A stretch of DNA of 40,615 nt from Deltaproteobacteria bacterium (GCA_029262415.1 JAJCZL010000002.1:1-40615), one strand, 5' to 3'; numbered from the stretch's first letter, positions 1 to 40,615 are shown. A program made the numbers and translations. The notes: generated from the letters alone by a model not told the origin.

Positions 1-378
1 CCGGGTAACCACTTCTCGACCACGCTCGACTGCGATTCCTGCCACGACACGTTACGGTGGTCCTCCATAAGATTTACCCATAACACCGGAGCCTATCCTG
101 GCGATCATCGCGGCAACCTTGCCTGTAACAGCTGTCACACAGGCAACAGCCAAACCATTGCCTGGCGTTTCGCTGCGTACAAACCCGATTGTGCCGGCTG
201 TCACGCCAACGATTTCAAAGCCGGCGAGCACAAGAAGGTCGACACTCCCAGGGTCCTGTACACAGTCAGCGAACTGCGTGACTGCGCGGGTGCGTGCCAC
301 GAGTACACCAACTCGAGCTTCTCGACAATCAAGAAAACTCGGACGTCCGAGCACCGAGCCAGCGGAGGAGACTTCTAA
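1..378 (+). CDS. Multiheme c-type cytochrome, C-terminal part (partial)
   Basis: This is the 3' end of a gene that begins before the window. The 125 visible residues contain three CXXCH heme-binding motifs (residues 11-15 CDSCH, 42-46 CNSCH, 64-68 CAGCH) and a fourth, non-canonical CX3CH (95-100, CAGACH). Extra histidines at H4, H27, H36 and H77 are possible distal heme ligands. The spacing resembles the repeated CXXCH cytochrome domains of Geobacter-type multiheme proteins. Such proteins are normally exported and carry electrons in the periplasm or across the outer membrane. The stop lies 21 bp before the beta-barrel gene on the same strand, so the two probably form a transcription unit. The N-terminus, total heme number and localisation cannot be seen. 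Confidence 0.85.
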   Translation, partial: PGNHFSTTLDCDSCHDTLRWSSIRFTHNTGAYPGDHRGNLACNSCHTGNSQTIAWRFAAYKPDCAGCHANDFKAGEHKKVDTPRVLYTVSELRDCAGACHEYTNSSFSTIKKTRTSEHRASGGDF

Positions 379-399
379 CGCGGTCGTCGAATACCGGTA

Positions 400-2553
400 A
401 TGCGACACATCAAACTAGCCACACACGCACGGTGCATTTGCGCCTTCATGGTACTCCTGACTTCGCTTGTCGGAGTAGTACCAACATGGGCGCAGTCCGC
501 GCCCCGGACTCTGCTACGCATCGATACCGAGAAAGGTGCAACCGGCCCCGAAATCCATATAGTTTTTGACCAACAGGTTACCTACATCTCGCACGTCACC
601 GCCGAACGTGGGCGGGTGTTGGAGATCACCGTACAGACGACCTCAGCGGTGGCTGCGCAATCGCGCACCGGCGACGCACTCTCTGACGATGCAAGAGAGA
701 CGCTGCGTTGGAATCCTTCAACCGCAATTCCGCTTGAGGAAGTCGACCTCGACAATGAAGCGGGGATGTCAAGACTCATCGTCCGCTTCCGCACGCGCGT
801 CAAGGCCACGGCGCGGGGCGGAAAAGATTTCCGTAGCATCGTCGTCTCCCTCGAGGACAAACCCGCCGAAAAGCCGAGCACACCCCGACTACCGCCACCC
901 CGGATACCGCCGACGGCAAAGCTGCTGCCGCCACCCAACGCCGACCGACTAGGCGCCCTCTACGAAGAAGGACGCCAAGCCCTCACCGACGGTAAAACAT
1001 CGCGTGCAATCCAGGTGTTTACCAAGCTCACCGGCTACAGTGAGCATACCTACCGACGCGACGCCCTCGAGCTTCTCGGGCTCGCGCGTGAGCGCAACGG
1101 ACAGCTCGCCCACGCAAGGGCCGAGTACGAACGCTATCTCACCACCTACCCTGAAGGTGAAGGTAGCGAACGGGTTCAGCAGCGCTTGGCGGGACTCGTC
1201 ACCCGTCGCCGCGACGAGACCGGCAAACTGCGACCCGCCAAAGCCCGTAAAGAACGATCAGATTGGGAGTTGTTCGGAAGCTTCTCACAATTTCACCGCT
1301 ACGACGAAGCATCCACCGACCTGGCCGGGCAGGTATTCGAACTTTCGACGTTATCCTCGGATGTCTACCTGGCCGCGCGCAGACGCGGTGACGTATACGA
1401 CCTACGCACCCAACTGACCGCGGGCGTGGTTCAGGATTTCGGAGCACTCGGTGAAGACGACGGCAGGATTAGCGAAGCATACGTAGAAGGGAAACATCAT
1501 AGCCGTGGTATGGTCGGGCGCGTTGGACGACAATCTCGCAACACCAGCGGTATCCTCGGACGCTTCGACGGAGGCATACTCTCCTACGACCTATCCCAGT
1601 CAGCCACCCTTAACCTGAACCTCGGCTTCCCGGTCGATGCATCGACGATCGATCGGCTCGACACCGATCGTTTCTTATATGGGGTGAGCCTCGACCTCGG
1701 TACGTTCGCCGAAGAGTGGGATTTCAACCTCTTTGCGGTTGAACAACGGGCGCACGGGTTGTTAGACCGCCAAGCCGTCGGCGGCGAGGTACGTTATTTT
1801 TCACGCGGCCGATCCCTGTTCACGTTGCTCGATTACGACACTTCGTACAGTGAAGTAAATATCGCGCTCGTACTGGCCAACGCCACGCTGACAGAGAACA
1901 CCTCGGTCCACATGTCGGCCGACAAGCGCAAATCCCCGACATTGACGACCAGTAACGCGTTGATCGGTCAGCTGGGCGTAATAGCGCTCGACGACCTTTC
2001 AGTCGTATTCACCGAAGACGAAATCCGTCAACTCGCGCTTGATCGTACCGCCGAAAGCCGCTCCCTCAGCCTCGGAGCCTCGCATACCCTTAGCGAACAA
2101 TACCAAGCGAACATCGACGTGACCATGTCGAGCATCACTGAAACACCGGCGTCGGGCGGCGTCGAAGCGACAGCGGCCGCCGGCGACGACCTCTTCTACG
2201 ACCTGCAGTTGATCGCAACGAGTCTGTTCAAGACTGGCGATATTACGATCTTCGGACTTCGTTTCCAGGACACGACGACGTCTGACCTAATCTCGGCAAG
2301 CATCAACAGTCGCTACCCGATTACGCAGAAATTGAGGTTCAACCCGCGCCTCCAATTGAACCTACGCCCCGCGACTACAACCGTAGATAGAAGGTTCGCG
2401 GTCAGACCGTCCTTCCGACTCGAGTATCGATGGACGCGCGCTTTCCGTATCGAGTTAGAAACCGGCGGGGAGTTCGCCGACGAGAGCACCGCCGGCCAAA
2501 GCGACAACCTCACTTCCTATTTCGCATCGTTCGGTTACCGCTGGGACTTCTAG
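400..2553 (+). CDS. Outer-membrane beta-barrel protein with AMIN-like and TPR regions
   Basis: A 717-residue exported protein. Residues 1-32 form a signal peptide (hydrophobic core, cleavage near WAQ-SA). Residues about 35-150 resemble an AMIN-type beta domain, followed by a proline-rich linker (about 155-180). One or two TPR-like helical repeats follow at about 185-265 (LYEEGRQALTDG, ALELLGLARERNG). The remaining roughly 430 residues are alternating amphipathic beta strands ending in YRWDF, the terminal aromatic signal of outer-membrane barrels. It directly follows a multiheme cytochrome gene, which suggests a porin-cytochrome arrangement for electron transfer across the outer membrane. That role is inferred; a generic channel is equally possible. 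The start has only a weak Shine-Dalgarno site but precedes the signal peptide directly. Confidence 0.75.
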   Translation: MRHIKLATHARCICAFMVLLTSLVGVVPTWAQSAPRTLLRIDTEKGATGPEIHIVFDQQVTYISHVTAERGRVLEITVQTTSAVAAQSRTGDALSDDARETLRWNPSTAIPLEEVDLDNEAGMSRLIVRFRTRVKATARGGKDFRSIVVSLEDKPAEKPSTPRLPPPRIPPTAKLLPPPNADRLGALYEEGRQALTDGKTSRAIQVFTKLTGYSEHTYRRDALELLGLARERNGQLAHARAEYERYLTTYPEGEGSERVQQRLAGLVTRRRDETGKLRPAKARKERSDWELFGSFSQFHRYDEASTDLAGQVFELSTLSSDVYLAARRRGDVYDLRTQLTAGVVQDFGALGEDDGRISEAYVEGKHHSRGMVGRVGRQSRNTSGILGRFDGGILSYDLSQSATLNLNLGFPVDASTIDRLDTDRFLYGVSLDLGTFAEEWDFNLFAVEQRAHGLLDRQAVGGEVRYFSRGRSLFTLLDYDTSYSEVNIALVLANATLTENTSVHMSADKRKSPTLTTSNALIGQLGVIALDDLSVVFTEDEIRQLALDRTAESRSLSLGASHTLSEQYQANIDVTMSSITETPASGGVEATAAAGDDLFYDLQLIATSLFKTGDITIFGLRFQDTTTSDLISASINSRYPITQKLRFNPRLQLNLRPATTTVDRRFAVRPSFRLEYRWTRAFRIELETGGEFADESTAGQSDNLTSYFASFGYRWDF

Positions 2554-2662
2554 ACCGCTAGACTACACCGATCACCATGGACCAATGCGGGGCGTGCCGC
2601 AATGGAATCGACGCGCCGTCCACGCTATCAAAGGGCCTGATTCGCAACTCGGTGGAGGCACC

Positions 2663-3166
2663 ATGAACCGTAACTTCGTACTCACAGCATTTCTCTCGCT
2701 TGCCCTGCTCTCAAATCCGGCCACAGACTCAGCTCTTGCCGATGATCCCGCGCCGTTGAGCACAGGTCAGACCTTCGTCGAACGAGAACTGGCCGACCAA
2801 CACGGCAACGCCGTCACCCTGGGTGCGAACGCCGATCTCTTGCTGTTGTCGTTCAACATGAGCTTGTCGAAGTCGATCCACAAGTTCCTCGAAGAAAAGG
2901 ATCCGGCCTACCTGGCTGAACACCGCACGCAGTACGTCACCGACATCGCCAAAATGCCGGGCATCATCACGTTCATGTTCGCAGGCCCGAAGATGCGCAG
3001 GTACCCGTTCCCGATCATCTTGAACAAGGACGAAGACTTTGGTCCGCAATTTCCACAGCAAGATAAGAAGATTACTGCGATCAAGCTTGGCGAGGATCAC
3101 AAAGTCGAAACGATCCGCTACTTTGCCACGATGGAAGAAGTCGCAAAGGCCTACTACGAGAACTGA
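2663..3166 (+). CDS. Small secreted thioredoxin-fold-like protein without cysteines
   Basis: A 167-residue protein with a clear N-terminal signal peptide (MNRNFVLTAFLSLALLS, cleavage after about residue 26). The start at 2663 is chosen over an upstream in-frame ATG at 2585 because GGTGGAGG lies just before it and the signal peptide then sits at the N-terminus. The mature part begins VERELADQHGNAVTL followed by a hydrophobic strand, the usual opening of thioredoxin/peroxiredoxin-like domains such as the YtfJ group. It contains no cysteine at all, so it cannot do thiol redox chemistry. It converges with the RND transporter gene, with only 6 bp between the two stop codons. Function unknown. Confidence 0.7.
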   Translation: MNRNFVLTAFLSLALLSNPATDSALADDPAPLSTGQTFVERELADQHGNAVTLGANADLLLLSFNMSLSKSIHKFLEEKDPAYLAEHRTQYVTDIAKMPGIITFMFAGPKMRRYPFPIILNKDEDFGPQFPQQDKKITAIKLGEDHKVETIRYFATMEEVAKAYYEN

Positions 3167-3172
3167 ACCGTG

Positions 3173-5215
3173 CTAGCGCGGCGGCAGCAGTTTACCGCGG
3201 CACGCAGACATGACCGCCGGTAGCACCACGACATTCAAAACCAACGCGAACGCAACACCGATGGTGAGCGTCAGCGCAAACGAGGCCATGCCGCGGTGAC
3301 GGGTAAACGCGAGCGCTGCGAATGCCGCGATAGTCGTCAGCGAGGTCAGCACAACGCTTCGGCCCGAACTCGTTAGCGTCGCCTCCAAATCCCCGCCCAC
3401 GTCTCGGAATCGGTGCACCAGGTGAACGCCGTCATCGACGGCGATCCCGAGAATGACCGGCCATGCCATGATGTTGAGTGGGTTCATCGAGATCCCGAAC
3501 AGGGTCATGGAAGCACGCGTGCAAAACACCGTCATCAGTACCGGCAGCATGACGATGAGCGTTGCGGAGATGCTGCGCGAGCCTAGCAGTACGAACAACA
3601 CCAACAACACAGACCCCGCAAGCGCCGCGATACGCAACGACTCCTTCGACAACTCGCTCATGAACAGCCCGAGGAACGGCATCCCTGTAACGGTCGGGTC
3701 CAACGCGCGCATACGCGTGACGAACTCTCGCTGCGCCGCCTCCTCCCAAACGTCGCTACTCGGGTAGGCATAGACGGCGTAGCGCCCGGCGGGACTCTTG
3801 AATCGCGACAACAACGCCGGTGACACAGGGTCGGCCCCCGCGAGCGAGGCGGCGACGGCGTCGCTTAGCGAACGGACCGCCGCGACACCTTCGCTTGCAC
3901 GCAGACGCTGCGTCAACTCACGCACAGCCTCTGGTGAATCCACGTTGAACGCTGCGAACACCGGCGAGAATTGCGAGCGGCGGACCATCTCGCGCTCGAG
4001 CCGGACGGCTTCGGAACCTGCGGCCTGCAGATTGAGGTAGTCGGAGTCAAAACCCGGGGCGGGTACCGCGGCCGCAGCCAACGCCGCCGCGCCGCAAAGC
4101 GCGGCAAAGCGGCCTCGGCTGAGCGCCATCAAAACACCACCGATGCGTCCGCCTGCGGCATGTCCGGCACGGCGCAACGGGGGTCTATGCAAGACCAGAA
4201 GCGCAGGCAAGACCGTCACCATCGACGCAAGGCAGACGATAACCCCGACCCCGGCAATGGTGCCGAGCTCGGCGAACCCACGGAAACCCGTCAGGTTCAT
4301 CGCGAGAAAGACCGAAGCAGTGGTCAATGCTCCGGTTTGCAGCGCGGGCGCCTGCGACGAGACTGCCTCGACAACCGCTTTGCGCGGCTCTAGGCCGCAA
4401 GCAGAGAGCTGCTCGAATCGATCGACGATGTGAAGCCCAAAATCGATGCCGATACCAAACAGAATCGAGGCGAAGAAGGCCGAAAGCAGCGTCAGATGGC
4501 CCGGCTGGATCGCCGCGATACCGAGCGTCACTGCGACCCCCACTAGGAGCGCGGCCATCGCCAGCAACGGCCGGGCGAATGATCGAAAACTCACGGCAAA
4601 CAAACCGAGAACGGCAATGAGCGAGATCGCCGACAGCTTCGAGATGTCTTGTTGTATGACGTCGCGGTCGTCGAGCGCGTAACGTGGTAACCCGGTCAGG
4701 CCCGCGCGTACGCCACCGGCCTGCAAGTCCGCCCCATCGATTACCGCTTGCACGCCGCGGACGAACGGCTCGATCGTCGTCGCGCTGGAGTGCGGGTCGT
4801 CAGGTTGTACAAAGATGAAAGCCATTCCCCCGTCATCGGAGGTCAGATAGTCGTCGCCGTCGCTGAGAAGTCCACCCTTGGCCGGATCGCGGCTGATGAC
4901 CGACAACACCCCCGGCGCAGCACCCAGCCGCGAGGCGACCACATCGACGGAACCTTTGAGCTTCGCCTGATCGTCGGACTCAAGGACTACGACAAGCGTA
5001 TTCGGCGTGCCAAACTCAGCCGCAAAACCCGTGAAGAGCCGAACCTCGGGGAGATCGGGCGAGATGAGATCGAGGTTTGAGGTTCGGATACCCAGATGAG
5101 TTGCAGCGAACGCAAGTGAGGCAATGCTCAGCAACGCCGCGAACACCAGGGTCCGCCACGGACGCTCGGTAGAGGTTCGCGCTGCACGCGTGAGCAAGAA
5201 CCCCCGCGTACTCAT
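3173..5215 (-). CDS. MMPL/RND-family transporter (HpnN-like)
   Basis: A 680-residue inner-membrane protein with the duplicated RND layout: one N-terminal TM helix, a large periplasmic loop (about 45-185), a bundle of five or six TM helices, a second loop and a final bundle. Each half carries the MMPL helix-4 motif with acidic residues (FGIGIDFGLHIVDRF and LGIAVDDGVHLVHRF) that typically forms the proton relay. Related proteins move lipids, hopanoids or hydrophobic compounds. It is the last gene of the operon starting at 10586, and its ATG overlaps the stop of the MFS-cytochrome fusion by 4 nt, indicating translational coupling. No adaptor or outer-membrane partner lies adjacent. The substrate is unknown; lipid or isoprenoid export would fit the upstream genes. 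Confidence 0.85.
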   Translation of the reverse strand: MSTRGFLLTRAARTSTERPWRTLVFAALLSIASLAFAATHLGIRTSNLDLISPDLPEVRLFTGFAAEFGTPNTLVVVLESDDQAKLKGSVDVVASRLGAAPGVLSVISRDPAKGGLLSDGDDYLTSDDGGMAFIFVQPDDPHSSATTIEPFVRGVQAVIDGADLQAGGVRAGLTGLPRYALDDRDVIQQDISKLSAISLIAVLGLFAVSFRSFARPLLAMAALLVGVAVTLGIAAIQPGHLTLLSAFFASILFGIGIDFGLHIVDRFEQLSACGLEPRKAVVEAVSSQAPALQTGALTTASVFLAMNLTGFRGFAELGTIAGVGVIVCLASMVTVLPALLVLHRPPLRRAGHAAGGRIGGVLMALSRGRFAALCGAAALAAAAVPAPGFDSDYLNLQAAGSEAVRLEREMVRRSQFSPVFAAFNVDSPEAVRELTQRLRASEGVAAVRSLSDAVAASLAGADPVSPALLSRFKSPAGRYAVYAYPSSDVWEEAAQREFVTRMRALDPTVTGMPFLGLFMSELSKESLRIAALAGSVLLVLFVLLGSRSISATLIVMLPVLMTVFCTRASMTLFGISMNPLNIMAWPVILGIAVDDGVHLVHRFRDVGGDLEATLTSSGRSVVLTSLTTIAAFAALAFTRHRGMASFALTLTIGVAFALVLNVVVLPAVMSACRGKLLPPR

Positions 5216-7209
5216 CGGGCGTCCCTGGACCGTAAGAACCGTAAGTACGCCACAATGTCGGAAACCTGCTGATCGCTCAGCGTTTCATGGCCCGACATCG
5301 AGGTGTTGGCTACCCCAAATCTGACTACCCGAGCCAGCGCATCGTCGAGCGGTTCGGCACCCTCGCCCCAAGAGACCAAAACGAACTCGGGTTTCTGCAA
5401 ATCCATCGCAGTGTCTTTAGTGGCGGCTTTGAGTGTGCCTTTGAGTGTGCCGGCCAGCGGACCGTCGCCGCGTCCAGTTGGTCCGTGACAGGCCGCACAA
5501 TTGGCATCGAACAGGGGTTTTCCGCGTTGTACCGATGCTGAATGCCGCGGCCGCTGGATCGTCGCACGTTGCGTCGCCGCGTAGCGTTCCTCAGCCGTAT
5601 CGCGACCGAGCCAGGACAGGTAAGCAACCAGATCGGCACCGCGCACGTCTTCGAACAGATGCGCATAGGCAGGCATGCGCGACGCCGGGTTGAGCGCGCG
5701 TGGATCCTTCAGGTGGATCTCCTGCCAGACTGCGCTGCGACGGTTGCCGACGCGGGCCAGATCCGGCCCCTGCCTACGGTTGCCGGGCATCGGCGGCCGA
5801 TCTTCACGCGAGAAACCTCCGGGAGGTCCCCAGGCCGCGACGTCCGCGCTGTCGGCGCGTACGTATTGAGAGTGGCAGTTGATGCACCCCTCGGCGATAT
5901 AGACCATTCGACCTTCAGAAACGGCGCTATGCTCAGTTTTGGCGGTCGGTTCGACCGCCGATTGTGGCGCTCGATCGGCACCGTGTGCAACCTGAAGAAG
6001 CAACGCCGCGACGAAGAACAACAGCGGCATACCGTATACGCGCCGAACCGCGTAGGAAGTACGCCGGTCGGCAAACGCCCATCCAAGTGCGAGCACCAGC
6101 CCAGCCGCGACGACGAAGGAGGCGGGGATACGGTGAAGCTCTTGCGCCATGCCGACCCCAAGTGCCGAACCCAACCAACCCGCGATACCGTAGAGCAGCG
6201 CAGCCCGCCACCGGATCGGAACGAGCCCTTCGCGTTCGGCCGCAAGCGACGGAAAGACAACCAAGGCAGTCGAATAGAGTGAGATCCCGAACGCGTACAG
6301 CGGCCCTGCGATTCGCGCGGTCTCTTGCCAGTGCGCAAGCGTGCTGAACGCGAGCACAAACAAGCCGAACGCCGCGAGCAGCAGCCCACGAAAACGCCCG
6401 CGATCCAATAGCAAGCCGGCGACCAGAGCGCCGGCCAGGTGGGAGCCCCCCTGCGTCAGCTGTTGCGCGTCGCTTCCCCAAGTGGCGCCCTTGAGGCCGA
6501 TGGTTTCTTGGATAACTGCGAAAGCGGCCGAGTCGAGCCAGATTAACGCTAGAAACGACGCAACAACCGTCGCGAACCCAAGCCGAGTGTAGTCAACGTA
6601 ACCGTTGCGCGCCGCGTGCTTATCGGCGGCCGCCGCGGTGTCCGCACTTGGGTGCGGAGGCGCCGCCGTTGTCGCCGATACCCACACGAACGCGGCAATG
6701 CAGAGCGTGGCCGGAAACCAACAGCGCAAGGTCACACTCCCCGCAAACAAAAACGGGATGTTGCACACCAAGTAAGCGAGTCCGGTGCCGAGTCCCGCGC
6801 CCAGCCCGAGCCTTGATACCGGCAACATCGAGCGGAGGCTCGCCGCAACAGAGACCGTAAGGAGACCGGTAAAGCAGCCGACACCGGCGGATACCAGCAC
6901 CGACGGCACCAACCCGGTGCACCAGGGAGCAACGAACGCCACCACCGCGCAGCCGAGCAAGGCAACGCGCACAAGCAGATCCGCCGAGGTTCTGCCGAGC
7001 AACCAAGCGGTCGCCAGACTCATAGCCAGGCCCGAGAGCCCCATCGCCGTCATCGACGAACGCACCAGTGAAGGATCAACGAGTGTAGATTGGAGTAGAT
7101 CGAGGAAGCCGAACTGTGCGAACAGAAGAAAGTAGACGTAAGTAGTCGAGACAACGACTATGCCTTGGCGCAGCCCGCTGACTGTTCCGCGTTCGCCGTC
7201 TTCAGTCAC
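5212..7209 (-). CDS. MFS-like membrane domain fused to CcoO-like and CcoP-like cytochrome c domains
   Basis: A 665-residue fusion. Residues about 10-405 are roughly 12 TM helices in an MFS-like pattern, with a hydrophilic central loop near 180-205. After the last helix, residues 430-540 carry GRMVYIAEGCINCHSQYVR (heme motif 442-446), GPDLARVGNRRS and MPAYAHL (M512 likely axial ligand). This is the characteristic monoheme signature of cbb3 oxidase subunit CcoO/FixO. Residues 560-665 form a second class I cytochrome c domain (CAACH 571-575, likely M638 ligand), like the CcoP C-terminal domain. GTG at 7209 was chosen because GGGAGG precedes it; it overlaps the upstream gene by 8 nt. Both heme domains would face the periplasm. 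The fusion is unusual; a role in electron transfer to or from the adjacent oxidase-like subunit is inferred. Confidence 0.88.
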   Translation of the reverse strand: MTEDGERGTVSGLRQGIVVVSTTYVYFLLFAQFGFLDLLQSTLVDPSLVRSSMTAMGLSGLAMSLATAWLLGRTSADLLVRVALLGCAVVAFVAPWCTGLVPSVLVSAGVGCFTGLLTVSVAASLRSMLPVSRLGLGAGLGTGLAYLVCNIPFLFAGSVTLRCWFPATLCIAAFVWVSATTAAPPHPSADTAAAADKHAARNGYVDYTRLGFATVVASFLALIWLDSAAFAVIQETIGLKGATWGSDAQQLTQGGSHLAGALVAGLLLDRGRFRGLLLAAFGLFVLAFSTLAHWQETARIAGPLYAFGISLYSTALVVFPSLAAEREGLVPIRWRAALLYGIAGWLGSALGVGMAQELHRIPASFVVAAGLVLALGWAFADRRTSYAVRRVYGMPLLFFVAALLLQVAHGADRAPQSAVEPTAKTEHSAVSEGRMVYIAEGCINCHSQYVRADSADVAAWGPPGGFSREDRPPMPGNRRQGPDLARVGNRRSAVWQEIHLKDPRALNPASRMPAYAHLFEDVRGADLVAYLSWLGRDTAEERYAATQRATIQRPRHSASVQRGKPLFDANCAACHGPTGRGDGPLAGTLKGTLKAATKDTAMDLQKPEFVLVSWGEGAEPLDDALARVVRFGVANTSMSGHETLSDQQVSDIVAYLRFLRSRDAR

Positions 7210-7624
7210 TTGCGCCTCCCGAGAGTTCCTTGAGCATCCAAACTTGAACGGCAGCGAAGGATGCATCGGTGAAACAGACAACCATCCATGCCGGCTCCAA
7301 CCCGCCGCGCGAAACCTCGAAGGCTACGAACCCCGCGACCGCGGCACGCACTACCCCAGTTATGAAAAGCACGCTCATTACCAACTCGCGCCGCGGCGAC
7401 CAACGTGCGACCGCAGGCAGCCAGTAGGTGAGACCCACAGTGAAGACGAAGACTCCGATGTAGCGCAGGTAGACCGGCTCTTTGGGCAGCGTCTCGATGG
7501 ACATCAAGCGCAGGGTGAACTCGGGAGCGGCAAGCAACAGGAGACCCGTACAAGCATCCGCAAACCCTGCAAGCCAACAGTATATCGCGATCCCCATCGG
7601 GATCTCAGAGTAACAGCGGTTCAT
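7202..7624 (-). CDS. Small membrane protein of the oxidase-like operon, function unknown
   Basis: A 140-residue hydrophobic protein with about four TM helices (roughly 10-32, 50-70, 80-103 and 110-132). I do not recognise the family; it vaguely resembles small DoxX/DUF4345-type four-helix proteins. Its ATG overlaps the stop of the oxidase subunit I homologue by 4 nt, and its end overlaps the start of the MFS-cytochrome fusion by 8 nt. It sits where a cbb3 operon would carry its small subunit genes, so an accessory or assembly role in the same complex is a reasonable inference. It has no heme motif; cysteines occur at C5, C17, C26 and C117. Confidence 0.75.
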   Translation of the reverse strand: MNRCYSEIPMGIAIYCWLAGFADACTGLLLLAAPEFTLRLMSIETLPKEPVYLRYIGVFVFTVGLTYWLPAVARWSPRRELVMSVLFITGVVRAAVAGFVAFEVSRGGLEPAWMVVCFTDASFAAVQVWMLKELSGGASD

Positions 7625-8958
7625 GCCTGAGCCTCGCTCGGCAAAGGCGTGCCCGTACTACGCCATGCCGCGACCAACCAACAAAGCGACGCAACCGTCA
7701 TCGCAGCGCCGCTAACCAGTCGGACAAAGTACCCAACGGAAACCATAGCCGAGCGTCGAAATAGAACTCCTGGATCGAAACCTTCGATCGTGCCGACAAG
7801 AAGAAGCGTCGTTGCCAGCACGACCATCCCTCCGTGCCAAAGCCAGAACGGTGCCGGAGCCGAAAATACGGCACGGAAACGCGACCTACGGTGGAGACAT
7901 TGTAGAACCACCACGTTGAACGACGTAACCAGTCCGGCCATCGCGATATGCGCATGGGCGACCAACGCGTTGGTGAATTTCCACCTGTCGAGAACCCCGG
8001 GCAGAAAGCCGATGATTCCAGTCGCCAACAATGCCGTTCCCCAAAACGCGAAGGCCACCAACCAAGAGCGGGTCGTCCGCGGCCACGAGAAGTTGCGCAG
8101 ATGCACCGTTAGCAACGGCAGCCAGACTGCGAGGCTTGCTAGAGCGATGATATGAGCGACTTGATGATTGGAGACATCGCCGTGATCAAGCGCGCCAAAC
8201 CACGCAAAATGCAATACCAGAACCCCCACGACCAAACGCGTAGTGCGGCCTTCATCGTGCGCTTTCAAACCGAGCAGTATCGGCGTGAGCACGGCAATTG
8301 TAACGATGCCGAGTGAACTGCCGAGCAAACTCGCTCCCGTCGCACCACTGCTACGCGGATTAACCGACGGATACACCGAGTCGCCGGCGGCCCAAACGAG
8401 AACAAACGGTACCGATGCCAACAGCGCCAGCAACAGCCAACCGGCCGCAACCGCAGCGCTCGACCACGAGTGCGTCAATAGTGACGCACGGCGCGACCGG
8501 CGCACGGCGAGCGCGGCAAGAACACCCGCCAACACCACTAAGTTCGCAAACATGAGCACCCGCGACACGCCGCCCCATTCGAGAAACAGCTTGCCGCTCG
8601 AGCCACCGGCGAGCCATTCGACAGCGGCAAACACCAGCGTTCCGGACCACACGCCCAGAGCGATATGACCAAGAGGTCCGGCGTCACCACCCGGTGCGTA
8701 CCAGGCAAGTAACAACCCCACCAGTGGCAGACTCGTCCACCCATACAGGTGCAGACTCGTATGCAGAGGCACCCAACGCCCATAGGTAAGCGGGACGAAG
8801 GGCGAACCGAGGTCGGGCCAAACCAGCAGCGCCGCCAACAAGACGCCGACGAGATTGGCGGCAACCAGCCAGGTAAGACTGTGGATGGCGGCAGACTCCG
8901 ACACAGTCATCGACTGCGGCTGCAGCGGCAACGCCCTGGTAGGCATGGAAGGCGACAA
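7621..8958 (-). CDS. Heme-copper oxidase subunit I homologue (CcoN/NorB-like) lacking canonical CuB ligands
   Basis: A 445-residue polytopic protein with about 12 TM helices. The likely low-spin heme ligand motif LHTSLHLYGW (H66/H70) matches helix II of CcoN/NorB, and AHAHIAMAGL (H335, H337) matches the helix X HxH that binds both hemes. The protein contains neither an HH dipeptide nor an HxxxY motif anywhere, so the standard CuB site is absent. The helix VI equivalent (GASLLGSSLGIV, about 208-220) has no His, and the helix VII equivalent reads HFAWFGALDHGD, with DH259 where HH is expected. The start is TTG with AAGGG 7 nt upstream, 12 nt after the prenyl synthase stop; ATG at 8946 is an alternative. 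Family membership is reasonably certain. Oxygen or NO reduction is doubtful, and electron transfer only is possible. Confidence 0.82.
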   Translation of the reverse strand: MSPSMPTRALPLQPQSMTVSESAAIHSLTWLVAANLVGVLLAALLVWPDLGSPFVPLTYGRWVPLHTSLHLYGWTSLPLVGLLLAWYAPGGDAGPLGHIALGVWSGTLVFAAVEWLAGGSSGKLFLEWGGVSRVLMFANLVVLAGVLAALAVRRSRRASLLTHSWSSAAVAAGWLLLALLASVPFVLVWAAGDSVYPSVNPRSSGATGASLLGSSLGIVTIAVLTPILLGLKAHDEGRTTRLVVGVLVLHFAWFGALDHGDVSNHQVAHIIALASLAVWLPLLTVHLRNFSWPRTTRSWLVAFAFWGTALLATGIIGFLPGVLDRWKFTNALVAHAHIAMAGLVTSFNVVVLQCLHRRSRFRAVFSAPAPFWLWHGGMVVLATTLLLVGTIEGFDPGVLFRRSAMVSVGYFVRLVSGAAMTVASLCWLVAAWRSTGTPLPSEAQA

Positions 8959-8970
8959 GACCGCGCCCTT

Positions 8971-9945
8971 CTAGCTGCCGAATCGTCGCTGGAGTAGAGC
9001 TTTGACAGTATCGCGTTTCGCCACGAGTACGCACTGGAACTCATCCAAGCACGCCCAGCGTACATCGCGACTCTGTAGGGTCGCGACCACCTCTTCAGCC
9101 TCGAGCAACAAGATCGAAAGCCGCGTCATCGCATGGCCGTGGCCGGTGCCTTGCGGCAGATTGGGCCGGCCCAGAGCGAGGTCTACCCGCGTATCCTTGC
9201 CGGTCTCGGCCATGGTCATGACTTCGTCTTTAAAGTCGTCGAGAATCTGGTAGGAAAGCCCCCACAGGGTCGCAAGCTCGTCAAGTCCGTCCAACACCGC
9301 TCGGTCCGCGCCGCCGTCTAAAGCCGGAAGGAGGAGCGGCAAACGGATGAGAGGCACGGTTTTCGCCGCGGCGATCTTTAACACTGCGCCTTCTCCTCCT
9401 TGCCGCTGTGCAAAGCGTAAGTCGAGAGCCTGACCGCCGACCACACCGGCTGCACCTAGACACGCAGAGACAGTTTGCGCGGCGACCGCTACGTTGGCGC
9501 GCGGAAGCCCGGCGATATAGCGCCAGATCAAGGTGTAGGCTTGGTTGATGAAAGCGAGAGATCCAAGAATCGTCGAGGCTTCTCCGTAAATAAGGTGAGC
9601 GCAGGTGCGTCCGCGCCGCTCACTCGCATCGTCCATACTCGGTAAATCGTCGAGAAGAAGAGACGCGGTGTGAAAGTACTCGATCGCGATGGCCATCTCG
9701 CCGCCGCGCTCGCTCGCGATTCCCATATACGCCGCGATTCTGAAAGCCAGCATCGCACGTGCGAGACTGCCGGGGTTCTCCAAAGTGCTCTGCACCACCC
9801 CTCGCAAGGAAGACTCGGTGTCCTGCGGCATCGCAAGGAGCGTTCGATACCTTTCGGCCAAATAAGCTCGATCATCGAATGCCGCGGCCGGATACTCCGA
9901 GCCGAGGCCGGCGCGGGTCGAGAGCGAGGCCAGCGCGGCGCTCAC
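8971..9945 (-). CDS. Polyprenyl diphosphate synthase (GGPP/FPP synthase-like)
   Basis: A 324-residue all-helical prenyltransferase that condenses isopentenyl diphosphate with an allylic diphosphate. The first aspartate-rich motif is DDLPSMDD, followed by the conserved RRGR arginines; the second is YQILDDFKD. Both bind magnesium-diphosphate. The four residues between DD and D in the first motif are typical of bacterial short-chain (type II FPP/GGPP) enzymes, so product length is uncertain. GTG at 9945 is chosen because it overlaps the YceI stop (GTGA) and gives the normal family length; the open frame extends to 10056. In this operon, with a MenA-like enzyme encoded divergently, supply of a quinone side chain or another isoprenoid is likely. 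Confidence 0.88.
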   Translation of the reverse strand: MSAALASLSTRAGLGSEYPAAAFDDRAYLAERYRTLLAMPQDTESSLRGVVQSTLENPGSLARAMLAFRIAAYMGIASERGGEMAIAIEYFHTASLLLDDLPSMDDASERRGRTCAHLIYGEASTILGSLAFINQAYTLIWRYIAGLPRANVAVAAQTVSACLGAAGVVGGQALDLRFAQRQGGEGAVLKIAAAKTVPLIRLPLLLPALDGGADRAVLDGLDELATLWGLSYQILDDFKDEVMTMAETGKDTRVDLALGRPNLPQGTGHGHAMTRLSILLLEAEEVVATLQSRDVRWACLDEFQCVLVAKRDTVKALLQRRFGS

Positions 9946-10586
9946 GACCCCATCGCCTCGGAGGGAATCGGCGCAACGGTTCCCGTTACTTCGATCTGCA
10001 CCGACACGGTGTCGGATACTTTTAGAAACCAGATACTCGGGTCGTGCATACCCCACGCAAGAAAGGGGATATCCAGCGTGGACGAAGCTCCGAGCCCGGC
10101 TCCTTTCAGGCTGACGACGGTGGGCAGTACAACAGGATGGTCGGCGCCGTGGATCGAGATGACGCCGTGGAGCTGCACATGACTGGTCGCGTCGGCGAGT
10201 ATCTCGCCCTCTACGCGCCGTGGCTCGAATACGATCAGCGGATACTTCTCGCTCTCGAGGACCTCACGGTGCATCGCCTTGTCGCGGCTCCCGTTGCCGG
10301 TGCCAACCTTGTCGGCTTCTACAACGATACGACCCGAGGCCAGACCGGTGACGGGATCGATGCGCATCGATCCCTCGCTGACCAGGGCGGTGCCGTGCAC
10401 CGTATGACCGGTTGCCTTTAGGGAAAATGTGATCGCCGTCCGCACCGAATCGATCTCGAGCGTATACTCGGCGTCGGCGGCAGCGGCGTGCGAAGCCAGG
10501 CCTAAACCCCAAATCGCACCCACCGTTGCCACGATCAGTGCACGGCTCAGCCACACCCCGTTTGCTCGTCTGTAAGCTTTAAACAT
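9942..10586 (-). CDS. YceI-family periplasmic polyisoprenoid-binding-type protein
   Basis: A 214-residue secreted lipocalin-like protein. The N-terminus is a signal peptide ending near SHAAA-AD. The mature domain shows the YceI pattern: YTLEIDSVRTAITFSLKATGHTVHGTA, SRDKAMHREVLESEKYPLIVF, and DPSIWFLKVSDTVSVQIEVTG. Family members bind long-chain isoprenoids or quinone-like molecules in a beta-barrel pocket. ATG at 10586 is preferred over a GTG 15 nt upstream because AGGTGAGG (10596-10603) is well placed for it. It is the first gene of the operon and overlaps the polyprenyl synthase start by 3 nt, which supports a role in carrying an isoprenoid made by the pathway. The ligand itself is inferred. 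Confidence 0.87.
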   Translation of the reverse strand: MFKAYRRANGVWLSRALIVATVGAIWGLGLASHAAAADAEYTLEIDSVRTAITFSLKATGHTVHGTALVSEGSMRIDPVTGLASGRIVVEADKVGTGNGSRDKAMHREVLESEKYPLIVFEPRRVEGEILADATSHVQLHGVISIHGADHPVVLPTVVSLKGAGLGASSTLDIPFLAWGMHDPSIWFLKVSDTVSVQIEVTGTVAPIPSEAMGS

Positions 10587-10595
10587 ATTTGGTTT

Positions 10596-10603
10596 CCTCA
10601 CCT
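10596..10603 (-). promoter_or_regulatory. Shine-Dalgarno site deciding the YceI start
   Basis: Read on the minus strand this is AGGTGAGG, 9 nt before ATG at 10586. The longer open frame starts with the GTG inside this site, so the ribosome-binding site supports the shorter protein. Confidence 0.6.
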
Positions 10604-10806
10604 GTTCGTTTCCGGTTCATCGGTAGTATTTGCAAGAAACGGACCGGAGAGAATGGCGCGGGCCTCAGGCGAAAACACCGCACGCAGCACCTGCGTGCGG
10701 GTGTGGCCTGCAGATAGTTGCAGTGCGAGTGCAAAGTCTAGCGGTCCTTGGTTCACCAGAACAATTGAAGACAGCAGAGGTCTCGACTACACAGAGCTTA
10801 TACCTT
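10604..10806. other. Divergent intergenic region between YceI and MenA-like genes
   Basis: About 200 bp separate the two divergent units and should hold both promoters. The MenA frame is open through most of it (from 10630), but the translated N-terminus there is Cys/Pro-rich and unlike the family. I saw no convincing paired -35/-10 boxes or strong inverted repeat. Confidence 0.4.
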
Positions 10807-11679
10807 GTGAGCATCCCGTTCCATACATGGCTGGCAGCGGCGCGGCCGCGCACCCTATCGGCATCGATTGTCCCGGTTGCCTTGGGAGTCTCATTGGCGA
10901 TCCGCAGTGGAGTATTTCGGCCGTGGGTTGCAGCGATGACTTTGACTATGGCGCTGCTGATCCAGATCGGTACCAACTTGGCCAACGACTACTACGACTT
11001 CGTCCGCGGAGCCGACGGGGACGACCGCCTCGGCCCCGAACGTGCAACCCAATCGGGCGTGATCCCAGCAACGACGGTTCGCAACGCCGCGTTCATGGTC
11101 CTGGCAGCAGCGGCGCTGTGCAGCGCGAGCCTGGTCGCAATCGGCGGAATACCAATCCTCGTCATCGGCATAGCCTCGATCGTCTCCGCCCTCGCGTACA
11201 CCGCCGGGCCTTATCCACTCGCCTACCACGGCTTCGGCGACCTGTTCGTGTTCGTCTTCTTCGGACCTGTGGCGGTTTGCGGGACTTATTACCTGCAAAC
11301 GGCGAACTTCCACGCCGGCGTGGCCGCCGCGTCACTGCCTGTCGCGGCGCTGGCCGCCGCTATCATGGCGGTCAACAATCTGCGCGACATCGCGACCGAC
11401 TCGCGTGCGGGAAAGAACACCCTCGCAGTCCGCATCGGTGACAGGGCAACGCGAGCGCAATACGTCGTGCTCGTGGTATTTGCGTTTGTTGTGCAGTCGA
11501 TGCTGGCGATACGTTTCGGCGTAAGGTTCGCCGTTCCGCTGCTGGTGCTGCCCTTGGCTGCCTTTGAAACCGCGTTGCTGTTACGGCGCGAAGGAGCCGC
11601 ACTCAACTCGAGCCTGGGCGGAACCGCCCGCCTTCTCCTGGTCTTCGGTATCGCTGCGGTAGGAGGCCTCATTTATTGA
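10807..11679 (+). CDS. menA: 1,4-dihydroxy-2-naphthoate polyprenyltransferase-like (MenA, UbiA superfamily)
   Basis: An integral-membrane prenyltransferase of about 290 residues with 8-9 TM helices. It attaches a polyprenyl chain to an aromatic ring, in MenA to 1,4-dihydroxy-2-naphthoate for menaquinone. The opening HTWLAAARPRTLSASIVPV, the first aspartate motif NLANDYYDFVRGADGDDR and the second motif NNLRDIATDSRAGKNTLAVRIG are typical of MenA rather than UbiA. GTG at 10807 gives the usual family length; the frame is open back to 10630, so the start is uncertain. The end overlaps the TTG start of the porin gene by 4 nt. The divergent polyprenyl synthase could supply its isoprenoid substrate. 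Other quinone prenylations are possible. Confidence 0.83.
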   Translation: MSIPFHTWLAAARPRTLSASIVPVALGVSLAIRSGVFRPWVAAMTLTMALLIQIGTNLANDYYDFVRGADGDDRLGPERATQSGVIPATTVRNAAFMVLAAAALCSASLVAIGGIPILVIGIASIVSALAYTAGPYPLAYHGFGDLFVFVFFGPVAVCGTYYLQTANFHAGVAAASLPVAALAAAIMAVNNLRDIATDSRAGKNTLAVRIGDRATRAQYVVLVVFAFVVQSMLAIRFGVRFAVPLLVLPLAAFETALLLRREGAALNSSLGGTARLLLVFGIAAVGGLIY

Positions 11680-12707
11680 TTGTTCTACGCGTTTCTCGCG
11701 GCACGGTACTGCTGGCAGCCGGGCTGCTGATGACCGCGCAGCTCTTGGCGGCAACCGCCGCGTTGGGCGAGACGCTCGACTACGAGCCGGGCCGCGGGCT
11801 ACGTCTTGCCGACGGCGCACTCACCGTCGGCGGCTACCTCTCGGTCGCGGCCGAAGCCCTGGATGAGAGCCGCAACCACCTCGCCGTCGAAGACGTAAGT
11901 ATCCTCGTCACCTACCAAACCAGCGAACACCTATCGTTCTTCGGTGAGTTCGAATTGGAGGACTCGATCGAGGTCGACAGTGGAGGCTTTGGCACCGGCG
12001 ACGACGTTTTCGAACTCGAACGATTGTACGCGGAGTACGAGTCCAGCCCGCGCCTTCGCCTCCGAGCCGGACAGATGCTGACCACATTTGGGATCTGGAA
12101 CCTGATCCACGCCGAGCCGCTGGTCTGGACAACTTCACGCCCGATCGCCACCGAGAGATTTTTCGATACGGCGACAACAGGTATCCAAATCGATAGCCCG
12201 TTTGATCTCGGCGGCTTTGACCTGACCGCAACCGCCTACCTCCAGCCGGGCGACCAGTTCGACAACCCGCAAGGCGCGCAACAAGCACACACCGCGGCCG
12301 GAGGTCGCTTACGTCTCGGCAACGGCGATCGTTGGCACTTAGGCACATCCGCGGTGAGATTTCACGACGAGGTCGACAAACGCTGGGAGAACACTGCCGG
12401 AATCGATTTCGCGCATCGAACCCGCCGCTGGGAGTTTGCCGCCGAAGCGGCGGCAAACAACGGTGGATCCGCACCGACAACTTGGGGTGCCTACTTCCAG
12501 GCCGTCTACCACACCGACGCCGAAATCCACCCTGTAGTGCGGATCGAGCATGTCGAACTGGACGGAACCCGCGGCACCCCGCTGATCGTCGGCGTTGCCT
12601 ACAAGCCCGCGTCCAACATCGTGTTCAAACTCGAAGGAGTGATCGGAACCCGTGGATTGGGAGTCGGAGGAAACGGCCCATTAGCGTCCGTCAACGTCCT
12701 TTTTTAG
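11676..12707 (+). CDS. Outer-membrane porin-like beta-barrel protein
   Basis: A 343-residue secreted protein. The TTG start overlaps the MenA stop by 4 nt. Residues 1-31 are a signal peptide (hydrophobic run LLAAGLLMTAQLLAATAALG). The rest is alternating beta strands with acidic and aromatic girdle residues, including YLSVAAEALDE, FFGEFELEDS, RLRLRAGQMLTTFGIW and GVAYKPASNIVFKLEGVIGT, ending in VNVLF with the terminal Phe used by the BAM machinery. The pattern (GQ-LTTFG-WN, RP) resembles porins that sit beside PstS-like proteins. The next gene overlaps it and encodes a phosphate-binding-like protein, so anion uptake is a plausible but unproven role. Confidence 0.72.
   Translation: MIVLRVSRGTVLLAAGLLMTAQLLAATAALGETLDYEPGRGLRLADGALTVGGYLSVAAEALDESRNHLAVEDVSILVTYQTSEHLSFFGEFELEDSIEVDSGGFGTGDDVFELERLYAEYESSPRLRLRAGQMLTTFGIWNLIHAEPLVWTTSRPIATERFFDTATTGIQIDSPFDLGGFDLTATAYLQPGDQFDNPQGAQQAHTAAGGRLRLGNGDRWHLGTSAVRFHDEVDKRWENTAGIDFAHRTRRWEFAAEAAANNGGSAPTTWGAYFQAVYHTDAEIHPVVRIEHVELDGTRGTPLIVGVAYKPASNIVFKLEGVIGTRGLGVGGNGPLASVNVLF
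12666..12670 (+). promoter_or_regulatory. Shine-Dalgarno site supporting an ATT start
   Basis: GGAGG lies 9 nt before ATT at 12680. It is the only good ribosome-binding site near the beginning of the PstS-like frame and so supports unusual ATT initiation. Confidence 0.5.
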
Positions 12708-13153
12708 CGGCTCTGGCCTGCGCCTTGGTCGGGGGCGCGCTACTGATTGTGCCGAGTCCGGCGACCGGAGACGCCGCTGCCGACCCTCGCGCGTTCGTCG
12801 TCATTGTCCATCCCTCCAACCCAACCGCCGCGATCACACGGACGGAACTCGAACGTATTTTCCGCCGCTCGCGACGCTTTTGGCAGCACGGCGGCAAGAT
12901 CGTTCCTCTCAATCTGCCGTTCGGGCTGCCCGCTCGTATCGGCTTTTCGCGTACCGTGCTTCGTTCCACGGACGCTGAACTGGTGACATTCTGGAATCGA
13001 CAGTACTTTCAAGGCGTGCTGCCTCCCGCGGTTCTTCATTCAGTCGAAGCCGTCCTCGAGTTCGTTGCGGGAACGCCTACGGCGATCGCCTATGTACCGG
13101 CTGGTCGCGAAAACCGCGGCGTAAGAACCGTCAGGGTCGAGTCCGATGAGTAG
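12680..13153 (+). CDS. PstS-like periplasmic substrate-binding protein, apparent ATT start
   Basis: A roughly 157-residue secreted protein of the short PstS-like family: FVVIVHPSNP, ITRTELERIFRRSRRFWQHGGKIVPLNLP, FSRTVLRSTDAELVTFWNRQYFQG, GTPTAIAYVPAG. The family resembles a truncated phosphate-binding domain. No ATG, GTG or TTG lies in frame near the expected N-terminus. ATT at 12680 is preceded by GGAGG (12666-12670, 9 nt spacing) and yields a perfect signal peptide (basic RQR followed by a hydrophobic core). TTG at 12725 would remove the positive residues and half of the core. The gene overlaps the porin by 28 nt in another frame. It may act as an input protein for the downstream sensor kinase (inference). 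Confidence 0.7.
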   Translation: MSVRQRPFLAALACALVGGALLIVPSPATGDAAADPRAFVVIVHPSNPTAAITRTELERIFRRSRRFWQHGGKIVPLNLPFGLPARIGFSRTVLRSTDAELVTFWNRQYFQGVLPPAVLHSVEAVLEFVAGTPTAIAYVPAGRENRGVRTVRVESDE

Positions 13154-13180
13154 CAGTAAACATCGCGCGAGACTGCGACA

Positions 13181-14872
13181 ATGATTCGACCAACCCGCTC
13201 GATCAGATCCAAGCTACTCGCGTTTGTCGGCGCCCTGATCGCCTGTTCGACACTCGCAAGCGCTCTGTTGGTTTATAACTATTCACGCGATCTGCTGGAG
13301 CCGCGCCTGACCGCGCAACTGGCGGACACGGTTGCATATTTCAAAGCGGATATTGAAGGCTCTCTGCGTGTTCACGGACAGAACCTGAATACCTGGGCAC
13401 GGCTCGGCTTGATGCGTGAGTTGGTTGTCACCGACATTGACAAGACGGTTTCGGCGTTCCTTCTCCAGCTCCAGACCGACTACGACAGCTACGCGGAGAT
13501 CTCCGCCTACGGCCGCGACGGTGTATGCATAGCATCAAGCTCTCCCGCGCGCATAGGGATTCGAGACCCGCGCGCCGCAGTCATCGGCACCGCTAACCAC
13601 ATCGACGTCGAAACTGTTAGCGCGGACGACGGTACACTGAGTGTCGTGCTCGCCGCTACGATTCCCGATCCGGACCAAGAACGTACGCAGATCGGCTCGC
13701 TGCGTGCTGTGCTACACCCCCGGGTCTTCGCGTCCTTCGTCGCGCCGAGGTCTGAACACCGGGGAATCTCCGTACGCCTAGCAGACGGTGGTGGGCACAC
13801 GATCGCAGGCCGGCTTGCTCCGCCCGACGTCGCAGCGTTCGTCGAGAGCGCTGCGATCGAACTCGGTTCCGGCCCCGCCTGGCGTATAACCGCAGCGATG
13901 CCCCGTGAGATGGTGGCCGCGCCGATTCGGGCGTTACGAAACCGCGTGTTCGCAATCGGCGCGGCTGTTACGTTGCTCGGGCTTGTTCTCGCAGCGCTGT
14001 TGTCGGCGAGCCTGACTCGTCCGATCAACGAACTGACTCTTACAACCTCGCGCATCGCCTCGACCGGTGTTCTCGAAGCGATCCCCGCTACGCTTTCCAC
14101 TGATGAGGTCGGCGACCTGACCCGTTCGTTCCAAACCATGGTCGACAACCTCAGCGCCGCACGTGAGAAGCTCGTCCAGTCTGCAAAGCTGGCGCTGCTC
14201 GGCGAAATGTCGGCGGGACTCGCGCACGAAGTCCGCACCCCGCTCGGCATCGTGCGAAACGCCGCGCAGCTGCTGCAGCGACGCATGCAACGCTCCGGCG
14301 ACAAGGAGGGCGTGGAATTCGCCGGCTTTATCTGCGAGGAGACGGACAGGCTCAATGCCGTCGTCACCGACATGCTCGACGTCGCCCGTCCGGCCGCCAC
14401 CGAGAAATCCCCGACCGACACCATCGCTGTCGTTGAACGCGCAGCCGCGTTCCTTGAATCTCACGCGGAAACCGCCGGAGTCCGCGTGTTAACGCAAGCG
14501 GAGTCGCCGGTCGCTGAGATCATCGCTGACGGCAATCAGGTTTACCAAGCCGTGCTCAACCTGCTACTCAACGCTATCCAAGCCTGCCGACGCGACGGCG
14601 TCGTAACCGTGCGAATACGTAACCACCAAGACGGGGTAGAGGTACAGATCCGGGACACCGGATGCGGGATCCCCGAAGAACTCTGCGATCACCTGTTCGC
14701 ACCGTTCACAACCCGGCGCGACGGCGGCATTGGGCTGGGGCTCGCGATTGTTGCACGTATCGTCGAGGCCCATTCCGGCACCGTTACCGCCGCAGCCGGA
14801 GACCATGGCGGCAGTGTATTCACGATGTGGCTGCCGACCGGCAAAGCCTCCGAACACGGAGCGGCAAAATGA
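13181..14872 (+). CDS. Sensor histidine kinase with periplasmic domain and HAMP
   Basis: A 563-residue transmembrane kinase. TM1 is at about 12-32, a Cache-like periplasmic sensor domain at about 35-250, TM2 at about 256-277, and a HAMP domain at 278-330. The HisKA domain has the H-box GLAHEVRTPLG with phospho-acceptor H349. The HATPase_c domain has the N-box (LNLLLNAIQA, N460/N464), DTGCGIP (D492) and GGIGLGLAI (518-522). All catalytic motifs are intact. The stop overlaps the ATG of the NtrC-type regulator by 3 nt, so the two are a cognate pair. It follows the porin and PstS-like genes, suggesting it senses a periplasmic anion or redox signal; no ligand can be deduced. Confidence 0.92.
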   Translation: MIRPTRSIRSKLLAFVGALIACSTLASALLVYNYSRDLLEPRLTAQLADTVAYFKADIEGSLRVHGQNLNTWARLGLMRELVVTDIDKTVSAFLLQLQTDYDSYAEISAYGRDGVCIASSSPARIGIRDPRAAVIGTANHIDVETVSADDGTLSVVLAATIPDPDQERTQIGSLRAVLHPRVFASFVAPRSEHRGISVRLADGGGHTIAGRLAPPDVAAFVESAAIELGSGPAWRITAAMPREMVAAPIRALRNRVFAIGAAVTLLGLVLAALLSASLTRPINELTLTTSRIASTGVLEAIPATLSTDEVGDLTRSFQTMVDNLSAAREKLVQSAKLALLGEMSAGLAHEVRTPLGIVRNAAQLLQRRMQRSGDKEGVEFAGFICEETDRLNAVVTDMLDVARPAATEKSPTDTIAVVERAAAFLESHAETAGVRVLTQAESPVAEIIADGNQVYQAVLNLLLNAIQACRRDGVVTVRIRNHQDGVEVQIRDTGCGIPEELCDHLFAPFTTRRDGGIGLGLAIVARIVEAHSGTVTAAAGDHGGSVFTMWLPTGKASEHGAAK

Positions 14873-16263
14873 AGTTCGAAGAGCGGAACAATACCACCGT
14901 ACTCGTGGTTGATGACGAGGAGCGCATCAGACGCCTGATTTCGACTGCACTGAAAGAGCGCGGCTACACCGTAGTAACCGCTGCCGACGGGGCATCCGCC
15001 CGTGCGTTAATCGACGAATCGTTCGCGGTGGTACTGACTGACATCAAGATGCCGGGCCAGGACGGGCTCTCCGTACTTGCGAGAGTTACCGAGCTCAACC
15101 TCGACATCCCGGTTATTCTCATGACCGCTTTCGCCAGCGTCGACAGCGCGGTCGCAGCAATGAAAGCCGGGGCGTACGACTACATCGCCAAACCGTTTAA
15201 CCTCGATGAACTCGAGTTGATTGTCGGGCGCGCCGTTGAACAGCGTCTGCTGGAACGTGAGCATTCTTACCTTGTCGAGTCGGCGCGTACGGCGCTCGAC
15301 CAGATTGTAGGGAGCTCGCCGGCGATACGGGCTCTCAAGGAGAGCATCGCTAGAGTTGCCGTATCGAGAGCGCCGGTGCTCGTCACCGGCGAGACCGGCA
15401 GCGGCAAAGAGCTGGTCGCGCGCGCCATTCACTGCCTGAAAAAACCCCCTCAAGGATTGCTGGTACCGGTCAACTGCGCGGCTATCCCGGGCGACTTGCT
15501 TGAAAGCGAACTCTTCGGTCACGCCAGGGGCGGTTTTACCGGGGCGAACCAGTCCAGAGTCGGAAAGTTCGAACTCGCAAACGGCGGTACTTTGCTGCTC
15601 GATGAGATCGGCGACATGAGCACCGACCTGCAATCGAAGCTCTTGCGGGTTCTCGAAGACGGCACCTTCGAACGCATCGGCAGCAACACGCAGATGACAA
15701 GCTCTGCGCGCATCGTGTCTGCCACCAACCGCGACCTCGCTGCGATGATCGCGACCAACGAATTCCGTGGCGATCTCTACTACCGACTCAACGTTCTCAA
15801 TATCAGCGTCCCTCCGCTACGCGAGAGAAGTGACGACATCGCGGCACTGACCGCGCATTTTCTCGCATCCAGTGCCCGCGACGCAAAGCTCCGTGTTCCC
15901 GAACTCGACGAGGATTCGATCAGCCTGCTGCAATCATACGACTGGCCGGGCAACGTACGAGAACTGCGCAACGTCTGCGAGCGCCTGATCGTCCTATTCG
16001 ATCGATCGACCTCATGCGCCGACACCATCGCCCATCTCCTCGACACGCCGACCAGCGTTCCAAGCCAAACGATGGATGGGGCACCAACCCTCGATTCGAT
16101 CGCGACGCCGTTACTGGCCGATGCCGTCACCAAAGCGGAATCGCGCGCGATACGCGATGCCCTGGAGCAAACCGACGATAACAAGCCGGCCGCCGCGCAG
16201 CTGCTCGGCATCAGCGAGCGCACACTATGGTACAAGCTGAAGAAACTACGTAGATCGGAATGA
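14869..16263 (+). CDS. NtrC-type sigma-54-dependent response regulator with GGFTGA loop
   Basis: A 464-residue regulator. The receiver domain (10-125) has acidic D15/D16 and phospho-site D58 in LTDIKMPGQDG. The AAA+ sigma-54 interaction domain (about 147-380) has Walker A GETGSGKE (K180), Walker B LLLDEIGD (D245/E246) and an arginine-finger region YYRLNVLNISVPPLRER. A C-terminal Fis-type helix-turn-helix ends the protein (PAAAQLLGISERTLWYKLKKL). The sigma-54-contacting loop reads GGFTGA (221-226) instead of GAFTGA; the key F and T are kept, so activation of sigma-54 promoters should still be possible. ATG at 14869 overlaps the kinase stop; the frame is open upstream but lies inside the kinase gene. 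No target promoter was identified. Confidence 0.92.
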   Translation: MKFEERNNTTVLVVDDEERIRRLISTALKERGYTVVTAADGASARALIDESFAVVLTDIKMPGQDGLSVLARVTELNLDIPVILMTAFASVDSAVAAMKAGAYDYIAKPFNLDELELIVGRAVEQRLLEREHSYLVESARTALDQIVGSSPAIRALKESIARVAVSRAPVLVTGETGSGKELVARAIHCLKKPPQGLLVPVNCAAIPGDLLESELFGHARGGFTGANQSRVGKFELANGGTLLLDEIGDMSTDLQSKLLRVLEDGTFERIGSNTQMTSSARIVSATNRDLAAMIATNEFRGDLYYRLNVLNISVPPLRERSDDIAALTAHFLASSARDAKLRVPELDEDSISLLQSYDWPGNVRELRNVCERLIVLFDRSTSCADTIAHLLDTPTSVPSQTMDGAPTLDSIATPLLADAVTKAESRAIRDALEQTDDNKPAAAQLLGISERTLWYKLKKLRRSE

Positions 16264-16278
16264 AGCGAAGTATTTTTC

Positions 16279-17034
16279 TCAGCCCGCACCGATCCGGCTA
16301 TGGCTCCAGTTGTCCACGCCGGTACATATGCAGCCAAATGTATTACAGAACTCCCAGTCGATGTCGCCCCCGAATGCATTCCCGGAAGGGTTAACATCCA
16401 GTATTCCCGTAAAGAACGTAGTGCCTCCATCTTCGAACTGGTTGTACGAAATAGAAACGGTGCAACCGATGCGCCTGATCATCAGCTGGTTGAACGGAAG
16501 TTGCGGCGACACCACCGTGATCGTGCCGTCGGCGGATTCCGACAGAGTGATCGACAGGTTAGTGGGCGGACCGAGGCCGTCGCCGCAGTTCTCACTGACC
16601 TCGGTAACGGTCAGGAACCAGGTCCCAGTGATATCGATACCGGGGCATGCAGGCATCGTCGTAGTCGTGCTCGTAGTCGTAGTCGTGGCAGTGGTAGTGG
16701 TAGTGGTAGTGGTAGTGGTAGTGGTAGTGGTCGGTACGCCACACGAAACGCAATCGAGGGTCACCGGCTGGCCGACACCGAATTGGAGGATCCGTAGACC
16801 GTCTGTCGCGGCAACGCCGCCCGACCTGTCGACATCGCAGACACACAAGGCGCAGGTGGTCGAACCGACCGCCGCGCGTAGCGCGATCGAAGCGTCAGTT
16901 GCGGTACGGTTGCTGTCGTCGTTCGCGTCTCCGCACAGGGTCTGTGCGTGTGCACACTGCCCGCTAACGGCAAATAGCACAGCCAGTGCAGACGAATAGT
17001 AGATTGATGCACGCTTCGACTGGGCGGTTTGCAT
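16279..17034 (-). CDS. Secreted dockerin-like repeat protein with poly-threonine linker
   Basis: A 251-residue exported protein. The signal peptide ends near CAHAQ. Two dockerin-like EF-hand segments follow (CGDANDDSNRTATDASIALRAAVG and CDVDRSGGVAATDGLRILQFGVG), each with Ca-binding-type Asp/Asn positions and flanked by Cys pairs. A Thr-rich linker of about 30 residues comes next, with an uninterrupted run of 14 Thr. The C-terminal domain of about 120 residues (ITGTWFLTVTEVSENCG, six Cys) is beta-rich and resembles lipocalin-like or secreted repeat domains. GGAGG precedes the ATG. Such Cys-flanked dockerin-like repeats with TTT linkers are common in surface proteins of some uncultured deltaproteobacterial lineages. 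The function is unknown; extracellular attachment or display is likely. Confidence 0.8.
   Translation of the reverse strand: MQTAQSKRASIYYSSALAVLFAVSGQCAHAQTLCGDANDDSNRTATDASIALRAAVGSTTCALCVCDVDRSGGVAATDGLRILQFGVGQPVTLDCVSCGVPTTTTTTTTTTTTTTATTTTTSTTTTMPACPGIDITGTWFLTVTEVSENCGDGLGPPTNLSITLSESADGTITVVSPQLPFNQLMIRRIGCTVSISYNQFEDGGTTFFTGILDVNPSGNAFGGDIDWEFCNTFGCICTGVDNWSHSRIGAG
16656..16731. repeat. Tandem hexanucleotide repeat encoding the poly-Thr linker
   Basis: The plus strand shows GTGGTA repeated with no error from 16691 to 16730 (about 6.7 copies), preceded by imperfect GTAGTC-like units from 16656. On the coding (minus) strand it encodes alternating ACC/ACT threonine codons. Such a tract is prone to slippage, and gains or losses of whole units stay in frame. 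Confidence 0.85.
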
Positions 17035-17063
17035 ACGTCCTCCATACCCCCGGGTGCGCTGCG

Positions 17064-18875
17064 TTACCTATTTGTCAGACCCGCACGCGCCTGTCCAGTA
17101 AAACCGGCGGCGATGCGCACGGAGGCTGCGCCGCCGCTTGCCCTCCCCTCGCGCAGCTCATATGCGCGGTCGGCGCGGGAGAGCAACTCGGGGTTGTGGG
17201 TAATCGTCAACACGGCGGGTCGGACAGGCATCGACTGCAGATTGTGAAGTAGTTCAGCGACCGCATCGACATCAAGATGCGTCGTCGGCTCATCGAGCAC
17301 CAGCAACTTTGGGTCGCGCAATAATGCACGTGCGATCGCGATGCGTTGGCGCTGTCCACCCGAGATCCGCGCTCCGTCCTCGCCGATCTCAGTATCGTAG
17401 CCGTTCTCCAGTGAATCGACGAAACAGTCCACGAGCGCAAGACGCGCCGCGCGCTCGAACTTCATTGCGTCGACCTGCGACGTACCGTACGTGATGTTGT
17501 CACGAACACTTCCCACAAACAGCAACGGAGACTGCGGTACCACGCCGATGCCGGCGCGCAGCAATGAGATGTCGATGGTATCGAAGCTGAGCCCATCGGC
17601 ATACACCACCCCGCGTTTAGGCCGGTAAAACCCAAGCAACAACATAACCAGTGTACTCTTGCCCGCGCCGTTCGGCCCGCAGATACAGACGTGTTCGCCG
17701 GCGTGGATCTCCAGATCAACATCGCGCAGGGCAAAGCCGCGATCACCACTCCGTTCGATACCGCCGTCAACTTCTTCACTCTGTCCGGATGTAGCCTCCG
17801 GGTAGCGAAAACTGACCCCGGCAAAACGAATATTCCCGTCAAAGGAAAGCGCCTGCGTTCCGTCGTACGGCGGCTGCGAGCGCGCCTCCAGCAGTGCACG
17901 CAGTGTCGCGATCGACTGACGGCCGTCAAGCAGCTCGGGAAGGCCGCTCATCAACGTCATCAGCGTTTGGTTGAGAAGTCCCGCCGTAAAGTAGAAGGCA
18001 AACAACGTTCCCAGTGACATTGAGCCCGATACCACCCGCGTGCTGCCGACAAACAGGATAGCTACGGCTGAAGCGGCGACGATCAGGCTTTGTAGGTGCG
18101 CGTGGGCCGCGTAGGCTTCCGCCATGCGGCTCTCGCTATGCATGAGATCGCTCAGTTCACGGCGTCTCCGCTGCTGCTCGCCGCTTTCGAAGGCTTGCAT
18201 CCGCGTCAGATCCAGCGCGCGGACGACGAACCACATCCCTTTGGCGAAACTCTCCGATGCGCGGTGAAACGCGTAAACACGACCTTCGGCTACGCGAGAA
18301 AGTTTGCCGACGACCCACAAACTCGGGGGCACGACCAGCAGCAGCGATAGCGTTAGATACGGATCGAGCGTGAGCAACAGGACGAACAGAAGCAGCGCCG
18401 CACTTGCCGCCGGCACCACGTCGGAAAGCAGCACCGTGAGCATGCGTTTCACCCTCGCAGTGTCGGCCACCACTGCTGTGTGTATCTCCCCCGCATCCAA
18501 GCTGGTGTAAAAGGCGCGCGAGACCGCGTAGAGTTTGGTGACAAGCTCGCCCCGCAAACGCATCGCCGCGGCTTCAACTGCGCGTATATTAATGAAGCGT
18601 AGGCCGAGTGCGACTACGGCGCCGAGTGCACGCACGGCAAACAGCGCCGCACACAACCAACCCAGCAAGCGCAGGTCGCGGGCAGGTAGCGCTTCGTCGA
18701 GGATCCGCACCAGGATCACGACGGTTGGAAACACCAGAAGCGAGACAGCCAGCGATCCTGCGATAGCTGTCGCAACCCGACCGCGCATACCCTTGAGGTA
18801 ACCGAGCAACAGGCGGATGTCGGCGAGACTCGCACGCAGCGAGGCCTTCTCGAGCGGGACCAGCAATCTCGTCAT
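17064..18875 (-). CDS. ABC exporter, fused permease and ATPase (MsbA/LapB-type half transporter)
   Basis: A 603-residue half transporter. An N-terminal six-helix exporter domain (about 30-320) is followed by a nucleotide-binding domain with Walker A GPNGAGKST (400-408), Q-loop VPQSP, signature ISGGQRQR (504-511), Walker B LLVLDEP (524-530) and switch His ITH (559). All motifs are intact, so it should work as a homodimer exporting a lipid, peptide or drug. A 20-residue acidic/Gly insertion at about 360-380 (ATSGQSEEVDGG...) sits between the first beta strand and Walker A and is uncommon. No dedicated partner is encoded nearby, and the dockerin-like protein gene lies 29 bp downstream on the same strand. 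Substrate unknown. Confidence 0.9.
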   Translation of the reverse strand: MTRLLVPLEKASLRASLADIRLLLGYLKGMRGRVATAIAGSLAVSLLVFPTVVILVRILDEALPARDLRLLGWLCAALFAVRALGAVVALGLRFINIRAVEAAAMRLRGELVTKLYAVSRAFYTSLDAGEIHTAVVADTARVKRMLTVLLSDVVPAASAALLLFVLLLTLDPYLTLSLLLVVPPSLWVVGKLSRVAEGRVYAFHRASESFAKGMWFVVRALDLTRMQAFESGEQQRRRRELSDLMHSESRMAEAYAAHAHLQSLIVAASAVAILFVGSTRVVSGSMSLGTLFAFYFTAGLLNQTLMTLMSGLPELLDGRQSIATLRALLEARSQPPYDGTQALSFDGNIRFAGVSFRYPEATSGQSEEVDGGIERSGDRGFALRDVDLEIHAGEHVCICGPNGAGKSTLVMLLLGFYRPKRGVVYADGLSFDTIDISLLRAGIGVVPQSPLLFVGSVRDNITYGTSQVDAMKFERAARLALVDCFVDSLENGYDTEIGEDGARISGGQRQRIAIARALLRDPKLLVLDEPTTHLDVDAVAELLHNLQSMPVRPAVLTITHNPELLSRADRAYELREGRASGGAASVRIAAGFTGQARAGLTNR

Positions 18876-18911
18876 GACACCGACACAGCTATCATGTCGG
18901 CGCGCGACTCA

Positions 18912-18923
18912 AACCGCACGTGC
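18912..18923. promoter_or_regulatory. 12-bp perfect palindrome in a divergent intergenic region
   Basis: CCGCACGTGCGG lies between the divergent ABC exporter and glutathione S-transferase genes, 37 bp from the exporter start and 101 bp from the transferase start. It could be an operator for a dimeric regulator. In DNA this GC-rich a 12-bp palindrome can also arise by chance. Confidence 0.3.
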
Positions 18924-19023
18924 GGCGGCTGTTCTCTCGCTTCCGCCCAAAGGAACGCGTGGCGCAGAACCACGTACACCTACGTCGCTTTGACATGGCA
19001 CGCCCGGTTTGCGAGGAAGTTGG

Positions 19024-19692
19024 ATGATCACCGTACACCACCTTGAGAATTCGCGCTCGCAGCGCGTGCTGTGGCTACTCGAAGAACTCGGTTTGGACTA
19101 CGAGGTGCGGCGCTACGAGCGCGACAAGAAGACCAGCCTCGCGCCACCCGAGCTGAAGCAGATCCACCCGTTGGGCAAATCACCGGTCATCACCGACGGC
19201 GACACCACAGTCGCCGAGACCGGCGCAATCATCGAATACATCATCGGTAGGTACGGCGCCGGCCGGCTGATTCCGCCTGAGGGAACGCCCGAACGGCTGC
19301 GCTACACCTATTGGCTGCACGCTGCAGAAGGCACGCTGATGCCTTTCATGGTCATGAGCCTGATCTTCAACCGCATCGAAAGCGCCGTACCGTTCTTCAT
19401 CCGGCCGATCGCCAAGGCGATCTCGGGGCAGGTCAAGTCGGGCTACCTCACTCCCAATATCAACGCCAGCCTGGCCTACATGGAAGCCGAACTGGCAAAG
19501 AGCAAGTGGTTCGCCGGTGATGAGCTCACCGGCGCGGATATACAACTGAGCTTCCCGCTCGAAGGCGCCGCCGCCCGCGCCCGCCTGGGTGCGGAGTATC
19601 CGAAGCTACAAGCGTTTATCGAAACAATTCACGCACGGCCGGCCTACAAGAAAGCGCTCGATCGCGGCGGCCCTTACTCGATTCTGGTCTGA
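19024..19692 (+). CDS. Glutathione S-transferase family protein
   Basis: A 222-residue soluble protein. The N-terminal thioredoxin-like domain (1-80) has SRSQRVLWLLEELGL, the cis-Pro motif KSPVITDGD and the glutathione-contacting ETGAIIEYI. The C-terminal helical domain (90-222) holds the hydrophobic substrate site (ANINASLAYMEAEL-like helix, FAGDELTGADIQLSFPLE). The start at 19024 is supported by GAGGAAG just upstream; the frame opens slightly earlier. Family members conjugate glutathione to electrophiles or act as peroxidases. The ligand is unknown. Confidence 0.9.
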   Translation: MITVHHLENSRSQRVLWLLEELGLDYEVRRYERDKKTSLAPPELKQIHPLGKSPVITDGDTTVAETGAIIEYIIGRYGAGRLIPPEGTPERLRYTYWLHAAEGTLMPFMVMSLIFNRIESAVPFFIRPIAKAISGQVKSGYLTPNINASLAYMEAELAKSKWFAGDELTGADIQLSFPLEGAAARARLGAEYPKLQAFIETIHARPAYKKALDRGGPYSILV

Positions 19693-19769
19693 GCTCGCGG
19701 CACTACGCGTTCTGACCCGGCGGCGCAACGGTGGTAGGCTTACGCCGCTAAGACGCGGAGGTCCCAACG

Positions 19770-20471
19770 ATGAGCGAAGTATACCAAGGTGACAGAATCA
19801 CCCGGCTGAGCGATACGATCGGCGTCAAGACGCGAGCCGATTTCCTGATCCGTACATACACGCATTTATTCGCTGCCATCGCGCTGTTTACGGGAATCGA
19901 GATCGCGCTGTTTCAAAGCGGCGTTGCACAGAACTTGGCCCAGCGCATGTTCGGTGTGAACTGGCTGCTGATTCTCGGCGCCTTCATGATCGTCAGCTGG
20001 GCGGCAAGCCGCGCGGCTCACACCGCTACCTCTCCCGTCACTCAGTACGCCGCGCTCGGCGGTTTCGTATTGGCCGAAGCGATCATCTTCGTGCCGCTTC
20101 TCTACATTGCCGATCGCATCGCACCGGGGTCCATCCGCAGCGCAGCCATGCTCACGATGACGGGGTTCACCGGCCTCACCATCGTCGCATGGACGACACG
20201 CAAAGACTTCCGTTTCCTAGCTGCCCTGCTGCGCTGGGGCGGCGTCGTGGCCTTACTCGCAATCGTCGGTGCGCTGGTGTTCGGGTTTCACCTGGGAACC
20301 TGGTTTTCGCTAGCTATGGTCGGCTTCGCCGGTGCCGCGATACTTTACGATACCTCGAACGTACTACTGCACTTTCCCGAAGACCGACACGTCGGGGCGG
20401 CGCTCGAGTTGTTCGCCTCGGTCGCGATGATGTTCTGGTACGTGCTGCGGCTGGTTAACAACCGCGACTGA
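19770..20471 (+). CDS. Bax inhibitor-1/YccA family membrane protein
   Basis: A 233-residue protein with seven predicted TM helices, matching the BI-1 family (RTYTHLFAAIALFTGIEIALF near the N-terminus, MTGFTGLTIVAWTTRKDF in the middle, and ILYDTSNVLLHFPEDRHVGAALELFASVAMMFWYVLRLV at the C-terminus). The C-terminal helix carries the conserved acidic residues used by family members as a pH-gated cation/calcium leak. GGAGGT lies upstream of the ATG. In bacteria these proteins interact with membrane proteases or leak calcium; the role here is not known. It stands alone between unrelated genes. Confidence 0.9.
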   Translation: MSEVYQGDRITRLSDTIGVKTRADFLIRTYTHLFAAIALFTGIEIALFQSGVAQNLAQRMFGVNWLLILGAFMIVSWAASRAAHTATSPVTQYAALGGFVLAEAIIFVPLLYIADRIAPGSIRSAAMLTMTGFTGLTIVAWTTRKDFRFLAALLRWGGVVALLAIVGALVFGFHLGTWFSLAMVGFAGAAILYDTSNVLLHFPEDRHVGAALELFASVAMMFWYVLRLVNNRD

Positions 20472-20518
20472 CCCAAGACTGCTCAAAGTTTCAGAGGCGC
20501 TGATGTAGACTCGTCGGC

Positions 20519-20863
20519 ATGAGCGAGGCGGAGCGTCTCGAAGGAGAGATCGCAGAGGTCTTGGAGAAGATCGACGATGCCAACCGCGCCGAGGACGACG
20601 AGCACGGCGAGGATGGAGACAGCGGCGGTGGGCTGCCGGCCGAGTTGAGCGATCGACGCAAGCGGCGGCAGCGAATTCGCGAGCTTCGCGCGCAGATCGA
20701 GCCCGAGAAAGGCGACAAGCTCGAGGCCCGGCCGCACATTCCGCGCGGAATGTGCGTAACCTCGATGACCCGCCGCGCAGCCTTGCTCGACGGTCTCGCG
20801 CTCGATTTCGCCACATCACTGACCAACTCGCCCGGGCGGGTGAGTCTTGAGTCGGTCTCCTGA
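20519..20863 (+). pseudogene. Probable transposase fragment (IS1182-like helical region)
   Basis: A 114-residue frame. The first roughly 75 residues (EIAEVLEKIDDANRAEDDEHGEDG, GLPAELSDRRKRRQRIRELRAQIE, KGDKLEARP) resemble the charged linker found inside IS1182-type DDE transposases, between the N-terminal part and the catalytic core. The DDE core is missing. The resemblance stops at a perfect 24-bp palindrome (20733-20756), after which the residues look unrelated. I read this as a remnant of a decayed element rather than a working gene. A small standalone coiled-coil protein is the alternative. Confidence 0.45.
20733..20756. repeat. Perfect 24-bp palindrome
   Basis: The sequence from 20733 to 20756 equals its own reverse complement, with centre CCGCGCGG and arms CGCACATT/AATGTGCG. 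It lies exactly where transposase-like similarity ends. There is no T-tract, so it is not a classical terminator. It could be the junction left by an inserted or excised element. Confidence 0.7.
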
Positions 20864-20907
20864 GTGAGAGGAGAAGACACCCGCACGGACAAGACCGCGC
20901 ACGGCGG

Positions 20908-21636
20908 TTAGCGCTCTGGCTTCTCGGCGTCGCCGAGGCTGTCTTGCATTCCCTTTAGGAAATCCCCGATTGCCTTGCGTGCTTCTTGCGGACTCATGTC
21001 CTCGATCCCTTCCATGCGTTGCTCGAACTTCTTCATATCCTCGCTCATGTGCCGCCCGGCGTACTCCCCTCCGAGCTGAAGCAGCACGAGTACCCCCGAG
21101 AACACCCCGAATACCAGCCATGCCTTGACCGGCTTGATACCGTGCACGTGCTCACTCGCGATAACGATGAGATACAAACCCCACAACGTCGGCAAGATCA
21201 CTCCCAGGTAGGGGATCGGTCCCAACAACGCCGTTACCGGCATGATCGCCGCTGCAAAGGCGAGACACCGGAACGCGGTCTCGTAGCCCTGCTCGGAACC
21301 CATCATCCGCCAAGCCAAGTAGGTAAAAGCCGCCGAGATGCAGCAGTAAACCGCGACCAAGATCGGCAGCAGCACCAGCATCAGCAGCGATCCTGCACCG
21401 CTCGCCCCGCGGCCGCCGAACAACACCGACAGCAAACCACCGACTAAAGCCGTGACCACCGCCATCGCGGCCAGAAAGACCACCGGATAGGCAAAGCCGC
21501 CGTCCTTTGGCATGGATCGGTAAAACGAGACCGGGTCGGTAATCACCGCAATCGCCGTCTCTTTGATCGCGTCGACCGAAAAGCCGCTCTGCGGAGCACC
21601 GTGCGACGTGGATGGAAACCGGTTAGGGTCTTGCAT
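20908..21636 (-). CDS. Yip1-family membrane protein
   Basis: A 242-residue protein with a cytoplasmic N-terminus (about 35 residues), five TM helices (from about 50 to 185) and a charged C-terminal tail (about 195-242) rich in Asp/Glu/Lys (MSEDMKKFEQRMEGIEDMSPQEARKAIGDFLKGMQD). The start of the domain (DAIKETAIAVITDPVSFYRSMPKDGGFAYPVVF) matches the Yip1/DUF1282 family. ATG at 21636 is preferred over the upstream GTG (21648) because GGAGG is well placed. Function in bacteria is unclear; the family is thought to affect membrane organisation. Confidence 0.82.
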   Translation of the reverse strand: MQDPNRFPSTSHGAPQSGFSVDAIKETAIAVITDPVSFYRSMPKDGGFAYPVVFLAAMAVVTALVGGLLSVLFGGRGASGAGSLLMLVLLPILVAVYCCISAAFTYLAWRMMGSEQGYETAFRCLAFAAAIMPVTALLGPIPYLGVILPTLWGLYLIVIASEHVHGIKPVKAWLVFGVFSGVLVLLQLGGEYAGRHMSEDMKKFEQRMEGIEDMSPQEARKAIGDFLKGMQDSLGDAEKPER

Positions 21637-21649
21637 CGCTACCTCCAAC

Positions 21650-21664
21650 AGCGATGCGATCGCT
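21650..21664. promoter_or_regulatory. Short inverted repeat upstream of the Yip1 gene
   Basis: AGCGAT-GCG-ATCGCT lies 14-28 bp before the Yip1 start. It could fold in the mRNA leader next to the ribosome-binding site or bind a regulator. Confidence 0.25.
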
Positions 21665-21687
21665 AAGTCAACGGGTCGGCGCAGCAG

Positions 21688-21697
21688 GGCCGGCCCG
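21688..21697 (-). terminator. GC palindrome after ettA, weak terminator candidate
   Basis: GGGCCGGCCC lies about 10 bp beyond the ettA stop in its direction of transcription. There is no loop and no U-tract, so this is at best a pause or Rho-assisted site. Confidence 0.2.
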
Positions 21698-21706
21698 GCG
21701 CACCCT

Positions 21707-23392
<1,686 letters not shown>

Positions 23393-23482
23393 AACCCTAG
23401 GTGTCTAGCGTGTTCGCGGGCAAATACGAAGGCGGGCGAAAACTATTCTCTACCGATGGCGAATACATCCGGGCGGCGTAGC

Positions 23483-24090
<608 letters not shown>

Positions 24091-24094
<4 letters not shown>

Positions 24095-26394
24095 CGACGG
24101 ATCCTACGGCCGTCGCTGCGGCCGGACAACTCGCCGCCACTGGCCGTGCCGCCTGCCGGCACTCGCGCGAACCCGATCAGCCATGCTGGTAGAACAACCA
24201 AATCGCCGACCAGTGCGACTGTGAAAGCCAAGCAACAGAGTTCCCCGAACCCCTGCACGCCGGCGAAACTGCTGAACCCGAGCACGCCGAAAGAGGCTAC
24301 GAAGATCGCCGTAGTGGCAAACATGACCGGGACCAGCGCTGCCCAAGCGCGGGTGGCTGCCGTTAACGGATCGTCTCCTCCGGCCAGGTTCACGCGTGTG
24401 CGCTCGAGATAGTGGATGGTATCGTCGACCGCAATACCTAGCGCGACCGTAAACGAAAGCGCACCGGCGATACCGATGTGCCAATCGTTGACAACCAAGT
24501 ACACCGCGATCGCCACGAGCGGTAATGCGTTGGGGATCAAGGAAGCCAGGGCCCAGCGCGTCGAGCGGAACGAGATCGCGATCGTGAAGAAGATAACCGG
24601 CACGGCAATGAGCAGGCTACGCGCAAGCGTTTTGATCAGCCGGTCTATCGTGGCGACGTGAACCGGCATCAACCCGGTTTGTTCCATGAAATAACCAGGA
24701 TGCCGCTCCTCGATCGCGTCTAGATCGAGACGCAGCCGGTTCAGCACGGGGACAAGCTTACGCGCGCCGGCATCGCGCATACGCGCATACACCAACGCGC
24801 TCCGCGTACGTGGCTCGGCTAGGCGCCGGAGCACCGACTTAGCCCCAAAGGCGAACAGGCTACCCAGTCCGTCAAGCCCGGTCGCCCGTCCTCGCGCGGC
24901 GGCTTCAACCGTAAGGAGGGAGAACGGTGGCCCGGCTACGCCGGTGGCGTCCAGCGCGGCATGCACCTCGGCGAGTACCGTACGCAGTTCACGTGAGGCC
25001 ACCGTTCGGCCCTCCGGCCAGTGGATGACCACGTGCGAAGAAAGCAATCCTCCGAAGGCCTCTTCAACGTCAAGGAAAGTCTGATATTCCTCGCTCTCGG
25101 GAGGCAACTCGGTCGTCGCGCGGACATCGACCCGCACATTTGTTGCCACCACCAGCAGCGCCGCGAACAACACAGCCGATCCCACCATTAGCGGTGCCGG
25201 CCGTGCCCATGCCCGAACGAGAGAGCCCGGCGGACGTACGTCACGCGGGAGTGAAACGCGTGCAGTGGCCTGAATCCCGAATCGCGAAACCGCCCAGCGC
25301 GGCACCAGAATGACCACCGCGGTCAGGCAGAAGCCCACCCCGAGTACGCAAAGCACCCCGAGCCGTGCGATCAGGCTGATATCAGCAGCCGCGAGCGAAC
25401 CGAACCCGACCGCGGTTGTGAGTGAGGTCAACACGCAAGCCGAACCGAGCAGCGCGATGGTCTCGCGGATCGCCGCGCGCGGTTGAGCGCCTGCGCCGAG
25501 TCGCCGGTGAAAGTCCAGCACCAGATGAATCGTGTCGCTTACCGCGATCGCTAACAGCAAAGGTACGAGCGTTCCATTGACTAGGTTGACGGGTTCCCCG
25601 ACCAGTCCCATCAGACCGAACGTCCACGTCACTCCAACCGCGGCCGGCGCCACCACGATTGCCGCTGTACTCACCGAACGAAAGAGCAGAAGCCCCACCG
25701 TAAGGGCAACAAGCACCGCTGCCGTCCCGAACTTGAGTTGGTCACGCGCCAACGACTCGACCGTCACCGTGCGAATCGCAGGCGGTCCGGAAAACCGGAC
25801 TCTCGCATGCGTAGCTAGACCCGACTCCTCGGCAATCCTGCGAGCCGTAGCTAAGCGCTGCCGCATCACCGAAACAGGAATCCGTCCTCCACCTTCGTCG
25901 CGTAAGGCGACCACCACCAGCATCATCTGCGCGTGTTCATCGAGCAGTCGCCCGCCTACGATCGCGTGACGCAGCAGCGCCTCTCGAATCTCGTCGACCG
26001 GGGCGTCGTGTGCGAGCTCCGGCGGTACCAACGGCTTTGATGAGAGATTGAACCGGACCGGTCCGGCAGCGTCGAGCAAGGAGATCGGCCGACCGAAATC
26101 AGGATGATCGTCGAGTGCATCGACAAACATCTGCAACGCGCGCAGCACCGGCACGCGGATGACACCGGCAGCATCGTCAACAACGATAACCAGGTCGTTT
26201 ACTTCATTCTCGAAGTCCTCGTAGGAGGATTCGAGCGCCGTAAAGCTACGATCCGGCGAGCGCAGGAGATTGAGATAGTCGTCATCGAAGTGCAGCCTCG
26301 TGAGTCCGAAAGCAGCGCCGAGGCTTAAAACCGCGAAAACCGCCCAGGCAATCCGCGGGTGGTCGAAGACGGCAAGAAAAAGACGAGCCGACAC
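24091..26394 (-). CDS. MMPL/RND-family transporter, second copy
   Basis: A 767-residue inner-membrane transporter with two RND halves: TM1 at about 15-35, a periplasmic domain at 40-235, five TM helices with GTLVPLLLAIAVSDTIHLVLDF, a second TM near 410, a loop domain and a final bundle with FTVALGIAVDDTIHYLERT. Both motifs hold the Asp residues typical of proton-driven RND/SSD proteins. It is distantly related to the transporter at 3173-5215 but clearly a separate paralogue. The likely start is GTG. Its stop overlaps the glutathione peroxidase ATG, and it lies 30 bp after a secreted dockerin-like protein gene on the same strand. Substrate unknown; lipid or hydrophobic cargo is likely. Confidence 0.87.
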
Positions 26395-26424
26395 CGCAGA
26401 TCGCCGTTTGGTCCGCCGATCGGA

Positions 26425-27672
26425 TCAGGGAGCCGTGGCGTCGGAGATGACGCCCGGCACGCTCGTGAAACGTATCCCTGTTGAAAGGCCTTCGAAGGTT
26501 GCAGTATCGCCATCCAAATCAAGGTCGGCGAACAGGAACATCGCTTGGGGTATCGCGTCGCAAAGTCCGATCGAGTTCTCGTCGTCCAGGTTGATGGCTT
26601 CCGCAAGGACTATACAGCTACGCTTTGTTGCTATCGGGCACAGGCTTTCGGCGTCGGCTAGGCAACCGGTGGCCGTCCATTCCCCCCCAGAATCCTTGGT
26701 GTAAATGTCTTCGGTGAGGCCGAGACAAGCGCAGTTGTCGCTGCGCAGCACCCCGTTAATGGCGATGACCAGGTCCTCGGGGAAAACGTAGCCGGCGACC
26801 GTCGCGCTCTCGTAACCAAGACCGGTTGCACTGACGCCGGAGTGCCCCGCTTCGATCTCCGACTCCTGGATGGCAACGTCAATGGTCGTGCCGCCGAACG
26901 GCAACACCGCCGCAAACGTTCCACCGTCTGCCGACAGCGAGTCGACACGGTAGACCGCCGACGAAAACGTATTCTTGGGCGTACTCGTTCCAGGCAGGAA
27001 GTTTTCCGAATCGGCGACGAACATTCCGTTACCTGCTACAGCCGCGGCGAAATCCGTACCCGGCGCAAATGTTCCGTGCAGCAACGCCAAGTCGAGCGGG
27101 TCGGGAGCCGATGAGGCATCCAAGTCGCGGTGATCGAGCAGCAAGACGATCTCCCCCGCCGCGATGTCGTCGTTGACGCCTTGTGAGACGTCGGTCTCAC
27201 CGAAAGCGTTCATCACCGCAGCGAGTCCGGCAACGGCGTTGTCGATCGTATCAACACCCCTCTCGATAAAATCCTTGGAGATTGCCCCGAAGTCTTTGCA
27301 GCAGTCGGCAATGATAAAGTCTTGGTCGATATCGACGAAGGGGATGTCGATCGAGTCGATAAAGCCGCCCAAACGGGCGCCTCCACACGGGCAAGCCAAC
27401 GCCACCGCCTGGCCGACGGCGGATTGCAAGCAAAGAAGAGCGTCAACCGCCGTCACCGGAAGCGTGCCTTTCGGTGCGCAAATGCACTCCGACGAACACT
27501 CGGCCGCACCGACCGCGGTTTGCAAGATGTGCCTACAATCGGTGGCGACCATACGCGGACCGTCGGTCAACGGTTGCGCACAATCCCCCTGGAGCGCAGA
27601 GGCAGAGCCTGGAGCCAACACGGCGATCGCCGCTACCAACGTGATCGCTGATCCTAGCCCTTGGATCACCAC
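26425..27672 (-). CDS. Secreted Cys-rich protein with dockerin-like N-terminus
   Basis: A 415-residue exported protein. The signal peptide ends near GSASA. Residues about 27-95 contain two degenerate dockerin-like segments with Cys flanks (TDCRHILQTAVGAAECSSECIC and VTAVDALLCLQSAVGQAVALACPCGG). A large domain follows, with ADCCKDFGAISKDFIERGVDTIDNAV, Asp-rich strands and paired Cys near the C-terminus (CACLGLTEDIY, GCLADAESLCPIATKRSCIVLAE). The large domain is not recognised. The N-terminal module is the same type as in the poly-Thr protein at 16279-17034 but lacks the Thr linker. It is followed within 30 bp by the second RND transporter, suggesting one transcript. The GTG start has only a weak Shine-Dalgarno site. 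Confidence 0.7.
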   Translation of the reverse strand: MVIQGLGSAITLVAAIAVLAPGSASALQGDCAQPLTDGPRMVATDCRHILQTAVGAAECSSECICAPKGTLPVTAVDALLCLQSAVGQAVALACPCGGARLGGFIDSIDIPFVDIDQDFIIADCCKDFGAISKDFIERGVDTIDNAVAGLAAVMNAFGETDVSQGVNDDIAAGEIVLLLDHRDLDASSAPDPLDLALLHGTFAPGTDFAAAVAGNGMFVADSENFLPGTSTPKNTFSSAVYRVDSLSADGGTFAAVLPFGGTTIDVAIQESEIEAGHSGVSATGLGYESATVAGYVFPEDLVIAINGVLRSDNCACLGLTEDIYTKDSGGEWTATGCLADAESLCPIATKRSCIVLAEAINLDDENSIGLCDAIPQAMFLFADLDLDGDTATFEGLSTGIRFTSVPGVISDATAP

Positions 27673-27698
27673 AGCGGCTGGAGCCTAGCACCTCACCT

Positions 27699-27714
27699 TC
27701 GCTTGGAAAAGCGA
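27699..27714 (-). terminator. Hairpin between two minus-strand genes
   Basis: TCGCTT-GGAA-AAGCGA folds into a six-bp stem with a GGAA or TTCC tetraloop, about 40 bp after the stop of the 27753-28553 gene. It has no U-tract. It may be a weak terminator or an element of the downstream gene's leader. Confidence 0.3.
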
Positions 27715-27737
27715 TTCCGATCAGCCTCTCTAAGGTT

Positions 27738-27751
27738 GCCGCCCCAGCGGC
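27738..27751 (-). terminator. GC-rich hairpin just after the TIGR03084-like gene
   Basis: GCCGC-CCCA-GCGGC lies immediately after the stop codon at 27753. A five-bp GC stem without a U-tract is only a weak terminator candidate, but it sits at the right place. Confidence 0.3.
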
Positions 27752-27752
27752 G

Positions 27753-28553
27753 TTAGAGCTTGCGGCGGGCGCCGACGGCGGGAGGCTCCTCTGGGGGCCC
27801 CGCGAAGCACTGCGCGATCTCCATCCAGCGGCTCGCAGCGGGGCCTGTCAACTCGAGTGAAGTATCACCGATGCTACGCGTCTGCGTCACCACTTGGCAG
27901 AACTCGACGGCGTCGCCCTCGATCTTGCTGTCGCCGCTCGGCTCGTTCCATTCCCAGACCGCGCCCGAGGGAGCGCTGAGGCGGAGGTAGGGAGCTGCTC
28001 CGGGCGGGTCTTCGTTTCGATTGGCGAAGGTCCAGCCAAAAGTATTCACACCGAGGACCGCTATGTTTTTGATGCGATCGCTGTTGCGGCAGTCCTCTCC
28101 CAGTGTGTCGTAAACTTCTTGGCCGTGGGCCCAGGTCTCCATCTGCCGCGCGGTGATCGAACTGCGTACGCTCATGTCGGGCCCTGCCCATTTGAGACGA
28201 CGCTTGGGATCGGCTTCGGCGAAACGAGCCGACATCTCTTGGACATACGCGTGCCAGCGCTTGACCAGTTCGCTTCCGCGTAGTCCGTCGAGCCAGTCCC
28301 ATGTGTACTTCATGTGACCGCCGTCGCGCGCGAACGCCGGTATTATATCGGCGAGAACAGCCAGGAATCGTTTCTCATCGGTCATCGACATGTCGGCCAT
28401 CACGTTCCAGAAGTGCAGATGTGCGACCACATCGTTGATCGTCCATGCTTTGAACTGCGTCGGTTGATCCAACGTCGCTTCGTCGAGCCTGGAAAGCACC
28501 CGGTACAACTCGTCGCACTCGTCACGAAAATCGATTGCCTGCTGGAGCTCCAC
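27753..28553 (-). CDS. TIGR03084-type DinB/maleylpyruvate-isomerase-like protein
   Basis: A 266-residue soluble protein. The N-terminal helical-bundle (DinB/MDMPI) region has AWTINDVVAHLHFWNVMADMSM, where His residues could bind a metal or thiol cofactor. A further helical part has SITARQMETWAHGQEVYDTLG, and the C-terminal beta domain includes APYLRLSAPSGAVWEWNEP. The architecture matches the TIGR03084 family of putative metal-binding proteins, whose reaction is not established. GTG at 28553 is chosen because GAGGAG (28561-28568) precedes it and the longer frame would overlap the upstream gene extensively. It follows the nitronate monooxygenase-like gene closely and is probably cotranscribed. 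Confidence 0.8.
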   Translation of the reverse strand: MELQQAIDFRDECDELYRVLSRLDEATLDQPTQFKAWTINDVVAHLHFWNVMADMSMTDEKRFLAVLADIIPAFARDGGHMKYTWDWLDGLRGSELVKRWHAYVQEMSARFAEADPKRRLKWAGPDMSVRSSITARQMETWAHGQEVYDTLGEDCRNSDRIKNIAVLGVNTFGWTFANRNEDPPGAAPYLRLSAPSGAVWEWNEPSGDSKIEGDAVEFCQVVTQTRSIGDTSLELTGPAASRWMEIAQCFAGPPEEPPAVGARRKL

Positions 28554-28566
28554 TATTCTTCTCTCC

Positions 28567-29709
28567 TCAATCTTCCAGCGTCGCCGAAAGGCGGTCGCAG
28601 GCTTCGACAAAGTCTTCCTTGAACGCCTGCATCACGTTGCGCACCGAAGTGATCTCGTTCATTAAACCTACGCCCTGCCCGACCCAGTACGTCGCGAGCT
28701 GCTTCGCGCCCGCGTGGCCGCTTTCGGCGAGCTTATCGACCTTCCTGAGCGCAGGCTCGGAGACCAGCGACTGCAGCGGCATCGGCAAAGGCTTGGGGCT
28801 GTCGGGTTGCTCCCAGGCGTCTGTCCATGGCGAACGTAGTTGGCGCGAGTACTTGCCGGTTCGCGAGCGTGAGCGCACAGTTTGGCGCGAACTCGCCGCG
28901 ACCATTTTTTCCTTTACGGTCGGGATTGTCTCGGCCTCGGTCGTCGTCAGCCACATCGACGCCGTCCACGCCCCGGCCGCACCCATCGCCATGCAAGCGG
29001 CCATCTGTCGGCCTTGCACAATCCCGCCGGCGGCGAGAACCGCGACGTCACCGTAAGGTGCAACCGCCTGAACGACCTCGGGGACCAGCACCATCGTCGA
29101 GACTTCGCCGCAGTGCCCGCCGGCTTCGGTTCCCGAAACCACCAGAATGTCGACACCTGCCTTGACCTGCTTAACCGCGTGCTCTTTGGCTCCGACCAGT
29201 GCCGCGACGGGGACGCCGTGCCGCTTGCCCAGTTCGAGCATGATCGGCGGCGGCACACCGAGTGCATTCGCGATGAGTCGAATAGGATGGGAGAACGCAA
29301 CCTCGAGTAGTTCGGCAGCGCCTTCGACACGCAGGTTCGAACCGAAAATCGACCCCGCAACTCCTTGTGCGCCGGCGTCGTCGGCCGCTTCGACTTGATG
29401 CGCGCCGAGAACAGCGTCCGTGAAGCGCTTGTATTCGGGCGGCACCATCGCGATGACTTGCTCGCGGGTAAGCGCTTCGTCTTTGCCCGCCATGTTGTTA
29501 GGGACGATAAGATCGACGCCGTAGGGCTTGCCGTCGACGTGTTCGTCGATCCACGCGAGTTCGATTTCGAGCTGCTCGGGCGACATTGTCGCCGCGCCGA
29601 GCACGCCCATGCCTCCGGCACGTGAGACTTCGGCGACGACGTCGCGACAGTGACTGAACGCCACCAACGGAAATTCGATTCCCAACATGTCACAAATCGG
29701 TGAACGCAT
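28567..29709 (-). CDS. Nitronate monooxygenase / 2-nitropropane dioxygenase-type flavoprotein
   Basis: A 380-residue FMN-dependent TIM-barrel protein. The N-terminus MRSPICDMLGIEFPLVAFSHC and GGMGVLGAATMSPEQLE, the FMN/phosphate-binding VVSGTEAGGHCGEVSTMVLVPEVV and the glycine loop LAAGGIVQGRQMAACMAMGAAGAW match the NMO family. The C-terminal part (SRQTVRSRSRTGKYSRQLRSPWTDAWEQPDSP) is normal for the long NMO subfamily found near acyl-CoA catabolic genes. ATG at 29709 with AAGGAG upstream is chosen; the open frame runs to 29781 but overlaps the carboxylase gene. Family members oxidise nitronates or act as enoyl reductases in lipid pathways. The substrate here is unknown. Confidence 0.88.
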   Translation of the reverse strand: MRSPICDMLGIEFPLVAFSHCRDVVAEVSRAGGMGVLGAATMSPEQLEIELAWIDEHVDGKPYGVDLIVPNNMAGKDEALTREQVIAMVPPEYKRFTDAVLGAHQVEAADDAGAQGVAGSIFGSNLRVEGAAELLEVAFSHPIRLIANALGVPPPIMLELGKRHGVPVAALVGAKEHAVKQVKAGVDILVVSGTEAGGHCGEVSTMVLVPEVVQAVAPYGDVAVLAAGGIVQGRQMAACMAMGAAGAWTASMWLTTTEAETIPTVKEKMVAASSRQTVRSRSRTGKYSRQLRSPWTDAWEQPDSPKPLPMPLQSLVSEPALRKVDKLAESGHAGAKQLATYWVGQGVGLMNEITSVRNVMQAFKEDFVEACDRLSATLED

Positions 29710-29743
29710 CGGCGACTCCTTTACGCGGCCGCTAGGCCGACGA

Positions 29744-31774
29744 TCATTGCTTGACGGCCATGGGGTCCGGCGCCGACTCAAGATTTGCTACCGGTTCGAT
29801 GCGCATAAGCGGATCATCGGCGGCCACCTGGGTACCGGCCTGTTCGAACACGTCGGCCACTGTACCTTCGATCTCGGCGAGGATCTCGTGCTGCATTTTC
29901 ATCGCCTCGAGTACCGCAAGCCGCGTGCCGGGCACGACCTTGTCGCCGAGCCCAACGGCCAACTCGATAAGCATCCCGTGCATAGGCGCGGCAACGTGTC
30001 CGCCACCCGCTTCTTCTTCGGCGCTCGCGGCGACACTATATGCGTCCGCAAGCGCGAACGTACGCCCGAGCATCGCCAAGCGAACTTGCCCGGGCGCGGG
30101 TTCGTGGAAGTAAACCGTGTGACGCACGCCGCCCAGAGTCAGTACCGCGCGCAGACCCTCAATCGACTCGACCACGACCTCGGTGGTGTCGGCACCCATG
30201 GTTGTGGTGTAGCGGTCGCCACACACCGGAGTGACAAGAATCTCGGCTTCGGGATGGCCGGCGTCGTAACAGACGCGCGAGGCAAGATATCCGCTGCTCG
30301 ACCAGTTCAAGAGTGCAGGCGCTACGCTCACGCACGCGGACGCTGCACGCGTGCGTGCGGCCACACACTGCAACACAGCCGCTGCCGCGTTGGCATAAGC
30401 CGGAACCGGCAGCGCGGTCGGCCCTTCAGACCCGTATTCCTCAGCGATAAACGCGGTGGTAGCCTCACCGCGAGCGAATGTTTCGCGGCTGAGCACATCG
30501 ATAAGAAAGTCACGGTTAGTCGTCGGCCCGAATAGCACGGTGTTCTCGAGCGCCGCGATCAAGCATCGCCGCGCCGCATCGCGATCGTCGCCCCAGGCGA
30601 CAATCTTGGCCAACATCGGGTCGTAGAACGGCGAGACCTCCTGGCCCGATGCAATGCCCGCATCTACGCGCACGCCCTCACCCTCAGGAGCCTGCCACAC
30701 CTCGATGGTTCCGGTGGCGGGCAGAAAACCCTGCGCCGGGTCCTCCGCGTACAACCGCACCTCGATCGCGTGACCGAACATCGAGACGTCTTCTTGTGAG
30801 ACCCAGAGCGGTTTGCCCGCTGCGACGTCGATCTGCATCGTGACCAGGTCAAGGCCGGTGACCATTTCGGTGACCGGATGCTCGACTTGCAGCCTGGTGT
30901 TCATCTCGAGAAAGTAGAATTCACCCGCGTCATCGAGCAAGAACTCGACGGTTCCCGCGCCGCGATAGTCGATCTTACGTGCGGCTTCGACGGCGGCCTG
31001 TCCCATGGACTCACGCAACTCGTCGGTCAAGACCGGACAAGGGGATTCTTCGACAACTTTTTGGTGTCGGCGCTGCACCGAGCAATCGCGTTCGCCGAGG
31101 TGAATCACGTTGCCGTGCGCGTCTGCGAAAACCTGAATCTCGACGTGACGCGGACGTATGATCGCTTTCTCTAAAATGAGTTGGCCTGAGCCGAACGCGC
31201 TCCGAGCCTCCGCGCGCGCCAGCTCGATCGCACCCGGCAGCTCACCCTCGCCGGCGACTAAACGCATGCCGCGCCCACCGCCGCCGGCGGCGGCTTTGAC
31301 CATCACCGGATAGCCGATCTGCGCTGCACAGCGCACAAAAACCTCGGTCGCCTGATCCTCGCCCTCGTAGCCGGGGACACACGGTACACCGGCTTCAATC
31401 ATCCGACGTTTGGCCTCGGCCTTGTTGCCCATAAGGTCAATCGCGTCCGCGGGAGGACCGATAAACACCAAACCCGCCTCCACGCACGCACGTGCGAAAG
31501 CCGCGTTCTCCGAAAAGAAGCCGTAGCCGGGGTGGATCGCCTGTGCGCCGCTGCTGCGCGCAGCTTTGAGAATTCGCCCGGCGTCGAGATAGGACTCCGC
31601 TACCGGAGCGGGGCCGATCAGGACGGCTTCGTCGGCCGCGCGTACGTGCGGAGCATCGACATCGGCCTCAGAATACACCGCGATGGCACGCAGTCCCCGC
31701 GCCTTGACGCTGCGAATAACGCGTACGGCAATCTCGCCGCGGTTGGCGACCAAAACACTATTGAACCCAGTCAC
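29744..31774 (-). CDS. Acyl-CoA carboxylase, biotin carboxylase plus biotin carrier subunit
   Basis: A 676-residue alpha subunit of the methylcrotonyl/propionyl/geranyl-CoA carboxylase type. The biotin carboxylase part (1-450) has the N-terminus SVLVANRGEIAVRVIRS, ATP-grasp glycine loop KAAAGGGGRGMRLV, ERDCSVQRRHQKVVEESP and FLEMNTRLQVEHPVTE. A middle domain follows, then the C-terminal carrier with AMKM and biotinylated K626. It carboxylates biotin with ATP and bicarbonate and hands the CO2 to the beta subunit encoded just upstream in the operon. GTG at 31774 is chosen because AAGGAA lies upstream and the protein then begins next to the conserved VLVANRGEIA; the frame is open to 31846. Substrate specificity cannot be read directly. 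Confidence 0.9.
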   Translation of the reverse strand: MTGFNSVLVANRGEIAVRVIRSVKARGLRAIAVYSEADVDAPHVRAADEAVLIGPAPVAESYLDAGRILKAARSSGAQAIHPGYGFFSENAAFARACVEAGLVFIGPPADAIDLMGNKAEAKRRMIEAGVPCVPGYEGEDQATEVFVRCAAQIGYPVMVKAAAGGGGRGMRLVAGEGELPGAIELARAEARSAFGSGQLILEKAIIRPRHVEIQVFADAHGNVIHLGERDCSVQRRHQKVVEESPCPVLTDELRESMGQAAVEAARKIDYRGAGTVEFLLDDAGEFYFLEMNTRLQVEHPVTEMVTGLDLVTMQIDVAAGKPLWVSQEDVSMFGHAIEVRLYAEDPAQGFLPATGTIEVWQAPEGEGVRVDAGIASGQEVSPFYDPMLAKIVAWGDDRDAARRCLIAALENTVLFGPTTNRDFLIDVLSRETFARGEATTAFIAEEYGSEGPTALPVPAYANAAAAVLQCVAARTRAASACVSVAPALLNWSSSGYLASRVCYDAGHPEAEILVTPVCGDRYTTTMGADTTEVVVESIEGLRAVLTLGGVRHTVYFHEPAPGQVRLAMLGRTFALADAYSVAASAEEEAGGGHVAAPMHGMLIELAVGLGDKVVPGTRLAVLEAMKMQHEILAEIEGTVADVFEQAGTQVAADDPLMRIEPVANLESAPDPMAVKQ

Positions 31775-31865
31775 TTTTCCGTTTCCTTCGACACTTACGT
31801 CCTCGTTCCATTCTTCAACTGCATCCTCCACACACGCGTGTAGCACACCACGCGGTTATGCGGTG

Positions 31866-33488
31866 CTACATCCGCGCGATGCCGAAACTGTTTGGCTTGA
31901 CGCTTCGGTGGCGCGACTCCCAGATGGTATCCAGAAGAAACCCGAGCGTGCGCCGGGTATCGCGTGGGTCGATCATCCCGTCGTCCTGCAAATGTCCGGA
32001 GGTGTAGAACGCATCGGACTGCGAGTCGAAGTGATAGGCAAGCATCTGCTCCTGTTGCGCAAGAGTTTCCCTGTCCACTTCGCCGCCACGCGCCTTGGCT
32101 GCAGCCTCGGTCACAATCGACATCGTCTTGGCCGCTTGATCGCCGCCCATCACTCCGGTACGCGCGTTCGGCCAGGTGTAGAGGAAATCGGGGTCGTAAC
32201 CGCGCCCGCACATGCCGTAGTTACCTGCACCGAAACTCGCACCGATCATCATCGTCAGCCGCGGGACAGACACGTTGGTCACAGCTTGGATCATCTTCGA
32301 GCCGTGCTTGATCATCCCCGCGCGTTCGTACTGCGTGCCGACCAGGTACCCGGTGGTGTTTTGCAAAAAGACTATCGGCAGTTCTGACTGATCGCAGAGT
32401 TGGAAGAACTGCGTGGCCTTGGTCGCACCGTCGGGATCAATGGGGCCGTTGTTACCGATCAGGCCGACAGCGTGTCCGTAGATCTGCGCCTGCATGCACA
32501 CCGTCGAAACCCCGTAACGCGGCTTGAAATCAAGGAACTCGGATGCATCAACCACCCGCGCCACTACTTCGCGAACGTCGTATGGTTTCCGGTAGTCGAG
32601 CGGGACAACCCCTGCTATCTCGTCAGGATCGTAGATCGGCTCGCGCGAGGGCGTGCCTGGTCGCGCTGGACAACGGTCGTTCCATTGCAGTCGCCTGACG
32701 ACTTCGCGACCAAGCAGCACCCCATGCGCGTCGTCGTCGGCAAGGTACTCGACCAGACCGGAAACTTCCGCGTGCATCGTCGCACCGCCAAGTTCTTCTT
32801 CAGTCGCGATTTCCCCGGTTGCGGCTTTGAGGAGCGGCGGCCCAGCCAGAAACGCACGCCCCCTACCCTTGACGCCGATCACGTAGTCGCTCAGGCCGGG
32901 CATATAAGCACCGCCCGCCGTCGAGGATCCGTGCAGTATCGTGATCACCGGCAACCCCTCCTTGCTCAGGCGTGCAAGGTTGGCGAAAAAGCTACCGCCG
33001 TGGAGAAACCCTTGAACGGTGTACTCCATCAAGTTGGCGCCGGCGCTCTCGACCAAGTGGATAAAAGGGAGCTTCTGCGCCAGCGCGATCTCTTGGCCAC
33101 GAACGATGCGGTAGCCCGTTGCCGCGGTCAACGCGCCGGCCTGGATACCGCTGTCGTTGACACAGACCATACAACGCACGCCGCCGATAAAGCCGATCCC
33201 GACGATCGTGTTGCCGCCCGGAAGACTCTTCTCGAGATCCTGGGTGTCGAGTGTGTAGCCGGCTAGGTTGCCGACCGACATAAAGGGCATACCGGGGTCG
33301 AGCAGCCGTGACAGGCGGTCGCGCGGCGTCAGCTGACCGCGTTCGGTGAATCTGGCCTTGCGCTTTTCCGAACGTATTTTGCCGCGACCGTTGAGCTCTG
33401 TGAGCTTTTCCACCAACCCGAGCATGTCGGTGCGGTTTTGGGCATATCCCTCGGAACGGACGTTGATCTTGGACGCAAACAAACTCAA
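31866..33488 (-). CDS. Acyl-CoA carboxylase carboxyltransferase (beta) subunit, MccB/AtuC-like
   Basis: A 540-residue carboxyltransferase with two crotonase-fold halves. The N-terminus FASKINVRSEGYAQNRTDMLGLVEKL is typical of methylcrotonyl-/geranyl-CoA carboxylases rather than propionyl-CoA carboxylases. The oxyanion-hole and acyl-CoA regions appear as VESAGANLMEYT, HGSSTAGGAYMPGLSDYVIGVKGRGRAFLAGPPLLKAATGE and IGASFGAGNYGMCGRGYDPDFLYTWPNARTGVMGG. It transfers CO2 from biotin to the gamma carbon of an unsaturated branched acyl-CoA. It is encoded 91 bp upstream of the alpha subunit on the same strand. The start is TTG with GGAG upstream. AtuA-like and acyl-CoA dehydrogenase genes nearby favour a terpene- or leucine-type substrate. 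Confidence 0.92.
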   Translation of the reverse strand: MSLFASKINVRSEGYAQNRTDMLGLVEKLTELNGRGKIRSEKRKARFTERGQLTPRDRLSRLLDPGMPFMSVGNLAGYTLDTQDLEKSLPGGNTIVGIGFIGGVRCMVCVNDSGIQAGALTAATGYRIVRGQEIALAQKLPFIHLVESAGANLMEYTVQGFLHGGSFFANLARLSKEGLPVITILHGSSTAGGAYMPGLSDYVIGVKGRGRAFLAGPPLLKAATGEIATEEELGGATMHAEVSGLVEYLADDDAHGVLLGREVVRRLQWNDRCPARPGTPSREPIYDPDEIAGVVPLDYRKPYDVREVVARVVDASEFLDFKPRYGVSTVCMQAQIYGHAVGLIGNNGPIDPDGATKATQFFQLCDQSELPIVFLQNTTGYLVGTQYERAGMIKHGSKMIQAVTNVSVPRLTMMIGASFGAGNYGMCGRGYDPDFLYTWPNARTGVMGGDQAAKTMSIVTEAAAKARGGEVDRETLAQQEQMLAYHFDSQSDAFYTSGHLQDDGMIDPRDTRRTLGFLLDTIWESRHRSVKPNSFGIARM

Positions 33489-33643
33489 ATGCGCTACTCC
33501 GTCGCAGCCACTGGGCCACCGATCGAGCCCGGGCCGGTCGGGCTGCTTAGTCTAGACACTTCGGAAACACGGCAGGCGCTAACCCGCCCACCGGGATCTA
33601 ACACCGCGCATCTGCCGACTCCAGCCTGCCCGGACTTCGTTGA

Positions 33644-33656
33644 GTGTGTTCCACAC
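33644..33656. promoter_or_regulatory. Inverted repeat GTGTG-N3-CACAC
   Basis: A five-bp inverted repeat in the divergent region between the carboxyltransferase gene and the secreted protein gene. Together with the adjacent longer repeat it marks this 257-bp region as a likely regulatory site. Confidence 0.35.
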
Positions 33657-33658
33657 CT

Positions 33659-33682
33659 ACCCGGGCGCCGGCAGGCCCGGGT
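33659..33682. promoter_or_regulatory. 8-bp inverted repeat, operator candidate
   Basis: ACCCGGGC and GCCCGGGT flank an 8-nt spacer, upstream of the putative promoter at 33708-33736 and divergent from the carboxylase operon. A dimeric repressor such as a TetR-type regulator of acyl-CoA catabolism could bind here. No such regulator is encoded in the window. Confidence 0.4.
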
Positions 33683-33707
33683 CACACGAGTTGCGCGAGT
33701 CGTACTG

Positions 33708-33736
33708 TTGACCGCAGCGACACGCGAGCGTACGGT
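33708..33736 (+). promoter_or_regulatory. Sigma70-type promoter candidate with very short leader
   Basis: TTGACC and TACGGT are separated by 17 nt. Transcription would start at about 33742-33744, only 2-4 nt before ATG 33746. This fits the absence of any Shine-Dalgarno site and points to a nearly leaderless mRNA. Confidence 0.4.
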
Positions 33737-33745
33737 TTTGCAGCT

Positions 33746-34717
33746 ATGTTGAGCGTCTCCCACCGGCAACTGATCGTGCGCCTCACGGCAGCACCCGTCG
33801 TGGCAGCCTTCTTCGCCGCCGCCCTCTGCCTGGTGCCCGGCGCCGCCCAAGCCGATGCGGTGCGCGTCTCGGGCACCCGCGTGACACTCAACCCGCCAAA
33901 AGATTTTGCGCAAGCTGAGCGCTTTCCCGGATTCAGGCATCGCGAAGTTGCGGCTTCGATCTTGGTCTCCGAACTGCCCGCGCCTTTCGAATCGCTGCGT
34001 AAAACGATGACTCCCGAAGGGATCGAAGCGCAGGGAATGAAGCTCTTGGTCGGCGAGGAGCACGACGTTGACGGCCGCAAAGCGCTGCTCGTCAAAGCGG
34101 TGCAAAGAAAGGGCGGTGTCGAAACCGAAAAATGGATGGTGCTGTTCGGCCGCGCTACCTCTTCGGTGTTGATCGTCGCTACCTACCCGCGTAGCGAATC
34201 AGCGAAGCTGAGCGAGCAGCTGCGCGAATCGCTGCTTACCGCATCGTGGCGGCCCGATGCCGCCATCGATCCGTTTGACGGACTCGGCTTTCGACTTGAC
34301 GAACACGGCTCGATGAAAGTCGCGAACCGGCTATCGCGAATGGTTCTGATGGTCGCACAAGGCGGATCCGGAGAGCCGCAGCCCGACGATCCACTGCTCG
34401 TCGCCGGCACCGGCGAGACCGGAGGAGACGTCGGCGACATGCTCGAGTTCGCCAAGCTCCGGCTCGGTCTGACCTCGCACCTGGCCGAGATCGACCGGAT
34501 TCGTGGACGTCCGGCCAAGGTCGACGGCATGAATGGTTTTGAGATCCAGGCCTACGCGGTCAACGCAAAGACCGACACGCCGGTTCAGGTCTACCAACTC
34601 GTCCTCGTCGATCGCGACACCTACTACATGGTGCAGGGGTTTGTCGGGCCCGGCCGTGCCGGCGAGTACTTACCCCAGTTCCAGAAAGTCGCGAACAGTC
34701 TGCGGCGGCAGCGGTAG
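33746..34717 (+). CDS. Secreted protein of unknown function, PsbP/DcrB-like
   Basis: A 323-residue exported protein. The signal peptide (about 1-36) runs through LTAAPVVAAFFAAALCLVPGAAQA. The mature part has two similar alpha/beta segments: VTLNPPKDFAQAERFPGFRHREVAASILVSELPAPFESLRKTM with LLVKAVQRKGGVETEKWMVLFGRATSSVLIVATYP, and later FRLDEHGSMKVANRLSRMVLMVAQ with FEIQAYAVNAKTDTPVQVYQLVLVDRDTYYMVQGFV. This looks like a duplicated PsbP/DcrB-type fold, but I do not recognise a named family. ATG at 33746 is chosen because it directly precedes the signal peptide and fits the promoter; the frame is open from 33644. The following hydrolase gene starts 18 bp later. Confidence 0.72.
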   Translation: MLSVSHRQLIVRLTAAPVVAAFFAAALCLVPGAAQADAVRVSGTRVTLNPPKDFAQAERFPGFRHREVAASILVSELPAPFESLRKTMTPEGIEAQGMKLLVGEEHDVDGRKALLVKAVQRKGGVETEKWMVLFGRATSSVLIVATYPRSESAKLSEQLRESLLTASWRPDAAIDPFDGLGFRLDEHGSMKVANRLSRMVLMVAQGGSGEPQPDDPLLVAGTGETGGDVGDMLEFAKLRLGLTSHLAEIDRIRGRPAKVDGMNGFEIQAYAVNAKTDTPVQVYQLVLVDRDTYYMVQGFVGPGRAGEYLPQFQKVANSLRRQR

Positions 34718-34735
34718 GCGGAGTGCCCCCAACAG

Positions 34736-35818
34736 ATGATTGAGTTCGGAGTATTTGTCGTCTCCTTCGCGTTGCTTCTTTGGCTCATGGCCTACGCGTT
34801 TCTGCGCGGCGATGAGCTTTCGCATTTTGACGCCCACGCGATTGAGCGGTTCGGGACACGCGAGCACCCGAGCGAGCAGAACCAAGAAGTGCTGCGCCTG
34901 TTGTCACAACACCGCAAAGCCGCACAGTCCGTCCCCCTACGTAGCCGACTCAAGGCCGTCCGCGAGACACTCGACCAAGGAATTCCCGGTGCAGCCTACG
35001 AAGAAGATGAACTCGGCTGCACGATCACACCGCTAAGCGCCGATGGTGTCGCTGCTGAATGGGTAAGAGCACCAGGTGCCGATCCCGACACCCGACTCCT
35101 GTACATCCACGGCGGAGCGTTCTGCGTCGGTAGCCCACGCAGCCACCGCCCGATCACCGGAGCCTTGGCCAGGCGCACTGGCGCCTCCGTCCTCGCGATC
35201 GACTACCGATTGATGCCGGAGCACACGCGCATCGACGGCGTCCACGACTGTCAGACCGCTTACGGATGGATCGTTGCCAACGGTCCCGACGGTGCCGGCG
35301 AGGCCAAAAATCTGTTCGTCGCCGGTGATTCGGCCGGCGGTAATCTCACGCTCATGCTGAGCGCCTGGGTTCGCGACCAAGGCCTGCGCCCATTCGACGC
35401 GGTGGTCGCCCTCTCGCCCGGCCTGGACGGGACCCTGTCGGGACCCAGCATACGCGGAAACATCAAAACCGATCCAATGCTCGGCCCCGCCTTCGGCCCG
35501 CTCACCAAGCTACCGACTGCGCTTTGGCTTTACTGCGGCCTGGCGGCCGGGCGAATCAGCCCGAGCAACCCGACAGCTTCTCCGATCTTCGGAGACCTCT
35601 GCGGCCTGCCCCCCACCCTGGTGCAAGCCAGCGATTGCGAAATGCTCCGCGACGACTCGATTCGCTACGTGAACAAGGCGCGCAACCAGGGCTCGCCGGT
35701 CGAACTACAGATGTGGACCGGCATGGTCCACGTCTGGCAGATATTTGAACACCTACTCCCCGAAGCGCGCGAAGCGCTCGACGAGATAGCGGCTTTCTGC
35801 AAGCGGCATTCGCGCTGA
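34736..35818 (+). CDS. Alpha/beta hydrolase, hormone-sensitive-lipase type
   Basis: A 360-residue esterase or lipase with an N-terminal membrane helix (FGVFVVSFALLLWLMAYAFL, about 4-23). The alpha/beta-hydrolase-3 fold has the oxyanion motif LYIHGGAF, the nucleophile elbow GDSAGG, the acid in QASDCEMLRDDS and the His in GMVHVWQIFEH, so the catalytic triad is complete. It hydrolyses carboxylic esters, likely of short or medium acyl groups. It lies 18 bp after the secreted protein gene and is probably cotranscribed. The membrane anchor is unusual in this otherwise cytoplasmic family. Confidence 0.9.
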   Translation: MIEFGVFVVSFALLLWLMAYAFLRGDELSHFDAHAIERFGTREHPSEQNQEVLRLLSQHRKAAQSVPLRSRLKAVRETLDQGIPGAAYEEDELGCTITPLSADGVAAEWVRAPGADPDTRLLYIHGGAFCVGSPRSHRPITGALARRTGASVLAIDYRLMPEHTRIDGVHDCQTAYGWIVANGPDGAGEAKNLFVAGDSAGGNLTLMLSAWVRDQGLRPFDAVVALSPGLDGTLSGPSIRGNIKTDPMLGPAFGPLTKLPTALWLYCGLAAGRISPSNPTASPIFGDLCGLPPTLVQASDCEMLRDDSIRYVNKARNQGSPVELQMWTGMVHVWQIFEHLLPEAREALDEIAAFCKRHSR

Positions 35819-35850
35819 CGCGGCGACGTCAGCCCGAGCACGGGCCGCAG

Positions 35851-36321
35851 CTACTGAACAAAGAACATCGCCAACGATTCGGCGATCAGCGCGGGCTTGT
35901 CCTCGCCCTCGATATCGACGGTGACCTCAAAAGTCGCAAGAATTCTGCCACCACCCTTCTCGGCAAACGAGAGCGGCTTCACGCGCGCGCGGACGCGCTT
36001 GCCTGAGCGCACCGGCTGTAGGAAACGCACCTTGTTTAACCCGTAGTTGACGGCCATCGCTACGCCTTCGGGAATCACCCCGGCCTGACCCTGGAAGTAC
36101 GCGAGCATCGACAGCGAAAAGTATCCGTGCGCAATCGTACCGCCGAACGGCGTCTGCTTGGCCATCTCTTCGTTGACATGAATGAACTGGTGATCTTGGG
36201 TCACGTCGGCAAACGTGTTGATCTTGTCTTGGGTCATCTCCACCCAATCGGTAGGGCCGAGTTCTTTGCCGACGTAGCTCTCGAGTTCTGAAACGGGGAC
36301 GATGTGAACATCCGCAGCCAT
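35851..36321 (-). CDS. MaoC-like hot-dog (R)-enoyl-CoA hydratase
   Basis: A 156-residue single hot-dog domain. The motif FADVTQDHQFIHVNEEMAKQTPFGGTIAHGYFSLSML holds the catalytic Asp and His of the hydratase-2 family. Members add water to trans-2-enoyl-CoA to give the (R)-3-hydroxyacyl-CoA. ATG at 36321 is preferred to the frame start at 36357 because AGGAGG lies 6-7 nt upstream. It lies near acyl-CoA dehydrogenase, carboxylase and AtuA-like genes and fits an acyl-CoA degradation role. Confidence 0.9.
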   Translation of the reverse strand: MAADVHIVPVSELESYVGKELGPTDWVEMTQDKINTFADVTQDHQFIHVNEEMAKQTPFGGTIAHGYFSLSMLAYFQGQAGVIPEGVAMAVNYGLNKVRFLQPVRSGKRVRARVKPLSFAEKGGGRILATFEVTVDIEGEDKPALIAESLAMFFVQ

Positions 36322-36426
36322 TGCGCAACCTCCTGGAGTTAGACACCGGCGCAGCAAAGGCCCGGCTTACAAAGGATTGTCTAGTCGGAGCACCCGGCAG
36401 ATGCGAGCCACGCAGCCTTCAGCTGC

Positions 36427-36432
36427 TACAAT
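36427..36432 (+). promoter_or_regulatory. -10-like TACAAT for a leaderless small gene
   Basis: TACAAT would start transcription exactly at GTG 36439. No convincing -35 box is seen, so the call is tentative. Confidence 0.25.
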
Positions 36433-36438
36433 ACGGGC

Positions 36439-36582
36439 GTGATCGAAGACCTCCTGGCGATCGATTCGAGCGTGAGCGGACCGGTGATCCAGTCACTGAC
36501 CGCAGCTCTGTACAATCCGGTGACGTGGATCGCGCTGGGCGGGTTCGTCCTTTTCGGCGTCTTTATCGGCCGCATGCGCTGA
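36439..36582 (+). CDS. 47-residue single-pass membrane protein, novel small ORF
   Basis: A short GTG-started frame between the MaoC and acyl-CoA dehydrogenase genes, on the opposite strand to both. It encodes a soluble N-terminus with acidic residues (MIEDLLAIDSS, GPVIQSLTAALYNP) and one TM helix (about 29-44, VTWIALGGFVLFGVFI) ending in the basic GRMR. The composition is plausible for a real small membrane protein, and the frame lies outside neighbouring genes. There is no Shine-Dalgarno site; a -10-like TACAAT just upstream suggests a leaderless message. Function unknown. It could be a chance frame. Confidence 0.45.
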   Translation: MIEDLLAIDSSVSGPVIQSLTAALYNPVTWIALGGFVLFGVFIGRMR

Positions 36583-36623
36583 ACCGCGCTCGCGTGCCCG
36601 CGGCGTGGTAGAGACGGATCATC

Positions 36624-37766
36624 TCAGAGTCCCATCTGACGAACCGCGAGGTCGCGCATGATCTCCTCTGAGCCACCGCCGATCGCGACCACCCTCACCT
36701 CGCGGTACAGGCGTTCAACCGGTGTACCGCGCAGGTAGCCGGCGCCGCCGAAGATCTGCAGCGCCTCGCGCGCACAATACTCATAGACTTGGGTGCCGAA
36801 GAACTTGGCCTTGCAGATCTCGGCGACCGGCATTTCGTCTTCGTTGACCATCCACGCGATCTGGTTGAGATAGGTCTCGAGCGCATCGATGCGCGAGGAC
36901 ATCTCGGCGATCTTGTGACGAATCACCTGGTGCTTGATGAGCGGCTTGCCGAAAGTATGACGCTCTTGCGCGTAACGGATCGATTCGGACAGGCACAGCT
37001 TCGAGCACCCGAGCGCAGTAGCGATCAAGCCGACACGCTCCAGATTGAAGTTGTTCATGATCGCAAGGAACCCCATGTTCTCCTGGCCGATCATGTCGGA
37101 GGCCGGCACGCGGACGTCTTCGAAATACAGTGTCGCGGTGTCCGAGGCCCACCAGCCCATCTTCTTGGCGAGTGCGGTCTGCGTGAAACCCGGCGCCCCC
37201 TTCTCGACGTAAAAGAGCGAGATGCCGTCGAGACCCGGCCCGCCCGTACGCGCGCCGACCACGAAGTGCTTAGCGCGCATACCACCGGTGATGAAGGTTT
37301 TCGAACCGTTGATGACGAAGTCGTCGCCGTCGCGCACCGCGTGGGTCTCCATGTTGGCAACATCGGAACCACCCGATGGTTCGGTGATACACAGAGCGCC
37401 GCCTTCGCGGCCGGCCATGATTGCGGGCAGGGTCTTGCGTTTGATCTCTTCACTCGCGAGCGCCTGCAGCGGCCCGGTCATGATGTTGCAACCGCCGAGC
37501 GCCGCGCCTACCCCGCCCGCACCGCAGCGAGCGACCTCGACCCCGATGATGACGCGCATAAAGCAGTCGTCGAAGCCAAGGCCGCCGTAGGCTTCGTCAA
37601 TACCGAGGCCGTAGATGCCGAGGGCGCCCGCCTTGGCATGCAACTCCCAAGGGATCTCGCCGGCCTCATCCCACTCATCGACATACGGCGTGATTTCGCT
37701 TGCGACGAACTTGGCGATGGTTTGCTGAAATACCTTGCGGTCCGGGGTTTCGTAGATGCTTCTCAC
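36624..37766 (-). CDS. Acyl-CoA dehydrogenase, isovaleryl/long-chain-type catalytic Glu
   Basis: A 380-residue FAD enzyme that introduces a 2,3 double bond into an acyl-CoA and passes electrons to ETF. FAD/substrate motifs include CITEPSGGSDVANM and GSKTFITGG. The canonical MCAD catalytic site near the C-terminus is replaced by IGGGSEEI (no Glu at the base position), whereas E243 in FNLERVGL occupies the helix-G position used by isovaleryl-CoA and long-chain acyl-CoA dehydrogenases. This points to branched or long substrates. GTG at 37766 overlaps the AtuA-like gene stop by 4 nt, so the two are coupled. Citronellyl-CoA-type dehydrogenases are a possible match. Confidence 0.92.
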   Translation of the reverse strand: MRSIYETPDRKVFQQTIAKFVASEITPYVDEWDEAGEIPWELHAKAGALGIYGLGIDEAYGGLGFDDCFMRVIIGVEVARCGAGGVGAALGGCNIMTGPLQALASEEIKRKTLPAIMAGREGGALCITEPSGGSDVANMETHAVRDGDDFVINGSKTFITGGMRAKHFVVGARTGGPGLDGISLFYVEKGAPGFTQTALAKKMGWWASDTATLYFEDVRVPASDMIGQENMGFLAIMNNFNLERVGLIATALGCSKLCLSESIRYAQERHTFGKPLIKHQVIRHKIAEMSSRIDALETYLNQIAWMVNEDEMPVAEICKAKFFGTQVYEYCAREALQIFGGAGYLRGTPVERLYREVRVVAIGGGSEEIMRDLAVRQMGL

Positions 37767-39565
37767 GCGAACGTCTCCAAGTGATCGCGCGCAGCCAACT
37801 CGGCGGGAACACGAACCGGGTGGTCGAGCAGCATCTGCGCGTAGGCCTTGCCCTGCGGATCGTTACGCAGGCTGGCGATACCACCGCCGCCGAGAATGTC
37901 GTGGAGCAAGAAGTTCAGACCGTCGATGCCGGGCAAGTCGAAACGATCGACACCGCCTTCGAGGATGTGCCCGAAGTATGCGCCGACCGCGGCCTCGCTC
38001 AGTGCGCTGCGTATATAAGGAAGGTATTCGGCCTTGCGCGCCAGGATTCCGATGTTTGCGTTGTTGCCCTTGTCGCCGCTGCGGCCCCACGCGAGCGCAA
38101 CCAATGGAACCTCGACGCTCTTGGCGCCGAGATCGGCTTCGGCCGGCGCGAGGGGGCGCTCGATCGCTGAGACATCCAGCGGTGTACCCGATGCTACCTC
38201 GACGTCGATCGTCTTAGCGCCAACGTGTACTTGCGCGCCGACCTCAGACTTCGGCAGCAAGAACGAGAACAACCTTACAACCGGCGAAGGTTTTGCGCGG
38301 TTGCCACCCATCCCCGTGGTGCCCGGCGACATCGACGTCGCCGACGAAGTCGCCTCGCGCAGCATCGCCGCCAACACTTCGGCAAGCGGATGCTTGGCGG
38401 CAAGTTTCAGCATCACCTCACGCGGACTCTTGATGCGCGCGTGAGGACCGTAACTCGATTCCGTACCGACGATCTCGACGCTCGTCTCCGTCAATGCCGG
38501 CAGCCCGCGCGCTTCCAGAACGCGGCTCATACGCGCGATGATAGCATCGGCCGTCTTGCGCGCTTTCTTGTCGGCGTCGATGCCCCCGATTGTCAGATAA
38601 AGTCCGAGTCTATAGCCGTCGCGGTAGGTCGCACAGACTTTGTACGTATCAGTCGGGGGGCGTCCCAAAGCATTCGAGACACGCACCACATCGACGCCTT
38701 CCTGCTCGACATTCGCCCGCGAAAAGTCACACACAACGTCGGGCAGAATGTATGCCTGTGGATCACCGATCTCGTAAACCAGTTGCTCGCGCACGTTGCC
38801 GACCACCACCTGCCCGCCGGTGCCCTCGGGCTTGCTTACCGTAAAGCTCCCATCGGCTTCGACCTCCGCGATCGGATAGCCGACGTTCTCCCAACCTTGG
38901 GTCTCGGCCCAGTCGGTATACAGGCCGCCGGTGCACTGCGCGCCGCACTCAATGATATGGCCGGCCAAAGATCCACCCGAAAGCAGATCGTAGTCGTCGG
39001 GCTTCCATCCAAACGCGTGGATGCATGCGCCGAGCGTAACCGCGCTGTCTACGCAACGGCCGGTTACAACTATGTCGGCGCCTTTATCGAGCGCCGCGGC
39101 GACTGGAAAGCCGCCCAGGTAGGCGTTCATGCTCATAAGGTCGCCGGGCATATCGGTGCCGGTGAACATTTCTTTGATGTTGCGTCCGCGCAACTCATCG
39201 GCACGTTCGATCAGGTCGTCGCCGGTAACGCAGCCGACTTTCAGATCAAGGCCGAGTTCTTTGATGAGTTCTTCGAGCGCCTTCGCGCATCCCTGCGGAT
39301 TTACCCCGCCCGCGTTCGAGATGACCTTGATGCCCTGCTTGGCGATCTCCGGCAGCGATTGGCGCATCGTCGTGGTGACGAAATCGAGAGCGTAGCCGTG
39401 CTCCGGGTTCATTGCGCGCGCGCGCGCGAGGATCGACATGGTAATCTCAGCCAAGTAGTCGAAGACCAAGTAGTCGAGCTTGCCGCCCGCGACCAACTGC
39501 GGCGCCGCCAACATGCTGTCGCCCCAAAAACCCGACGCCCCGCCGATTCGAATCGATTTGCCCAT
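37763..39565 (-). CDS. AtuA-like acyclic terpene utilisation protein (DUF1446)
   Basis: A 600-residue soluble protein of the AtuA/DUF1446 family. The N-terminal domain (1-450) has IRIGGASGFWGDSMLAAPQLV, MTGR-like GADIVVTGRCVDSAVTLGACIHAFGW and VISNAGGVNPQGCAKAL. The C-terminal AtuA ferredoxin-like domain (about 490-600) has LALAWGRSGDKGNNANIGILAR and FLLHDILGGGGIASLRNDPQGKAYAQMLL. In Pseudomonas, AtuA belongs to the citronellol/geraniol pathway alongside geranyl-CoA carboxylase; its reaction is still unclear. ATG at 39565 with AGGAG upstream is chosen over a TTG one codon before. It overlaps the acyl-CoA dehydrogenase gene by 4 nt. The carboxylase subunits are encoded about 4-8 kb away on the same strand. 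Confidence 0.92.
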   Translation of the reverse strand: MGKSIRIGGASGFWGDSMLAAPQLVAGGKLDYLVFDYLAEITMSILARARAMNPEHGYALDFVTTTMRQSLPEIAKQGIKVISNAGGVNPQGCAKALEELIKELGLDLKVGCVTGDDLIERADELRGRNIKEMFTGTDMPGDLMSMNAYLGGFPVAAALDKGADIVVTGRCVDSAVTLGACIHAFGWKPDDYDLLSGGSLAGHIIECGAQCTGGLYTDWAETQGWENVGYPIAEVEADGSFTVSKPEGTGGQVVVGNVREQLVYEIGDPQAYILPDVVCDFSRANVEQEGVDVVRVSNALGRPPTDTYKVCATYRDGYRLGLYLTIGGIDADKKARKTADAIIARMSRVLEARGLPALTETSVEIVGTESSYGPHARIKSPREVMLKLAAKHPLAEVLAAMLREATSSATSMSPGTTGMGGNRAKPSPVVRLFSFLLPKSEVGAQVHVGAKTIDVEVASGTPLDVSAIERPLAPAEADLGAKSVEVPLVALAWGRSGDKGNNANIGILARKAEYLPYIRSALSEAAVGAYFGHILEGGVDRFDLPGIDGLNFLLHDILGGGGIASLRNDPQGKAYAQMLLDHPVRVPAELAARDHLETFA

Positions 39566-39858
39566 CAAATACTCCTAGTCCGCCCAGCGACCCCTGCACG
39601 AAGCGTCAATCTCACTTGCTGGAGGGGGAGTGTCAACAAGGCGCACGGACATAGACGGCTTCGATCGCCCAACCCCATGCAGACCTAAACGACACGCAAA
39701 CCTGACCGAAGGCCCAGGGCACGATGCAACGACGATGCAGTCACCGACAACGGGGGCGAAGTTGACCCCACCCCGCTGAACGCGTAGCAAGATGAAGGCC
39801 GAAACGGCACGGACGCCTCGCGACGGGGCGCTGCACAGTCTTGGCAAGGGGAGTCGTT
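39566..39858. other. Intergenic region without a recognised gene
   Basis: About 290 bp between divergent genes. I see no convincing promoter pair, RNA gene or hairpin. The stretch around 39755-39780 (GGGGCGAAGTTGACCCC) vaguely resembles ends of IS21-type elements, but this is not enough to call a remnant. It should hold the promoters of the AtuA-like and NfeD genes. Confidence 0.35.
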
Positions 39859-40293
39859 GTGCCCTGGTGGGTGTGGATCACGATCGGAGTTCTGCTGCTT
39901 GGCTCTGAACTGACGTTTGTTGATGCCGGCTTCTATCTGGTGTTTCTGGGCATAGCAGCGCTTGCCACCGGCGCATTGGCTTTCACAGGCGTCGGATTTG
40001 TGCCCTGGATGCAGTGGATCACCTTCTCTCTGCTCGCGGTCGCGAGCATGTTTCTGTTCCGCCGCCCGCTCTACGAGCGCGTGCACGGCGGTACCTCCGG
40101 GCTTGACGATCCCTTAATCGGCGCGACCGTTATTGCACAAAGCAGCGTAGCGGTCGGCGCTAGCGGCCGCGCTGAGTTGCACGGCTCGACCTGGTCGATC
40201 ACCAACGACGGCCCGGCAGAACTCAACTCCGGCGACAGCGCGGTTGTCACAAGGGTGGATGGGCTGGCCTTGCATGTGCGCCGCCGGGACTGA
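39859..40293 (+). CDS. NfeD-family membrane protein (short, NfeD1b type)
   Basis: A 144-residue protein. Two or three TM helices (about 4-22, 27-46, 50-70) precede a cytoplasmic OB-fold domain (about 85-144, DPLIGATVIAQSSVAVGASGRAELHGSTWSITNDGPAELNSGDSAVVTRVDGLALHVRR). This is the short NfeD form without the N-terminal ClpP-like protease domain. GTG at 39859 is preferred because AAGGGGA precedes it; an in-frame TTG lies 18 nt earlier. It is followed 26 bp later by an SPFH/stomatin gene, its usual partner; together they organise membrane microdomains. Confidence 0.88.
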   Translation: MPWWVWITIGVLLLGSELTFVDAGFYLVFLGIAALATGALAFTGVGFVPWMQWITFSLLAVASMFLFRRPLYERVHGGTSGLDDPLIGATVIAQSSVAVGASGRAELHGSTWSITNDGPAELNSGDSAVVTRVDGLALHVRRRD

Positions 40294-40319
40294 CAAACGA
40301 GTACTCAGAGGAACTGACT

Positions 40320-40615
40320 ATGGACCCGACGATCTACACCCCTGTAATAGCATTCGTTATCCTGGCCATCATCGTCGTCGCCAAGACAGCGGTCATCGTT
40401 CCGCAACAAAGCGCCTTTGTTATTGAACGGCTCGGTCGCTACAGCCGTTCATTGCACGCCGGGTTTCACGTGCTGATTCCGTTCATAGATTCGGCCGCCT
40501 ACAAGCACAGCCTCAAAGAGCAGGCCGTCGATATCCCCGAGCAGATCTGCATTACCAACGACAACGTCCAAGTCGGCGTCGACGGCGTGTTGTACCTGCA
40601 GGTGCTCGACCCTAA
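40320..40615 (+). CDS. SPFH/band-7 (stomatin/QmcA-like) protein, N-terminal part (partial)
   Basis: The gene runs off the window; 98 residues are visible. An N-terminal membrane anchor (about 5-22, VIAFVILAIIVVAKTAVIV) is followed by the SPFH domain start (VPQQSAFVIERLGRYSRSLHAGFHVLIPFIDSAAYKHSLKEQAVDIPEQICITNDNVQVGVDGVLYLQVLDP). The wording matches the stomatin/QmcA branch. It lies 26 bp after the nfeD gene, the standard pairing. Family members form large membrane-bound oligomeric cages that help organise protein complexes and proteases. Confidence 0.93.
   Translation, partial: MDPTIYTPVIAFVILAIIVVAKTAVIVPQQSAFVIERLGRYSRSLHAGFHVLIPFIDSAAYKHSLKEQAVDIPEQICITNDNVQVGVDGVLYLQVLDP

Follow-up and report, generated by a model that had tools for sequence, protein, structure and literature searches.

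The window, a stretch of 40,615 nucleotides analysed at its full length, comes from one contig of a Deltaproteobacteria bacterium (GCA_029262415.1 JAJCZL010000002.1:1-40615), whose draft genome consists of 83 contigs and is 96.8% complete. Six minus-strand genes form a tight operon. In order, they encode a YceI-family lipocalin with an apparent signal peptide (9942..10601; Pfam YceI, 9.1e-20), a polyprenyl diphosphate synthase (8971..9945; Pfam, 5.6e-31), a 445-residue homologue of oxidase subunit I with 12 predicted transmembrane (TM) helices that matches COX1 and CcoN profiles (7621..8958), a 140-residue protein with four TM helices by hydropathy and no assigned family (7202..7624), a fusion of an MFS-like domain with CcoO-type and c-type cytochrome domains (Pfam; 689 residues as listed, 5212..7281), and an HpnN-like MMPL/RND transporter of 680 residues (3173..5215; MMPL, 9.8e-40). 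Four of the five junctions are overlaps of 4-8 nt and the fifth is a gap. The lipocalin and synthase genes share 4 nt, given the GTG at 9945 that start context indicates as the likely synthase start; a gap of 12 nt separates the synthase from subunit I; the 4-TM gene starts over the subunit I stop (4 nt); the 4-TM gene and the fusion overlap by 8 nt if the latter begins at its likelier start, a GTG at 7209 with GGGAGG upstream; and the fusion and transporter genes share 4 nt. All six frames are uninterrupted, and their codon use resembles that of neighbouring genes. The coordinates and reading frames that an earlier note on this DNA gave for subunit I, the 140-residue protein and the fusion are correct. 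Divergent from the operon is menA (10630..11679, plus strand), which encodes the DHNA polyprenyltransferase (NF004751, 317 bits; cut-off 264) and lies 28 bases from the lipocalin gene by the listed starts.

Elsewhere in the window, an open-ended fragment of a multiheme cytochrome with several CxxCH motifs occupies the contig edge (1-378) and is followed by a TPR/outer-membrane-like protein (400-2553). A protein with a dockerin-like region and a long threonine repeat is encoded at 16279-17034 and has a weak match in locus L120.

Judged by profile comparison, subunit I is a genuine but extremely divergent C-family (CcoN) homologue, because its CcoN scores lie well beyond those of shuffled sequences and of other heme-copper oxidase (HCO) families. 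COX1 is its sole Pfam match (4.7e-7) and, at 29.5 bits, falls under the cut-off of 34.8. A CcoN HMM built from 19 proteins of other genomes and plasmids scores subunit I at 52 bits, and none of 120 shuffles, half of which preserve the hydrophobic pattern, exceeds 4 bits. By hhalign, subunit I scores 84 when compared with all the CcoN proteins pooled; with the nearest CcoN group it scores 49, where shuffles reach no more than 10 and neighbouring membrane proteins 3-4. The CcoN groups far exceed the NOR, A-type and B-type profiles and the HH-less COX1 proteins. Profile comparison with the HCO families bears out the cbb3 affinity supposed in the earlier note. An identity as NorB was rejected on the lack of HxxxE and HH and on NOR profiles that score at noise level. 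Searching solved structures with the single sequence returned no match. AlphaFold2 run without an alignment gave mean confidences too low for fold searches, from which the models were kept out (pLDDT 47.6 for subunit I and 44.9 for the MFS part). In the tree, the branch that leads to subunit I measures 4.8 changes per site, against 0.78 for the next longest end branch, and is too long for its position to be fixed.

The heme ligands of CcoN are retained in subunit I. CcoN residues are cited here (His60, His207, Tyr251, His257/258, His345, His347) in what we take to be the numbering of the Pseudomonas stutzeri structure. At maximum hmmalign posterior and across the alignments, H66 (8761..8763, minus strand) corresponds to the helix-II heme b ligand His60, and H335-A-H337 (7948..7956, minus strand) to His345 (heme b3) and His347 (heme b). 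Both low-spin heme b ligands, H66 and H337, and the heme b3 ligand, H335, are therefore kept. The earlier note had read H66/H70 and HAH 335-337 as heme-type motifs; of these, H66, H335 and H337 are indeed the CcoN heme ligands, and H70 is extra.

The remaining histidines do not restore the CcoN copper site. They stand at positions 26, 98, 163, 234, 250, 259, 265, 269, 286, 356 and 375, and since none lies between 163 and 234, the helix-VI CuB ligand is gone in every register. HH, HxxxY and HxxxE are absent throughout the 445 residues. The earlier note had deduced a missing copper site from the absence of HH and HxxxY; both are indeed absent, but the HxxxY argument is uninformative for the C-family because the canonical CcoN proteins compared also lack H[PNA]xxY. 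What is informative is the loss of the helix-VI histidine, of HH and, in the alignments, of the helix-VII tyrosine. Tyr251 and HH257/258 of CcoN are replaced by residues 250-269, HFAWFGALDHGDVSNHQVAH (8152..8211, minus strand), in an uncertain register: three aligners give three registers for this segment, placing the HH position at N264/H265 (MAFFT), Q266/V267 (hhalign) or A256/L257 (hmmalign), and the tyrosine position falls on Asp258, Gly260 or His250 depending on the register. The alignments leave one CuB histidine at most that could remain.

The same segment, ALDHGDVSNHQVAH, supplies D258, H259, D261, H265 and H269 as potential ligands, from which a metal site might possibly be rebuilt. 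Subunit I could accordingly still belong to a reductase of O2, NO or another gas, with H259, H265, H269 and D258/D261 binding Cu, Fe or Zn. These five residues lie in the very segment that matches the CcoN tyrosine and HH, H265 falls on the second histidine of HH in one of the three registers, and the heme b3 ligand is retained. We nevertheless regard a gas reductase as unlikely: the helix-VI ligand is categorically missing, HH is recovered in no register, and Asp, Gly or His takes the place of the tyrosine.

The N-terminal domain of the fusion is probably MFS-like (residues ~25-405; 6067..7209, minus strand). Its MFS_1 match is below the cut-off (E=0.46), yet it covers profile positions 6-346 of 347, and hydropathy and a low-confidence model suggest six plus six helices on either side of a loop at ~205-230. 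A motif-A-like GLLLDRGRFR is also present. A thirteenth TM helix predicted from hydropathy (residues 410-436; 5974..6054, minus strand) would put the cytochrome domains in the periplasm. The first of these is a CcoO-type monoheme domain (5641..5919, minus strand) with CINCH at 466-470 and the axial Met536 in SRMPAY. It matches FixO at residues 455-546 (5.3e-26) and aligns with CcoO of the solved cbb3 structures 8smr and 9g6b; the match omits profile positions 1-50, which hold the usual N-terminal anchor. The second c-type heme domain (5239..5535, minus strand; Cytochrome_CBB3 at residues 583-680, 3.3e-13) resembles the C-terminal part of CcoP and has a single CxxCH, CAACH at 595-599, compared with two in diheme CcoP. 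Both domains retain CxxCH and the axial methionine. In the earlier note's description of the protein as a 12-TM MFS::CcoO::CcoP fusion, the CcoO part is clear, whereas the MFS part is weak by sequence and the CcoP part single-heme. The CcoO domain is 42-48% identical to CcoO proteins, and the CcoO::CcoP stretch 30-34%. Set against the branch of 4.8 for subunit I, this identity of the CcoO domain indicates that the side through which electrons enter has been kept, and that it is the catalytic subunit that has been rewritten.

An association of an MFS-type protein with a cbb3-related protein recalls the CcoA/CalT copper importers, which carry MxxxM in TM7 and HxxxM in TM8 and provide copper to cbb3 oxidases (PMC6362234). 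The earlier note had implied such a tie, and the operon could on this account encode a copper or heme assembly factor for an ordinary cbb3 oxidase, such as the CcoN/CcoO pair of the same genome. However, that pair sits on a different contig, c-type heme domains fused to an importer would be unexpected, and the Met and His positions of the MFS part yield neither MxxxM nor HxxxM. A CcoA-type importer was rejected on these missing motifs, and the tie to CcoA is not supported; we give an assembly factor very little credence.

The CcoO::CcoP arrangement is itself known in kind. In the phylum (loci L089-L097) and on plasmids, a CcoN gene precedes a CcoO::CcoP two-heme fusion that has no MFS part, and loci of this kind include L010 of Paraburkholderia and L011 of Komagataeibacter. 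As in these loci, the operon has a subunit I gene followed by a fused c-type cytochrome, with the same heme ligands. Unlike in them, subunit I lacks the CuB histidines, HH and tyrosine, the CcoO part is attached to an MFS-like domain where theirs has a single anchor, a 4-TM gene intervenes between subunit I and the fusion, and the genes belong to an isoprenoid operon. In L089-L097, the CcoN-like genes and the two-heme fusion adjoin genes for multiheme cytochromes and NrfD-like proteins, which presumably resemble alternative complex III.

HH-less homologues of another sort also occur in the phylum. Loci L063 (1534-3009 and 3233-4738), L062 (3707-5062), L085 and L086 encode HH-less COX1 homologues, one of which in L063 directly adjoins an HH-bearing paralogue, a pair that might possibly form a heterodimer. 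They share with subunit I the COX1 family and an HxH motif, but profile scores do not relate them to it specifically, and no MFS or CcoO partner was noticed in a non-systematic look at the loci that were read. Additionally, COX1-family mini-proteins of 133-149 residues with a single HxH...LLGW motif and no HH are encoded at L061:2465-2863, L062:2569-2979 and L063:6395-6841. Proteins of 411-441 residues (L059:786-2072, L064:3-1247, L060:2968-4290) apparently contain two or three HxH...LLGW modules serially and likewise no HH. Lacking HH, the mini-proteins and the multi-module proteins of L059-L064, whose modules have four TM helices, look like CuB-less heme b modules.

The other operon genes point to isoprenoid metabolism and lipid traffic. 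The synthase has both Asp-rich motifs, DDLPSMDD and DDFKD, and its catalytic motifs are intact. The MMPL protein scores 348.9 bits against HpnN (cut-off 751.85). Hopanoid export was rejected because the genome has no match to squalene-hopene cyclase. The 4-TM protein matches only ETR1_N in Pfam, below threshold (0.0023), and Pfam searches detected no b561 family in subunit I or the other operon proteins. The best matches of the synthase reach just 30-37% identity, and 38 relatives offer nothing below 1e-60 for the MMPL protein; by these comparisons, the operon seems either to come from outside the class or to evolve very rapidly. In contrast, menA is 58% identical to its counterpart in a genome of the same family and is vertically inherited in the lineage. 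No operon genes were found near menA in relatives, and an orthologous operon at that site was rejected. Since menA is an ordinary vertical gene and the operon does not accompany it in relatives, their adjacency may be chance, and membership of menA in the operon is not implied.

No second instance of this gene set was found. Searches of 143-148 genomes of the class and 395 of the phylum returned no relative for subunit I, none for the MFS domain and no second fusion, and the gene order, for which the earlier note had hoped to find other genomes, has no further case in the same sets. FixO is matched in 62 of the 395 phylum genomes. Of the other unusually long FixO frames, those read in sequence (G222 and G504) proved to be frame run-ons and were rejected as MFS fusions, and none showed an MFS part. 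A peptide-pattern search for relatives in genome and viral collections found none, and no CcoN alignment was obtained from viral contigs. Plasmid proteins match the fusion through its cytochromes only and show no match to subunit I, the MFS part or YceI. A CuB-less, cbb3-derived core beside an MFS-like::CcoO::CcoP fusion is a kind of system for which we found no description in the open-licence literature, in line with the earlier note, which knew of no complex of such composition.

Such isolation could suggest an artefact of assembly or a contaminant contig, particularly in a draft genome of 83 contigs whose operon proteins lack close relatives in the class. We consider this highly improbable. 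The fusion is one continuous open frame, codon-position G+C is unbroken over the junction, and the window contains no N, all of which speaks against the assembly chimera that the earlier note had raised as a possibility. The vertically inherited menA lies 28 bases from the lipocalin gene, and the contamination estimate of the genome is just 0.62%. Another explanation is a decaying or neutralised cbb3 locus, in which subunit I would be functionless and the fusion a by-product of rearrangement. The very long branch of subunit I and the absence of relatives from the genomes searched would fit decay. However, all six frames are intact and overlap or nearly so, with codon use like that of their neighbours; the heme ligands are retained exactly amid change in other parts; and the cytochrome domains keep CxxCH and the axial methionine. 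Decay is thus quite unlikely.

At somewhat less than even confidence, we prefer to read subunit I, the 4-TM protein and the fusion as components of a cbb3-derived electron-transfer complex that no longer reduces O2 and has a quinone or lipid of the isoprenoid type as its partner. Passage of electrons to or from such a molecule fits the conservation of the CcoO domain and the heme ligands and the loss of the parts needed for O2 chemistry. Oxidase function is covered elsewhere in the genome, where genes for an aa3 subunit I and for a CcoN/CcoO pair that retains HH lie outside the operon. The earlier note had proposed an electron-transfer, quinol-oxidising or transport complex, which is reasonable and is favoured by the isoprenoid operon, a feature absent from that note. 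In the manner of cbb3 oxidases, two b hemes in subunit I would exchange electrons with the pair of c hemes that the fusion would hold in the periplasm, and the second b heme, without a CuB set, would serve as a further relay or as a substrate site. The partner would most likely be an isoprenoid, either a quinone or some other lipid; no quinone site was recognised. The polyprenyl diphosphate synthase would make the isoprenoid tail, the YceI lipocalin, from a family of isoprenoid and ubiquinone carriers, would carry the lipid, and the MFS part and the MMPL/RND protein, as two membrane transporters, would move it.

A precedent for the electron-transfer reading exists in the BcnA/LcoA system. Ligands of YceI lipocalins include octaprenyl compounds and ubiquinone-8, and the family is tied to cytochrome b561, whose presumed role is to reduce the carried quinone and thereby counter lipid peroxidation (PMC9113575). 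Here, too, a YceI lipocalin is linked to a membrane cytochrome b, and handling of an isoprenoid quinone is likely. Unlike BcnA/LcoA, the cytochrome of the operon is CcoN-like with c hemes rather than b561, and transporters and a prenyl synthase are added. In the proposed complex, a cbb3-like core may thus do what b561 does alongside YceI. A bolder version, which we hold to be quite improbable, is a redox-coupled lipid transporter, in which electron flow between the quinone, the CuB-less core and the c hemes would gate or drive isoprenoid export through the MFS part, with onward passage to YceI and the RND protein.

The binuclear centre is taken as the defining feature of heme-copper oxidases. 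If the proposed electron-transfer role is true, the HCO scaffold would be re-usable purely for electron transfer, and respiratory cytochromes would be linked to isoprenoid lipid traffic through an operon that is directly testable.
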